A stretch of DNA of 62,242 bases, from contig CAJOEW010000010.1 of assembly GCA_905233525.1 (NCBI GenBank), forward strand, positions 1-62,242, given 5' to 3'. A program made the position numbers and the translations under genes. Below the pieces are notes generated by a model. That model saw nothing but the letters and a program-made list of their open reading frames with translations, did no database searches and had not been told where the DNA came from. This stretch comes from an uncultured Synergistales bacterium. Its GTDB lineage: Bacteria; Synergistota; Synergistia; Synergistales; Aminobacteriaceae. This document shows positions 1 through 62,242 of this stretch, one piece after another (the first letter of the stretch is position 1; every line of letters starts with the position of its first letter).

Positions 1-1
1 T

Positions 2-598
2 AGAAGATTGGCCCAAAAGACATATGATCAGAAGATAAAAAGACTTGTTGATAAGAGACTTAAACAAATCCAAAATATTAGTAAGGATTATCAAGATGAT
101 GAGATTGAGACAATTTATAACAGCATGAATATCAATAGGCAGGCTCTGGTAAAACCTGTGGTAGATTCATGGGAACAGAGAGTTCAAGTTTGGAAATCAA
201 TCCCCTACACAGGTAAAGAATTCAAAGAAGGCGCTCCTGAAATATACACTAAGAAGGGGGAGCGAGTAAGATCAAAGTCAGAGAAGCTTATTGCAGATAC
301 TTTATTTGAAATGGGAATCGAATACAGCCGTTATGCCCGCTCTGTTCAATTTGCGACGGCTAAGTATGAACAAATGTTAAGGCAGTATGAAAACGCAAAA
401 CTCAACGAACAAAACGATATTCCGACTATAAATATAATTGACCGCGCTACAGTACCTGATTATAAGGACGGGCCTAAACGCGCAAGAATTTGTATTATCG
501 GTACAGCGGCAGGGATGGCGTTATCAATCTTCTTAGCATTTATATTTGCACATCTTCAAAACGTTAAAGAACGCCGCGAAGAATTTGAGGATTATTAA
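2..598 (+). CDS. Chimeric ORF: N-terminal part resembles a Firmicutes hypothetical nuclease-like family (KGERVRSKSEK motif), C-terminal part is the Wzz/chain-length-determinant C-terminus; 5' end open at window edge
   Basis: Frame is open to the window edge (TTG at 8 only the first listed start). IYTKKGERVRSKSEKLIADTL then EMGIEYSRYARSVQFATAKYEQMLRQYENAKL...IIGTAAGMALSIFLAFIFAHLQNV (Wzz coiled coil plus TM2). Confidence 0.6.
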   Translation, partial: RRLAQKTYDQKIKRLVDKRLKQIQNISKDYQDDEIETIYNSMNINRQALVKPVVDSWEQRVQVWKSIPYTGKEFKEGAPEIYTKKGERVRSKSEKLIADTLFEMGIEYSRYARSVQFATAKYEQMLRQYENAKLNEQNDIPTINIIDRATVPDYKDGPKRARICIIGTAAGMALSIFLAFIFAHLQNVKERREEFEDY

Positions 599-778
599 AA
601 TTTAGCCAGTCTATAAATTTTCATGAGATGTTTTTAATTTTTGCATTGCTCCGGCTTTTAAAGCTGGAGTTTATTTTTTTGAAGCGCCTTGATTTTTTAA
701 GCTCAATGCTCAAATTTTAGTTATAATATGCGCCAGTTTTGAGACATGTAAAATTTTTCACAGGAGGAATTTTTTATC

Positions 779-1000
779 ATGCGAGTTTTATTATCGTGTG
801 TTCATATAATTATCGCGGTGTTGATGACGTTAATAATATTAGTTCAGCAGCGCAGGCAGGGCGGTTTTACGGGAATATTCGGCGGCGGCACTCAATCTGA
901 TTCAGGACAATGGCAGAGATTTTCAGCGCTTACGAAAATTACGATCGTGTTAGCTGCTATATTTATGGTTACTTCGTTTTTTCTGGTCTATATGAGTTAA
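779..1000 (+). CDS. secG: Preprotein translocase subunit SecG
   Basis: 73 aa, two TM segments, LVQQRRQGGFTGIFGGG motif; SD aggagg upstream. Confidence 0.9.
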   Translation: MRVLLSCVHIIIAVLMTLIILVQQRRQGGFTGIFGGGTQSDSGQWQRFSALTKITIVLAAIFMVTSFFLVYMS

Positions 1001-1021
1001 ATTTTTTTGGAGGATAAAAAA

Positions 1022-2050
1022 ATGTTACAATCCCTCAGTGAAGTTACAAGCCTGAAATTAGATCAAAATAGATTTTACAGCGCTACTCATGATGAAATTA
1101 AATCAGGCGCAACGACGGATATATATTTTATAAATACGAGAGATGTTTTAGATTCAGCTGACAAGCTTAACACACAAGTAACGGCCGAAATTTTTACGCG
1201 TACATATGGATTATTTGCCGGTCTTGATGAAGTTAAAGAGCTTTTAAAAGATTCAGACGTTCAGATCGAAGCATTACCGGAAGGCGAAAGATTTTCACCT
1301 AAAGAAGTTTTAATGCGTATCAAAGGCCCTTACGGAGCTTTTGGAATTTTTGAGACTACATTATTAGGGATGTTATCAAGCTCATGTGCATGGGCAACGG
1401 CTGCTCGTGAATGTGTTGATGCTGCCGGCGGTAAACCTGTTTTATCATTTGGAGCGAGGCATTTACATCCTGCTGTAGCGCCTGTTATGGAAGCTATAGC
1501 CGTTAAAATCGGAGGTTGTGCTGGCGCTAGTTGTATAACCGGTGCAAAATTATGCGGACGCGAGCCATTAGGGACAGTCCCTCACGCAGCAATTTTAATT
1601 ATGGGCGATACTTTAAAATTAGCAGAAGCTTACGATAAAACATTACCTAAAGAAATTGGCCGTACGTTTTTAGTAGATACTTTTCATGATGAATGCGAAG
1701 AGGCTTTAAATTTAGCTCGTTCAATGGGAAGGCGTTTAGGAGCCGTAAGACTTGATACACCAGGCGAGCGCGGCGGCGTAACAGTAGATCTTGTGCGTGA
1801 GTTAAGGTACAGGCTTGACCGTGAAAATTTTGATTATGTAAAAATCGTAGTGTCAGGCGGATTGAATCCTGAGCGCATAAAAATTTTATCAGAGGCCGGA
1901 GCTGATGTCTTTGGTGTAGGAAGTTATATAGCTCATGCGATTCCTATGGATATGACGATGGATTTAAAAGAAGTCGACGGAAAACCAGTAGCTAAACGCG
2001 GAAGATTACCAGGTATACTTGAAAATCCGCGCCTGACTCGTATAAAATAG
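1022..2050 (+). CDS. Nicotinate phosphoribosyltransferase family protein
   Basis: NAPRTase/QAPRTase-like fold motifs (SFGARHLHPAVAP, VSGGLNPERIKILSEAGADVFGVGSYI); SD ggagg precedes ATG at 1022 rather than the listed TTG at 1007. Confidence 0.85.
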   Translation: MLQSLSEVTSLKLDQNRFYSATHDEIKSGATTDIYFINTRDVLDSADKLNTQVTAEIFTRTYGLFAGLDEVKELLKDSDVQIEALPEGERFSPKEVLMRIKGPYGAFGIFETTLLGMLSSSCAWATAARECVDAAGGKPVLSFGARHLHPAVAPVMEAIAVKIGGCAGASCITGAKLCGREPLGTVPHAAILIMGDTLKLAEAYDKTLPKEIGRTFLVDTFHDECEEALNLARSMGRRLGAVRLDTPGERGGVTVDLVRELRYRLDRENFDYVKIVVSGGLNPERIKILSEAGADVFGVGSYIAHAIPMDMTMDLKEVDGKPVAKRGRLPGILENPRLTRIK

Positions 2051-2121
2051 AATTTCAATCGCGAACAAGCCCCGGTTCGATTGAGAATGAATATAAATTT
2101 TTTCAGGAGGAATATTTTTTT

Positions 2122-2553
2122 ATGATCGGCAGTAGTTCGTACTTGGCCAAGCCTGGTCAGGTCGATAGAAAATGGTATGTAATAGATGCCGCAGGAAGAT
2201 CGATCGGTCGTGTTGCTGCGGTTGTGTCTATGATTTTAACAGGTAAGAACAAACCGACTTATACTCCGCATGTTGATACCGGCGATTATGTAATTCTGAT
2301 CAACGTTGAAAAAGCGAAGCTCACCGGCAAAAAAGCGAGTCAATCATTCTGGCATTATCATTCAGGACACCCGGGCGGATACAAAGCAACGTCATGGGGA
2401 GTCTTAATCAAAACGAAGCCTGAAGAATTATTCAGACATGTTATCAAAGGAATGCTTCCGAGGAACAGGCTTAAATACATCAATAAATTAAAAGTATATG
2501 CCGGCGCGTCACATCCTCATGAGGCGCAGAATCCCATCACGCTGGAGATCTAA
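2122..2553 (+). CDS. rplM: 50S ribosomal protein L13
   Basis: KWYVIDAAGRSIGRVA..., TGKNKPTYTPHVDTGDYVILIN, HPGGYK; SD aggagg. Confidence 0.97.
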   Translation: MIGSSSYLAKPGQVDRKWYVIDAAGRSIGRVAAVVSMILTGKNKPTYTPHVDTGDYVILINVEKAKLTGKKASQSFWHYHSGHPGGYKATSWGVLIKTKPEELFRHVIKGMLPRNRLKYINKLKVYAGASHPHEAQNPITLEI

Positions 2554-2571
2554 GGAGGTTAAATAAATCAA

Positions 2572-2964
2572 ATGGAAGATAAATACATTTGGGGAACAGG
2601 CCGCAGAAAAAATGCAGTAGCTCGTGTTCGTATATGTTCAGGAACGGGCGAGATCAAAATAAATAACAGGACAGTTGAGGATTATTTCCCGCGTTTAATT
2701 TGGCAGTCGCAGGTTATGCAGTCATTAAAGACCGCCGGAATGGAAGGCCGTGTAGATGTTTTTGTGAATGCTTCAGGCGGCGGATTAACAGGTCAAGCAG
2801 GCGCAGTAAGAATGGGAATCGCTCGTGCGCTTGAGAAAATGAATCCCGAATTACATTCAGCCTTAAAGAAGGACGGATTATTAACGAGAGATCCTAGAAT
2901 GGTTGAGCGTAAGAAATTTGGTCAGAAGGGTGCTAGAGGCAAGAGACAGTACTCGAAGCGTTAA
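2572..2964 (+). CDS. rpsI: 30S ribosomal protein S9
   Basis: GTGRRKNAVARVRI... terminal KKFGQKGARGKRQYSKR. Confidence 0.97.
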   Translation: MEDKYIWGTGRRKNAVARVRICSGTGEIKINNRTVEDYFPRLIWQSQVMQSLKTAGMEGRVDVFVNASGGGLTGQAGAVRMGIARALEKMNPELHSALKKDGLLTRDPRMVERKKFGQKGARGKRQYSKR

Positions 2965-2995
2965 TCTTTTGATTTTTTGTGACAGAAAATTTTTT

Positions 2996-3032
2996 AGGAG
3001 CAGTTCTGATTTTTTTCGGAGCTGCTTTTTTA
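2996..3032 (+). terminator. Rho-independent terminator after rpsI
   Basis: agcagttctga-(loop)-tcggagctgct followed by T run. Confidence 0.75.
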
Positions 3033-3172
3033 TGAATCTTTTGATTTTTATGCCAGCGTAATATAAAATTCATTCAATGCTTACGCAAATTTCATTGAAA
3101 GGAAGTATTTACATGGGTACCAGCGGAGCTGAAAATACGCAATTAAGATCCGGCAATGCAACTTTAAACGAC

Positions 3173-3196
3173 AGCACGACAGCACGACAGCACGAC
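3173..3196. repeat. Tandem 8-bp repeat (AGCACGAC)x3 plus partial ACGAC upstream (3168-3172)
   Basis: Read directly: acgac agcacgac agcacgac agcacgac aagcac. Confidence 0.97.
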
Positions 3197-3216
3197 AAGC
3201 ACAAGGCCGTAAAGTC

Positions 3217-4371
3217 TTGATTGTTACTTTTCAAAGTGTAAATTACGGTACTGCTCTTCAGAATTATGCACTGACAACTAAATTAAATTCATTAGGTTTT
3301 GAAGCATACACATTATTAAGTTCTTTTGGTTTTGAAGGTTATTGCTTACATCGAACGGGCGTTAAGCAGCCTTTAGATATTTCGTTGTCAAAAGTAATTT
3401 CAATTGCAAAGAAAATAGTTAAAAGAATTTTGGGCTTATTGGGCGTTAAAAAATACAAGAAGAAACCTATAAGCGAACGCGAGAAGAAATTTATTGCCTT
3501 TCATAACAAGTATCTTTCTAAAGGAGTATTCATTCCTGAAGCTCAAGTTCTAAATCATGCGGATGCGTTTAAAGATTTTGAGTATGTTGTAGCAGGCAGT
3601 GATATGATCTGGAGTACTTTTACCGGCAAAATTGAGGAGCTTAGATATTTCAATTTGGATTTTGTAGAGCCTGAAAAGAGAGTTGCTTACGCTCCGAGTT
3701 TTGGACTTGCTGAATTTACTTTTAATTTTCTTGATCTGCGCAAAGAGTTGTTATCGAAGTTTAGAAAATTATCATGCCGTGAACAGAGAGGCTGCGATTT
3801 AATAAAAGAATTGACAGGCTTTGACGCTCAACACGTGCTTGATCCTACGATGTTGTTAAGTGCTGAACATTATAGGACTATTGCGAAAAAGCCGGCGTTT
3901 GAAATTCCAGAACATTACGCGCTAATATATCTCAGTGTTAACGATCTTACAGTGTTTAGACAAAGAGAATATGCCAATGTGATAAATGCTGCATGTCATG
4001 GAATCGAGACAATAAATTTATATTTCGATCCTAGTTTTTCAGTATTTTATGATGGTCGTGCAGAACAAATAGGCCCTGAAGAATTTTTATGGCTCATTGA
4101 TCACGCGGATATCGTAATAGAAAATTCATTTCACGGCACGGCATTTTCAATTTTGTTTCATAAAAACTTTATAGCGATGGACAGAGCCTCATCATACGAT
4201 ACCATGAAAATTAAGGACATATTATCAACTTTAGGCATACTCGACAGAAAATACGACAACGACGCGCGAATCCCTGAAGGCATTATTGATTACGAGGCTG
4301 TAGACAAAAAATTAAACGAGCTGCGCGAGACATCAACAAATTATTTGCGCGAGTGTCTAGACATAAAATAA
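3217..4371 (+). CDS. Polysaccharide pyruvyl transferase family protein (WcaK-like); true start probably ATG 3113, currently out of frame because of the 8-bp repeat
   Basis: VTFQSVNYGTALQNYAL N-terminus, ...VAGSDMIWS..., IENSFHGTAFSILFHKNFIAM. ATG 3113 has a good SD (aaaggaag-N7) but meets TGA at 3218 with 3 repeat copies. Confidence 0.8.
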   Translation: MIVTFQSVNYGTALQNYALTTKLNSLGFEAYTLLSSFGFEGYCLHRTGVKQPLDISLSKVISIAKKIVKRILGLLGVKKYKKKPISEREKKFIAFHNKYLSKGVFIPEAQVLNHADAFKDFEYVVAGSDMIWSTFTGKIEELRYFNLDFVEPEKRVAYAPSFGLAEFTFNFLDLRKELLSKFRKLSCREQRGCDLIKELTGFDAQHVLDPTMLLSAEHYRTIAKKPAFEIPEHYALIYLSVNDLTVFRQREYANVINAACHGIETINLYFDPSFSVFYDGRAEQIGPEEFLWLIDHADIVIENSFHGTAFSILFHKNFIAMDRASSYDTMKIKDILSTLGILDRKYDNDARIPEGIIDYEAVDKKLNELRETSTNYLRECLDIK

Positions 4372-4380
4372 ACTCAAATA

Positions 4381-4424
4381 AAAAAACTCCTCCGGCGCAA
4401 AAACCAGAGGAGCATATTTTTTTA
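4381..4424. terminator. Bidirectional hairpin between convergent genes
   Basis: ctcctccgg...ccagaggag flanked by A and T runs. Confidence 0.6.
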
Positions 4425-4441
4425 TATCACCAGAAATTTTA

Positions 4442-6928
4442 TCAGCTCAAGAAATCTAACAAGCTCGGCTGAATTATCCTGGCCATGATCGCTAAATTCG
4501 ATTGATACATGTAATCAGCCATCATCATTTGAGTTATTAAATCTGCCGGATCAGCCTTAACAAGATCATCATATTCTTCGGTCATGATTAGTTCATTCGT
4601 AGTAAGGCGTTCCATGTTGGCTGTATAACGTGTTTGTAAAGCTCCGCCTTCTGACATGATACCTAACAGATTTTCAAGCATGGCATCAATTCTGGGAAGC
4701 ATTTTATTTTCAAGATCATCAATATTTCCTGACTTGATCGCCGCCGTTATATCGTCAATCGTGCCAAAACCGTTTTGCGTCGTTGTGTTTGAACCGCTCC
4801 TGATCGTTGCGTTCTGATTGTGAATTCCGGTCGCCGTTCTCGTTGAAGCAGCCACATCAAGAGCATAACCTCCGCGGTAATATGTTGAAGCTTGCGCCGT
4901 TCCCATAAAATCATAATTAGTTCCAACTTCGCCAAATTCGATCTCTATGTTATATCCGCGCGGTGACCAAACTGTAAATTTTCCGTCGTCGTTAACCGTT
5001 GCTTGAACGTCATAATCTTGCATACGGGCATTAACAAATTCTACAAGCTCAACATAATTTATTATGCCGTCGTCATTTACATCACGCATGGCCGTTAAAT
5101 CTATTGTGTGCTCATAACCTGCAACCTTGATCGTTAATGTTTCTGCCGGAACTGTTGAGCTGTTCCATTCGTATGTCGTAATATCGCTTTCACCTTGAAC
5201 ACACGTGCTTAAACCTAAAACCTTATTCGCAATCGTGCCTTGAATGTCGATCACGTTAACCGCTGAACCGTCAACAGATGATAAAGCAATTATCGGAAAA
5301 TCTCCTGAATTACGGCCTCCTAAATTTCCATCTGCGTCCATTTGTCCCATATGCTGATCATAATAATTCACGTACAGCCAGTCCTGGGTTTCGATACGCA
5401 GACGATCCAAAATACTCTTGACAGTATCATCAGCGCTTATATCAATATCAACTGAATGACCTAAATTTGAAATTCTTATCGTGCCGACATCTGAACCGAC
5501 ATCGCCTATAGTTTCAGAATCGCGGATCGGTGTGTCTGTCATTTTTAAATTTGATGTTACACCGCCATGAATTCCCATTTGTGCAGCAATACCGCCTGAA
5601 TACCTGTCCCATTCAGGATCGGAAAACGGAAGATCAACAACTGTAAAACCTTCGCCGGATAAAAAATATATCGAAGCAGCGTCATCAATAATCGTTCCTG
5701 TATCATCAGTAGGTAAATTTATTCCCATTATTTCGCTGCCTTCTTGTGCATTAACTTGAGATACGATTTGCTGCATGACTTTCGCACGATCAACAAAACC
5801 GGTATCTTCGTCAATAACTTGCGAGCGCGTTACACTTACATCATACGTTTTTCCGCAATTCATTTGAACACGCATGCGGGCACCTACAGAATCATCAACA
5901 CAAGGAGCTGACGGGAAATTTATAAACTCGACTCCAATTCCAGGCGCATTATCCGTATATCCGTATGTTCTTAACGCCGTCGATAATCCTAATTCATCGG
6001 CGTAATGCTGTCCGTTAACGTCCATAAATAAAACTTGCTCGCCTTTATATCCGCGAATTACCAGGCGCTGCGTTTTAGCTTCGTAATTTAAACTGTCAAG
6101 CGTCTCAACAAAATCAGAGCCTTTATCTTCTGAGTCTTCTGAGTCGTCATTCTTATCAATCTGAGTTGATGATGCCTTCGTGCCGGAACGTGTAGAGCTT
6201 ATGCCGGTCTCTGTGCTGTCGCCGTTAGCTGAGTCAACGTTATAAACATCAACAGTAACTTCAAGCCAGCCTGATGTCGCATTTCTGATCCTGTCTGCTA
6301 AATCCGTCATAGTGTATTCGCCTTCGTTTAAAACTATGTCGACAGAACGCCCGCCGCTTGATATTCTCCAGTGTAATGTATCTGTTACATCAAGCGTTTG
6401 ACCTGGCGCAAATTCTACTGACTTCATGGCCGTTTCCATTCCGAGAACGTCAAATACATCCATATGACTGTGATCAACAGGCCGCGTCTCTAATTCTGAA
6501 GCTAATTCGCCGTTGTCATTGAAATCAAATAATTTTAATGCATTGCCTTCACCGGTGATCTTTAAGCTCGGATAATGTAATGCCTCTTGCGCAGCGTCCA
6601 CTGATAAACGATCCGAAGGTTGATCGCCTGTTCTTTTCGCTACTACAATTAATCTTGATTCGTCTGCTGATGTTCTTGCCAATAAGCCTTCAATGTTATT
6701 TATTTTTTCTGCTATGTCTGATAATTCGTCAGTATCATTGAAATAAATTTTTACTGTGCTGGCCTCGTCATCGCCAATCGTAAATGATAATGCGCTCGTT
6801 GAACCGTAGATTGTATTATCAGAATCGCTTTCTTCATCGTCTGTAGAGGCTGGATAAAGTAAACCTGAATTATTTTCAGTAACCGAAATTTTACCGCTGG
6901 TACTCTGCAAAACTAAACGGCCTGACAC
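4442..6928 (-). CDS. flgL: Flagellar hook-associated protein 3 (FlgL), C-terminal part, separated from 6928..8121 by a frameshift
   Basis: C-terminal TRYTANMERLTTNELIMTEEYDDLVKADPADLITQMMMADYMYQSNLAIMARIIQPSLLDFL is a FlgL/flagellin-type C-terminus; begins on GTG overlapping the upstream TAG. Confidence 0.75.
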   Translation of the reverse strand: MSGRLVLQSTSGKISVTENNSGLLYPASTDDEESDSDNTIYGSTSALSFTIGDDEASTVKIYFNDTDELSDIAEKINNIEGLLARTSADESRLIVVAKRTGDQPSDRLSVDAAQEALHYPSLKITGEGNALKLFDFNDNGELASELETRPVDHSHMDVFDVLGMETAMKSVEFAPGQTLDVTDTLHWRISSGGRSVDIVLNEGEYTMTDLADRIRNATSGWLEVTVDVYNVDSANGDSTETGISSTRSGTKASSTQIDKNDDSEDSEDKGSDFVETLDSLNYEAKTQRLVIRGYKGEQVLFMDVNGQHYADELGLSTALRTYGYTDNAPGIGVEFINFPSAPCVDDSVGARMRVQMNCGKTYDVSVTRSQVIDEDTGFVDRAKVMQQIVSQVNAQEGSEIMGINLPTDDTGTIIDDAASIYFLSGEGFTVVDLPFSDPEWDRYSGGIAAQMGIHGGVTSNLKMTDTPIRDSETIGDVGSDVGTIRISNLGHSVDIDISADDTVKSILDRLRIETQDWLYVNYYDQHMGQMDADGNLGGRNSGDFPIIALSSVDGSAVNVIDIQGTIANKVLGLSTCVQGESDITTYEWNSSTVPAETLTIKVAGYEHTIDLTAMRDVNDDGIINYVELVEFVNARMQDYDVQATVNDDGKFTVWSPRGYNIEIEFGEVGTNYDFMGTAQASTYYRGGYALDVAASTRTATGIHNQNATIRSGSNTTTQNGFGTIDDITAAIKSGNIDDLENKMLPRIDAMLENLLGIMSEGGALQTRYTANMERLTTNELIMTEEYDDLVKADPADLITQMMMADYMYQSNLAIMARIIQPSLLDFLS

Positions 6929-8121
6929 TAACGACGCAACAGGAATCGAATTATTAACTTATCGAGATTATCATATGAAATTGCTTCTAAATCATCAATA
7001 AAAATCGTTAATGATCCTCCGTCCGGCTGCCAGTCTAATACGTTTTTAGTTCCCATTAAACCGGAAGCCTTTACAGTTGCGGCCATGTCTTCGTCGGTGA
7101 TCTCTTTGTTCCAATTCCCGATAACTATGCTGATATCATCGTCCGTAACATCAAGACTTGATAATTTTTGCGCCATAGGTAAATAATCAGTGTCAGTCCA
7201 GCCTGTGATACCGATTTTTTCAGTAGTGTTTGATCTCAAAATCATTTGCTGCTGACCTGTGTAATTATCTTTAACAACGCTGGCAGTTACGAGCATATCC
7301 GCGCCCTGTTCAGTTAAAGATCTATTTACAAGAGCAGCAAGATCATCAAGCGAAATTCCTGACACCTCATTAGGATCGCGGAAGCCGTTATAATCAGTAA
7401 CGTTTGTTTTGCCGCTTGCGACTTCGTCCACCCAATCTTCTGGAATAAATACTGATATAGTACGACTGCCGACGGTGATTTGAACTTTTTCCTCGCGTCC
7501 TGTCCATTGCCAGTCAAGAGGAACATAATGCGAGCAAATAAAATGAGTTGTTTCATCTTTCGGCATGACTTCAGAACCGGCAAAATTTACATCACCTAAA
7601 ATTCCCTCTGATATTCCATAAGCCATTCTTGTATCATTTCCGTTATAAACAATTGAGCCGTCAGAAGCATAAGAAAATGGAGGCGTGCTTGTGTCTGTAC
7701 CTCCAAAAATATATTTACCGGCGATACGAGCATTTAAATTATCAAGCATAATATCTTTTTGAGCTTCGATAGCGTCGGCTATGTCGTTTAATTCTGATGT
7801 GTCGTACGAACCGTTACCAGCTTGAATAACAAGTGTACGAATCTGCTGTAATGCGTCATGAACGTTATTTAAAGCGCTGTCAACATATTTCAACATAGTA
7901 ACAGCGTCGCGCGAATTATTGTAATATTTCTCGCCTGAATTTATAGACGACTGCAAATTTAAAGATTTAGCAATAGCATTCGGATTATCAGACAATTTTG
8001 TATATTTATTGCCTGTAGCTATTTGTTTCTGTAATTCCTGAAGGCCGCCTAAATTCTTTTGAAGAGAATTTAATAAACTGCCGTACATTGTTGACGTAGT
8101 CATGCGGTTAGTTAATGCCAT
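6928..8121 (-). CDS. flgL: Flagellar hook-associated protein 3 (FlgL), N-terminal part
   Basis: MALTNRMTTSTMYGSLLNSLQKNLGGLQELQKQIATGNKYTKLSDNPNAIAKSLNLQSSI is a FlgL N-terminus; adjacent to flgK. Confidence 0.88.
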   Translation of the reverse strand: MALTNRMTTSTMYGSLLNSLQKNLGGLQELQKQIATGNKYTKLSDNPNAIAKSLNLQSSINSGEKYYNNSRDAVTMLKYVDSALNNVHDALQQIRTLVIQAGNGSYDTSELNDIADAIEAQKDIMLDNLNARIAGKYIFGGTDTSTPPFSYASDGSIVYNGNDTRMAYGISEGILGDVNFAGSEVMPKDETTHFICSHYVPLDWQWTGREEKVQITVGSRTISVFIPEDWVDEVASGKTNVTDYNGFRDPNEVSGISLDDLAALVNRSLTEQGADMLVTASVVKDNYTGQQQMILRSNTTEKIGITGWTDTDYLPMAQKLSSLDVTDDDISIVIGNWNKEITDEDMAATVKASGLMGTKNVLDWQPDGGSLTIFIDDLEAISYDNLDKLIIRFLLRR

Positions 8122-8150
8122 AATTTGTCACGCTCCTTTGTTTATTTCAC

Positions 8151-11100
8151 TTATCGACCAACAAGCCCGAAGCCGTTAATCAAAGTATTTAACATCTCGT
8201 CCATAGCGCTGACATATCTGGCCATTGCTCCGAAAGCGCGGTTTAAAATTACTATGTCTACAAGCTCTTCATCGAGATTTACGCCTGAAACTGATTGTCT
8301 TTGAGCGTCAATTTGTTCTGATACTGTTGCTTGAGTTGTGTATAACAATTGAGCTTGAGCAGCTTCTGATCCTATTTGAGCGATCATAGCATCATAAACT
8401 CCGCCGATAGTCATTGTATTATTTCCGATAATTTTATCTGTTGAGAGGCTTACTATACGCGCGGCATTAGCTCCATCTCCTGAACCTGCTGAAACGCCTG
8501 AAACAGCTTTACCTTCAGAATTTTTAAGTCCTGTTGCAGCACCGATTAAAGAATAATTTGACACGACTTGATCATTTACGCTTAACAATTTTGATGCGCC
8601 GTTAACTGTTGCTAACTCGTTAAAGAATGCTGTACCGGTTGTTGTTATTTCGTCAGCAATGCCGTAACCTGAATATTGATAGGCATTTGAATTTTTAACA
8701 AGCTCATAAGCAAATTCATCGATCGCAGCTGTGAAACCAGGTAATGATCCGTCGCGGACTTCTTCAAGACTTTTAATCGTTCCGTTCTGTACGTGATGTT
8801 TAACTGTTATTGCAGCTTCTCCCGTTGATTTCAAATTAAGCCATAATCCGTCGCCTATATCCGTAAGATTATCAGCCGTGTAATCAGATTTTGAACTTAA
8901 CGAAGGGACGCGGCGAGCCTGATTAAACATGTTATCAGACGATAAATAACGAACGCCGTTCAATAAAAATGAAGCGTCTTCAGATATACCATTCGAAGGA
9001 ATATAAGCTAATTCTCTATAATTTTCAGTGTAACCTTCCGGCGCTGCATTCTCGTTATAAGTTAAGCCTAGTCTGCGTAAAACCTGCATATTACCATCGG
9101 AAGCGCCCATTAAAGTTATTCTCTGAGCTTCGCCTGCAACGTTTGAGGACATTGTTAAATAAAACGAGCCGTCATCATCTTGTAAAACTTGGGCGTGTAA
9201 CCATTGTTCAGGCTCAGTTAATCCAAATTCGGCCTGATATTTTTCATTTATTTTATTTCTAATCGTGTCGAGGCTGTCATTTTCGTTTACGTCGATTTCA
9301 ATAACAGGATTTTCATTAACGATTCCCATACGTTCAGCGAGATTGCCTACAACGTCCGAAATAGAAATCAAATGATAATCAAGCGATGATATATAAAATT
9401 GAGTCTTTGTTCCTGTTTGAGGGCCTGAGCCGATCTCTAAATTTCTAAGTGCTGTGCTTCCGCTTGCGTATTCGTCATTATTAAGACCTTCGATTATTCC
9501 GCTCATGAAGTCCGATAATTCTTCGACTGTTAAAATTTCGCCGGCTGCCTCTGAATTTCCAAAATCACTCGATAAAATCCATTGGCTGGAAGCTTTGCTC
9601 CATGACGCTGTAATATCGATCTGGCTGTCAGCAACACCGATCCTGAATGTATGTTTTGATTCGTCACCGTCAGACCATGCACGCAAAATTTCGCCTTCGC
9701 CATATTCCGAACCTGATGACGATTTGAAAATTCTTGACGTTACGCGCGTTCCTTGAGTCCCGACCTGAATCCTGAATGAGCCTGTAATATTTAATGCTTC
9801 GTCTTCAGTCATTGGACGTGTACGCATGTTAATTGTCTCGCGCTGTGATTTAAATTCAGATAAAGTCCCTAACATTCCGCTGTAATCCGTAACTTCAATC
9901 GCAGTATCACCAGCCGATAACGAGAATGAATTATCATCGTTAACAATCATGGTTAAACCTGAAGATTTTAATTTGCCGCCGCTCGAGCCTGTTTTAGTTG
10001 AGTCAGAGTCGTAAGAAATTATATCGTCAAGCAAATTTTTTAAATCCGTTACTGTTAATGTAGCGTCCGCCGAATGATTATTTGTAATTGAACTCATATC
10101 GATCGCAACGTCATCAATTTCAGCATCAAATGCCCAGCCTGAACTGTCGCGTTCAATATTTATAACAAGTTTTACAGGCGTATCACCGTCAAGCGTTCTT
10201 ATCTCAAGTTTATACGGGATATTATCGGATTCAGAGTCTAAAATTATTCCGTCCTCAAAAGCCGGCGTAACTACTTCTCTTGTTTCTAAACAGTAAGCAT
10301 CACCGCCGCCGATCGTCCATGAATTTCCGTTAGCTATTCTGTCAACAGCAAGCATATAAGATCCTTCAGCACCAGTCGCAAGAGCATCAGTCACAGCCGT
10401 ATTATCAACGATGTTAAATTCATTTTGAGCAACCTGCACATCATAATAAGTCTTATTATTCCATGTGAAGGCGTGAGCTTTTAATTCTCTTACAGCCTGG
10501 CCTTGAACAAGTGTACGTCCGTTGAGCGTCAAGAAAAATTCACCGGTTACAGTTCCATTTGTCATAGGCTCGTTATATTCGATGTCCATCATTTTTGAGA
10601 GCTTATCAACAATTAAATCGCGCTGATCTCGTAAATCATTAGCATTTTGGCCAAGTGACTCAGCGTGATAAATTTCCTTATTGAGCGCTGCGATCTCATA
10701 TAACATGCTGTTTGCGTCGTCAACTGACTGCTGAATTTCGAGATTTACGGAGTCATTATATTTTTCTAAATTATCTGCTAAATTTCCAAGAACGCCGCCC
10801 AAAGTATTAGCTGATGTTACAAGACTGCGGCGCGCTGAAATATCTTCGGGCGATTGCTGTACGGTCTGCATATCCTCAAAAAAATTGTCCATTGCTGTAC
10901 GTATACTGCTTGAGGCCGGCTCAGTAATATAATTTTGAATTTGAGTATACAAATCATTTAATTTTTCATAATAACCTAATTCGCATTGAACGTTTCTAAA
11001 TTGAAAATCTAAAAATTCATCGCGTATTCTTTTTATTTCGCTGATACTCATTCCCTGACCGAGCTGGCCAGTGTTAGGAATGTTCATAGGTTCAACGGTT

Positions 11101-11237
11101 TTATATATAACACGCTGACGCGAATAGCCTTCCGTGTTCATGTTTGAAACATTATGGCCGACGGTCTGCATACCGAGTCTGAAAGCGTTTATAGCCTGTT
11201 TACCCATTTCAATGCCGCCGAATGTACTCATTTGCAA
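8151..11237 (-). CDS. flgK: Flagellar hook-associated protein 1 (FlgK), unusually large (1028 aa)
   Basis: GIEMGKQAINAFRLGMQTVGHNVSNMNTEGYSRQRV N-terminus; VSGVNLDEELVDIVILNRAFGAMARYVSAMDEMLNTLINGFGLVGR C-terminus. Confidence 0.92.
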   Translation of the reverse strand: MQMSTFGGIEMGKQAINAFRLGMQTVGHNVSNMNTEGYSRQRVIYKTVEPMNIPNTGQLGQGMSISEIKRIRDEFLDFQFRNVQCELGYYEKLNDLYTQIQNYITEPASSSIRTAMDNFFEDMQTVQQSPEDISARRSLVTSANTLGGVLGNLADNLEKYNDSVNLEIQQSVDDANSMLYEIAALNKEIYHAESLGQNANDLRDQRDLIVDKLSKMMDIEYNEPMTNGTVTGEFFLTLNGRTLVQGQAVRELKAHAFTWNNKTYYDVQVAQNEFNIVDNTAVTDALATGAEGSYMLAVDRIANGNSWTIGGGDAYCLETREVVTPAFEDGIILDSESDNIPYKLEIRTLDGDTPVKLVINIERDSSGWAFDAEIDDVAIDMSSITNNHSADATLTVTDLKNLLDDIISYDSDSTKTGSSGGKLKSSGLTMIVNDDNSFSLSAGDTAIEVTDYSGMLGTLSEFKSQRETINMRTRPMTEDEALNITGSFRIQVGTQGTRVTSRIFKSSSGSEYGEGEILRAWSDGDESKHTFRIGVADSQIDITASWSKASSQWILSSDFGNSEAAGEILTVEELSDFMSGIIEGLNNDEYASGSTALRNLEIGSGPQTGTKTQFYISSLDYHLISISDVVGNLAERMGIVNENPVIEIDVNENDSLDTIRNKINEKYQAEFGLTEPEQWLHAQVLQDDDGSFYLTMSSNVAGEAQRITLMGASDGNMQVLRRLGLTYNENAAPEGYTENYRELAYIPSNGISEDASFLLNGVRYLSSDNMFNQARRVPSLSSKSDYTADNLTDIGDGLWLNLKSTGEAAITVKHHVQNGTIKSLEEVRDGSLPGFTAAIDEFAYELVKNSNAYQYSGYGIADEITTTGTAFFNELATVNGASKLLSVNDQVVSNYSLIGAATGLKNSEGKAVSGVSAGSGDGANAARIVSLSTDKIIGNNTMTIGGVYDAMIAQIGSEAAQAQLLYTTQATVSEQIDAQRQSVSGVNLDEELVDIVILNRAFGAMARYVSAMDEMLNTLINGFGLVGR

Positions 11238-11239
11238 AT

Positions 11240-11692
11240 CTACCCCCTGAAATCTGTTGCTCCTGACTGAGAGAAATCGCCCAATAGTCTTTTATATTCG
11301 GAGAGAAGCATAGACGTAAATTTTTCATTCTGGTCAATCAGGCCGCTTAATACAAGCATTTCGCCTTTTAAAATAAAAACGGACTGCGTCAAGACATCTG
11401 CAGCACCGTTCAAAATAATTTTCTCATCATTGGTCATATTAGAGACAAGCTCAGAAACTTTCGGACCGCATGAAAATTTTGCCGCTAATTTTTTTGCAAG
11501 GTCATCGCGTTTATTTTCACACGTCTGAACATCAAAAAAAATATCCCTGATCTCATCCATCAGGGCGTTTACTTCTTCAGTGTCGCTTGCTTTCATTGCT
11601 TCACGCTGATCACGAACAGCACTGACAAGATCATTTATACAGCTTATCTCATCTTGAATAGCTAAGACCAGTTTATTAACTTCATCGCGCAT
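11240..11692 (-). CDS. flgN: FlgN-like flagellar chaperone
   Basis: 150 aa helical protein between flgK and flgM; FlgN-like heptad pattern. Confidence 0.65.
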   Translation of the reverse strand: MRDEVNKLVLAIQDEISCINDLVSAVRDQREAMKASDTEEVNALMDEIRDIFFDVQTCENKRDDLAKKLAAKFSCGPKVSELVSNMTNDEKIILNGAADVLTQSVFILKGEMLVLSGLIDQNEKFTSMLLSEYKRLLGDFSQSGATDFRG

Positions 11693-11709
11693 AATTCCAG
11701 CCGCATTTT

Positions 11710-12003
11710 TTAAAATTCTTCCGTGTCCAAAATTCCAGCCATGATTAAACTATCTGCAAGCTTATCCAATGGAGGGACATACTCACCGCTGTCAATCTGA
11801 TTTTTAAAATTATCAACCAGATCTTCACGAACATCCGGCACGCTTTTTAATTCCGCGTTGAATTTCGAAAGACTTACAGCGAAAGAACTAAACTTTGCCT
11901 CGTCCGAAGCGTTTTCCTGATAGCCGCCGTAAGAAACATTTGGCCGTGATTTCTTTCTGTTCATTGCGTCAAGGCCGTATTGTCCGCTAATCCTGCTTAT
12001 CAT
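11710..12003 (-). CDS. flgM: FlgM-like anti-sigma-28 factor
   Basis: C-terminal VREDLVDNFKNQIDSGEYVPPLDKLADSLI matches the FlgM sigma-binding pattern; genomic context. Confidence 0.75.
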   Translation of the reverse strand: MISRISGQYGLDAMNRKKSRPNVSYGGYQENASDEAKFSSFAVSLSKFNAELKSVPDVREDLVDNFKNQIDSGEYVPPLDKLADSLIMAGILDTEEF

Positions 12004-12101
12004 TCCGCATTCCTCCTTTGAATGTAAAAGATATACTCCGTTATTTTGTTAATATAATCGGTTTAAAAGGAACACGGCTTTAATTTTTTTGTAATACTTA
12101 T

Positions 12102-13031
12102 TTAAAATTCGTCGTCATCAATTTCTCCTAACAATGCTCCGATTTGATGTCGCCAAGGCATTGAAGGATGAGCGCCAATTTTTGTACACGCCATAGCACC
12201 GCAGGCCGAAGCAAATTTTGCAGCGATCTTTAACGGCATTCCCTCTGATAAAGCTACACTCAAACCTGCACAAAACGCATCACGAGCGCCAGTATTATCA
12301 ACAGCATGAATATTAAAAGCATCAAAATGAAAATTATTTCCGTCTGATGTAAAAACAGTACCGCCTTTTGAGCTGCTCGTTACGACTAAATCATGAACAC
12401 CGCGTTTTAAAATTTCGTCTGCCATTTTATTCGAAGGTACATGCTCACGAATGCCGGCATAAAAATTTAAAGCACGTTCATTTAAAATCATGCAGTCAAT
12501 ATTTTTCCAAACGTCTGACGGCAAAGAGAAAGGAGGTTCAGCTGATAAAAACGTTCTGCAACCGCTCAATCTCGCTAATTTCAAACCGGCCGCTACAGTT
12601 TCAGCAGGCACTTCCATTTGAAATAATGCCGCGTCAGATTCTTCGAAGACTTTGCGAGCGTTGTAAACAATTTCTTCATCAAGTAAAGTATTTGCGCCCG
12701 GAGATATTACGATTGAACTTCCTCCGCTGTCAGTTACAGTTATTACTGCTGTGCCGGTCGCTGCGCCTTGCTTCGTAACAAGATAATCGCAGTTTACCCT
12801 GTTCTCGATCAAAACAGAACGCAAACGCCTTCCGAAATCATCATCACCAACACAGCCTATCATATGAGAATTAGCATTTAAACGCGCAGCTGCAAGAGCT
12901 TGATTAGAACCTTTACCGCCGCCAGCCATTCCGAAAGCTCCTCCCATTACGGTCTCGCCTTTAACAGGACAATGAGGAGCGCGGATTACCAGATCCATAT
13001 TTAATGAGCCTACTACTGCTACCGTTGACAA
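12102..13031 (-). CDS. rbsK: Ribokinase / PfkB-family carbohydrate kinase
   Basis: VVGSLNMDLVIRAPHCPVKGETVMGG, GGKGSNQALAAARL, DNTGARDAFCAGL; SD aaaggag supports TTG start at 13031. Confidence 0.85.
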   Translation of the reverse strand: MSTVAVVGSLNMDLVIRAPHCPVKGETVMGGAFGMAGGGKGSNQALAAARLNANSHMIGCVGDDDFGRRLRSVLIENRVNCDYLVTKQGAATGTAVITVTDSGGSSIVISPGANTLLDEEIVYNARKVFEESDAALFQMEVPAETVAAGLKLARLSGCRTFLSAEPPFSLPSDVWKNIDCMILNERALNFYAGIREHVPSNKMADEILKRGVHDLVVTSSSKGGTVFTSDGNNFHFDAFNIHAVDNTGARDAFCAGLSVALSEGMPLKIAAKFASACGAMACTKIGAHPSMPWRHQIGALLGEIDDDEF

Positions 13032-13162
13032 ATTTTTAGCTCCTTTCAGCAAAACAGGTAATTTGAGGTATAATATCACAATTAAAATTAACACTTGAAT
13101 TTTTTTTAATAATATGAATTTTTCAAGATACCTCTGAAAATTTTCATGAACAGGATTTTTTT

Positions 13163-14620
13163 ATGACCAGTCCAAAAATTAACGCTATATTAAAAAATTT
13201 ACCGGAATTGCCAGGCGTTTATATTATGCGTGATGAACAAGGCAATGTTATTTACGTAGGTAAAGCTAAAAAATTAAAGCGACGTGTATCTTCATATTTC
13301 AGACATTCGCACGCGTCAGCAAGATTAAACAAACTCGTTGAAACCGTCAAAGATATTTCAATTATACGCACAGAGTCAGAAGCTGAAGCGCTGATTGTAG
13401 AAGCAAAATTGATCAGGCGTTATTCTCCGTTCTTTAACATTGAGCTTAAAATGGGCGATCATTATCCGTATATTAAAATCACAAATGAAGATTATCCAAA
13501 AATTGAAATTACCAGACATAAAATTAACGACGGCTCAAATTATTTAGGGCCATTCGTCGACGCAGGCAATATAAAAAATTTAATGCGCCTCACTGAAAGA
13601 TATTTCCCGTTAAGAAAATGCAAGGCTCAAATAAAACCTGATACGAATAAACGTCCATGCATTGAATATAATTTAGGACGTTCGCTCGGTGCTTGTGCAG
13701 GCTTATGTTCACAGGACGAATATAAAGAACGCGTTAAAGATATTATTTTATTATTCAGCGGTAATTATCCTGAGTTAGTCGAAAGATTAAGATCAAAAAT
13801 GAATGCCGCCGCTAAAAATTTAAAATTCGAAGACGCTGCACATTATCGTGACGCAATAAAAGCAATCTGGAAATTATCACGCCAAAAAATTTCATCAGCC
13901 TTACAAGAAGATCTCGACAATGAAACATGGAACGTATTAAATAATATCCAGAAATTATTAAAGCTTAAATTATTGCCGTGGCGCATTGATGCATTTGATA
14001 TTTCTCACACGTCAGGCCATGACACTTACGGCTGCTGCATTGTGTTTGAACAGGGAAGGCCGGCTAAAAATTTATATAGACGCTTCAAAATAAGATCGCT
14101 CGCTGAAGGTGAAATAAATGACTTCGCAGCAATGTATGAAACAGTTACACGAAGATATAAAAGAATTATTGAAAATTCGGATCCGGCTCCTCAATTGGCT
14201 TTAATCGACGGCGGAATAATTCAGCTTGAATACGCTCAAAAAGCACTTAACGATCTTAATTTTCAAATACCTTTAATTGCATTGGCAGAACGTGAAGAAA
14301 TTTTGTTTGTGCCTGATCAAAAAGAGCCGATAACTTTAGAACGCTCGGATCCTGTTTTACAAATGTTTCAACGTTTACGCGATGAGGTTCACAGATACGC
14401 AATAACGACTCATAAACATAAACGCGAGTCGAAATTTAAATACTCGCTCTTAAATGAAATTCCAGGCATTGGGCGTAAGCGTGTTACAGAATTGTTAATT
14501 AAGTTCGGTTCTGTTCAGAAGATCGCAGAATTAACGCCTGAAGAATTAGCTAAAGCTGACGGAATCGGAATAACGCTCGCTCAAAAAATTTTAGCTGCTC
14601 TGAATAATCGGGAATCATAA
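13163..14620 (+). CDS. uvrC: Compact UvrC excinuclease subunit (485 aa)
   Basis: GIY-YIG (LPGVYIMRDEQGNVIYVGKAKKLKRRVSSYF), UVR-like helix, IDAFDISHTSG...RRFKI, C-terminal HhH (IPGIGRKRVTELL...ADGIGITLAQKIL). Confidence 0.87.
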   Translation: MTSPKINAILKNLPELPGVYIMRDEQGNVIYVGKAKKLKRRVSSYFRHSHASARLNKLVETVKDISIIRTESEAEALIVEAKLIRRYSPFFNIELKMGDHYPYIKITNEDYPKIEITRHKINDGSNYLGPFVDAGNIKNLMRLTERYFPLRKCKAQIKPDTNKRPCIEYNLGRSLGACAGLCSQDEYKERVKDIILLFSGNYPELVERLRSKMNAAAKNLKFEDAAHYRDAIKAIWKLSRQKISSALQEDLDNETWNVLNNIQKLLKLKLLPWRIDAFDISHTSGHDTYGCCIVFEQGRPAKNLYRRFKIRSLAEGEINDFAAMYETVTRRYKRIIENSDPAPQLALIDGGIIQLEYAQKALNDLNFQIPLIALAEREEILFVPDQKEPITLERSDPVLQMFQRLRDEVHRYAITTHKHKRESKFKYSLLNEIPGIGRKRVTELLIKFGSVQKIAELTPEELAKADGIGITLAQKILAALNNRES

Positions 14621-14699
14621 GTAAATTTTCTCATTGATATTTTTTTAAACATTCTATAAATTTTCCGCGTTATAAAAATTTTTAAGAGGTGTTTTTTTT

Positions 14700-15806
14700 A
14701 TGAGAATGTTTTTAGTTTTATTGGTGCTTTTAATTTTATGCGTTGTGCCTTCATTTTCTTGTGCAGAGGAATTAAAAGCCGATGATTCTTGTAAAGCTAA
14801 AGGTTCAAAAAGCAAAATCTCTACAGCTGAATTAAATTTGACTCAAGAATGGGATAAAGTCTTTCCAAAAAGTGATAAGGTCGATCATAAAAAAGTAACG
14901 TTCGTAAATCGTTTTGGTATCACATTAGCGGCAGATCTATATACTCCTAAAAATATTTCTGGAAATTTACCTGCGTTAGCTGTTGCTGGACCTTTCGGAG
15001 CCGTTAAAGAACAAAGCTCAGGTTTATATGCTCAAATAATGGCTGAACGCGGATTTATTACAGTTGCTTTTGATCCTTCGTTCACTGGTGAAAGCGGCGG
15101 ATTACCTCGTAACGTTGCTGCGCCGGATATTAACACAGAAGATTTTTCAGCCGCTGTTGATTTTTTAAGCACGCTTGAAAATGTTGATCCTGATAAAATC
15201 GGTGCGATCGGTATTTGCGGATGGGGAGGTCTCGTGCTTAACGCTGCTGCCATTGATACGAGAATCAAAGCTACAGTAGCTTCAACAATGTACGATATGA
15301 GCAGAGTTACGGCTAACGGATATTTTGATTATGAAAAAGACGAAGCGACATTAAAATCAGAGCGCATGGCCATGAGAAAAAATCTTAACGCACAACGCAC
15401 TCAGGATTATAAAGACGGAGTATATCAAAATGCCGGCGGTGTAGCTGATGAATTAAATGATGACGCGCCGTGGTTCGTGAAGGATTATTTTAAATATTAC
15501 AAGACTAAACGCGGCTATCATGAACGCTCATTAAATTCGAATTTAGGCTGGAATCTCACAAGCGCATTATCATTCGTGAACACTCCGCAATTATATTACG
15601 CTGATGAAATTGAGAACGCTGTTTTAATAATTCACGGCGAAAAAGCTCATTCAAGATATTTCGGTGAAGCTGCTTTCAAGAAATTAAAAGGCGGTAACAA
15701 AGAATTATTCATCGTTCCGAATGCGACTCACATAGATTTATATGATCAGCTTGATAAAATCCCGTTTGACAAGATCGAAAAGTTTTTCAAGGATAATTTG
15801 AAATAA
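14700..15806 (+). CDS. Secreted alpha/beta hydrolase (dienelactone-hydrolase-like)
   Basis: Signal peptide; GICGWGG nucleophile elbow; GITLAADLYTPKN; late LIIHGEKAHSRY and NATHIDLYD. Confidence 0.75.
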   Translation: MRMFLVLLVLLILCVVPSFSCAEELKADDSCKAKGSKSKISTAELNLTQEWDKVFPKSDKVDHKKVTFVNRFGITLAADLYTPKNISGNLPALAVAGPFGAVKEQSSGLYAQIMAERGFITVAFDPSFTGESGGLPRNVAAPDINTEDFSAAVDFLSTLENVDPDKIGAIGICGWGGLVLNAAAIDTRIKATVASTMYDMSRVTANGYFDYEKDEATLKSERMAMRKNLNAQRTQDYKDGVYQNAGGVADELNDDAPWFVKDYFKYYKTKRGYHERSLNSNLGWNLTSALSFVNTPQLYYADEIENAVLIIHGEKAHSRYFGEAAFKKLKGGNKELFIVPNATHIDLYDQLDKIPFDKIEKFFKDNLK

Positions 15807-15825
15807 TATAAATGGTTTTGCTTAA

Positions 15826-15859
15826 TGCCCTCCCAAACGACGGAGGGTGTTTTTTTTTG
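15826..15859 (+). terminator. Rho-independent terminator
   Basis: ccctccc-aaacga-cggaggg + T9. Confidence 0.8.
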
Positions 15860-15919
15860 AGCCGGTGATAGAATTTCGCATAATTAGAATCGTGTTCAAA
15901 TTTGGAGGTAATTTTTATC

Positions 15920-18634
15920 GTGAAAAAATTATATGCGGTTATTTTTTTTATTATGCTTTTGTTTTCATCGTGCGCTTTCGCTGAAGAATACCCGTCGCGC
16001 GAAATTACAGGTATTGTAAAAATCGATGATAACGGCACTGATGATCCAATAGCTCGTAAGCTGGCAAATAATGCAGGAAAATATTTAGGCCAGCCTGTAA
16101 GCTTATGGACGTTCACAGAAAATTCAGGTACAGCTGCTTTAAAATATTTACAGAGCGCACAGCCTGACGGCTATACTTTTTACATAGGCAAAGAACGCGC
16201 GGATCTCACTGAAAATTCTGCGGCTTCAGTAAATCATCCTAATTACGATAATTTTACGTGCGTATATCTGATCGGTGAGTCTACTGCCGGAATAACAGTA
16301 ATGCCCATTCAAGGTAAAATGTCCGTGCAGGCTTTGAGACATGCGCCAAAAAGTTTTAAATATGTCCCTTACGGATTTATATACGGTGTTTACGTTAAGA
16401 GAGGTACGCCGGAAAGTGTGATATTAAAATTGGCTGACTCGTTTAAAAAAGCAGGTGAAGATCCTGAAATAAAAAACATGCTTGACGCAAATGATATAAG
16501 ATTCTCAGGATTAACAGATTCGGCAGCTCAAAATTATTTAAACGATTGGCGCGGAGGTACATTTGATAAACTCGTTGCAAGCGTTCCACGTAAGAAAGCC
16601 GTTAAAAAATCCGAGCCTGAAAAAAAATCAGAACCGGTCAAAGAATCAGAACCAGCCCAAAAATCACAGCCAGCTAAAAAATTAACAACTTCATCAGGAT
16701 TTCCTGCTCATGATATTGACGCTGTAGTTCAATGGGGAACAGGCGGAGCAACTGACGTTTTAACAAGAGCTGCAACAGAGATCGCTCAAAATAATCTGCC
16801 GGTCAAAATAAATGTCCGTAACGTCATGGGAAATAATGGATCCGTCGGACTTGAAGAAGTCTATTCAAAAAATGCTGACGGTTATACGCTCTTAATGGGA
16901 ACTGAAAATCCTGCGCTCTATGATGTTTTAGAAATGAGCCAGCACACTTACGAAGATTTTGAATGCGTTTATCTGATCGGTGATATAAGATCGCTTGTTG
17001 CTGTTTCGCCTTCATCAAAATATCACACGTTCTCGGATTTAATTAACGAAGCAAAAGCACATCCAGGTTCAATAACTTGTGGAACAACAGGCCGTGGCAG
17101 TTTAGGCTGGATGATGAACGCTTTGATTAAAGGAACTACAGGCGCGGATTTTGCTACAGCTGAATATTCAAATAATGCTGAGATCCGTGAAGCTGTTAAA
17201 AATGGCGAATGTGATATAAGCATAACTCTTGAACAGGAAGGCGTTAAAGATTTTCATGACGGCTCATTAAGATTTTTAACTATCATGGCAATTGAAGAGA
17301 GCGAAGAATATCCGGGTGTTGAACCTGTTGTAAATCAATATCCTGATTTTTTTGCGTGTCTTCCATGGGGATCATTCTTCGGAATTTATGCTAAAGGCGA
17401 TACAGATCCGGAAGTGTTAGATATTTTGAGCGAAGCTTATAAAAAAGCAGGAGATGATCAAAATTTCAGGAAGCTTTTAAAACATTACGGATTAAATTAT
17501 TTAGGTTATACCGGCGACGAAGCTAATAATTACGTATCAAGCTGGCGCAACAGAACTATAGACGCATTGATAAGCAGCGGCGCGGAAGATATTACAATGC
17601 CTGAAGAAAAAGTAAGAGTACGTAAAAAACGTCCTGCATCTGCTAAAAAATCAACACCGGCTCAAGATTCAACAACAGCTCAAAGCCCAACACCGGCTCA
17701 AAGCTCAACACCGGCTCAAGCATTAAAGACCTCTTCAGGATTCCCGGATCATGCCATAAACGGTATTATTCAGTGGGGACAAGGCGGCGTTACTGATGTT
17801 CTTTCACGTGCTTTAACTATAAGCGCTTCAAAATATTTGAACATGGATATAAAAATGCAGAACATAACAGGAAATGCAGGCGTAACCGGTCTCGAATATG
17901 TTTATAAACAAAAAGCTGACGGCTATACACTTTTAATGGGCGCTGAAAATCCTGCGTTATATGACAAAATCGGATTGAGCGATTTAACTTACGATGATTT
18001 TGAATGCGTATACTTAATCGGAGATGTTACGGCCGGAATAATTGTGAATCCTAATTCAAAATATCAGACGTTCACAGATTTAATACATGACGCTCTCGAA
18101 CATCCTGAACAAATAAAATGCGCTACAACAGGTCAAGGCAGTGTAGGCTGGGTTGTTGACTCTTTCATTAGAGGAGTAACAGACGCACGCTTCAATTTAA
18201 TTGAATATGACAGCACAGTAACAACAAAAGAAGCCGTAATGAAAGGTGAATGCGATTTTGCAGCGCTTTTGTTACAACAGGGTATCGATGAATTCAACGA
18301 TGGCTCATTAAGATTTTTAACAGTTCTTGCAATTGATGAGCATCCTAAATTACCTGGTGTTAGTCCGATCGTAAGCGAATATCCGGGATTCTTTGTATAT
18401 ATGCCTTGGGGACCTTTTTACGGAGTTTTTGCTAAGAAAGGAACTGATCCGGAAATATTAAAAGTTTTAGGCCAGGCTTATAAACAAGCAGGCGATGAAA
18501 AAGAATGCCGCGATCTGCTTGAAAAATATAACGTTAATTATTTAGGTTATGCCGGCGACGAAGCTAAGAAATATATTTCAAACTGGCGTGCAAATACTGT
18601 AGACGCATTGATCACAAGCGGCGCTCTTGATTAA
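15920..18634 (+). CDS. Exported protein with three tandem Bug/TctC-like (tripartite tricarboxylate transporter receptor) modules
   Basis: Signal peptide; modules 2 and 3 aligned by eye: SSGFPAHDIDAVVQWGTGGATDVLTRA / SSGFPDHAINGIIQWGQGGVTDVLSRA and NADGYTLLMGTENPALYD / KADGYTLLMGAENPALYD; module 1 is shorter. GTG start after ggaggtaatttttatc. Confidence 0.8.
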   Translation: MKKLYAVIFFIMLLFSSCAFAEEYPSREITGIVKIDDNGTDDPIARKLANNAGKYLGQPVSLWTFTENSGTAALKYLQSAQPDGYTFYIGKERADLTENSAASVNHPNYDNFTCVYLIGESTAGITVMPIQGKMSVQALRHAPKSFKYVPYGFIYGVYVKRGTPESVILKLADSFKKAGEDPEIKNMLDANDIRFSGLTDSAAQNYLNDWRGGTFDKLVASVPRKKAVKKSEPEKKSEPVKESEPAQKSQPAKKLTTSSGFPAHDIDAVVQWGTGGATDVLTRAATEIAQNNLPVKINVRNVMGNNGSVGLEEVYSKNADGYTLLMGTENPALYDVLEMSQHTYEDFECVYLIGDIRSLVAVSPSSKYHTFSDLINEAKAHPGSITCGTTGRGSLGWMMNALIKGTTGADFATAEYSNNAEIREAVKNGECDISITLEQEGVKDFHDGSLRFLTIMAIEESEEYPGVEPVVNQYPDFFACLPWGSFFGIYAKGDTDPEVLDILSEAYKKAGDDQNFRKLLKHYGLNYLGYTGDEANNYVSSWRNRTIDALISSGAEDITMPEEKVRVRKKRPASAKKSTPAQDSTTAQSPTPAQSSTPAQALKTSSGFPDHAINGIIQWGQGGVTDVLSRALTISASKYLNMDIKMQNITGNAGVTGLEYVYKQKADGYTLLMGAENPALYDKIGLSDLTYDDFECVYLIGDVTAGIIVNPNSKYQTFTDLIHDALEHPEQIKCATTGQGSVGWVVDSFIRGVTDARFNLIEYDSTVTTKEAVMKGECDFAALLLQQGIDEFNDGSLRFLTVLAIDEHPKLPGVSPIVSEYPGFFVYMPWGPFYGVFAKKGTDPEILKVLGQAYKQAGDEKECRDLLEKYNVNYLGYAGDEAKKYISNWRANTVDALITSGALD

Positions 18635-18646
18635 AAATTTTGCTTT

Positions 18647-18679
18647 ATCCCTCTCAAAAACGAGAGGGAATTTTTTTTA
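18647..18679 (+). terminator. Rho-independent terminator
   Basis: tccctctc-aaaaac-gagaggga + T8. Confidence 0.85.
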
Positions 18680-18736
18680 TGAGTATAATTATCGGCGGTT
18701 AAACTATTTGTGACTTGAAAGGATTTTTTTATTTTT

Positions 18737-20389
18737 ATGACTTTTGAGAAATATAATTTACGCAGCGAATTATTAACAGCACTTTATCAACGCGGTTTTA
18801 ATGAGCCTATGCCCGTACAGGATTGCGTTTTATCAAGTGATCACTCGCGCGATCTGATTGTACGTGCAAAAACAGGTTCAGGGAAAACATTAGCTTTCTT
18901 GTTACCGCTGCTGCAAGAGATACAGAAAGGCGAACGCGATCCTAAAATTTTGGTACTCGCTCCAACAAGAGAATTAGCTCAACAAACGGCGGACGAAGCA
19001 GAATATTTCGGAGGATTTTTAAAAATTTCTACAGCCTCACTCGTTGGCGGAATGGATATCGTACAGCAGTTAAAAATTTTAAAGAAAGGTACAGCAATAA
19101 TAGCAGGCACTCCAGGACGCGTCAGAGATCATTTAAATCGAGGAACGTTAAAGCCTGATGAGATCGACTCAATAGTTTTAGACGAAGGCGATTTAATGCT
19201 TGATATGGGATTCCGTGATGAGCTTGAATATATTTTAAACGCTCTGCCTAAAAAAAGACGCTGGCTTTTTTCTGCAACAATGCCTGAAGAAGTTAGAATA
19301 CTCGCTGAAAAATATCTTGATGATCCTTTGATTCTTTCACTCAACGAAGAAGGCGAACAACACGAGGATATTCTTCACAGAGTCTATCAAATTCCGACTA
19401 ACAAAAGATTTGAAGGGCTTGTTGATATTTTATTGTTTGAACATCCTGTAAGAAGCCTTGTATTTTGCCACACGAAGCTCGAATCAATTGAGATAGCTCA
19501 AAAATTACAGGATCACGGTTTCAACGCAGCAGCATTACAGGGCGATATGACCCAAGATGAACGTAACGCTGTGCTTGCTTCGTTTAAATCCGGTTCTGTT
19601 CCTTGTCTTGTTGCTACAAATGTTGCGGCTCGCGGACTTGATATAAACGGCGTGAGTCATGTTATACAGCTTGGCCTGCCTGACGATCAAGAAACTTTTA
19701 TACACAGAAGCGGAAGAACTGGACGTGCCGGCCATGAAGGAATAAATTTAATTTTATTGTCGCCTCGTGAAGCAGGAAGGTTTAAAGCAATGCTCAAAGG
19801 CACTGAAATAAAAATTGAATGGCGCGATATTCCTGCACTTGAAAAAATTCGTCAGGCATGGTTTGAAAATACTGAGCAGGATTTATTTGCAATGCCTATT
19901 GATAAAAATTTCGGCGAATATATTTCATGGGCGGGAGATCTTTTAACTCGTGCTGAACCAAAAATTTTAATAGCGAAATTATTAGCCGCTTTAAGTTCAA
20001 AAAGCAAAGGTTACAGCTTAGATAATGAGCTTGAACGCGAAATTAACAAACGCAATAAAAATAAACCTTCGTCCGTTAAAAATGCAAGCGCCGGTAAAAA
20101 TAAAGCTATACGCCCGAAAGGTTTAATGAAACGTTTCAAAAGCAGTAAATCTCAAAACGTCGGCAATATTTTAAATGCAATCTGTACCGCTCTGAAAGTT
20201 GAAAGACAGGAAGTAGGCGCAATACGTTTCAAAAATGACTGCGTGCTTGTTGAGCTTATGCCCTTGGCCGTATCAAGACTTGAACAGAGTAAAAACAGCC
20301 TCGCTAAATTCGGATTAACTCCTGACGGCGGTAAAATTAAGGCTGAAAAAACTTCACACAATCACGAAAAATTTAAACATAAAAAATAA
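18737..20389 (+). CDS. DEAD-box ATP-dependent RNA helicase with C-terminal DbpA-like RNA-binding domain
   Basis: AKTGSGKT, PTRELAQQ, LDEGD (DEGD in place of DEAD), SATMP, HRSGRTGRAG. Confidence 0.9.
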   Translation: MTFEKYNLRSELLTALYQRGFNEPMPVQDCVLSSDHSRDLIVRAKTGSGKTLAFLLPLLQEIQKGERDPKILVLAPTRELAQQTADEAEYFGGFLKISTASLVGGMDIVQQLKILKKGTAIIAGTPGRVRDHLNRGTLKPDEIDSIVLDEGDLMLDMGFRDELEYILNALPKKRRWLFSATMPEEVRILAEKYLDDPLILSLNEEGEQHEDILHRVYQIPTNKRFEGLVDILLFEHPVRSLVFCHTKLESIEIAQKLQDHGFNAAALQGDMTQDERNAVLASFKSGSVPCLVATNVAARGLDINGVSHVIQLGLPDDQETFIHRSGRTGRAGHEGINLILLSPREAGRFKAMLKGTEIKIEWRDIPALEKIRQAWFENTEQDLFAMPIDKNFGEYISWAGDLLTRAEPKILIAKLLAALSSKSKGYSLDNELEREINKRNKNKPSSVKNASAGKNKAIRPKGLMKRFKSSKSQNVGNILNAICTALKVERQEVGAIRFKNDCVLVELMPLAVSRLEQSKNSLAKFGLTPDGGKIKAEKTSHNHEKFKHKK

Positions 20390-20445
20390 TCGCTCAATAA
20401 AAAAAATGCGGCTCGCTCAAAATTACAAAGCCTGCCGCAATAAAA

Positions 20446-21261
20446 TTATTTCAGTCCGATGTGCGTAAATTCGTCCCATTCGTAATAAGGTATCGATAAA
20501 ATTATATCCTTCGGCGCATCGCTGTGATCGCTTTCAACTTCATTTGATACCATGTACCAAAAAACAGCGTCGACTCGTCCTGATACAAGAGCTGCTGTTC
20601 TTGAGCCTGCTTCGATATTAACAAGCGTAATATTTTTTTTAAGCCTGCGTCCGATCTCTGCTAATATCGCTGTGTTGAAACCGGCCGGCAAATCGTCAGG
20701 CGTTATATAATCCAACGGCGGAAAATCTCCTGTTACAGCTATTTTAATTTCTTCAGCGTCATCAAATTTATTAAATCTCGCAATCTCAGGCGCATTTGTT
20801 CCGGCGTTCTTAATATATACCGTAAATAATGCATTTAAAGATCCGTCAGCCTTCATTGATTTTAAAACATCGTTTATTCTGTCGCATAAATACCTGTCAG
20901 AACGTTTGAAGCCCATTGATAAAAACATCGGTGAAGTCTTTTCAATGCAGACCGCTTTAAAATTCGGCGCTGTGTTCAAAATATAATCGCTTACGACTTC
21001 AGGTAATTCGGCTTCATCAATATAACCGGAGTCGAGAGCCATTAAGATACCGTTAAGATTTTCAAAGAAGATAAATTCATCATCATCGGAATGTTTTTCA
21101 GATATGACCGAAAAATCTTTTTTAATTATTGATTCTTTGATTGAGCTGAAATCTTCCGGAGTCATGTTCAATTTTGAGATAACACCGTTTTTTAAAGCTA
21201 GAGCCGGAATCTCAAAAGCCAGAATAAAAATTACAGCGCATAAAATTTTTTTGACACGCAT
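20446..21261 (-). CDS. Periplasmic solute-binding protein (family 3-like), probably amino-acid related
   Basis: Signal peptide MRVKKILCAVIFILAFEIPALA; IKIAVTGDFPPLDYITPDDLPAGFNTAILAEIGRRL. Confidence 0.7.
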   Translation of the reverse strand: MRVKKILCAVIFILAFEIPALALKNGVISKLNMTPEDFSSIKESIIKKDFSVISEKHSDDDEFIFFENLNGILMALDSGYIDEAELPEVVSDYILNTAPNFKAVCIEKTSPMFLSMGFKRSDRYLCDRINDVLKSMKADGSLNALFTVYIKNAGTNAPEIARFNKFDDAEEIKIAVTGDFPPLDYITPDDLPAGFNTAILAEIGRRLKKNITLVNIEAGSRTAALVSGRVDAVFWYMVSNEVESDHSDAPKDIILSIPYYEWDEFTHIGLK

Positions 21262-21347
21262 TAAATTTACACTCCTGTTTAAATGATTGGCCATGATAGC
21301 ACAATCTGAAAGGCTCATGGTATAAAATACGCGCGGAGGTTTTTTGA

Positions 21348-22061
21348 ATGAGAAAATTTTTTTATACGAGTATTTTTTTTAATGTTATTTTCATGATTTT
21401 GTTGTGTATGATTTCTTTCAGGTATGATCTGCATAAAAAATTATATTGCAGGATCTTCGGCTTGAATTACGAAGAAAAAATGGAACGCGTGCATTATAAC
21501 CAGCTTGTAAATGTTTTTAATAAAATGCCGGAGCGTGAAGGCGTTCATAAAATTATTTTCTTGGGCGACAGCATTACTGAATTTATGTATTTTGATGAGT
21601 TCTTAAATATTCCGGACGTTCAAATTATGAAACAAGGCATCGCAGGAGATAAAACCGCAGGAATTTTAGAACGTCTTGATCCTGTCATAAATGCCCACGC
21701 TGAAAAAATTTTTATCTTGGCCGGCGTTAATGATATTTGGACTAAGCTCGATTTAAATCAAAGCAAAAAAAATTACAGAGCGATCATAAAAAAATTATGT
21801 GAAAATTCGCCTGAAAGTAAAATTTATATTCAAAGTATATTGCCGGTCAGTGAAAGTTTGAAATTTACAGAAGGCGCTATAGAAGATTTTAACAAAGAAC
21901 TTAAAAAAATTGCGGCCGATTTCAAATGCGAATACTTAGATATTTATCCGTTGTTTACGTTATGCGGCAAAGCTAATGAAAATTTATTAGTAGACGGCAT
22001 TCACATGAACGGCGACGGCATGGAAATTTGGGGAAATTTTTTGCGCAAGTATGTTAAATAA
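21348..22061 (+). CDS. SGNH/GDSL-family hydrolase, membrane-anchored
   Basis: FLGDSITEF block I, GIAGDKTAGILERL, LAGVNDIW, DGIHMNGDGMEIW. Confidence 0.85.
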   Translation: MRKFFYTSIFFNVIFMILLCMISFRYDLHKKLYCRIFGLNYEEKMERVHYNQLVNVFNKMPEREGVHKIIFLGDSITEFMYFDEFLNIPDVQIMKQGIAGDKTAGILERLDPVINAHAEKIFILAGVNDIWTKLDLNQSKKNYRAIIKKLCENSPESKIYIQSILPVSESLKFTEGAIEDFNKELKKIAADFKCEYLDIYPLFTLCGKANENLLVDGIHMNGDGMEIWGNFLRKYVK

Positions 22062-22158
22062 ATTTGCTGCCATGTGCGTGTATAATATGCGCTCAATTTT
22101 ACGGAGGCGTTTTTAAAATTTTTAATCACAGCGCAATTATCTTGAAAGGTGTTAGTAA

Positions 22159-23835
22159 ATGGCGTTTACAATTTGTGTTTTAACAGCTGCCAAACGTGAG
22201 GAATATATAGCAAGTTATATCGCAGGCGACCAACCTTTAAGCGGTCATGATGTTATGGCTGAAATGGTTGCACGTCACGGTATGCCTGCACGCAGAATAA
22301 TAGCCTGGTTTGTAAATAATTATACGCGTCCGCTTGATTGGATCGTTGATGATGACGCGACAGTAGAATTTATTTTCACGGACTCGCCCGCAGGTTTAAG
22401 AATATATCAGCGCTCGTTAGATTTTATATTCGTGATCGCTTGTGCAAAAGCATTAGGACGTAAAGCAATGTTAAGACATTCGATCGCTGACGGCCATTAT
22501 TGGGAATTAGAAGGCGGCTTAGTCTCAAAATCTGATGTCAGAAAATTAACGGCTGAAATGACTTCGTTAATTAAACAGGATTTACCAATTACGCGGCAGT
22601 TATTAGCAATCGATAAAGCACGCAAAATTTTTCAGAAGCACGGCGAAAACGAGATCGCAGAATTATTCGTAAGAGCTAATCTCGATCCTGTTGAAGTATA
22701 TTTATGCAACGGGCGTTACGGATATTTTTGCGGCGGCACAATGGCATCGTCGACAGGAATTTTAAAAATATTTGATCTCGCAATTTATGAACAGGGCGTA
22801 ATTTTAAGATTCCCGACTCAAGAAAATCCTGACGAACTGCCGGAACTTAAAATAGCAAAATCGACCGGAGATATATTTTTTGATTATGCTCATTGGCTCG
22901 AAGTTCTTGATCTGAATTATTTAAATAAGCTTCATCACAGAGTAACAGACGGAAAAATTCAGGAGTTAGTTTTAATTTCAGAGGCTTTTCATTCACAGCG
23001 CCTGGGAAATATTGCGGAAGATATTGCATCGCGTCCTGTTAAAGTTGTTACGATCGCAGGCCCTTCAGGTTCAGGCAAAACAACATTTTCAGAGCGCTTG
23101 AAAGTTCAGTTAATGGTGTGCGGAAAAAATCCCGTGACACTTCCTCTTGATAATTATTTTAAAGAACGTGAAGACTCTCCCAAAGATGAGAGCGGCGAAT
23201 ATGATTACGAACGTATCGAAGCGCTTGATCTTGATCTCATGGAAGATAATTTAACGAGAATTTTAGCAGGCGAAGAAGTTGTAACACCTGTTTATAATTT
23301 TATTACAGGCAAAAAAGAACCAGGCAAGATCATAAAATTAAGAGCGTCTGATGTTTTAATCATGGAAGGTATTCACGGCCTTAACGATAAGATTTTAGCA
23401 ATGCTGCCTGAGGGAAGCCGTTACGGAATATTTGTATCGCCGTTGACCGGAATTTGTATAGATCCTCATAACAGAACAAGCACGAGCGATAACAGATTAT
23501 TAAGGCGTTTGATTCGTGATTACAGGACGCGCGGGAAATCGGCTCAAGTTACGTTAGAAGTTTACCCAAAAGTTATAGCCGGTGCCAAAAGATATATATT
23601 CCCGTATAGAAATCGTTCGGACGCAATTTTTAATTCTGCTTTACCGTATGAGCTTGGAGTGTTAAAACCGTACGTCGAGCCGTTATTACATACTGTTGAC
23701 GAAAATTCATTAGTGTTCAGTGAAGCTTTAAGGCTGTTAAATATTTTAAAGTTCGTGCCGTCGTTAAATAATGATGGTATACCGAATAATTCAGTCATTC
23801 GCGAATTCATAGGCGGAAGCTGTTTAGACGTTTAA
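22159..23835 (+). CDS. Nucleoside (uridine-like) kinase with N-terminal ThrRS-like second-domain region
   Basis: HSIADGHYWE-type N-terminal domain; Walker A GPSGSGKTTF; PLDNYFKEREDSPKDESGEYDYERIEALD. Confidence 0.82.
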   Translation: MAFTICVLTAAKREEYIASYIAGDQPLSGHDVMAEMVARHGMPARRIIAWFVNNYTRPLDWIVDDDATVEFIFTDSPAGLRIYQRSLDFIFVIACAKALGRKAMLRHSIADGHYWELEGGLVSKSDVRKLTAEMTSLIKQDLPITRQLLAIDKARKIFQKHGENEIAELFVRANLDPVEVYLCNGRYGYFCGGTMASSTGILKIFDLAIYEQGVILRFPTQENPDELPELKIAKSTGDIFFDYAHWLEVLDLNYLNKLHHRVTDGKIQELVLISEAFHSQRLGNIAEDIASRPVKVVTIAGPSGSGKTTFSERLKVQLMVCGKNPVTLPLDNYFKEREDSPKDESGEYDYERIEALDLDLMEDNLTRILAGEEVVTPVYNFITGKKEPGKIIKLRASDVLIMEGIHGLNDKILAMLPEGSRYGIFVSPLTGICIDPHNRTSTSDNRLLRRLIRDYRTRGKSAQVTLEVYPKVIAGAKRYIFPYRNRSDAIFNSALPYELGVLKPYVEPLLHTVDENSLVFSEALRLLNILKFVPSLNNDGIPNNSVIREFIGGSCLDV

Positions 23836-24753
23836 ATGAATTTTGCGTGTATATTACTGCTGGCTGTGTTAATAGATTTCATGGCTGGCGATCCGAAATT
23901 TTTGCCTCATCCTGTAATTTTTATAGGTAAGGCAATTTCTTTTTTTGACCGCAGATTTAAGACGCGCAATTTTTTTTATGGATTTGTATTAAGCTTAATA
24001 ATTATATTTATGACTGCCGCGAGCGTATATATTTTATTACGGCTTGTGAATTTTAATGAGTTCGTGCAGATTTTAATAATATATTCCGCTTTAGCATGGC
24101 AGGATTTAAAAGACGAGACGATCAAAATTTTTTACAGCCTGTCAGAAAATAATATAATTCAGGCGCGTAAGTATTTATCATATGTTGTAGGACGCGACAC
24201 TGAGAATTTAAACGAGTGTGAAATTTCGCGTGCAGCCGTTGAAACTATAGCTGAAAATTCGATCGATGGTGTCATGTCAATAATTTTTTATGCGTGCTTA
24301 GGATTTTTATTAAATAATAAATTTGGCGCGTGCGTTTCAGTCTGGATATTCAAAGCCGTCAGCACATTAGATTCAATGATAGGCTATGAGCATTATAAAA
24401 AATTTGGTACAGCGAGCGCGAGATTGGATGACATTTTAAATTTCATTCCTGCAAGATTAGGAGGAATAATAATAATTTTAGCCGGCGGTTGTAAATTGAA
24501 CGCGTTAAAAATTTTCCTGCGAGATCGTAAAAAACATAAAAGCCCAAACAGTGCACACGGTGAAAGCGCTTTTGGAGGAGTCTTAAATTTAAAATTAGGC
24601 GGCGGAGCATTTTACAACAAAATTTTTGAAGCTCGTGATTTTATCGGCGGCGTTAACGATCCTGAATCAATTGATATAATCCGCGCGATAGCATTACTTG
24701 ATCGTTCGTGTGCTGTATTTACGTGCGTTGTTATAATTTTGGGCGCGTGTTGA
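23836..24753 (+). CDS. cbiB: Adenosylcobinamide-phosphate synthase (CbiB/CobD)
   Basis: LIDFMAGDPKFLPHPVIFIGKAI, VGRDTENLNECEISRAAVETIAENSIDGVMSIIFYA, LDSMIGYEHYKKFGTASARLDDILNFIPAR. Confidence 0.93.
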   Translation: MNFACILLLAVLIDFMAGDPKFLPHPVIFIGKAISFFDRRFKTRNFFYGFVLSLIIIFMTAASVYILLRLVNFNEFVQILIIYSALAWQDLKDETIKIFYSLSENNIIQARKYLSYVVGRDTENLNECEISRAAVETIAENSIDGVMSIIFYACLGFLLNNKFGACVSVWIFKAVSTLDSMIGYEHYKKFGTASARLDDILNFIPARLGGIIIILAGGCKLNALKIFLRDRKKHKSPNSAHGESAFGGVLNLKLGGGAFYNKIFEARDFIGGVNDPESIDIIRAIALLDRSCAVFTCVVIILGAC

Positions 24754-24757
24754 AATT

Positions 24758-25075
24758 ATGAAAGAAATAAAATTTTTAGGCGATTCATTCGAACGTATTT
24801 ATGAATTTCCTGCCGATGTTCAGGAGAATATCTCGTATCAATTGCGAAGATTACAAAACGGTATACAGCCTGCTGATTTTAAACCTATGTCAATTATTGG
24901 AAGCGGCGTTTTTGAGATAAGAATAAGAGATAAAACCGGCGCATATCGTGTTTTTTATGTTACAAAAATACGGGACTGTATTTATATTCTGCACGCATTT
25001 AAGAAAAAAACGCAGGCTACACCAAAAAAAGAAATTGAAACAGCACGCAGACGCTATAAAATTATTTTGGAGTGA
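24758..25075 (+). CDS. RelE/HigB-like (Gp49-type) toxin
   Basis: GVFEIRIRDKTGAYRVFYVTKIRDCIYILHAFKKKTQATPKKEIETARRR. Confidence 0.85.
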   Translation: MKEIKFLGDSFERIYEFPADVQENISYQLRRLQNGIQPADFKPMSIIGSGVFEIRIRDKTGAYRVFYVTKIRDCIYILHAFKKKTQATPKKEIETARRRYKIILE

Positions 25076-25081
25076 TTTAGA

Positions 25082-25360
25082 ATGCAGGTAAGAACTTTTC
25101 ACAGCGCGTGGGATGCTTTTTCAGACACACCGGAAGAAGCTGCAGTCATGACGTTTAAATCTGATCTTATGATCGATATAACTGAGTTCATCAAAAAAAA
25201 ACATTGGCGAAAAACAAAGGCTGCCCAGAAATGCGGTATCACTGTCACAAGACTTGAAAGGCTGCTTGAAGGTAAAGTATCAGAGTTTTCTATTGAGTCG
25301 CTTTTTTACATAATGACCTCTTTAGGCCGTAATATTGAGTATATTTTTCATGACAATTGA
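25082..25360 (+). CDS. XRE/HigA-like antitoxin
   Basis: HTH: KTKAAQKCGITVTRLERLLEGKVSEFSIESLFYIMTSLGRNIEYIF; directly after the RelE-like gene. Confidence 0.82.
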   Translation: MQVRTFHSAWDAFSDTPEEAAVMTFKSDLMIDITEFIKKKHWRKTKAAQKCGITVTRLERLLEGKVSEFSIESLFYIMTSLGRNIEYIFHDN

Positions 25361-26345
25361 TTTAATTCACGGAGCTAACCCTGAAAATTTATACAAAGCT
25401 TTTAATTTGCTAATGCCTGAAAAAATTTCGGATTTCAGCACGAACGCAAATATTTTGTCTTGGCCTGATATTGATTTAAAAAATTTAATTGCTCTCGCTT
25501 CAGATTATCCGGATAACGAATGCAGGCGCTTAAAAAATATCATTGCTCAGCGCGAAAATATAAAGCCTGAAAATATTTTATTTACAAACGGTTCGAACGA
25601 AGCAATATTCTTGTTATCGCGCCTTCTTGAAAATAAACGCACCGGAATTTTACAGCCTGCATATTCTGAATATAAAAGGGCGTTTAGAAATTCAGGTGAT
25701 TTAAATAATATCGGACAATCTGGAAATTTTGAAGCCGTGATATTTTCAAATCCTTGCAATCCGACAGGAGAATATATAAAAAATATTTACGGCCTCGCTG
25801 AAAAGTTTATTAACACGTTTTTTATTATTGACGAGGCTTATATTGATTTTGTGCTTACGACTGAAAGAACACCGCTGCAAATTCATGATAATTTAATTAT
25901 TATCCGGTCGCTCACAAAAATTTTTAAACTCGCCGGCACAAGAATAGGCTATATCATTGCGAATGAAAAAATTATTAACTCGCTCAAAAATTTCACACCT
26001 TACTGGAATGTAAATAGCATCGCTCAAGCTTTGGCAGAAAAATTTTTATTACATGAGAGCTTTTATAATTCAACGAGAGCATTTTATAAAATTCATACGC
26101 CTAAATTCATGGACATGATAAAAAATTCAGGCTATAAAATTATAAAATCAGACGTGCATTATTTTTTAATTGAGGTTGATGACGATTTAAAAATTATTCA
26201 TGCGCTTTTAAAATTCGGTCTTGTCGTCAGGCACACACGAAATTTTAAGACTCTCGACGGTAAATATATACGTGTTGCAACAAGAACGCCGAACGAAAAT
26301 AAATTGCTCGCTGAAATTCTTAAAAAGGAACGTGAAAAATCATGA
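25350..26345 (+). CDS. cobD: Threonine-phosphate decarboxylase-like / class I-II aminotransferase (cobalamin context)
   Basis: IDLIHGANPENL..., FTNGSNEAIFLLSRLL, FSNPCNPTGEYI, IIDEAYIDF, IIRSLTKIFKLAGTRIGYII. Confidence 0.8.
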   Translation: MTIDLIHGANPENLYKAFNLLMPEKISDFSTNANILSWPDIDLKNLIALASDYPDNECRRLKNIIAQRENIKPENILFTNGSNEAIFLLSRLLENKRTGILQPAYSEYKRAFRNSGDLNNIGQSGNFEAVIFSNPCNPTGEYIKNIYGLAEKFINTFFIIDEAYIDFVLTTERTPLQIHDNLIIIRSLTKIFKLAGTRIGYIIANEKIINSLKNFTPYWNVNSIAQALAEKFLLHESFYNSTRAFYKIHTPKFMDMIKNSGYKIIKSDVHYFLIEVDDDLKIIHALLKFGLVVRHTRNFKTLDGKYIRVATRTPNENKLLAEILKKEREKS

Positions 26346-27223
26346 ATGGTATAATGATTCAGGGAACATCAAGCAACGCCGGAAAAAGTTTTATCGTTAC
26401 AGGACTGTGCAGAATATTTTATAATTCAGGCTTAAAAATTTGTCCGTTTAAATCGCAGAACATGTCAAATAATTCTTTTACAGTTCATGACGGCGGAGAA
26501 ATGAGTTTGGCTCAAGCTGTTCAGGCTCAGGCGGCAGGATTAAGACCTGAAATTTTTATGAATCCGATTTTATTAAAGCCTAAAAATAATTCATCGTCCG
26601 AAATAATTTTAAATGGCCATGTTTTTAATAAGCCTGCTGAAAAAAATTATTATCCTGAATTTTCAATGACGCACGGATTAAAAGCAATTCGATCGGCCTT
26701 AGAATTTATAAAAAATAATTTTGATGCGGTCATAATCGAAGGTGCAGGAAGTCCAGCCGAAATAAATTTAAATGCTCATGAGATCGTAAATATGAGAATA
26801 GCTCGTGAAGCTGATGTACCTGTAATTCTTGTAAGTGATGTTGACCGCGGAGGATCATTAGCTTCAGTTGTAGGGACTCTTGAATTATTAGGGAATGATC
26901 GCGAACGTGTTAAAGGGATTATTTTTAATCAATTTCGCGGCGATGTTGAATTATTTTATTCTGCTGTAACGTTTATCGAAAATTATACCGGCGTGAAAGT
27001 TTTAGGTGTTGTGCCATTTGATAAAGATATAAAAATCCCTGCTGAAGACAGTTTATGCGCAAATGATAATAAAAATTACGATGCCTTATCAAAAAATGAC
27101 TCAAGCACCGTAATGAATAACATGTTTAATAAAATTGCGGATCTGTTAATAAAAAATCTTGACGTGAATTTTATTCGATCACTTCTCCATGTAAGCACCA
27201 GGCTTCAGCCTCAGTTATTTTAA
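26342..27223 (+). CDS. cobQ: Cobyric acid synthase lacking the GATase domain
   Basis: MIQGTSSNAGKSFIVTGLCRIF, FKSQNMSNNS, MNPILLKPKNNSSSEIILNG, EGAGSPAEINL, VSDVDRGGSLASVVGTLELL; ends FNKIADLLIKNLDVNFIRSLL like a CobQ C-terminal tail. Confidence 0.85.
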   Translation: MNGIMIQGTSSNAGKSFIVTGLCRIFYNSGLKICPFKSQNMSNNSFTVHDGGEMSLAQAVQAQAAGLRPEIFMNPILLKPKNNSSSEIILNGHVFNKPAEKNYYPEFSMTHGLKAIRSALEFIKNNFDAVIIEGAGSPAEINLNAHEIVNMRIAREADVPVILVSDVDRGGSLASVVGTLELLGNDRERVKGIIFNQFRGDVELFYSAVTFIENYTGVKVLGVVPFDKDIKIPAEDSLCANDNKNYDALSKNDSSTVMNNMFNKIADLLIKNLDVNFIRSLLHVSTRLQPQLF

Positions 27224-28457
27224 CGTTAATGAATTTGCCCAATAAATTTTTAGCGCCTTCAAAAATTACGACTTTATCGCTTGGAGTTCGTCCCTGTAAT
27301 AAATTTTCACCTTTAGGAGCGTCGCCGTCTACCAAAATTTCAAACGTGCGTCCAACGAGATTTTTATTTATTTCCAGCGTTATGCCGTCTTGAATTTTGT
27401 TAAGCGTGTCTAATCTTTTCAAGCGTGTTTCAACAGGTAAAGCTCCTTGCATTGTTGCTGCCGGAGTCCCTTCACGTTCTGAATAGGCTGCGCTGTGAAC
27501 GAGATCAAATTTTACGGTTTTAAGAGCGTCTAAAGAATCTTCAAAATCTTGTTCAGTTTCGCCTGGAAATCCTACGATTAAATCTGTTGTTAAGCCTAAG
27601 TCATGAATTTTTTCGCGTGTCATATTTACTTTCTCAAAATATTCATCGCGGTTATATTTTCTGTTCATGAGTTTTAAAATTCTGTTGCTTCCTGATTGTA
27701 TCGGCAAATTTAACGACGGACAAATATTTTCACGAGCTGCCATTACGTCAACGATATCGATATTAAAATCCTGCGGCAAAGACGTAACGAATCGAATGCG
27801 CTTTAAATTCATCTCTGAAACTTTTTTTAAGAGCCATGCGAAATTTAAATTTATGTCGCGTCCGTAGCTGTTAACGTTTTGTCCGAGTAAAGTAATTTCT
27901 TTAACGCCGTCACTGATCAAAAAATCGATCTCGTTAAAAATTTCATCAGGTTGTCTTGAAACGAAGCGGCCTCTAACGTGCGGAACAATGCAGTACGTAC
28001 AGAAATTATCACAGCCGTGAGCAATAGTGACGTAAGCTTTATATTTATTCTCGCGTAAAATAGCGGTATTGCCTTCGTCGAAATCAAGATTAAAAAATTC
28101 GCGAGGATCATCATCGAGCAAGCTTATTTTAATTTTAGGATCGGCCATGATTTTTTCTAAGCTGTTCGGCAACAATCCAATATGACGAGGCCCTGAAACG
28201 AGTCTAACCCAATTGAAGCGGCTAAGAGCTTTTTTACCGAGTCTTTGAGCTACACAGCCGGTTAATGCGACGACAGGACTCTGATTTTTTTTCCAGGAGT
28301 TCTCATAACGTCCTAATTCGCTCCAGACTTTTTGTTCTGCTTTTGCTCTAACGCTGCAGCCTGTAATAATTACGAGCTCTGCATCATCTTCCGGGACTTC
28401 CTGCCAGCCTCTGAACGTCAAAACCGTACGGACTTTATCAGCATCATAGACATTCAT
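27171..28457 (-). CDS. miaB: tRNA-2-methylthio-N6-dimethylallyladenosine synthase MiaB; true start probably upstream (about 28500-28510)
   Basis: Radical SAM CDNFCTYCIVPHVRGR; TRAM C-terminus; upstream same-frame residues KFCIKTYGCQ precede the listed MNVYDADK. Confidence 0.9.
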   Translation of the reverse strand: MNVYDADKVRTVLTFRGWQEVPEDDAELVIITGCSVRAKAEQKVWSELGRYENSWKKNQSPVVALTGCVAQRLGKKALSRFNWVRLVSGPRHIGLLPNSLEKIMADPKIKISLLDDDPREFFNLDFDEGNTAILRENKYKAYVTIAHGCDNFCTYCIVPHVRGRFVSRQPDEIFNEIDFLISDGVKEITLLGQNVNSYGRDINLNFAWLLKKVSEMNLKRIRFVTSLPQDFNIDIVDVMAARENICPSLNLPIQSGSNRILKLMNRKYNRDEYFEKVNMTREKIHDLGLTTDLIVGFPGETEQDFEDSLDALKTVKFDLVHSAAYSEREGTPAATMQGALPVETRLKRLDTLNKIQDGITLEINKNLVGRTFEILVDGDAPKGENLLQGRTPSDKVVIFEGAKNLLGKFINVKITEAEAWCLHGEVIE

Positions 28458-28561
28458 TTGACAGCCGTAAGTTTTTATACAAAATTTATAACTTATAAAA
28501 ATTCAACTCCTTTATTAAACGTCAAAGATTGTTGAAATAAATAAAATATTCATAGCCGCTC

Positions 28562-29848
28562 CTAAAACCTCCCGAAAATTTCATCGACGAATCTTAAATA
28601 AAATTCATTCTCAAATAATTTTTTCAGGCTGTCTTTGTTAACGTCTTTCATTCGTTCGTCATTCATGAGCAAATCTAAGAAATGTCCTTCACCGTGAGCC
28701 GTTTTCATTGCGTTCTCCTGAACTATCGCGTAAGCATCCTCACGTGATAAATTTAATTCCTCAAGCAAAAATGTTAATACTCGCTGGCTGTATACAAGTC
28801 CGTCAGTTTGATTGATATTCTCGCTGATTCTGGCTTCGTCAACTTCAAGACCGCTCAAAATTTTTGTCATGCTGCGAATCATAAATACAGCAATGTTAAA
28901 AGCATCAGGCCATATTACACGCTCCGTTGATGAATGGCTTATATCGCGCTCGTGCCATAATGCTATATTCTCCATTGAAGTTAATGCATATCCGCGTAAT
29001 AATCTCGACATGCCGCAAATACGTTCGCATTTAATCGGATTACGTTTATGAGGCATTGCGCTTGATCCTTTTTGACCAGCTCCGAAAGGCTCAAATATTT
29101 CTCTGACTTCCGTGCGCTGCAAATTCCTGATCTCTAATGCCATTCTCTCAAGTCCTGAACCCATCAAAGCTAACGCCGTAAGAACTTCTGAATGGCGATC
29201 ACGCTGTAAAATTTGATTTGAAACTTTCGCAGGCTCTAAATTTAATAATTCACATACGCGCGCTTCTAATTTCGGATTGCACATCGCGTAAGTTCCAACA
29301 GCTCCGGAAATTTTACCTACTGAAATAATTTTCTTAGCATGTTCCAATCTTTCACGGTCTCTTAAAATTTCAGAGTGCCAATTCAAAAATTTTAATCCCA
29401 ATGACATCGGCTCGGCGTGAATTCCATGTGTACGTCCAATGCACGGCGTATATTTATATTTCGTGGCTAAAGACATTACAACGGAGTCAAGTTCATCAAG
29501 CGCATTCAATGCTATGTCTAACGAGTCACGCAGCATTATTGAGCTTGCTGTGTCTAAAATATCGCTGCTTGTCATTCCTAAATGTAAATAGCGCCCGTTT
29601 TCACCGACATTTTCAGCGACGGCACTCACAAAAGCGACGACATCATGTTGAGTTTTGCGCTCGATCTCCTGAATTCTTTCGACTGTAAATTTTGCATGAT
29701 CTTGAATATCTTTTAACGCGTCTTCAGGGATTCGTCCAGCTTCAGTCCACGCACGCGCAACAGCTATTTCAACATCGAGCATAATTTTAAATCTGTTGTA
29801 CTCGTCCCATAATGAATTTATGTCTTTTACCGAATAACGTTCTATCAT
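28562..29848 (-). CDS. purB: Adenylosuccinate lyase
   Basis: GRTHGIHAEPMSLGLK, KGSSAMPHKRNPIKCERI, HERDISHSSTERV. Confidence 0.95.
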   Translation of the reverse strand: MIERYSVKDINSLWDEYNRFKIMLDVEIAVARAWTEAGRIPEDALKDIQDHAKFTVERIQEIERKTQHDVVAFVSAVAENVGENGRYLHLGMTSSDILDTASSIMLRDSLDIALNALDELDSVVMSLATKYKYTPCIGRTHGIHAEPMSLGLKFLNWHSEILRDRERLEHAKKIISVGKISGAVGTYAMCNPKLEARVCELLNLEPAKVSNQILQRDRHSEVLTALALMGSGLERMALEIRNLQRTEVREIFEPFGAGQKGSSAMPHKRNPIKCERICGMSRLLRGYALTSMENIALWHERDISHSSTERVIWPDAFNIAVFMIRSMTKILSGLEVDEARISENINQTDGLVYSQRVLTFLLEELNLSREDAYAIVQENAMKTAHGEGHFLDLLMNDERMKDVNKDSLKKLFENEFYLRFVDEIFGRF

Positions 29849-30005
29849 GATTTTTTATACCTCATGGTGATTTTATTGTTTTGAAAAAATTTTAAATGCT
29901 TATTTTTCAGCGTCAAGCTTATTGATTTTTTTGAGAGCCTTCTTAATAAATTTAAATCCGCAATTTAGTGTAAAATAAACAAAATTTCTAAAGGGCGGGA
30001 TTTTT

Positions 30006-32144
30006 TTGCGCAGATGTATTTTTTATGTGCTGACGTTTTTATTTTTATTCTCGTTTCAAATAAGTAACGCCTCAGCAATAACAGCCAGTAATACAGGTTT
30101 CGCAGGTCTATGGGAATATCCTACAGCTGAAATTCCTAACGATGGCTCAGGAAGATTCGGTTACACTCATGCCTCACCGTATGCCTATTATTTTCTGGAT
30201 TTAGCTTGGCTGCCATGGCTTGAAATTAACACACGCTTAACAACTTTCGATACAATCAAATTAGAGTCAGGACGCTACTACATGGATAAAGCAATCGATT
30301 TAAAGGCCATGCTTTATTACAATAAAGATTCTAAAAAATGGTTTATACCTTCAATAGCATTCGGTGTCACTGATGTGAGCGGTACTGAATTGATGAGAGC
30401 TTATTTCGGCGCGGCAACTTGGAGATTTGGACGCTTGTATGCTACGTTAGGTTACGGCTCTGATCGAATGAATGGTACTTACGCCGGTTTAGCCTGGGAT
30501 ATTGGGAACTGGTTGACTATAAAAGCCGAATACAGTCCTCTTGATTACGCAAATGATAAAGTCGGCGGAACTCGTGTTCTTAAAAAAGATCCTTCCGAAA
30601 AATATAATTACGGTCTGGTTTTAAAAGCTCCTTGGGGAACAGAGGTCGCAGCAAGCCGTCAACGTGGTGATGAATATGTTTTTACGGTCTCGCAGCGTTT
30701 GAATCTCGAAGGGCCTTATATCGGTGAAGGTAAACGCCTCGCTTATAATGCTCCTGGCGATTTGAGAATACCTGAATGGGATGATGCTGATCTGCCGATC
30801 GTTGTCGAACGCGTGAAAGAAGCCCTTGAAAAATTTGTGAAAGTCCGTGATATAGAATTAAATATAGAATCTGACGATGAAGGTAAACGTAAAATTACAC
30901 TCGCTTATGAAAATTACGGCTATTCATCACACGCTGAAGCAATGGTTAGAATTTTGGTCGTGTTAGCTGCTGTTATGCCTGAAACTGATGAATTGATTCT
31001 CGTTCAAAAAATTGCAAGCGTTCCTATTGTTATGGCTGCGTTCTCAGGTGAAATATTATTTGACATCAGAGCAAGAGAATTACGCGATAATGATCACCCT
31101 TTAAACGGAGCGCAATTTGCCTGGGCGAGTGCTGATATAAAAAATTTCGGCGAGAAAGATTTACAAAAGCGAGGACAGCACGAATTTAAAGCTATGTTAG
31201 TTTATGAGCCTCGAATCGATCAAACGTTAGAGCATTCTTATTTAGATCGCTGGGACATTGATTTAATTTATAACGGACGCTATTCAAACGGATGGGGAAG
31301 CGTTCTCGATGTCAGAATTCCGCTTCATAACGACGTAGATATTTGGTGGGAACCTGACATGAACAGCAAAACAAGAATACAGCAAGCCGGCTTATTATAT
31401 GTTAATTCGCTTGGTGCTGACAGCCGTTTCTGGTTTATGGGTGAAGGCGGTTACATGGATGAAGAATGGTTCGGTTCAAATTTATACGGAAGATATTACG
31501 GCGAAGACGGATCCTGGTGGCTTGGAACGCGTTTAAGTTTATTGCGCGGGCGTGATCCTGAATCATTCGGAGGATTATTGAGCGGCCAATTAAAATACTG
31601 GGGAACTTACTACTACGATGACAAAGATAAAGACGCATGGAGATTCGCCGCATGGATTCAGGCCGGTTTGAATTTCAAGACTTTCGACGTAGATTTACAA
31701 GCTGATTACGGAAGATTTATAGACGAAGATAAAGGCTTTAAGCTTTCAGCGATTCGACATTGGGATGATACTGCGGTCGGATTCTGGTACACAAAAACAG
31801 ACGTTCACGCACCAGGCAAAGACTACACAAAAACAGGCGTTCATTTAGAGATACCTGCTGATAAATGGTTTGGAAGCTGGTTCGGACAACCGAGCGCTCA
31901 TATTTGGGAACAGGAAAGCATTTTGATCTCAACATGGGATTTAGAATCAGGACGTGACTCAGGTTTTATACGCACGCCTGAAAGATTGTTAGGTCAGTTG
32001 CGCCCGAGATTGTTACGTCAAAATGTTGCTAGATTGCTGCGTGATTATTGCTCGTATGAAAAACTTGACGAGGACGAGAAATATAATATCGAGCAGGAAG
32101 ATACACAAGAAATCCGCAGTATTCTTGATTACATTCTTAGATAG
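30006..32144 (+). CDS. YjbH-like exopolysaccharide-associated outer-membrane protein
   Basis: Signal peptide; NTGFAGLWEYPTAEIPNDGSGRFGYTHASPY N-terminus; many beta-strand segments; followed by an SLBB export protein. TTG start. Confidence 0.75.
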   Translation: MRRCIFYVLTFLFLFSFQISNASAITASNTGFAGLWEYPTAEIPNDGSGRFGYTHASPYAYYFLDLAWLPWLEINTRLTTFDTIKLESGRYYMDKAIDLKAMLYYNKDSKKWFIPSIAFGVTDVSGTELMRAYFGAATWRFGRLYATLGYGSDRMNGTYAGLAWDIGNWLTIKAEYSPLDYANDKVGGTRVLKKDPSEKYNYGLVLKAPWGTEVAASRQRGDEYVFTVSQRLNLEGPYIGEGKRLAYNAPGDLRIPEWDDADLPIVVERVKEALEKFVKVRDIELNIESDDEGKRKITLAYENYGYSSHAEAMVRILVVLAAVMPETDELILVQKIASVPIVMAAFSGEILFDIRARELRDNDHPLNGAQFAWASADIKNFGEKDLQKRGQHEFKAMLVYEPRIDQTLEHSYLDRWDIDLIYNGRYSNGWGSVLDVRIPLHNDVDIWWEPDMNSKTRIQQAGLLYVNSLGADSRFWFMGEGGYMDEEWFGSNLYGRYYGEDGSWWLGTRLSLLRGRDPESFGGLLSGQLKYWGTYYYDDKDKDAWRFAAWIQAGLNFKTFDVDLQADYGRFIDEDKGFKLSAIRHWDDTAVGFWYTKTDVHAPGKDYTKTGVHLEIPADKWFGSWFGQPSAHIWEQESILISTWDLESGRDSGFIRTPERLLGQLRPRLLRQNVARLLRDYCSYEKLDEDEKYNIEQEDTQEIRSILDYILR

Positions 32145-32175
32145 AACTTGTAAAAATTTTTTGGAGGTCTTTATT

Positions 32176-34449
32176 TTGAGAATAAAATTATTTTTTGTAA
32201 CAACTGTTTTTTTATTCGTTTCGTCTTGTGCGTATGGGCTTGACAGCGCTCCATCAAACTGGAACAACGCGCCGCAAAATAATGTTCCTGTTTTGGATAC
32301 TTCTGTTCAAACGCAGAATAATAATCAAGGCTGGCAACAATACAACAATACGCAGACAAATAACGCGAATCGAATTTCTATTCAAACTAACTATATTCCA
32401 GATATAACACCCGCTAGCAATGATAACAGTAAGACATTGACTGATGAAAAAATTAACGATTACTTTAATCAGATATTGGACGCTAAAACTACAGGGAATC
32501 CTATGGGCGATATTATGCTCAATTTACCTCGTTACGGCATATCATTTTTTAGACAGAGTCCAAACACTCAACAGACTCAAATGGATCAACAGAGACAGCC
32601 TCAAATTCAACAACGGATCGATCGAACGATTAACCCTCTTGATAACGTGCCTGTAACGCGCAATTATAGAATTAACATAGGCGACGAATTATCTTTAACA
32701 ATTTGGGGAATTCCTGAAGAAGGTAATTACACGTTTTATATTGAGCGCGACGGCATGGCAACGATCCCGCATTTAGGTTCAATCAGATTAGCCGGCTATA
32801 CATTATTTGAGGCAGAAAAAGTCATTCAGGCAAGACTTAATCAATATTACACAGGCTATCAAATGAATTTATCAATGGGACGTTTAAGCTCAATAATGAT
32901 TTATATTACAGGTAATGCATTGCAGCCAGGAGCTTATAACGTTTCATCATCGGCTACACTTGTTAATGCTTTGTTAGTTTCGGGAGGGCCTTCTGCAAAC
33001 GGCTCGCTCAGAAAAATTGAGTTGCGCCGCGATGGAAGATTAGTAACTGTTCTTGATATGTATGCTTTGTTAATGCGCGGTGATAAATCTCATGACGTAC
33101 CATTACAAGCCGGCGACGTGATTTATATTCCGCCAGTCGGTGATCTCGTTGGTCTTGCCGGTGAGATAAAAAATCCGGGCGTGTTTGAATTAAATGGAGC
33201 GACGCGCGTAAAAGATTTATTAGACATTGCGAAATTATCAGCTTATACATCACATGGCCGCATTCAGTTTTATAGAATTTATGATAATTCTTACGCGAGC
33301 GCATTTGAAGGATCATTTAACGGCGTTCAAGACATGGTTTTACAGGACGGCGATATTTTACGTTTATATCCTGTTTATAACATGGCCTCAAGCGTAACGT
33401 TAAGCGGACCTGTTCCAAGACCTGGAAATTATATTATCGTGCCTGGACGTACAAGAGTTATGGACATCATCGAACGCGCGGGAGGACTTGCTAACACCGC
33501 TGCTGATACTGCTGAGGTAACACGCGTAACTCCAACCGTTGACGGCCCAGTGAATGAGCGTTTTATTGTAAATTTACGTGAAGCATTAGCCGGAAATCCT
33601 GAACATAATATTACGCTTGAAAATACGGATCATATTACAATCATGATTATTCCGAACTGGCGCAGAAATATTCAAGTAAGTATTGAGGGTGAAGTCGCAA
33701 GACCTGGTACGTATTCAATGCTGCCCGGCGAGAAGCTTTCGGATTTGATAACAAGAGCCGGAGGTTTTACGGAACGTGCATTTTTAAGAGGCGCAATTTT
33801 CACACGTGAGAGTGTAGCTGCTGAACAACGTATTGCGCTTAATCAAATGGCTGATACTATGGAGCGCGAATTATTAGACTCAATGCAGAACACAGCAAAT
33901 ACTTCAGCCGGCGCGACAGCTTCAACAGGAATGGCAGCCGAATATGCAAGAAGACGGGATTTAATAGACAAACTGCGCACGATTGATATTATGGGAAGAG
34001 TCATTACAAAAATCGACACGCCTAAAAATATTATCGGCACTCCTTGGGATTATGAGCTTGAAGCCGGAGATCGATTAAGAATCCCTGACAAACCATTAAC
34101 TATAAATGTAATGGGTGCTGTTTATTCGGCATCGTCTCAAGTTTTCAGGCCGGGCTTAACTGTAACATCATATATCAATGCTGCAGGCGGAGCTGTTAAA
34201 AATGCTCATAAACGTATGGTATATCTTCTTAAGAGTGACGGCAGCACGATTAAATTAACCCGCAACACTTCCATGCTGTCAAATAAAGCCTGGATAGCGC
34301 CGAAAGGTTTTTCAGCAATTGTTGAACCTGGTGATACGATCGTTGTGCCTGTGAAATATCTTGACAGCACTTCAAGAGAATCATTTAAAGACGCGGTCGA
34401 CATTATATATAAAGTTGCTGTAGCTATTGGCGTAATAGTCAGAATGTAG
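32176..34449 (+). CDS. SLBB-domain polysaccharide export protein (Wza/KpsD-like)
   Basis: YRINIGDELSLTIWG, LAGEIKNPGVFELNG, LSGPVPRPGNYIIVPGRTRVMDIIERAGG, EGEVARPGTYSMLPGEKLSDLITRAGGF; TTG start after ggaggtctttatt. Confidence 0.9.
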   Translation: MRIKLFFVTTVFLFVSSCAYGLDSAPSNWNNAPQNNVPVLDTSVQTQNNNQGWQQYNNTQTNNANRISIQTNYIPDITPASNDNSKTLTDEKINDYFNQILDAKTTGNPMGDIMLNLPRYGISFFRQSPNTQQTQMDQQRQPQIQQRIDRTINPLDNVPVTRNYRINIGDELSLTIWGIPEEGNYTFYIERDGMATIPHLGSIRLAGYTLFEAEKVIQARLNQYYTGYQMNLSMGRLSSIMIYITGNALQPGAYNVSSSATLVNALLVSGGPSANGSLRKIELRRDGRLVTVLDMYALLMRGDKSHDVPLQAGDVIYIPPVGDLVGLAGEIKNPGVFELNGATRVKDLLDIAKLSAYTSHGRIQFYRIYDNSYASAFEGSFNGVQDMVLQDGDILRLYPVYNMASSVTLSGPVPRPGNYIIVPGRTRVMDIIERAGGLANTAADTAEVTRVTPTVDGPVNERFIVNLREALAGNPEHNITLENTDHITIMIIPNWRRNIQVSIEGEVARPGTYSMLPGEKLSDLITRAGGFTERAFLRGAIFTRESVAAEQRIALNQMADTMERELLDSMQNTANTSAGATASTGMAAEYARRRDLIDKLRTIDIMGRVITKIDTPKNIIGTPWDYELEAGDRLRIPDKPLTINVMGAVYSASSQVFRPGLTVTSYINAAGGAVKNAHKRMVYLLKSDGSTIKLTRNTSMLSNKAWIAPKGFSAIVEPGDTIVVPVKYLDSTSRESFKDAVDIIYKVAVAIGVIVRM

Positions 34450-34461
34450 GAGAACAAGCTC

Positions 34462-34731
34462 ATGAAAAAATTTTTAATGACAGTTATTTTATTTTTGGTG
34501 TTTATAATTCCGGCGCGTGCTGATGTAATTAAATACGAGTATAAAATTTTATCGCTCGGTTCTTTGACATCGATCCAAAAAGAAAAAACAGCCGCCTCAA
34601 AAACTGAACAGCTTGAAAATTTTTTAAACAAGTACGGCGCTGACGGTTGGGACATTGCTGAAATTTTTGCAGTGAGAACGACATTTGATCCGAATGTATT
34701 TTTTGTGATCATGAAACGTCCGCTGGAATAA
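34462..34731 (+). CDS. Small exported DUF4177-like protein
   Basis: Signal peptide; YEYKILSL...LENFLNKYGADGWDIAEIF. Confidence 0.6.
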   Translation: MKKFLMTVILFLVFIIPARADVIKYEYKILSLGSLTSIQKEKTAASKTEQLENFLNKYGADGWDIAEIFAVRTTFDPNVFFVIMKRPLE

Positions 34732-34764
34732 TTTTTTAACGCTGGAATATTTTATAACCGTTCG

Positions 34765-34800
34765 TTATCCCTCTCGTAATTTTGGGAGGGATTTTTTTTT
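34765..34800 (+). terminator. Rho-independent terminator
   Basis: tccctctc...gggaggga + T9. Confidence 0.75.
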
Positions 34801-34909
34801 TGAGAATATTTTTACCAGCTGATATTATTCGCACAAAATAAATAATTTGTTCACACAATCAGCCGGCGTTATACTTGTGCTTAAATCATATAAAGGAGCA
34901 AAACATTTT

Positions 34910-35812
34910 TTGAGCATAAAATATAAAATTAAGCTGTGTGTTAAAAAAATTTTGGTGTTTATATTTTCAGCCGTGTATTATTTTTCAAAAGAGCCTAAAA
35001 AATTTAAATACAGTCTCGCAATTTCCGCCATTATGAAAAATGAAGGCGCATATCTTGATGAATGGATTAAATATCATATTTGCGCAGGCGTTGAAAAATT
35101 TTATTTGTACGATAATGAAAGCAGCGATAATACACATGAAATCCTTGAGCCTTATATAAAATCCGGTATAGTCGAATTAAAATATTTTCCTGGCAAAACT
35201 AAACAGCTCGCTGCATATCGTGACGCAATTAAAAATCATAAACACGAATGCGAATTTATGGCCATGATTGATTGTGATGAGTTTATAAGGCCGATTGAAC
35301 AGGATAAAAATATTTATGACGTTGTTAAAAATATAATTCCTCCGAAAAATAAACGTGTTGCAGGTTTAGCTGTTGGCTGGCGTTTATTTGGTTCGTCCGG
35401 CTACGTAAAAACACCTACGGGGGGGGGGGTACTAAGCAATTTTTTACACCGCGAAACAGATGAACATAATACCGCCGGAGATGTACCTGTCAAAGTAATT
35501 GTTAATCCAAGACGAATTTTTTTATTCGCAAATCCTCATGTTCCACTATTTGAATACGGAAATATATTTTATGTGATAGATCAATACGGTAATAAAATTC
35601 ATGACGAAATAAATCACGTAATACCTTCAAAAATTTGCATACACCATTATTTTACAAAGTCAAAAGAAGAATTTTTAATCAAACGTGCACGAGGCAGAGC
35701 TGACATTGACGAAATAAGATCGCTGCAGGATTTTGAACACTTTGATTTTAATGATGTGTATGACGACTCAATGCTGTTCTATGTGGAAAAAATTAAACGC
35801 CTAACAAAATAA
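34910..35812 (+). CDS. Glycosyltransferase (GT2/GT92-like) containing an internal G11 tract
   Basis: AISAIMKNEGAYLDEWIKYHICAGVEKFYLYDNESSDNTHEIL, AMIDCDEFI, LFGSSGYVKTPTGGG; SD aaaggag before TTG at 34910. Confidence 0.85.
   Translation: MSIKYKIKLCVKKILVFIFSAVYYFSKEPKKFKYSLAISAIMKNEGAYLDEWIKYHICAGVEKFYLYDNESSDNTHEILEPYIKSGIVELKYFPGKTKQLAAYRDAIKNHKHECEFMAMIDCDEFIRPIEQDKNIYDVVKNIIPPKNKRVAGLAVGWRLFGSSGYVKTPTGGGVLSNFLHRETDEHNTAGDVPVKVIVNPRRIFLFANPHVPLFEYGNIFYVIDQYGNKIHDEINHVIPSKICIHHYFTKSKEEFLIKRARGRADIDEIRSLQDFEHFDFNDVYDDSMLFYVEKIKRLTK
35419..35429. repeat. Homopolymeric G11 tract within glycosyltransferase gene
   Basis: cctacGGGGGGGGGGGtactaag read directly. Confidence 0.93.
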
Positions 35813-35866
35813 TAATACGGTCATAGAAAAAGGAGGCGCGCAAAAAAACGTTCCTCCTGATTATTT

Positions 35867-37048
35867 TTAATATACATCAGCATATCTCAAGCCGCTTACT
35901 TTTATCGTGTCCATATGTCTGTATTTTTTATCACGCACTTCAACTATATAAGCATTACGCTTCGCCGGACGGTGTAAAGTCGGATTGATGTCTAGTGTTT
36001 GATTGCCGAATGTTATTCCTTTTACTCGCTCAAGATTTCGTAATAAATTATTCCTCGGCATTTCGTTAACTGGTTGCGGAAGCGAGTTAATACCTTTTTG
36101 CAGCCATTCAACTAACGCAATAGCACGGCCTGCAGCTACGTTATCCATTATGGCAATTGCACGAGTGTTCCAGATTTTGCGCTTAAGCTCTTCAAAACCG
36201 CCTAACTCGTTTAATTTTATATTCTGGTCAGCTAAAAGCATTCCTCTGCATGATAAATAAGCATTCTCAGGCGCTGCACAGTTCCATAAACGCCACGACG
36301 TACGCAGACGCATAAAATTACGCCATACTTCACGCGAACCCATACTCCCTAAAAATGAAACCATTACGCCCGGATTGTTTTCCTGCGATTCTATTTCTTC
36401 AGCCATCATCGTAAACGTATCACGCACCGAAGCATCAGCCCAAAACGGCATTGGCACAAATCCTCGTTTGTCGATCATGTCATAAAAAATTTTCGCCTCG
36501 CGCTCCTGATTAACTGTAAAACGACTCGCCGCTATAGCTATTCTTATATCGTTCTTGTCAAATAATTTTTTAGCATACTCGGCAAAAGCTTCACACCTGT
36601 AATCACGAAATAAATCAAGCGCAAATATATTAAATAACGGTTTGCCTTTTGGATCAATTAAAACATTTTCACCGCCAGCTAAAAATAAAGGCACGTTCAC
36701 TTTTGAAAGCTTGTTAATTAAAATTTTATCGCCTTCGCTGTTCGAAAAACTCATCACGGCTATAACACGGTTATTGATCGGAATTTCCAATCTGTTTAAA
36801 TTTTTATCATCAGGCAATAACAAACGGTTGAACTTAACATCATGTCCGCCGGCTCCTGAACTGCTTGATGCTATCTCGCGCTCGCACCATGCTAAGGCGT
36901 TGCTGATCGAATGCCCTGGCTCAACGTCCCAACCTGAATCAGGCGGTATAACTATTACTTCCCATTCCCATGAATGTTTTAAATCAAGTGCGTATGAATT
37001 TCCGAAAAGCGTTAATAAAATTATTAAGACAGAAAAAAATTTACGCAT
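35867..37048 (-). CDS. Exported periplasmic-binding-protein-like protein
   Basis: Signal peptide; Rossmann-like alternation (RVIAVMSFSNSEGDKILINKLSKVNVPLFLAGGEN, IRIAIAASRFTVNQEREAKIFYDMIDKRGF). Confidence 0.55.
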   Translation of the reverse strand: MRKFFSVLIILLTLFGNSYALDLKHSWEWEVIVIPPDSGWDVEPGHSISNALAWCEREIASSSSGAGGHDVKFNRLLLPDDKNLNRLEIPINNRVIAVMSFSNSEGDKILINKLSKVNVPLFLAGGENVLIDPKGKPLFNIFALDLFRDYRCEAFAEYAKKLFDKNDIRIAIAASRFTVNQEREAKIFYDMIDKRGFVPMPFWADASVRDTFTMMAEEIESQENNPGVMVSFLGSMGSREVWRNFMRLRTSWRLWNCAAPENAYLSCRGMLLADQNIKLNELGGFEELKRKIWNTRAIAIMDNVAAGRAIALVEWLQKGINSLPQPVNEMPRNNLLRNLERVKGITFGNQTLDINPTLHRPAKRNAYIVEVRDKKYRHMDTIKVSGLRYADVY

Positions 37049-37086
37049 AAAAAATTTTAATCCTTTCTCACGTGATATATATATAT

Positions 37087-37788
37087 TTATTCATTCCAGA
37101 CAGGCAAATTTTTTCCGGCTTCACCTGCTCGAATATGTAAATCATCGTTAGCAAATATTAACCATGGACGGCCTGAACGCATTTCGATTCCTGACATACC
37201 GCAATTTGAAATTTCATTGTTCCAAACTTTATGAGGATTAAAGCCCAACAAAACAGAATACAACGCACGCATTATTCCGCCGTGTGAAATTACGATTATA
37301 TTTTTTTGCTGGCCGTCAAGAATTGTTTTTACTGCACGCGACAATCTGTTATAAAGTTTTTCCCAGGTCTCAGCTCCTGGCGGCATGTTGAAAAAAGGAT
37401 CGGCTCGCCATTTTGAAAATAATTCGCGCTGCTCTGTCTGTAATGCTTTGATTGAATGGCCTTCCCATGTACCGAAATTTATTTCTTGTAATTCAGGTAA
37501 TGCTATAACGTCAATATTTCTCGCACGCGCAATTACTTGAGATGTATACATAGCACGATCTAAAGGACTTGAATAAATTATTTCAAACGGCCACGAAGCA
37601 AGACGATCCGCAAGAGCTTGAGCTTGTGATTTGCCTATGTCTGTTAATTTTGTATTAGTCTTGCCCTGAAATTTATATTCTAAATTCCATTCGGTCTGAC
37701 CATGACGCGCTAATAAAATTCTTGTTGTACCGGCCACGCTTTTTTTATCTCCTTTCAAATTTGATGACGGGTTTAATTGCGTCCGCAT
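37087..37788 (-). CDS. Histidine phosphatase family protein (phosphoglycerate mutase/CobC-like)
   Basis: ILLARHGQTEWNLEYKFQGKTNTKLTDIGKSQAQALA, VISHGGIMRALYS. Confidence 0.88.
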   Translation of the reverse strand: MRTQLNPSSNLKGDKKSVAGTTRILLARHGQTEWNLEYKFQGKTNTKLTDIGKSQAQALADRLASWPFEIIYSSPLDRAMYTSQVIARARNIDVIALPELQEINFGTWEGHSIKALQTEQRELFSKWRADPFFNMPPGAETWEKLYNRLSRAVKTILDGQQKNIIVISHGGIMRALYSVLLGFNPHKVWNNEISNCGMSGIEMRSGRPWLIFANDDLHIRAGEAGKNLPVWNE

Positions 37789-37925
37789 TATAGCATTTAC
37801 AAGCGCGTTAATAATGTGTGTTTGAACGTGTTCATGAATTATTCAAGAGCCGGTATTTTTTTTCATGATATATAATTATCGCGTTTGTTCAGATTTTTTT
37901 TAACAAGGAGATTTTTTTATACATT

Positions 37926-38595
37926 ATGCAGGACGTTCAGAAGCTCGAACAGATTTACGAAGGTAAGGCCAAAAAAGTTTTCAAGACTTCAGATCCTGAT
38001 CTCTTCATCGTTGAATATAAGGATGACGCTACAGCCTTTAACGGACTCAAAAAAGGCACGATCGCAGGTAAAGGCGTTATCAATAATAAAATGAGTAATA
38101 TTATGTTCAAAATTATGGAGCAAAACGGAATTGAAACGCACTTCGTAAAAGAATTAAGCGATCGCGAAACACTTGTAAAAGCCGTTAAGATCGTTCCGCT
38201 TGAAATAATAATCAGAAATATCGCTGTTAAAAAATACCACGCTCGAATTTGCACTCAAGAACGACGAATTAAACGATCCGTTGATAAATAATTATCATAT
38301 TACGGCGCTCGGAGTTGCTGACGAAAACGAATTAAAGCAAATTTCAGACATGGCCTTTAAAGTTAATGATGTCATGAAAAAATTTTTTGAGGGCATAAAA
38401 ATTAAACTCGTTGATTTTAAAATTGAGGCCGGACGATTCAAAAATAAAATCATTCTCGCTGATGAAATATCGCCTGATACCTGCAGATTCTGGGATGCTG
38501 AGACAAATGAGAAATTAGATAAAGACCGCTTCAGACGCGATTTAGGCAATGTTGAAGAAGCTTATCAGGAAATTTTCAAGAGAATAAATAAATAA
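37926..38595 (+). pseudogene. purC: SAICAR synthetase (PurC) interrupted by a small non-triplet deletion, or a sequence/assembly defect; two ORFs 37926-38291 and 38281-38595
   Basis: First [36 protein letters not shown]...[13 protein letters not shown] then frameshift; other frame resumes as [26 protein letters not shown]...[11 protein letters not shown]. The conserved AAGSxxxRxGxxEG block is missing. Confidence 0.85.
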
Positions 38596-39974
38596 TGCCT
38601 GACGATAAATTACACGAAGAATGCGGCGTTATCGGTGTATACAGAGATGAAAATGACGCTGCACCATTGATTTATTACGGGTTATATGCGTTACAGCACA
38701 GAGGCCAGGAAAGTGCGGGCATAGCTTCAAATTTGAACGGCGCTATAAATCCTTATAAAGATCTTGGATTGGCCGGTGAAGTTTTTCGAGGCGATATACT
38801 TTCAAAATTAAACGGCAATATCGCGATCGGCCACGTCAGATATTCAACAGCAGGCGAACACGATTTAAGAAGCGCCCAGCCATTGACAGCACGCTGCAGA
38901 CTTGGTGATATATCGCTCGCTCATAATGGTAATTTAGTAAACGCCGAAAGCCTGAAAGAAATTTTAACCGATCAAGGCATGATATTTCAAACAACAAGCG
39001 ACTCTGAAGCAATATTAAATCTAATCTGCCAATACGGAGGCGCTCACAGTATAGAAGCAGGAATTAAAAACGCTATGCACTTAATGAAAGGCGCTTATGT
39101 TCTTGTTATAACGATCGGAAATAAATTGATAGGCGTTCGTGATCCTTATGGACTTCATCCGCTCTGTATAGGTAAATTAAAAGACGGCTGGGTGTTGAGT
39201 TCTGAAAGCTGTGCCTTTGAAGCTCTTGATGCTGAATTTGTTCGAGATGTACTGCCAGGCGAAATAATTATCATTGATGAAAACGGATTACATAATATTG
39301 AGCCGTCAGGCTGGTGTAAAAAAAATTTATGCGTTTTTGAGCTTGTATATTTCGCACGTCCTGACAGTATTTTAGACGGCGTGAGCGTTTATGATTTCAG
39401 ACGTACCTGCGGAATGTTGTTAGCTTCTCAAAATAAAATCGATGCTGATTTAGTCATGGCCATTCCTGATTCCGGTATACCTGCAGCGATCGGATATGCA
39501 GAAGCTTCAGGAATTCCATACGGCGAAGGACTGATCAAGAATAAATATATGGGACGTACTTTCATTCAACCTACTCAGGAAATGCGCGAAAATGCCGTAC
39601 GGATAAAATTATCAGTCATAAGAAAAAATATCGAAGGCCGCCGCGTTATAGTTATCGATGATTCAATTGTGCGAGGAACTACAATTAAGCGGATAGTTAA
39701 AAATCTTCGTGAGGCAGGAGCGGTTGAGATACATGTCTGTTCAGCTTCACCGGCTGTAAAATTTCCGTGTTATTTTGGAATTGATACGCCTTACCGTGAT
39801 CGTTTAATAGCCGTTCAGAAATCACAGGCCGAAATTTGCGAATATATAGACGCTGACAGTTTAACGTATTTGAGTGAAGAGAATTTGTTAAAAGCTTGCG
39901 GCGGTGATCTCTATTGTAAAGCATGTTTTGACGGTAATTATCCCATGGAAGTGCCTTTGAGCGCTAAATCATGA
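38595..39974 (+). CDS. purF: Amidophosphoribosyltransferase
   Basis: Cys nucleophile after processing (EECGVIGVYRD), YYGLYALQHRGQESAGIAS, VIDDSIVRGTT. Confidence 0.96.
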   Translation: MPDDKLHEECGVIGVYRDENDAAPLIYYGLYALQHRGQESAGIASNLNGAINPYKDLGLAGEVFRGDILSKLNGNIAIGHVRYSTAGEHDLRSAQPLTARCRLGDISLAHNGNLVNAESLKEILTDQGMIFQTTSDSEAILNLICQYGGAHSIEAGIKNAMHLMKGAYVLVITIGNKLIGVRDPYGLHPLCIGKLKDGWVLSSESCAFEALDAEFVRDVLPGEIIIIDENGLHNIEPSGWCKKNLCVFELVYFARPDSILDGVSVYDFRRTCGMLLASQNKIDADLVMAIPDSGIPAAIGYAEASGIPYGEGLIKNKYMGRTFIQPTQEMRENAVRIKLSVIRKNIEGRRVIVIDDSIVRGTTIKRIVKNLREAGAVEIHVCSASPAVKFPCYFGIDTPYRDRLIAVQKSQAEICEYIDADSLTYLSEENLLKACGGDLYCKACFDGNYPMEVPLSAKS

Positions 39975-39994
39975 TAAAATAGCTTGAAAATTTT

Positions 39995-40078
39995 GCGGAG
40001 GTGGCGAAATGGCAGACGCGCTAGACTTAGGATCTAGTGTCTTACGGCGTAGGGGTTCAAGTCCCCTCTTCCGCACCA
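39995..40078 (+). tRNA. tRNA-Leu (anticodon UAG), CCA encoded
   Basis: gcggagg...ttccgcacca acceptor; anticodon loop ctTAGga in ctaga/tctag stem; long variable arm; ggttcaagtccc T loop. Confidence 0.95.
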
Positions 40079-40091
40079 AATATAAAAATAA

Positions 40092-40127
40092 TGCCTGCTC
40101 TTGATTTTATACAAGGCAGGTTTTTTG
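40092..40127 (+). terminator. Terminator after tRNA-Leu
   Basis: gcctgctcttg...caaggcagg + T6. Confidence 0.6.
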
Positions 40128-40153
40128 TGAGCTTCTTTATAAAATTCAGCGCG

Positions 40154-40687
40154 TTAATTTTTCATCAAGGCTGATCCGGCGTTCCAAGCTTGACCGATCT
40201 TTTCACCCATTTTGTAATAACCGTTCTGGAATTGATCGAAGGCGAAAGCATTTAATTTTTCAGGCTCTACTTTACCTTTTTCGTTAATAACTTTTTCATC
40301 AGCGCTTACGTTAACTATTTTTCCGATTACGCAATAAAAATTCTTGATGTCGATTATGTCAAATAATTCGCATTCCATTGCAAGCGGAAAATCTGTGATG
40401 ATCGGCGCGTTAACATGTTCGGACTTATCCTGGTGCAGTTTAATACCGACAAAATCAGCCTCAGCAATGTGATCAACATCAGCAAGACTCACCGTGAAAG
40501 CTTTTGATATTTTTATGCCCTGTGTAGTTTTATGATCTTCATGAATAAATAATGCGATCTTATCAACGTCGCAAATTTGTCCCCACGCAGCATTCATAAT
40601 ACATACTTTTTTATCTTCGTCATACGACGCAACCATTAACACAGGCATAGGAAATACTGCCGGAATAGCTCCCAAATCTTTTCTCAA
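40154..40687 (-). CDS. Flavin reductase / FMN-binding split-barrel family protein
   Basis: PAVFPMPVLMVASYDEDKKVCIMNAAWGQICDVDKIALFIHEDHKT. Confidence 0.82.
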   Translation of the reverse strand: MRKDLGAIPAVFPMPVLMVASYDEDKKVCIMNAAWGQICDVDKIALFIHEDHKTTQGIKISKAFTVSLADVDHIAEADFVGIKLHQDKSEHVNAPIITDFPLAMECELFDIIDIKNFYCVIGKIVNVSADEKVINEKGKVEPEKLNAFAFDQFQNGYYKMGEKIGQAWNAGSALMKN

Positions 40688-40843
40688 TTTAACTGCACTC
40701 CTTTTGAAAATTATATTTAAGCAGATATTTTACACGCTCGCTCAAATATATTAACGATAATTTTTAACATGGCCTCATTTAAATGCTAGAATACGCGCGA
40801 TTAAACTAGCGTTTAATAATTTTAGACGGAGGAATTTTTTTTT

Positions 40844-42220
40844 ATGAATGAAGAAAAAACACGAGAGAGTTTAGCAAGCCGGTTAGGATTCATTTTTTTG
40901 TCGGCAGGCTGTGCAATTGGTTTAGGTAATGTTTGGCGTTTCCCTTTCATTACTGGTAAATACGGCGGAGCTGCTTTTGTGCTGCTTTATATAATTTGTC
41001 TTATTATGTTCGTAATGCCTGTCATGGTAATGGAATTCGCTGTAGGCCGTGCTTCGCAGTTAAGTTCTACGAGATCATTTAAAGCTTTACGCCCTGAACA
41101 TGGTATCTGGTCAATATGGGGATATATCGGCTGGCTCGGAAATTTAATTTTAATGATGTATTACACCGTTGTAACAGGCTGGCTGCTTGCTTATATGTAT
41201 AATGCCGCGATCGGAAGCTTTGATAATATTTCAGCACATGCCGCCGGAGAATTTTTCGCTGCGTTATTATCAAGTCCGACTAGTTTAATTTTATGGATGG
41301 CGTTAGCTGTAATTATAGGCAGTGCGATTTGTTTCAGCAGTTTACGTTCAGGCGTTGAATCCATTACGAAAATAATGATGACATGTTTGCTTGTTATAAT
41401 GATCGTGTTGGCTGTACGAGCTTTAACGCTGCCAGGCTCACAAAAAGGACTTGAATTTTATTTAAAACCTGACTTCGATAAAATGTTCAAATACGGATTC
41501 GGCGAGACTTTATATTCAGCAATGGGCCAAGCGTTTTTTACATTAAGCGTCGGTATCGGCTCAATGGCAATTTTTGGAAGTTATATATCGCGTGAAAGAT
41601 CATTGACCGGTGAAAGTTTAATAGTTACGTCATTAGATACTTTCGTAGCACTTACAGCCGGTTTAATAATTTTCCCGACATGTTTTGCATACGGCATAGA
41701 ACCGGACGCAGGACCAGGCTTATTATTTGTAACGCTGCCTGAAACTTTCAGCAATATGCCTTTAGGCCGTTTATGGTGTGCATTATTTTTCTTATTTATG
41801 AGTTTCGCAGCGCTTTCAACCGTTGTAGCAGTCTTTGAAAATCTCATAGCCGGTCTTATGGATATGTTCAAATGGCCGCGTCAGAAGGCATGTTTTTTCG
41901 TTATGCTTTTAGTATTTATTTTATCTGTTCCGTGCGCATTAGGTTTTAATTTATGGGCAAATGTGAAAATCGGCAGTGCAGGTATTCTCGATATTGAAGA
42001 CTTTATAGTGAGTAATAATCTTCTGCCGTTCGGTGCGATAATATATTTATTATTCTGTACAACGCGTTACGGCTGGGGATGGGATGCATTTGTTAAAGAA
42101 GCTGACGAAGGCGAAGGCATTAAATTTCCTGCGTTTTTGAGGCTGTATTTTAAATACGTCGTGCCTGTTATCATGTTAATAATATTTGCGCTTGGTTATT
42201 ACGAAGTGTTTTCAAAATAA
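40844..42220 (+). CDS. Neurotransmitter:sodium symporter (NSS) family transporter
   Basis: SRLGFIFLSAGCAIGLGNVWRFPFITGKYGGAAFVLLY signature. Confidence 0.95.
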   Translation: MNEEKTRESLASRLGFIFLSAGCAIGLGNVWRFPFITGKYGGAAFVLLYIICLIMFVMPVMVMEFAVGRASQLSSTRSFKALRPEHGIWSIWGYIGWLGNLILMMYYTVVTGWLLAYMYNAAIGSFDNISAHAAGEFFAALLSSPTSLILWMALAVIIGSAICFSSLRSGVESITKIMMTCLLVIMIVLAVRALTLPGSQKGLEFYLKPDFDKMFKYGFGETLYSAMGQAFFTLSVGIGSMAIFGSYISRERSLTGESLIVTSLDTFVALTAGLIIFPTCFAYGIEPDAGPGLLFVTLPETFSNMPLGRLWCALFFLFMSFAALSTVVAVFENLIAGLMDMFKWPRQKACFFVMLLVFILSVPCALGFNLWANVKIGSAGILDIEDFIVSNNLLPFGAIIYLLFCTTRYGWGWDAFVKEADEGEGIKFPAFLRLYFKYVVPVIMLIIFALGYYEVFSK

Positions 42221-42356
42221 AATTTTAAATGCGATTTTAAAGCGAAATTTCAAAGAAAAAACGTATTGAAAAATTTTTTATGTGCTAAAATAACGCGCAT
42301 TAGTAAGGCCACAATTTCTAAACGGCTATAATTTTTTAACGGAGGCTTTTTATAGA

Positions 42357-42884
42357 ATGAAAAAATTTGTAGTATTAGCTTTACTTGCGGCTGTTGTTGC
42401 TTCAGCTGTTCCGGCTATGGCTTGGGACTCTAACAAGCAGAAGGCTTTAGGTCAGGATCCTAACAAAATGACATGGTATATCCTCGATTACGGTATGAAT
42501 GGCGGAATCCCTTACGCTGTTTCAAGAAAGTATTACACCAATCAGACCGAGAAAGATAAGACGATCGAGCTTCTTATGTCAAAATTCAGCATCTCACCGG
42601 AGATCGCAGGCAGCCTTTATTTCACGGAGTATGGTTACGAATTTACACCAGACGGCAAACAGTTCGCAGTAACTTATTTAAGACATTATGACATGCTCGG
42701 AAATGAGATTCACGGCACGGTTTACGAGGGTGAAAACAAAGAATTTAACGCCGTTTCAGGTTTTGTACTTCCGAAGGCTTCAAATTTAGCGCTCGGCAAA
42801 TCCATAGCTGAACCTAAGAAAACGACTGCTAAGAAAACAACGAAGAAGACAACGGCTTCAAAGGTTGTAAAGAAAAAGAAATAG
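42357..42884 (+). CDS. Exported protein of unknown function with lysine-rich C-terminal tail
   Basis: Signal peptide MKKFVVLALLAAVVASAVPAMA; C-term EPKKTTAKKTTKKTTASKVVKKKK. Confidence 0.75.
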   Translation: MKKFVVLALLAAVVASAVPAMAWDSNKQKALGQDPNKMTWYILDYGMNGGIPYAVSRKYYTNQTEKDKTIELLMSKFSISPEIAGSLYFTEYGYEFTPDGKQFAVTYLRHYDMLGNEIHGTVYEGENKEFNAVSGFVLPKASNLALGKSIAEPKKTTAKKTTKKTTASKVVKKKK

Positions 42885-42917
42885 CCTGATTAAATTTCCG
42901 CTGACTTTGAAATATTT

Positions 42918-42952
42918 GCTCCTTGCTTTTTATCAGCAGGGAGTTTTTTTGC
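42918..42952 (+). terminator. Rho-independent terminator
   Basis: ctccttgct-ttttatc-agcagggag + T7. Confidence 0.8.
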
Positions 42953-43007
42953 GCTTTGATTTTTTGTTATACTAGTTTTATTAAATTATCGAATGGAGGA
43001 ATTTTTT

Positions 43008-43862
43008 TTGAACATGAAAATTTTTGAAGCTGTCTTGTTAATTTCCGGTTGTATTTTTTTCATGGCCGGTGCTGCTTTTGCTGAAAGTGTTCACGCGCCG
43101 GAAGGTGGAAATTATCCTGCAAATGAAATTTTAAGCGGTAAGGACTCAAATAAAAATTTCCTATCAGAATTTGCAGCGACCGATCCTGAATTTGTTGAGC
43201 TGTTCGAAAATTTTGCGTTACATGAAACCGTGAGCCAGTCAAAACTTGATGATCGTACTCGTTATATGGCGGTGTTGTCAGTTTTGTTAGGCTGTCAGGG
43301 CGTTGATAATTTTAAAGCTGTTTTACCGTATGCCCTTGACGCTGATTTGACTCCTGCTGAAATAAAAGAAGTGATCTATCAGGCTGCGGCATATCTTGGA
43401 ATTGGCAGAGTATACCCGTTTTTGAGAGCGGCTAATGAAATTTTTAAATCAAGAAATATTTCGCTTCCATTGCCTGGCGCTTCGATGACGACTCCTGAAA
43501 ATCGAATCGAAAAAGGTAATCAGGCTCAAATTGATATTTTCGGCGAAGGCATGAGAAATTTTCAGAACTCAGGCTCAGAAGAAACAAGGCATATAAACCG
43601 CTGGCTTGCTGGAAATTGTTTCGGAGATTATTACACTCGTAAAGGCTTAAATTTAAAAGAGCGCGAGATGATTACGTTTTGTTTTATTGCGGCTCAAGGC
43701 GGCTGCGAACCTCAATTAACAGCTCACGCAAAAGGCAATATGAATATCGGAAATGATAAAGCGTTTTTAATTGATGTCGTCTCGCAATGTCTGCCTTATA
43801 TCGGTTATCCAAGAAGTTTAAACGCGATCACATGCATTAATAAAGCTGCGGAGGCAAAATAA
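43008..43862 (+). CDS. Exported tandem carboxymuconolactone-decarboxylase-like protein
   Basis: Signal peptide; two CMD-like halves (LDDRTRYMAVLSVLLGCQGVDNFKAVLPYALDADLTPAEIKEVIYQAAAYLGIGRVYPFLRAANE; LNLKEREMITFCFIAAQGGCEPQLTAHAKGNMNIG). Start 43008 TTG or 43014 ATG. Confidence 0.8.
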   Translation: MNMKIFEAVLLISGCIFFMAGAAFAESVHAPEGGNYPANEILSGKDSNKNFLSEFAATDPEFVELFENFALHETVSQSKLDDRTRYMAVLSVLLGCQGVDNFKAVLPYALDADLTPAEIKEVIYQAAAYLGIGRVYPFLRAANEIFKSRNISLPLPGASMTTPENRIEKGNQAQIDIFGEGMRNFQNSGSEETRHINRWLAGNCFGDYYTRKGLNLKEREMITFCFIAAQGGCEPQLTAHAKGNMNIGNDKAFLIDVVSQCLPYIGYPRSLNAITCINKAAEAK

Positions 43863-45227
43863 ATGGGAATACTTTTAATTTTAATTGCTTTGTTAGCTTT
43901 TAACGTTAATATTTCTTATGCTGGCGAAATGATTTTTATTAAAGGCGGTACGTTTAAAATGGGCAGTCCTGCGTCTGAAAACTGGCGCGGCGATGATGAA
44001 ACACAGCATGAAATTACAGTGAGTGATTTTTATATTTCCAGTCACGAAATTACGCAGGCCGAATATAAATCAATCATGAATAATAATCCAAGTAATTTTA
44101 AAGGCGATGATCTCCCTGTCGAAAATGTTTCATGGCTTGACGCTGTAAATTATTGCAACGCTCGCAGCATTAAAGAAAATTTAACGCCTGTTTATAAAAT
44201 CGAAGGCAATAAAATAATTTGGAACACTGACTCCGACGGCTATAGACTCCCGACTGAAGCAGAATGGGAATATGCATGCAGAGCCGGAACTGTAACGCCG
44301 TTTAATACCGAAAATTCAATCAGTGCAAACGAAGCGAATTATTATGGCCATTATCCATATGAGATCGAAGAAAATTATTTCTCGCAAAATAAATTAACAA
44401 CTAAGCCTGGAATTTATCGCGCTGAAACAATTAAAACAGGCAGCTTCAATCCTAATAAGTTCGGCCTATATGACATGCATGGCAATATTTCTGAATGGTG
44501 CTGGGATATTTATGCGCCGTATGATTTGAAAGTTGTTAAAAATCCTGTAGGACCTTCAAACGGCACAAGACGTATAAACCGCGGAGGAGCATGGAATGAT
44601 TTTGCGAAGAATCTGCGTTCAGCATACAGGGCAGCCACTCCTCAAGATAATAAAAGTTTTAATATCGGCTTCAGAATTGCCAGAGGTGCAATAAAAATCG
44701 GTAATGTATCAACAATCGCAGAACAGGAAAATTTAAACGCAGGCTCAAAAATTTTGATCGCTTACTTCTCATGGAGCGGAAATACTCGAGGTATAGCACA
44801 AGAGATAAAAAAACAAACCGGCGCAGATATTTTTGAGATCGAGCCTGAAAAATCATATTCAGACGATTACAATACAGTTTTACGTGAAGCACAAAGCGAT
44901 CAACATAAACAAGCACGCCCGAAAATTAAAGGCAGCGTTAAAAATTTCGAACAATACGATATTATAATTCTCGGTTATCCTAATTGGTGGGCTTCGATTC
45001 CAATGCCGATAGCTTCATTTTTGGAGAGCTATAATTTTTCAGGAAAAAAGATCATGCCGTTCTGTTCTCATGGCGGAGGGCGTTTCGGTCAATCACTTAC
45101 AGCTATTTCAAAACTCGCGCCCAATGCTGTTATCACCGGCGGCCTATCTGTTCATTATTCAGGCGGAAGCGGTTTAAAAAGCAATATAAAAAATTGGCTC
45201 ACTGAAAATAATATAACCGTGAAATAA
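43863..45227 (+). CDS. Fusion of exported FGE-sulfatase-fold (SUMF1-like) domain and C-terminal flavodoxin-like domain
   Basis: MIFIKGGTFKMGSP...RLPTEAEWEYACRAGT...GLYDMHGNISEWCWD...RGGAWN...LRSAYR...GFRIARG, then ILIAYFSWSGNTRGIAQEIKKQTGADIFEIEP...IILGYPNWWASIPMPIASFLE. Confidence 0.9.
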   Translation: MGILLILIALLAFNVNISYAGEMIFIKGGTFKMGSPASENWRGDDETQHEITVSDFYISSHEITQAEYKSIMNNNPSNFKGDDLPVENVSWLDAVNYCNARSIKENLTPVYKIEGNKIIWNTDSDGYRLPTEAEWEYACRAGTVTPFNTENSISANEANYYGHYPYEIEENYFSQNKLTTKPGIYRAETIKTGSFNPNKFGLYDMHGNISEWCWDIYAPYDLKVVKNPVGPSNGTRRINRGGAWNDFAKNLRSAYRAATPQDNKSFNIGFRIARGAIKIGNVSTIAEQENLNAGSKILIAYFSWSGNTRGIAQEIKKQTGADIFEIEPEKSYSDDYNTVLREAQSDQHKQARPKIKGSVKNFEQYDIIILGYPNWWASIPMPIASFLESYNFSGKKIMPFCSHGGGRFGQSLTAISKLAPNAVITGGLSVHYSGGSGLKSNIKNWLTENNITVK

Positions 45228-45310
45228 ATTTTAAATGCCTGATGAAATTCAGGAATGTGAATATTAAATTAAGAAACCGCCACTCACAAAAGCGGCGGCA
45301 TTTTTTTATT

Positions 45311-45868
45311 TTATTTTAAATTTGAACACCTGACGTAATTTACTCCGCTGCCTCTTGAAGATCTTAATGTGCCTTCAACTTCAACAGGTTCGCCGTCATT
45401 TTTGGACTCTAAAATTTTTCTCAATGCCTCGTCGTAAACCCGGACTGTTAAAAATTCTTTGCCGGCATCATTTTCTTGCCTAACTGCGAAACGTATATAT
45501 TTGCCTGTTCCTGTTTCGCCTTCGTTTTGAGCTTTTATAACATGAACATAACCGGTTAAATTTACTTTATTTTCAAGAGCTTCGATTTTATCAAGCGCGT
45601 TAATTTCATTGGCTGCCAAATATAATTCGCCGCTGCCTTTTGATGAACGCAGAATACCTGAAATTTCAACAAGCGCATTTTCATCGAGAGTTTTTAATTT
45701 CTCCTGTAAATCTGGATTAAATGCTCTTACGTCTAAAAAATCTTTTCTAGTTGTGCCGTCGCTCCATAAATTTTCATGTCTGATAGAAAACGGGAAATAC
45801 TTTTGATCTTTTTTACGGCCTGTGAAATGTACAAGACCGGAAATTTTTACAGTGTTCTCGTAATTCAT
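45311..45868 (-). CDS. Protein with two tandem OB-fold/SSB-like repeats
   Basis: VKISGLVHFTGRKKDQKYFPFSIRHEN...VEISGILRSSKGSGELYL repeated as VNLTGYVHVIKAQNEG...KYIRFAVRQEN...VEVEGTLRSSRGSGVNYV. Confidence 0.55.
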   Translation of the reverse strand: MNYENTVKISGLVHFTGRKKDQKYFPFSIRHENLWSDGTTRKDFLDVRAFNPDLQEKLKTLDENALVEISGILRSSKGSGELYLAANEINALDKIEALENKVNLTGYVHVIKAQNEGETGTGKYIRFAVRQENDAGKEFLTVRVYDEALRKILESKNDGEPVEVEGTLRSSRGSGVNYVRCSNLK

Positions 45869-45909
45869 TTTAAACCACCTCGTGCGAATATTTTACCAGA
45901 CAAATTTTT

Positions 45910-47628
45910 TTAATGATTATCCTTGAAAAGCATCGACATAATTTTAACGATCTGCGCTCCTAAATTTGACGGCGGTAAATGTCTTTCTTCAGGTTTAGGC
46001 TCTGTGCTGGCCTTGACTCCTAAATTTACACAGGCACGCAGTCTTAACTCATCATTATCGCGGAATTCAGGCATAAAATCTAAGACGTTCAGAACAAAAT
46101 TTTTAAACTTTATTTTTTCTTCGACCGATAACCAAACGCCTATAAATTCGCCGTAAAATTCGCTGTCGTGCTGTGTTGGAAGGTTTAAAACTTTTTGAGC
46201 CTCAAGCCTTATATTATCAGCGTCAGTCAAATTAAAATAGTCGTTCAAACGCTGCCTTAACGGTTCAAATAATCTATCTTCACGAGCCTGAGTCAATGCG
46301 CAAATAAATTCAAGTACAAATGAAGCGATCCGGTAATCAGCAGATAATTTTGTGCCAGGTTCAAGCGGTATAAATAAAATCTTATCATCCCAGGAATATT
46401 CGCGGCCTGACACTCCTAAATCCGGGACGATCTGCCAGCCTTCGACCTGAGCATTTTCGACCATGGATTTACGTTCGCCGCCTTTAACTTTTTTATCAGA
46501 GCTAACATTTATTTTTATCAGCTCGCCTATATCTTGAAGCGTCGCAATTAAAGGCACGTCATCATCTGATTCGAAGGTTATGCCGCTTTTTGAAAATTCT
46601 TGTTTATTGCGTTCGATTATGGATTTCATGAAGCCTTCAAAATCCGGCCGGTCTTCTAACATTATTTCAGCTGTTAATTTTTCGTCTTCCGTTTCTGTCA
46701 AACCTGATAAAAATACGTGCCAAGCATCTAATAACGGCTCGAATTGTTCAAGATTTTCGAAGAAGTCTAATATTTCAATTGTGCCTGTCTCTGTATCAAT
46801 CGTAGGATTTAACGGCGTGTAAGTTATCGTCATGACGTTTGCAGGCTTTTTAAAAATTATCCCGCCTGAGCATAATTCTTTATATATCGGCGTGAATTTC
46901 TCTAATAATTCTTCCGAGTGAGCAAATTTTTTAGCATTCTCACCGCGCAATTTTTCAGACGTTCTCATAACTGTAAAAGCTACGACAGAAGGCAGCGCCA
47001 GACGTGAATTTGCAAAAGACGTTAACATCATGCATAACATAGCTTCAGGAACGGTATTTAATCTTTTGCAGAGCGTTAATAAATCTTCATCAGGCAGCCA
47101 GATTTTTACAGCAAGCCACGTTATAAAATCTATTATTCTGTTTATAAGCTCCTGCCAACGCATTAACGGTAATAATTTAAATGCTTCAGCTATACAAACT
47201 CCTAAATCAAGCTTATCAATTATTGCGCGCCTTTCAATTCCGCACAGCCACAAAACAGGGTAACAAATGTGTTTCGGCGGCTGTATACGTCCTCCGGCAA
47301 GCCACGTTAAATAAATTCCTCGTTGTACAGGCTCCATATTTGCATACGAATAATCTTCGGAGTCATATGATATTTCGTCATGCGATTGAGGAAAACCGAC
47401 AGGCAATGTAACATCAATACAAGAAGGCTCATTTGTATCGCTTGTGCCGTTTGACCAATAAGCTACAGGACCTTGAATAACGAAATTATCAATTTGAATT
47501 TTTCCATTGCGCCCGCACCAACGTAATAAATTTTCAGCAGCTTTAGCTTTTTTTTCATGGCCTGAATATCCGTAAGGAGAGTCCTCACCTGCCGGAGCTG
47601 CTGATGAATACGTTGCACCAGATGCCAA
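45910..47628 (-). CDS. TerB_N/TerB_C-like protein, main part; 5' part (TM anchor) lies in another frame up to 47774
   Basis: VIQGPVAYWSNGTSDTNEPSCIDVTLPVG...PVQRGIYLTWLAGGRIQPP...YPVLWLCGIERRAII matches the TerB N-terminal domain pattern. Confidence 0.7.
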   Translation of the reverse strand: MASGATYSSAAPAGEDSPYGYSGHEKKAKAAENLLRWCGRNGKIQIDNFVIQGPVAYWSNGTSDTNEPSCIDVTLPVGFPQSHDEISYDSEDYSYANMEPVQRGIYLTWLAGGRIQPPKHICYPVLWLCGIERRAIIDKLDLGVCIAEAFKLLPLMRWQELINRIIDFITWLAVKIWLPDEDLLTLCKRLNTVPEAMLCMMLTSFANSRLALPSVVAFTVMRTSEKLRGENAKKFAHSEELLEKFTPIYKELCSGGIIFKKPANVMTITYTPLNPTIDTETGTIEILDFFENLEQFEPLLDAWHVFLSGLTETEDEKLTAEIMLEDRPDFEGFMKSIIERNKQEFSKSGITFESDDDVPLIATLQDIGELIKINVSSDKKVKGGERKSMVENAQVEGWQIVPDLGVSGREYSWDDKILFIPLEPGTKLSADYRIASFVLEFICALTQAREDRLFEPLRQRLNDYFNLTDADNIRLEAQKVLNLPTQHDSEFYGEFIGVWLSVEEKIKFKNFVLNVLDFMPEFRDNDELRLRACVNLGVKASTEPKPEERHLPPSNLGAQIVKIMSMLFKDNH

Positions 47629-47859
47629 ATCCGGCGATGTAACTGTTTTAGCGGTTTTAACTGCGTTAGGATTTTAGCATTTTCATTTTCAGGCGTGTTA
47701 GTATTTTGAGCTGACTGCCTCGAAAAAATCACAACTGCAGCCACGACGAACAAGCCAATAACTAAATAAAGCATTTTTTATTTATTCCCACCTTCGTAGA
47801 CAAAAAAAGCGGCTCTCAAAAACAAGAACCGCCCTTACAACAAAATCAACCTCAAAAAA

Positions 47860-48138
47860 TTACTTCACTACAGCGTCTTTGAGTTCCTTGCCAGGTCTAA
47901 ATACAGGAACTTTTTTCGCCGGAATGTGAACGACCTGCGAAGGATCCTGAGGATTACGTCCTTCACGTGCAGCGCGTTCTCTTACCTCAAAGACACCGAA
48001 CCCAACAAAAGTGCATTTGTCCCCGCCCGCAAGAGCATCCTCGATTGAATTAAAAACCTCATCAACGACAGGCGCAACATCTTTTTTTCTCATTGCAAGC
48101 TTCTCTGTGATTCTGTCAATAAGTTCTGACTTAGTCAT
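47860..48138 (-). CDS. hup: HU family DNA-binding protein
   Basis: MTKSELIDRITEKLAMRKKDVAPVVDEVFNSIEDAL...GFGVFEVRERAAREGRNPQ...PVFRPGKELKDAV. Confidence 0.96.
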   Translation of the reverse strand: MTKSELIDRITEKLAMRKKDVAPVVDEVFNSIEDALAGGDKCTFVGFGVFEVRERAAREGRNPQDPSQVVHIPAKKVPVFRPGKELKDAVVK

Positions 48139-48266
48139 TTAAAAATACACCTCCTGCCTAAATTTTCCGCATTGTATCAGGTTTTACGAATTACGCAATA
48201 TTTTTTACAGTAACCAACGCGTTTTTTGATCGTGTCAGCTTAAAAAATTATGTGCTTTAAAAATTT

Positions 48267-48545
48267 TTATTCGCCGCAACCGCCTGAACAGCCTGCACAA
48301 CTTCCGCCGCATGACCCTGATTTCCAGGCGCTGATAACAGGTACGAATATGTCTAAAATTTCTTTGATATTCTCGCTTCCGTTATCATCCGGTGTAATTT
48401 GAAGCTCTACCATAACGTCATCAGGTGTTTCGAATCCGTCCATTATTGTTTGAACGACATCGCGCAATAAAATATTTTTCTCAGGACAAACGACCGTATC
48501 AGCCGCAGCTCTTGCCCAATCAATTTTTTCTAATGTTACAGCCAT
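48267..48545 (-). CDS. Small protein with Gly/Cys-rich C-terminal tail, unknown function
   Basis: C-terminus SGSCGGSCAGCSGGCGE; good SD aggaggg upstream of ATG. Confidence 0.7.
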   Translation of the reverse strand: MAVTLEKIDWARAAADTVVCPEKNILLRDVVQTIMDGFETPDDVMVELQITPDDNGSENIKEILDIFVPVISAWKSGSCGGSCAGCSGGCGE

Positions 48546-48622
48546 AATTTAACCCTCCTAAAATTTTATGAGAGTAATTATAATTCAAGTCTTAATTTAT
48601 TACGTAAAGAGGTCATTAAAAA

Positions 48623-49828
48623 ATGCTTACACTTGATAGAGTTTATCATGCGGCATATATTTTAAAAGAGTGCGCAAGAAAAACGGATTTAATTGCAGCG
48701 TCAAGGCTCAGTGAAAATTCTGATATATATCTTAAAACCGAAAATTTACAGGTTACAGGAAGTTTTAAATTACGCGGAGCCTATTATAAAATCTCTCAAT
48801 TATCAGACGAAGAAAAATCAAAAGGCATTGTAGCATGTTCAGCCGGCAATCACGCACAAGGAGTCGCTTTAGCAGCATCACGCAAAAATATTCAAGCAAC
48901 GATCTGTATGCCTGACAGTGCGCCCGTTATGAAAGTTGACAGCACGAAAAAATTAGGCGCTCGTGTTGAATTAGTTAAAGGCGCTTACGATGATGCCCAT
49001 GATCGAGCCGTGCAATTAGTTGAAGAGACAGGAGCAACGTTTATACATCCTTATGACGATGATTTTGTTATAGCAGGTCAAGCTACGATCGGACTTGAAA
49101 TTTTAGATCAGCTTGAGGACGTTCAGAATATAATCGTACCGATTGGCGGAGGCGGTTTAATTTCAGGTGTTGCATTTGCTGTAAAGAGTTTAAAGCCTTC
49201 AGTTAAAGTATACGGCGTTCAGGCAGCAGGAGCGGCGAGCATGTATAACTCATTTAAAAATCATAGCCGCGAAATTCTTGACAGTGTTTCAACATTTGCG
49301 GACGGCATTGCAGTTAAGAGTCCCGGTGAAACGACATTCGAAATAATTTCAAAATATGTTGATGATATCGTATGTGTATCAGAAGATGAAACGGCTGCGG
49401 CGATATTAGCATTGATTGAGCGTCAAAAACTTATAGCTGAAGGTGCCGGCGCTGTATCAGTAGCTGCTGCCATGTTTGATAAATTACCAATAGCCGGACA
49501 AAAAACTGTATGTATAATTTCAGGCGGTAATATTGATGTAAATATTTTATCTCGTGTAATAACAAGAGGCCAAGTAATGAGCGGACGCAATGTAAATTTA
49601 ACGATTGAGCTTATTGACAAACCAGGCCAGCTTGAAGACATAGCGAGAACGATTGCATCATGCGGAGCTAATATAACATCAGTTTTTTACGATCATGGCG
49701 ATACTAACATGGATATAAACGGCTGTTTTTTAAAATTAGCGCTGGAAACTTTGAACGCCGAACATATAGAAACAGTCAGGCGCAAAATTTCTGAAGCAGG
49801 CTTTAAACTTGTTAAAGAGCGCGTATAA
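48623..49828 (+). CDS. ilvA: Threonine ammonia-lyase with C-terminal ACT-like domain
   Basis: KTENLQVTGSFKLRGAYYKISQL, CSAGNHAQGVA, PIGGGGLISGVA; C-term NLTIELIDKPGQLEDIARTIASCGANITSVF. Confidence 0.92.
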   Translation: MLTLDRVYHAAYILKECARKTDLIAASRLSENSDIYLKTENLQVTGSFKLRGAYYKISQLSDEEKSKGIVACSAGNHAQGVALAASRKNIQATICMPDSAPVMKVDSTKKLGARVELVKGAYDDAHDRAVQLVEETGATFIHPYDDDFVIAGQATIGLEILDQLEDVQNIIVPIGGGGLISGVAFAVKSLKPSVKVYGVQAAGAASMYNSFKNHSREILDSVSTFADGIAVKSPGETTFEIISKYVDDIVCVSEDETAAAILALIERQKLIAEGAGAVSVAAAMFDKLPIAGQKTVCIISGGNIDVNILSRVITRGQVMSGRNVNLTIELIDKPGQLEDIARTIASCGANITSVFYDHGDTNMDINGCFLKLALETLNAEHIETVRRKISEAGFKLVKERV

Positions 49829-49908
49829 ATTGTAATTAAATCTTTAAAATTATGAGCGGCTTAAATTATAAAAGTCTGTTAACAAAATTCCCTGAGCCGC
49901 TCTAAAAA

Positions 49909-51108
49909 TTATGATAATTGAAATTCCTTTATGAGCTGGATTCTTTTATAAGCGACCGCTATCAACAGCCATAAATTTAATACAGTCGGAGGCAGCCACC
50001 AACCGCCGTCGATGAATGCGCAAGCCATATATATAAAAATTCCTCTGTATGTTCCGTTAAGTATAATATCATTTGTGATTAGCGCGTATCTTCTTAATCT
50101 TAGGCTTATAATCACAATTGGAAGCAGCCAAAATATAAAGCCTATTATCCCATATGAAAATAATATTGCTACATAAGTCATTTCATAAGCTCCGGCTGTA
50201 GCGTCTGTTCCGTAAAGTCCTATCATAAAATCGAAGACATTTCCATTTTCAAAGATCCATTTAAATGAATGGATCGCTCCAGCTGTTCGTCCTGCACCTG
50301 CCAAAAAAACTTTTGGATCGAGCGAATTTAAAAACCTTCCGATTTGAGGAACAAACACTGTAACAAAATAGCCAACCGAAAAAATAAACGCGGCCATGAA
50401 AATTATCGTAACAAGAAAACTTTTTGTTTTAACTTTACCTTTTGTGATCAGTCTTTTTGAAATTAAACATATATAAAGCAGCGCGCCTACCCATACAGTT
50501 CTTGAGCCTGTTAAAAAAACAACAGCACAACATGAAAACACGAGCAAAACGCTTTTTAAAATTCCGTGTTCCCGATGAAAATAAAGACTCAACAACGGAT
50601 AAAACATTAACATATTCACGCCGTATAGATTCCCGTTTTGATAAGTTGAGAAAATTTTCGAGCTGTCGCTGATACTATTAAATTTCATTCGCCACCAGTT
50701 GTTCGGAGCTAGTGAATAATCGCTGTAATTTACGGTTATGCCTGGAATTTGAATGGCTCCTATACCAAAAACAGCCTGCGCTATATCGTAAATGATAGTT
50801 ATTAAAATGCACGTGATAATAATTTTAACGAGTGTTTTTAATTGGCCTTCAGTCTTAATCATCATGATCAGCACCGGAAAAATTAAAGGATAAATTGAAT
50901 TTGCGGTTATATCTGTAATTGCTCCGCGCGGTCCAGGTAATTCGACACAACCGGCTAATAACGGAACTGACACGCGCAAAAAACAGTAAAGCGGAAATAA
51001 CAAAAACATAAACATAAAATTTCTATCGCTGATTTTAATGCGCCATGGTTTTACAAAAATTGCGATTAGTAAAAAGAAAAATAATATATTACCTACGTAT
51101 ACAGGCAC
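49909..51108 (-). CDS. O-antigen ligase/polymerase-like membrane protein (Wzy/WaaL-like); frame stays open upstream through the 7-bp repeat without a canonical start
   Basis: Polytopic; internal WRMKFNSISDSSKIFSTYQNGNLYGVNMLMFYPLLSLYF...FLTGSRTVWVGALLYI; upstream in-frame ISTLIFLVVIFNVLIPKAGFKIGG looks like the missing TM1. Confidence 0.75.
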   Translation of the reverse strand: MPVYVGNILFFFLLIAIFVKPWRIKISDRNFMFMFLLFPLYCFLRVSVPLLAGCVELPGPRGAITDITANSIYPLIFPVLIMMIKTEGQLKTLVKIIITCILITIIYDIAQAVFGIGAIQIPGITVNYSDYSLAPNNWWRMKFNSISDSSKIFSTYQNGNLYGVNMLMFYPLLSLYFHREHGILKSVLLVFSCCAVVFLTGSRTVWVGALLYICLISKRLITKGKVKTKSFLVTIIFMAAFIFSVGYFVTVFVPQIGRFLNSLDPKVFLAGAGRTAGAIHSFKWIFENGNVFDFMIGLYGTDATAGAYEMTYVAILFSYGIIGFIFWLLPIVIISLRLRRYALITNDIILNGTYRGIFIYMACAFIDGGWWLPPTVLNLWLLIAVAYKRIQLIKEFQLS

Positions 51109-51183
51109 TCCTCCGATTTTGAAACCTGCCTTAGGAATTAAGACATTAAAAATTACTACCAGAAAAATGAGCGTGCTTATCGG

Positions 51184-51250
51184 TTCTGCGTTCTGCGTTC
51201 TGCGTTCTGCGTTCTGCGTTCTGCGTTCTGCGTTCTGCGTTCTGCGTTCT
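51184..51250. repeat. Tandem 7-bp repeat (TTCTGCG on + strand / CGCAGAA on - strand) x9 plus 4 bp
   Basis: Counted: 67 bp = 9 x 7 + TTCT. Confidence 0.95.
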
Positions 51251-51277
51251 ATTATATAAATTATAATTATATGTCAA
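51251..51277 (-). promoter_or_regulatory. Possible sigma-70-like promoter abutting the 7-bp repeat
   Basis: Minus strand TTGACA-N15-TATAAT ending immediately before the repeat; spacing short. Confidence 0.35.
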
Positions 51278-51457
51278 GTCCAAAAAAATCAACCCTCATT
51301 TATATGATCTTAGTCAAAATAATTTTATTGCTGCCAAAATTTTAACAAAGCGCTTCAAAAAAATACACGCCGTGAAATTCTTACAAGCTGCAAAAAAAAT
51401 TCCCCCGCAGCCAAAATTAACCACGAGGGATTTATTTTTATTCGAGTGATAAATTTC

Positions 51458-53110
51458 TTACTCGCTCAAATTGAAATCTTTTAATGCTTCCGCAAATGGA
51501 TTGAAGGCTAATGCTTCGCTGTCTTCGTCTGTGTAACCTGCGGCTTCTTTTGCGAATGAACGGGCTTTATTTTGAGACTTCTTAGCAGCTTTTTTATTTC
51601 CTTCACCGCGATCGGCCTTCATCTCACGCTCTGGACGTTCTGATTTCATATCGCGCTCCGGTTTATCATGACGATCATCACGACGCTGCGGACGGCCTGT
51701 ATTTTGATTAGCCTGCTCAATTTCCGGTTCAGGCTCAGGGATTTCTTCAAGCGCTTTTAATGACAAACGCATACGGCGCTGTTCCGGACTTACTTCTAAA
51801 ATTTTCGCTGTGACTTCCTGGCCTTCCTGTAATACATCGCCTGGCTTCTCAACACGTTTATGACTGAGCTGCGAAATATGTATTAACGCCTCAACGCCCT
51901 CTTCAACCTGTACAAATGCTCCGAATGCAGCAAGACGCACAACCTTAACTTGAATATCTTGACCGGCCTTATAACGTTCTTCGATACCGTCCCAAGGATC
52001 ATTAAGCTGTTTGCATCCGAGGCTGATACGTTTTTTCTCAACATCAAGCTCTAATACTTTCGCTTCAACTTCCTGACCTTTCTTGAAAACGTCACGAGGC
52101 TTGCGGATTCTCTTCCAGCTTATATCGCCGACATGTATTAAACCTTCAATGCCTGGCTCAATCTCTACGAACGCTCCAAAATCCGTCATATTAGTGATCG
52201 TGCCTTTTACAACGTCTCCAACATGAATGCGGTCTGTAACAGTTTCCCATGGATCGCCGCTGACTTGTTTAATACTTAATGAAATACGGTCATGTTCACG
52301 ATCAATGCCGATGACTTTCACTGTAACTTTATCGCCTTTTTTGAACATCTCGCGCATTTTAAAATTACGCTTCCAAGTTATTTCAGTAACATGCACAAGA
52401 CCGTCCATTGCTCCTAACGTTACAAATACGCCGAAATCTGTTGTGCTGTTAACTTCGCCCTCACGTATATCGCCTTCGTGAATGGTTTCATAAAATGCGG
52501 ATTTCTTTTCATTCTCAGCTTCTTCTAATAATTCACGGCGCGAGAATAATAATCTGTGCTTGCGTTTATCTTTGTCAAGAACTTTTACATCAAGCATACG
52601 TCCGACAAAATTAGCAGGATTGACTCCGCGTCCTGTTAATGTCAAATGAGAAATAGGGATAAATCCTTCAAGTCCGCATAAATCAACACTAAGACCGCCT
52701 TTAACTTTCTCAAGACCTTTAACCTGTACTGATGTAACACCGTCAAGAGCTTTCTCAAGTTCTGCCCAGCGTCTGTCAAATTCCTGGTGCCAGCGGTTTA
52801 AAATCAATTGCGCTTCTTCACCATTGCGGACGCTTACAACTTCAACCTTTATTTGATCGCCTGGTTTCGGTTTTGCATTTTCGTCCTCTATTAACGGCCT
52901 GTGCGTCCATTCTTTAGGCGGGATAATGCCTTCACACTTGAAACCGACATCAATTAAAACACTGCCGTCCGGTGCAATTCCTAAGACTGTTCCTGTACGG
53001 ATTTCGCCTTTGTGAATACCTGTTGTGCCCTCGTACTGATCAAGAGCTTCCTGCATTGTCATTGCTTCCGGTTCGTGCTGCTGTTCAATTTTTTCTTCCT
53101 GCTGATTCAT
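51458..53110 (-). CDS. rpsA: S1 RNA-binding domain protein / 30S ribosomal protein S1
   Basis: Multiple S1 domains (VNSTTDFGVFVTLGAMDGLVHVTEI, ITNMTDFGAFVEIEPGIEGLIHVGDISW, VRLAAFGAFVQVEEGVEALIHISQLS). Confidence 0.93.
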   Translation of the reverse strand: MNQQEEKIEQQHEPEAMTMQEALDQYEGTTGIHKGEIRTGTVLGIAPDGSVLIDVGFKCEGIIPPKEWTHRPLIEDENAKPKPGDQIKVEVVSVRNGEEAQLILNRWHQEFDRRWAELEKALDGVTSVQVKGLEKVKGGLSVDLCGLEGFIPISHLTLTGRGVNPANFVGRMLDVKVLDKDKRKHRLLFSRRELLEEAENEKKSAFYETIHEGDIREGEVNSTTDFGVFVTLGAMDGLVHVTEITWKRNFKMREMFKKGDKVTVKVIGIDREHDRISLSIKQVSGDPWETVTDRIHVGDVVKGTITNMTDFGAFVEIEPGIEGLIHVGDISWKRIRKPRDVFKKGQEVEAKVLELDVEKKRISLGCKQLNDPWDGIEERYKAGQDIQVKVVRLAAFGAFVQVEEGVEALIHISQLSHKRVEKPGDVLQEGQEVTAKILEVSPEQRRMRLSLKALEEIPEPEPEIEQANQNTGRPQRRDDRHDKPERDMKSERPEREMKADRGEGNKKAAKKSQNKARSFAKEAAGYTDEDSEALAFNPFAEALKDFNLSE

Positions 53111-53972
53111 ACGAATCAATCCCCCTTGTAACTGCGTTTACTACATCTATGATAAGCCATTCAGGAGTACTTGCTCCCGCGGCGATACCAATCAAATTTT
53201 TATTTTCAAGCCATGAATTTTTTTGAGCTTCAAATTCTTTTACGTCCTCAACCCATAAAACATTAACACCGGCGTTAAAAATAATATCGCGTAATTTTCC
53301 GGTGTTAGCGCTGGATTTTCCGCCGATTAAAATTACTCCGTCGACACCTTTTTTTACAAGCTCTTTAACAGCGTTTTGACGTTCAGCTGTTGCACGGCAT
53401 ATAGTATTACAAATATGAAGCTCTGAACATTTTTTCACGAGTACACTTGAAACTTTTGATAACATTTCTTCCTGCTGAGTCGTCTGTGAAATTAAAGCTA
53501 TTCTATTTTGATGAGTAATATTTTCAGCTTCAGCCTCATTAGCTACAACTTCAACAGACTGCGAGCAATGCCCTATGATGCCTTTTATTTCAGGATGGTT
53601 GCGATCTCCTAATAAGATCACGTGATAATTTTTTTGTGATAAATCCGCAGCCATGCCTTGAGCTTTTTTTACAAACGGGCAAGTCATATCGATCACTTTG
53701 ATATTTCTGGCTTTGAGATTTTCAATTACGCTTAAGCTTTCGCCGTGAGCACGTATAAAAACTTTTTCGCCGTCAGGAATTTCATTAGCATTATCTGCAA
53801 CCATTAAGCCCATATTTTTTAGGCGTTCGACTTCTTGAGGATTATGAATAGGCAAACCAATCGTCCAGACGTGCGAATTATTCTCAAGAGCGTTTGAAAT
53901 TGCATCGACTGCTCTTTTTACACCAAAACAAAAACCGGAATTTTCAGCGATGATAATTTTTTTATTCGGCAT
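53085..53972 (-). CDS. ispH: 4-hydroxy-3-methylbut-2-enyl diphosphate reductase
   Basis: IIIAENSGFCFGVKRAVDAI, VWTIGLPIHNPQEVERLKNMG, DMTCPFVKKAQ, AGASTPEWLI. Confidence 0.95.
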   Translation of the reverse strand: MPNKKIIIAENSGFCFGVKRAVDAISNALENNSHVWTIGLPIHNPQEVERLKNMGLMVADNANEIPDGEKVFIRAHGESLSVIENLKARNIKVIDMTCPFVKKAQGMAADLSQKNYHVILLGDRNHPEIKGIIGHCSQSVEVVANEAEAENITHQNRIALISQTTQQEEMLSKVSSVLVKKCSELHICNTICRATAERQNAVKELVKKGVDGVILIGGKSSANTGKLRDIIFNAGVNVLWVEDVKEFEAQKNSWLENKNLIGIAAGASTPEWLIIDVVNAVTRGIDSYESAGRKN

Positions 53973-54912
53973 TCTTTTCTCCGGCCAAATGTTTTTTTAT
54001 AACTTCCATAATTTCGGGCGTGTGATCAATTTCATCAGACAGATCAAACCATACTGCAGGCTCAAATTTTTTAAACCATGTCTGCTGCCGTCTGCAAAAT
54101 GCTTTTGTGCGTGATACGGAATTTATAAGAGCGTCATTAAGTGTAATTTTACCGCGGTAATATTCTAGAATCTCACGATATCCCAAACCTTTCATCGGCC
54201 TAAATTTTTCATCATAACCGTTTTCAGCGAGCCATATGACTTCCTCAACGAAACCTGATTGAAATTCCTGCGATAAACGATTTGTAATACGGTTAAATAA
54301 TTCTTCACGCGGGCGCGATAATCCGATATATAAAACATCAAGGCCAAAATCTTTTTTATCTCCGTCATTGTAAATTTCGGATGGCGATTTTCCTGTTAAC
54401 TCCCAAATTTCTAAAGCTCTCGTAACGCGTTGAACGTCATGTACATGTAAACGGCTTGCACTTTCCGGATCAACTTCAGCTAAACGCATATGTAAAAGCT
54501 CTGCACCTTGAGAATTAGCAAACGCAGCATATTTATCACGTATTTCAGAGTCATAAGGCAGTTCAGAATTTAAAGCCTTGTGAAATAAAGCGTGATAATA
54601 AAACGGCGTTCCACCAACAAATAAAGGTGTTTTACCTCGCGCTGCAATACGTTTCACAGCTTCGGAAGCTTGTTCGGCAAAATCAGACACAGTGAAATTT
54701 TCATCAGGATCAACGATATCGATCATATGATGAATAATTTTTTTGCGATCGGCCTGTGAAATTTTATCGGTTCCAACGTCCATATAACGATATACTTGAC
54801 GCGAGTCCACTGATATTATTTCGGCGTTAAGACTTTCAGCTAATGACAGGCTTAAATTTGTTTTCCCTACGGAAGTTGCACCTATGATAGCAATTACAGG
54901 CTGCCGTGTCAT
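53962..54912 (-). CDS. miaA: tRNA dimethylallyltransferase
   Basis: IAIIGATSVGKTNLSLSLAESLNAEIISVDSRQVYRYMDVGTDK, HDVQRVTRALEIWELTGKSPS. Confidence 0.96.
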   Translation of the reverse strand: MTRQPVIAIIGATSVGKTNLSLSLAESLNAEIISVDSRQVYRYMDVGTDKISQADRKKIIHHMIDIVDPDENFTVSDFAEQASEAVKRIAARGKTPLFVGGTPFYYHALFHKALNSELPYDSEIRDKYAAFANSQGAELLHMRLAEVDPESASRLHVHDVQRVTRALEIWELTGKSPSEIYNDGDKKDFGLDVLYIGLSRPREELFNRITNRLSQEFQSGFVEEVIWLAENGYDEKFRPMKGLGYREILEYYRGKITLNDALINSVSRTKAFCRRQQTWFKKFEPAVWFDLSDEIDHTPEIMEVIKKHLAGEKNAE

Positions 54913-55074
54913 TAAAAAATTTGTGCCTTTGTTAAACTTAAATGAGTTCTAAAAATCATGATTATCACAATGCGTGAGATTATAGCATAAAATTTTTACA
55001 ATGATATTATATAATTCGACTGTCTTAATTTTCACATATCAGGAAAAAATTTTACAGACAGGGGAGTAATTCAA

Positions 55075-56403
55075 ATGATACCAAAAATTACGCGCATGGA
55101 TATTTATCCTGTAGCTGGTCACGATTGCATGGAATTGAATTTGAGCGGAGCACATGCACCATTTTTTACGCGTAACATCGTAATTCTTGAAGACAGTTCC
55201 GGAAATTTGGGTGCTGGCGAAGTTCCTGGAGGCCAAAAAATCACAAAAGCTCTTGAAGATATCAAGCACCTTGTTTTAGGAACGCGTATAGCCGATTACA
55301 AAAACACATTAAATCAGATCCGCAAATGGCTTGATGAAAATATAAAAGACGATGTCCGCGGCCTTCAAACTTTTGATTTGCGCACAGGTGTACATGTTGT
55401 TACAGCGGTTGAAGCTCCTTTGCTTGACTTAATGGGAAAATTTTTAGACGTTCCTGCAGCTGCGTTAATGGGTGATGGAATTCAGCGCGAGCGGGTTCAA
55501 TTCTTGAGCTATTTATTTTACATTGGCGACCGTAAAAAAACAGACCTGCCTTACGAAGAAGAGCCTAACGCTTCATGCGATTGGTACAGACTTCGTCATG
55601 AGGAAGCTTTAACGCCCGATGCTATTGTCGCTCTTGCAAAAGCTACACATGAAAAATACGGCTTTGTTGATTTTAAATTAAAAGGCGGAGTCTTAGCACC
55701 TAAAGAAGAATTAAAAGCAGTCCAGGCAATTAAAAAGGCATTTCCAGACGCGCGGGTTGATTTAGATCCTAATGGCTGCTGGAGTTTAAAAGAAGCTTTA
55801 GAAATTGCGCCCGAGCTTAAAAAATGTTTAGCGTATTGTGAAGATCCTTGCGGTGCTGAAAACGGATTCAGCGGACGTGAAGTCATGGCCGAATTCAGAA
55901 AAGCTGCAATGATGCCGACGGCTACGAACATGATTAACACTGACTGGCGGCAAATGTGTCACGCATTAACATTACAAGCTGTTGATATTCCGTTAGCTGA
56001 TCCTCATTTTTGGACAATGAACGGTTCTGTACGTGTTGGACAATTATGCAATGATTTCGGTTTGATGTGGGGATGTCATTCAAACAATCATTTTGATATT
56101 TCGCTTGCGATGGTTGTACAGTGTGCAGCAGCGATCCCAGGCCGTATGAATGGTATTGATACTCATTGGATTTGGCAGGAAGGGCGCGAGCGTTTAACAG
56201 TTGAGCCTATGCAAATCGTAGACGGTTGTATTGATCTTCCTAAGAAGGGCGGACTCGGAATTGAGGTCGATATGGATCAGATTAAGAAGGCTAATGAATT
56301 ATATTTCAAGCACGGTTTAGGAGCACGCGATGACGCAATCGGAATGCAGTATTTAATACCAGGCTGGAAATTTGATAACAAGAAGCCGTGTTTAGTGCGT
56401 TAA
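55075..56403 (+). CDS. gudD: Glucarate dehydratase (enolase superfamily)
   Basis: [10 protein letters not shown]..., [56 protein letters not shown]. Confidence 0.92.
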
Positions 56404-56426
56404 TTTCATAATCGAGTATACAAATT

Positions 56427-56468
56427 TTGAGCAGTTCCTGATTTTTTGTCAGGAGCTGTTTTTTTTCG
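56427..56468 (+). terminator. Rho-independent terminator after gudD
   Basis: gagcagttcctga-tttttg-tcaggagctgt + T8. Confidence 0.85.
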
Positions 56469-56554
56469 TGCGTGTATAAAAAAATAAAAGACAGCTCCGA
56501 AATAATTCAGAACTGCCGGATTAAAAAAAAACTTACCGTAAAATTTTATTCTCG

Positions 56555-57736
56555 TTATGCGTTCATTGACTGTTTACCTTTGTTGCGTAATAAAATTATT
56601 AAAATCAATGCCGCCGCAATTAAACCGCCTGCGATTAAAGGTCTGTAACGTAACCAGGCTATAGCGATAACTATTAACGACCATGCAAGACCTAATACAA
56701 ACGCTATTAAACCTGTACCGGCTCCCACGATATCGCCTAAGAACGGAATTATATCGAATATGACTGATAACGGCTTCATGATCATTCCAAGGCCAAACAT
56801 TACACAAACTGCACCTATAGCCCTGAAAATCCAAGCCATCATATTATTTTCAGAACGTGCATTTTCAAACATGATAGCTGATCCGACCGTGCCCATAGCA
56901 AGCCGGCTGAATGAATATCCGTTTGAAGCTGTGAAAGGCTCAAAAGTATCACGTATAACCTGAGCAATAATTGTTATATCCGCCGGCAATGTCTCTTTAA
57001 AACTTATACGCACGTCGCCGATTTGAGGTGAAGCAGGATTTGAACCGATATATATGACGCTTCCAGAGGCATGGATCAAATTACCTGAAGCATTATAATT
57101 CGCTGGAGCATGGACAATATTTTTTACAGAGTCAGAATTGTAATCAGTAATATTGATCGGTACAGCTCCGCCTATTTGTCTTTTTAAGAAGTCAGGTAAT
57201 TTATAAGCTCCGAAGCTTACGTTTTTAGCAAGTATTGTATTATCATCGACGTTAGCTAAAACAAAATTGCGGTCTCTATAAGCTGGATCATGAAACGACG
57301 AAGAATTAACAGGGCTTGAATACCATTTGTGCTCATAAGTATATGTTGTAATTTCTTCTTCGCCGCCGCCTAATTTTTTGCGTGTTTCTTTGTGTGTATT
57401 CTCGACATATTGATAAAATTCTACCTCGCGCTCAAGTTTAATAGCCTTCGATTGAATTCCGAATATAGGATCTGTAAGAATATCATCAGTATTTGCGAAG
57501 CCTGTTGCATGAATCAATTTGCCTTCTAAATTTGGATCGCGTTGTGAAATATCCGGAACATCTTGTACAGCGAGTTCAGCCTCACCAATTGCGCCGGCCG
57601 TTTTGAAAGTATCGCCCTCATTCCACCATAAAAGCCACGTTGCAAAAGCTATTAAAGCGAATCCTGTTACGATGCCTAAAACAGAATTTTTAAGACGTTC
57701 AAACCAGCTTATATTTCTCGTTTCTGTATACGCCAT
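56555..57736 (-). CDS. TMEM43 (LUMA)-family membrane protein
   Basis: SWFERLKNSVLGIVTGFALIAFATWLLWWNEG; EREVEFYQYVENTHKETRKKLGGGEEEITTYTYEHKW; C-terminal TM cluster. Confidence 0.82.
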   Translation of the reverse strand: MAYTETRNISWFERLKNSVLGIVTGFALIAFATWLLWWNEGDTFKTAGAIGEAELAVQDVPDISQRDPNLEGKLIHATGFANTDDILTDPIFGIQSKAIKLEREVEFYQYVENTHKETRKKLGGGEEEITTYTYEHKWYSSPVNSSSFHDPAYRDRNFVLANVDDNTILAKNVSFGAYKLPDFLKRQIGGAVPINITDYNSDSVKNIVHAPANYNASGNLIHASGSVIYIGSNPASPQIGDVRISFKETLPADITIIAQVIRDTFEPFTASNGYSFSRLAMGTVGSAIMFENARSENNMMAWIFRAIGAVCVMFGLGMIMKPLSVIFDIIPFLGDIVGAGTGLIAFVLGLAWSLIVIAIAWLRYRPLIAGGLIAAALILIILLRNKGKQSMNA

Positions 57737-57861
57737 ATTAAAAAATCTCCTTTTTGATTATAAAGCTGAGTTGCGAAAATTATAGCATTGCAAAAAAAAA
57801 CGGGAGCAAGCTCAAAAAAAACTCCTCCCGTAAAAATCATATCTTCTTGAAAAAAATTAAA

Positions 57862-59043
57862 TTACCGCAATAAAGTTAACATAACTCCAGCAGCAACAGC
57901 CGTTCCGACAACTCCAGCGACGTTCGGCCCCATGGCGTGCATTAAAAGGAAATGGCCTGGATATTCCTGCTGAACGACTCTTTGAACAACACGGGCAGCC
58001 ATAGGAACAGCTGAAACTCCTGCCGCGCCGATCATAGGATTGATTTTGCCGCCTGATAAAATTTTCATGATTTGACCGAAAATTAAACCGCCTGCTGTAC
58101 TGAATGCGAAAGCAACAAGACCAAGACAGATAATAACGAGCGTCTTTGATGTTAAGAATTGTTCTGCAGCCATTGTTGATCCAACCGATAAGCCTAAGAA
58201 AATCGTAGTGATATTTAATAATTCATTCTGCGCTGTTAAGCTCAATCTGTCAGTAACTCCGCACTCACGCAATAAATTTCCAAACATCAACGTACCAACC
58301 AGAGGCACACATGCAGGAAGTATTAAGCCTGATACAACCGTGCAGATGATCGGGAATAATATTTTCTCGCGTTTTGATACAGGTCTTAATTGTCCCATTA
58401 AGATGCCTCTGTCTTTTTTGCTGGTCATGAGTTTAATTACAGGCGGCTGAATTAACGGAACTAACGACATATAACTATATGCAGCAACAGCGATCGCTCC
58501 GAGTATCTGTTTTTGGCCGAGCATAACTGTTAAATAAATGCTTGTAGGACCGTCAGCGCCTCCGATGATAGCGATACTTGCAGCTTCTTTTAAGTTAAAG
58601 CTTACGAGGCCGTTTGTCATTGCTCCAACGAAATTAGCTGATATGAAAGCGATAAAGACTCCGAACTGAGCAGCAGCACCAAGTAAAAACGTAATCGGAT
58701 TCGCAATCAATGGGCCAAAATCCGTCATAGCTCCAATACCTAAAAATATTATTATCGGATAAATTTCAAACTCTGCGCCGTAATATAACGCTTTCAAAAA
58801 TCCGATCGTATTAGTCTCAGGATTGAAGCCTTCAATAATTCCTGACAACGGCAAATTAACAAGCACGCAGCCAAACGCAATCGGAACGAGTAACAACGGC
58901 TCAAAACCTTTTCCGATAGCGAGATAAAGCAGAACGAAGGCGACGACAAGCATAATAATATTACCTGTGCCGGCCGGTGATAACAACGCAGCGAAACCTG
59001 ATTGAGCCATCAGATCGCGCAATGCTGTCACGTACATTTCCAT
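57862..59043 (-). CDS. Sodium ion-translocating decarboxylase beta subunit (OadB/GcdB-like)
   Basis: LGIGAMTDFGPLIANP, IGGADGPTSIYLT, MGPNVAGVVGTAVAAGVML. Confidence 0.93.
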   Translation of the reverse strand: MEMYVTALRDLMAQSGFAALLSPAGTGNIIMLVVAFVLLYLAIGKGFEPLLLVPIAFGCVLVNLPLSGIIEGFNPETNTIGFLKALYYGAEFEIYPIIIFLGIGAMTDFGPLIANPITFLLGAAAQFGVFIAFISANFVGAMTNGLVSFNLKEAASIAIIGGADGPTSIYLTVMLGQKQILGAIAVAAYSYMSLVPLIQPPVIKLMTSKKDRGILMGQLRPVSKREKILFPIICTVVSGLILPACVPLVGTLMFGNLLRECGVTDRLSLTAQNELLNITTIFLGLSVGSTMAAEQFLTSKTLVIICLGLVAFAFSTAGGLIFGQIMKILSGGKINPMIGAAGVSAVPMAARVVQRVVQQEYPGHFLLMHAMGPNVAGVVGTAVAAGVMLTLLR

Positions 59044-59117
59044 TATGTCATCATGTCCTTTCAATATGGATATTAACTTGAATTGAATATATCATAAAAA
59101 TAATTTTTCACAAACAA

Positions 59118-59148
59118 AAAAAGCTCCTTGTTTTTATTCAGGAGCCTA
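59118..59148 (-). terminator. Rho-independent terminator (minus strand)
   Basis: Minus: ggctcctgaataaaaacaaggagcttttttt. Confidence 0.65.
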
Positions 59149-59176
59149 TGAAAATTTTTTTTAACGTGAAATTTTT

Positions 59177-60592
59177 TTACTGTCTGTAATGAATATTATT
59201 TTGATGTAAGATCCGCCTGACAGGTTGAGCTTGTGAATTTACATTTAAATTTTCAGGTGTGCGTGCGTGTTCAGGCAATTCGTTTTGAATTTCGCGTATA
59301 CGTTCGATTAAAATATTTACGATCGATTTATTATCGCTTATTGTTTCAATTTCCTGAGCCTTTAAATTTTTATCATACGAATGCGATAACGACAGCGATA
59401 ATTTTGCACAAGCCGGCCCGATAAGCTCATATAACACGCTTGAAGCTAATATGACCGTACGTAATGCGCTGCCTGTATTGCCTCCGAGAGTTCTTGCGCC
59501 TAATTCAGCCAGACCGATCGCAACACCAGCTTGAGGAATCAGAGCCAGCCCTAAATAATTTCTCACGAGCTTATTTTTACGGGTGAGCATACAGCCTACG
59601 AACGCGCCTGTATATTTTCCTGCAATTCTTATCACGAAATAAACAACACCGAGCGTAAGCAATGATACAGAACCTGAATTATTTTCAGCCAGCGAATTTA
59701 ATTCAAAACACACGCCTGATCTTACGAAGAATAATAATAAAAACGGCGGACTGAAATTATTAAGCTGTTTGAATAAATTATCATCGTTCGTAATATTTAT
59801 ATATACCGTCGACATGAACATACAGCCCAATAAAGGCGAAACTCCTAAAATTTGACACACACCGCAGAATCCGAATAACACAGCCACGGATAAAATAAGC
59901 CTGTTATCTTTTGAGCGGTTAGGAGGCAGTAAAATTTTTAATAAAAAACCCAATGCGCCTCCGATAAAAAAGCTTGCGCAATTGATTAACAACGGTATAA
60001 CGATATTTTTAAAATCAAACGCTCCTGAAATTCCTGATGCCAGCGCTAAAGATATTGCAACACTATAAGCGATCAAGCCTACTACATCATCGAGGGCGAC
60101 GACTTGCAAAAGAGTATTAACAAAATCTCCGCCGGCACCTGTTTGTCTGATAGTCATCATCGTTGACGCTGGAGCAGTAGCAGAAGCTAGAGCAGCTAAC
60201 ACTGTTGAAAATGCGAGATCCATTTTTAAAACGAAATAAGCCGCTGCAAAAACAAACACGGACGCAGCACAAGCTTCAAATATAGTAATTATTAAGACTT
60301 TAGCTCCGTTACCTTTGAGTGCGTTAATTCTAAAAAATTGTCCTGTGCTGAAAGCTATAAAAGCTAAAGCGACATCAGGTAAAAATTCAGTATAATCTCT
60401 AACGATCGGCGGAACTAAATTTAAACAATACGGACCGATCAAAATTCCGGTTATTATATAAGCTGTAACATTCGGTAATTTTAAGAGCTTTGTTAATCTC
60501 GTGAGAGCGAATCCGCAAATCAGCATAACCGCAATCGTAATTATGCCTATAGCTGCGGACGAAGCATTTAAATTAAAAACAGCATTTTGCAT
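59177..60592 (-). CDS. Cation:proton antiporter (CPA2-type, Na+/H+)
   Basis: LPNVTAYIITGILIGPYCLNLV, ALASATAPASTMMTIRQTGAGGDFVNTLLQVVALDDVVGLIAYSVAISLA. Confidence 0.88.
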   Translation of the reverse strand: MQNAVFNLNASSAAIGIITIAVMLICGFALTRLTKLLKLPNVTAYIITGILIGPYCLNLVPPIVRDYTEFLPDVALAFIAFSTGQFFRINALKGNGAKVLIITIFEACAASVFVFAAAYFVLKMDLAFSTVLAALASATAPASTMMTIRQTGAGGDFVNTLLQVVALDDVVGLIAYSVAISLALASGISGAFDFKNIVIPLLINCASFFIGGALGFLLKILLPPNRSKDNRLILSVAVLFGFCGVCQILGVSPLLGCMFMSTVYINITNDDNLFKQLNNFSPPFLLLFFVRSGVCFELNSLAENNSGSVSLLTLGVVYFVIRIAGKYTGAFVGCMLTRKNKLVRNYLGLALIPQAGVAIGLAELGARTLGGNTGSALRTVILASSVLYELIGPACAKLSLSLSHSYDKNLKAQEIETISDNKSIVNILIERIREIQNELPEHARTPENLNVNSQAQPVRRILHQNNIHYRQ

Positions 60593-60764
60593 TTTGTGAC
60601 CTCCTTATAAAAAAATAAACGCCTTAAAAAATCAAAGGCATATAATTAAATTATCGATATATAAGGCCGGAATTTTACCACATGCAAAAAAAATATCCCT
60701 GCTGAAAAATCATGACATGGCCATGACGAGCAGGAATATATTAAAAATTCACAGGTATTAAATT

Positions 60765-61247
60765 TTAATTACGCAATATTTTCAAATTACCTGACTGCGT
60801 TAAAACAAGAACTGTATCATATTCCGGCAGACTGTCAGATTTGAAAGTGTTTTGATCAAAATTTTTGAGCTTGTTAATTTTCACTTCCGGTTCCCAATTC
60901 CATAGAGATTTAAAAGCATAACCATAATGAAGGCCATGTCCCATAGGATATTTATACGAGGCGTAACCTTCTTCCGGGATATCTTCAATAAAGTACACGA
61001 AAATTTTTGACGGCGTATTTATGAAGTCTGATTTATGCGTGATTAAATAATTATGTACACCTGACGTGTAATTATGCATTGCTGAAAATTTATGAGCGCT
61101 CACGAAAATCATACATATGAACATTAACGCAATAATAATTTTACCGGCGCGCGTTATATTTACGTTATCGAATATTATTCCCAAAATGAAAGCAAAACAG
61201 AAAACCATTTCATAAACCTTATAAATAACATGCACAACAACAACCAA
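60765..61247 (-). CDS. C-terminal part of a polytopic membrane protein split from 61175..62194 by frameshift/deletion
   Basis: VYEMVFCFAFILGIIFDN...ends with a soluble C-terminal domain; continues the preceding ORF in another frame. Confidence 0.6.
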   Translation of the reverse strand: MVVVVHVIYKVYEMVFCFAFILGIIFDNVNITRAGKIIIALMFICMIFVSAHKFSAMHNYTSGVHNYLITHKSDFINTPSKIFVYFIEDIPEEGYASYKYPMGHGLHYGYAFKSLWNWEPEVKINKLKNFDQNTFKSDSLPEYDTVLVLTQSGNLKILRN

Positions 61248-62194
61248 GCAAGGATATAAAATAATTTTTTGTTGCTTCTAAAGATTTTAATCACAAGACT
61301 TAATACATAACATAGAAATATTATGCTTATTACAGCTGTTGCGATTAAGAGCGGAAAATTTCGAGGTTTCAAGAAAAATGCCAGAGGATCGATCGAAGTT
61401 ACAGCGCCTCCGAGCATTGTGCAATAGTTCTTTAAAATGTTTAACACGCTGAAATTAATAACATATCTGTCAGCTTTTGTAGATATAACCGCGTGACCTA
61501 TATTGAATGCAGCGCCACCCGTCAATGAAAATCTTACGGCGAAATATAAAGCCATGCCTACAAATCCGATTATAATGAACAGCATATTTTGTTGTACAGC
61601 CGTCAGAAATTTCATACCATTTACACTGCAGCAATATACGATATAAATCATAACAGGCGCGACAAACCAAGCTATGCCATTTTCTTTAAACAATACAGAC
61701 AAGAAAGCGAGCATGAACCATAAAATATAATACTTTAAGTCATGCATTTGCGAGGCTCTGAAAAAACACATCAACGAAATAATCCCGGACGACATGGCCA
61801 AGATTTGATTTATGAAATCCGATTCGCTTACTGTTCCAACAATTCCAGGCGATAAACAAAAGAACGACACGCCTATGAATACTGAAGTACTTTTCTTTGT
61901 GAACTTCTTAAGAGCTGAAAATAGTGCGGCGCATAAAAATAAATGTCCTGCGAGCAATATAATACGATTTAAATCAGGAAATAACGACGGCATAAAATTT
62001 AACGCATGTGAATATATTATTTCCAAAGGTCTCCAAAAAACTTGAGTCGGTAAAATATTTTTTAATAAATTTTCTACTTTGTGAGGTGCTGAATAATAGA
62101 AATCGTCATGTGTTGGGTAAATATTAAAAACGCACGCACTCAAAATTATTGCATACAAGATAAAAATATAGCGGAACCTGATTTTTTTAAACAC
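61175..62194 (-). CDS. Polytopic membrane protein, GT39/DolP-mannosyltransferase-like or related surface-glycan protein (N-terminal part)
   Basis: YPTHDDFYYSAPHKVENLLK...WRPLEIIYSHALNF, repeated hydrophobic helices; assignment approximate. Confidence 0.55.
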   Translation of the reverse strand: MFKKIRFRYIFILYAIILSACVFNIYPTHDDFYYSAPHKVENLLKNILPTQVFWRPLEIIYSHALNFMPSLFPDLNRIILLAGHLFLCAALFSALKKFTKKSTSVFIGVSFFCLSPGIVGTVSESDFINQILAMSSGIISLMCFFRASQMHDLKYYILWFMLAFLSVLFKENGIAWFVAPVMIYIVYCCSVNGMKFLTAVQQNMLFIIIGFVGMALYFAVRFSLTGGAAFNIGHAVISTKADRYVINFSVLNILKNYCTMLGGAVTSIDPLAFFLKPRNFPLLIATAVISIIFLCYVLSLVIKIFRSNKKLFYILAWLLLCMLFIRFMKWFSVLLSFWE

Positions 62195-62242
62195 AGTACA
62201 AATTAAACCTCCGGTAATAAATTCTTAAACACACGTAAGCAA

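Follow-up and report, generated by a model that had tools for sequence, protein, structure and literature searches.

Within the window (the whole 62,242-nt stretch of DNA from an uncultured Synergistales bacterium that was analyzed here), an open frame for a polysaccharide pyruvyl transferase follows a short leader and a tandem tract of 8-bp units (Table 1). The frame matches PF04230 over positions 1-278 of 280 (E=7.3e-26; 92.1 bits against a curated cut-off of 25.3), encodes an intact domain of 384 aa, and remains open upstream across the tract, back to TGA 3130. The tract itself is a perfect tandem of a unit not divisible by three and, with its partial flanks, extends over 3168-3202 as 4.2 units (score 61, Tandem Repeats Finder). 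It lies within a putatively translated 5' part of the gene, as judged from the SD-like motif and the start codon of the leader. A preliminary description had placed the gene in a phase-OFF frame beginning at ATG 3113 behind a good SD, with three repeat copies and a stop at TGA 3218, and each of these features, including the 7-nt spacer, was confirmed.

Table 1. Features of the window that bear on the proposed switch
Feature	Position	Strand	Remark
Promoter-like TTGATT-N17-TAAAAT, 5' of leader	3041..3069	+	Consensus scan 9/12; near chance level alone
SD-like aaaggaag	3098..3105	+	7-nt spacer to ATG 3113; kept in most paralogous leaders
TTTACA-N17-GAAAAT	3108..3136	+	Sequence scan; weak counterpart of TTGACA-N17-TATAAT of other leaders
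Leader MGTSGAENTQLRSGNATLND, type A cassette	3113..3172	+	Eight copies in genome
Tandem tract (AGCACGAC)x3	3173..3196	+	Three perfect units
Polysaccharide pyruvyl transferase frame	3199..4371	+	PF04230; in phase with ATG 3113 at 2, 5 or 8 copies
TGA ending the leader frame at three copies (OFF)	3218..3220	+	Translation
423-aa membrane-protein-like frame behind second tract	49909..51182	-	No Pfam match; out of frame with inferred leader (OFF)
Second tract (GCAGAAC)x9.7	51183..51250	-	Behind TTGACA-N15-TATAAT and inferred TTG start

Reading frames at the transferase gene

When the sequence was translated from ATG 3113 with 0-8 copies of AGCACGAC, two, five and eight copies yielded products of 416, 424 and 432 aa, respectively, running into ...RKVLIVTFQSVNYGTALQNYAL, whereas 0, 1, 3, 4, 6 and 7 copies yielded products of only 27-43 aa. 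With three copies, as assembled, a 35-aa peptide ends at TGA 3218; four copies likewise give 35 aa, ending ...STTSTRP at a TAA. In translation of the sequence, the copy number of the unit thus sets whether a full-length or a shortened protein results. The assignment of two or five copies to an ON state and of three or four to an OFF state, as originally proposed, was reproduced, and eight copies can be added to the ON class.

The transferase could instead be made constitutively from TTG 3217 or another internal site, and the tract would then be irrelevant to its expression. This codon, which the preliminary description had itself singled out as the counter-case, is in frame and has AAGG about 10 nt upstream. 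However, the paralogous transferase at C16 carries TTA at the aligned position, which makes a start at TTG 3217 unlikely, and eight loci share the conserved leader with its SD and ATG. We therefore consider internal initiation very unlikely and infer that the leader start is the one used.

In other parts of the window, 18-bp imperfect tandem repeats, whose length is a multiple of three, were observed at 16604-16682 and 17651-17719 and presumably encode protein repeats. The GCAGAAC unit of the second window tract was found again at C24.

Shared leaders and tandem tracts across the genome

The assembly contains tandem AGCACGAC at six sites, each time behind the same leader as that of the window gene, and the numbers of copies (2, 3, 3, 4, 7 and 10) differ between paralogous loci of one assembly rather than at one locus across cells. 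A search with the leader DNA recovered two further copies that carry other units, one of 10 bp at C50 (AAAGCACAGC) and one of 11 bp at C3. The eight type A leaders are identical from ATGGGTACCAGCG to GCTGAAAATA except for one base. The genes behind them are mutually unrelated: PF04230 in the window and at C16, GT8 at C2, SDR at C34, DUF4422 at C43, UbiA at C50 and DUF2142 at C3, with the leader at C28 running into a contig end. Because these loci are near-identical duplicates with differing copy numbers, tract length has changed after duplication, and the six 8-bp cassettes support the phase-OFF reading of the window gene. The leader DNA had no match in 42 congeners beyond a weak one of 38 bp in G014. 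The exact leader pattern was likewise without a match in collections of genome contigs and viral contigs, so at that sensitivity there is no sign of a phage or wide horizontal source.

The arrangement extends beyond type A leaders. A scan for perfect tandem tracts (period of at least 5, at least three copies, at least 20 nt), which covered all but 66 of the 1,640,345 bases (1.64 Mb) of the genome, returned 35 tracts, versus 0, 0, 0, 1 and 1 in order-3 Markov genomes. Two tracts at C24 form one interrupted array, giving 34 loci, and five more loci, at which the tract is short or has been lost (C34:14253, C4:7094, C29:4338, C29:9309 and C48:374), bring the total to about 39. The evidence supports the preliminary description on the window gene, which was the one gene it saw out of these loci. 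Periods were 7 bp in 23 tracts, 8 bp in five and 5 bp in three, with one tract each of 10, 11, 13 and 14 bp. None of the 35 is divisible by three, which also supports the phase-OFF reading of the window gene; the preliminary description had noted that the window unit is no multiple of three, like those of classic contingency loci. In the coding orientation all 19 distinct units are free of stops, as against 11 of 19 in antisense (P 0.06 against shuffled units). Pfam matches behind the tracts are nearly all to glycan or surface functions (GT1, GT2, GT8, DUF4422, DUF6625, PF04230, MBOAT, methyltransferases, sugar transferase and FkbH), with a few that are less clear-cut (radical SAM, MaoC, DUF2284 and FrhB).

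Thirty loci could be called, eight as ON (seven fused genes and the coupled gene at C50) and 22 as OFF, with calls at the second leader type described below resting on inferred starts, often TTG or GTG. Eight of 30 is near the one third expected from random phases.

The broken frame of the transferase in the assembly could also reflect decay of the gene or a mistake in assembly, and for seven of the 35 tracts a contig end is indeed no more than 310 nt away (C5, C6, C28, C46, C47, C53 and C58; P 2e-5). Tracts in this position mark either breaks at dispersed repeats or mixtures of tract lengths. Decay or error is nonetheless highly improbable for the window gene, given that its domain is intact, that many loci, including several that are ON, have the same layout, and that a 24-bp tract falls well inside one sequencing read. 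Programmed ribosomal frameshifting on the tract, by which both products would be made at any copy number, appears extremely improbable. Apart from the out-of-frame arrangement itself, nothing was found in its favor; the 19 different units share no common slippery site, and the same unit is found in frame at sister loci that have other copy numbers.

Possibly coupled loci, promoter-like elements and relatives

At most loci, including that of the window gene, leader and tract are fused to the enzyme. Nine loci are instead detached, with the enzyme's own start 47-118 nt past the tract. In eight of these nine, one of the three frames of the leader ORF stops at or near the enzyme start (offsets -14 to +8), within re-initiation distance, and the remaining frames end early at most of them. 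Finding at least eight of nine by chance under shuffled spacers has P 6e-4; C29:9309 and C48 resemble the detached loci and were left out of this nine-locus spacer test. Such a geometry suggests repeat-controlled translational coupling, in which a single frame of the leader would deliver ribosomes to the enzyme start. Some of these putatively coupled genes have an SD of their own and might rely on the leader only in part.

Most tracts outside the type A loci follow a second, shorter leader type, in which a TTGACA-N16-19-TATAAT element spans the SD-start spacer and the first codons, with its -10 touching the tract. Near-perfect TTGACA-N17/18-TATAAT elements of this kind, inside the leader ORF and with the -10 abutting the tract, were seen at C9, C20, C25, C34:1522, C45, C46, C58 and others. 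A short motif near AATTATGCC recurs just 3' of the tract in both leader types (for example at C3, C14, C21 and C22:51154). A transcript from the second-type element would be predicted to begin in the tract and to be devoid of the leader start.

These elements, which match the sigma-70 promoter consensus, raise the possibility that the tract acts on transcription or on the mRNA, as the 7-bp repeats upstream of Haemophilus influenzae hmw1A and hmw2A do, and that the effect on frame is incidental. By position, the tracts sit past the -10, within the leader ORF. Sites matching at least 11 of 12 consensus positions abut tracts in 16 of the genome's 117 cases, and perfect sites do so in 7 of 14, counts behind which there are fewer independent cases since the leaders share descent. 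However, a spacing device would tolerate periods divisible by three, and none occur; it is because of this period rule that we rank a promoter-only effect low. Further, the coding orientation of the units is free of stops, and at the window gene the element is weak and separated from the tract by 31 nt. At C9, the fused GT8 gene has no in-frame ATG just past the tract, so a transcript beginning in that tract would be without a start. Taken together, a purely transcriptional or mRNA-level role is quite improbable.

Related loci belong to Synergistaceae or Synergistales of red deer, reindeer and goat, and to one 'uncultured Fretibacterium'. A perfect 5- or 7-bp tract lies within 200 nt 5' of the transferase match in 9 of 10 Synergistaceae homologues, versus none of 64 from other taxa; some of the loci compared share a genome. 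A fifth PF04230 gene of the bacterium itself (C49) has no tract and serves as an internal control. Both results lend further support to the phase-OFF reading. The leader of congener G033 (GTACCAGGCGAAGCCTGAAAATAT) is recognizably the same as that of the window gene, yet carries a 5-bp unit. Tracts are also present in sampled stretches of congeners G033, G041 and G035, two of them with period 6. Separately, GGAGGTA/TACCTCC repeats of 3.3 copies, themselves SD-like, were noted at L268 and L270 (G035) and at L280 (G007); the one in G007 sits just upstream of a PF04230 gene.

We consider it very likely that the window tract is a translational ON/OFF contingency switch, OFF as assembled, and one of about 39 similarly built glycan loci composed of shuffled leader-repeat cassettes. 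Ribosomes would begin at ATG 3113 and, with two, five or eight units, would pass through the tract into the transferase; at other copy numbers they would terminate no more than about 10 codons from the tract. Slipped-strand mispairing would presumably alter the copy number, and one population would then be expected to contain cells with different pyruvyl modification of a surface glycan. The leader cassette, comprising SD, start and tract, appears to have been recruited before many glycan enzymes, either as an in-frame fusion or as a short ORF upstream, one frame of which would end at the enzyme start. At three copies (24 bp), the tract is short for one that switches rapidly, and this counts against a switch at the window gene. 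More speculatively, the leader-repeat cassette could spread as a module that glycan genes capture by fusion or coupling. Its built-in promoter element, with the -10 in contact with the repeat, could be part of the device, for example by DNA opening at the tract that raises slippage, and unit length, tract and promoter could be co-selected as a general switch; this wider proposal is tentative and at present rather unlikely.

Comparison with known phase-variable systems

Our findings suggest that the bacterium carries dozens of random on/off coat switches. Most phasomes that have been studied well belong to a small number of host-restricted pathogens. With about 39 switch loci in 1.6 Mb, that of this uncultured gut member of the Synergistaceae, whose relatives are mostly from ruminants, would rank among the denser ones. 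Provided that the switches work, a single strain could display very many surface states, which bears on escape from gut phages and from immunity. Ordinary annotation would label most such genes as truncated or mis-started. A frame-switching contingency locus is of a known kind; in the literature covered, which took in few subscription journals, we found no paper on phase variation in Synergistota, and neither repeat-switched translational coupling nor genome-wide shared leader cassettes were found described.

In the lic genes of Haemophilus influenzae, one repeat unit recurs at several loci, as it does here. The tetranucleotide contingency loci of H. influenzae similarly switch surface-glycan genes by frame, through repeats in the 5' coding part that are not divisible by three, and number 12-14 tracts in most strains, compared with 35 in 1.64 Mb here (PMC2651432). 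Unlike those tetranucleotides, the units described here are 5-14 bp long, in most cases 7, and unrelated enzymes have entire leaders in common (5' region, SD, start, codons and tract). The hmw1A and hmw2A genes also have 7-bp tandem units near a promoter, located about 100 bp upstream of the genes and within the promoters, where they modulate expression (PMC2651432). In contrast, the tracts of this genome are inside the leader ORF and obey a frame rule.

The phasomes of Campylobacter and Neisseria consist mostly of homopolymer tracts that arose gene by gene, unlike the shared leader cassettes with long units found here. They nevertheless resemble the present case in that a small genome carries a large number of switched surface genes (PMC6321876, PMC5953494). 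Finally, the detached loci resemble the translational coupling of overlapping genes, where one ORF stops at the point where the next one starts (PMC3711429). They differ in that a tract-bearing leader takes the place of the first ORF, and its stop falls at the gene start in a single copy-number class. With the same leader before different enzymes and at different copy numbers, the genome offers a natural test set for the influence of tract length, unit length and coupling on switching.
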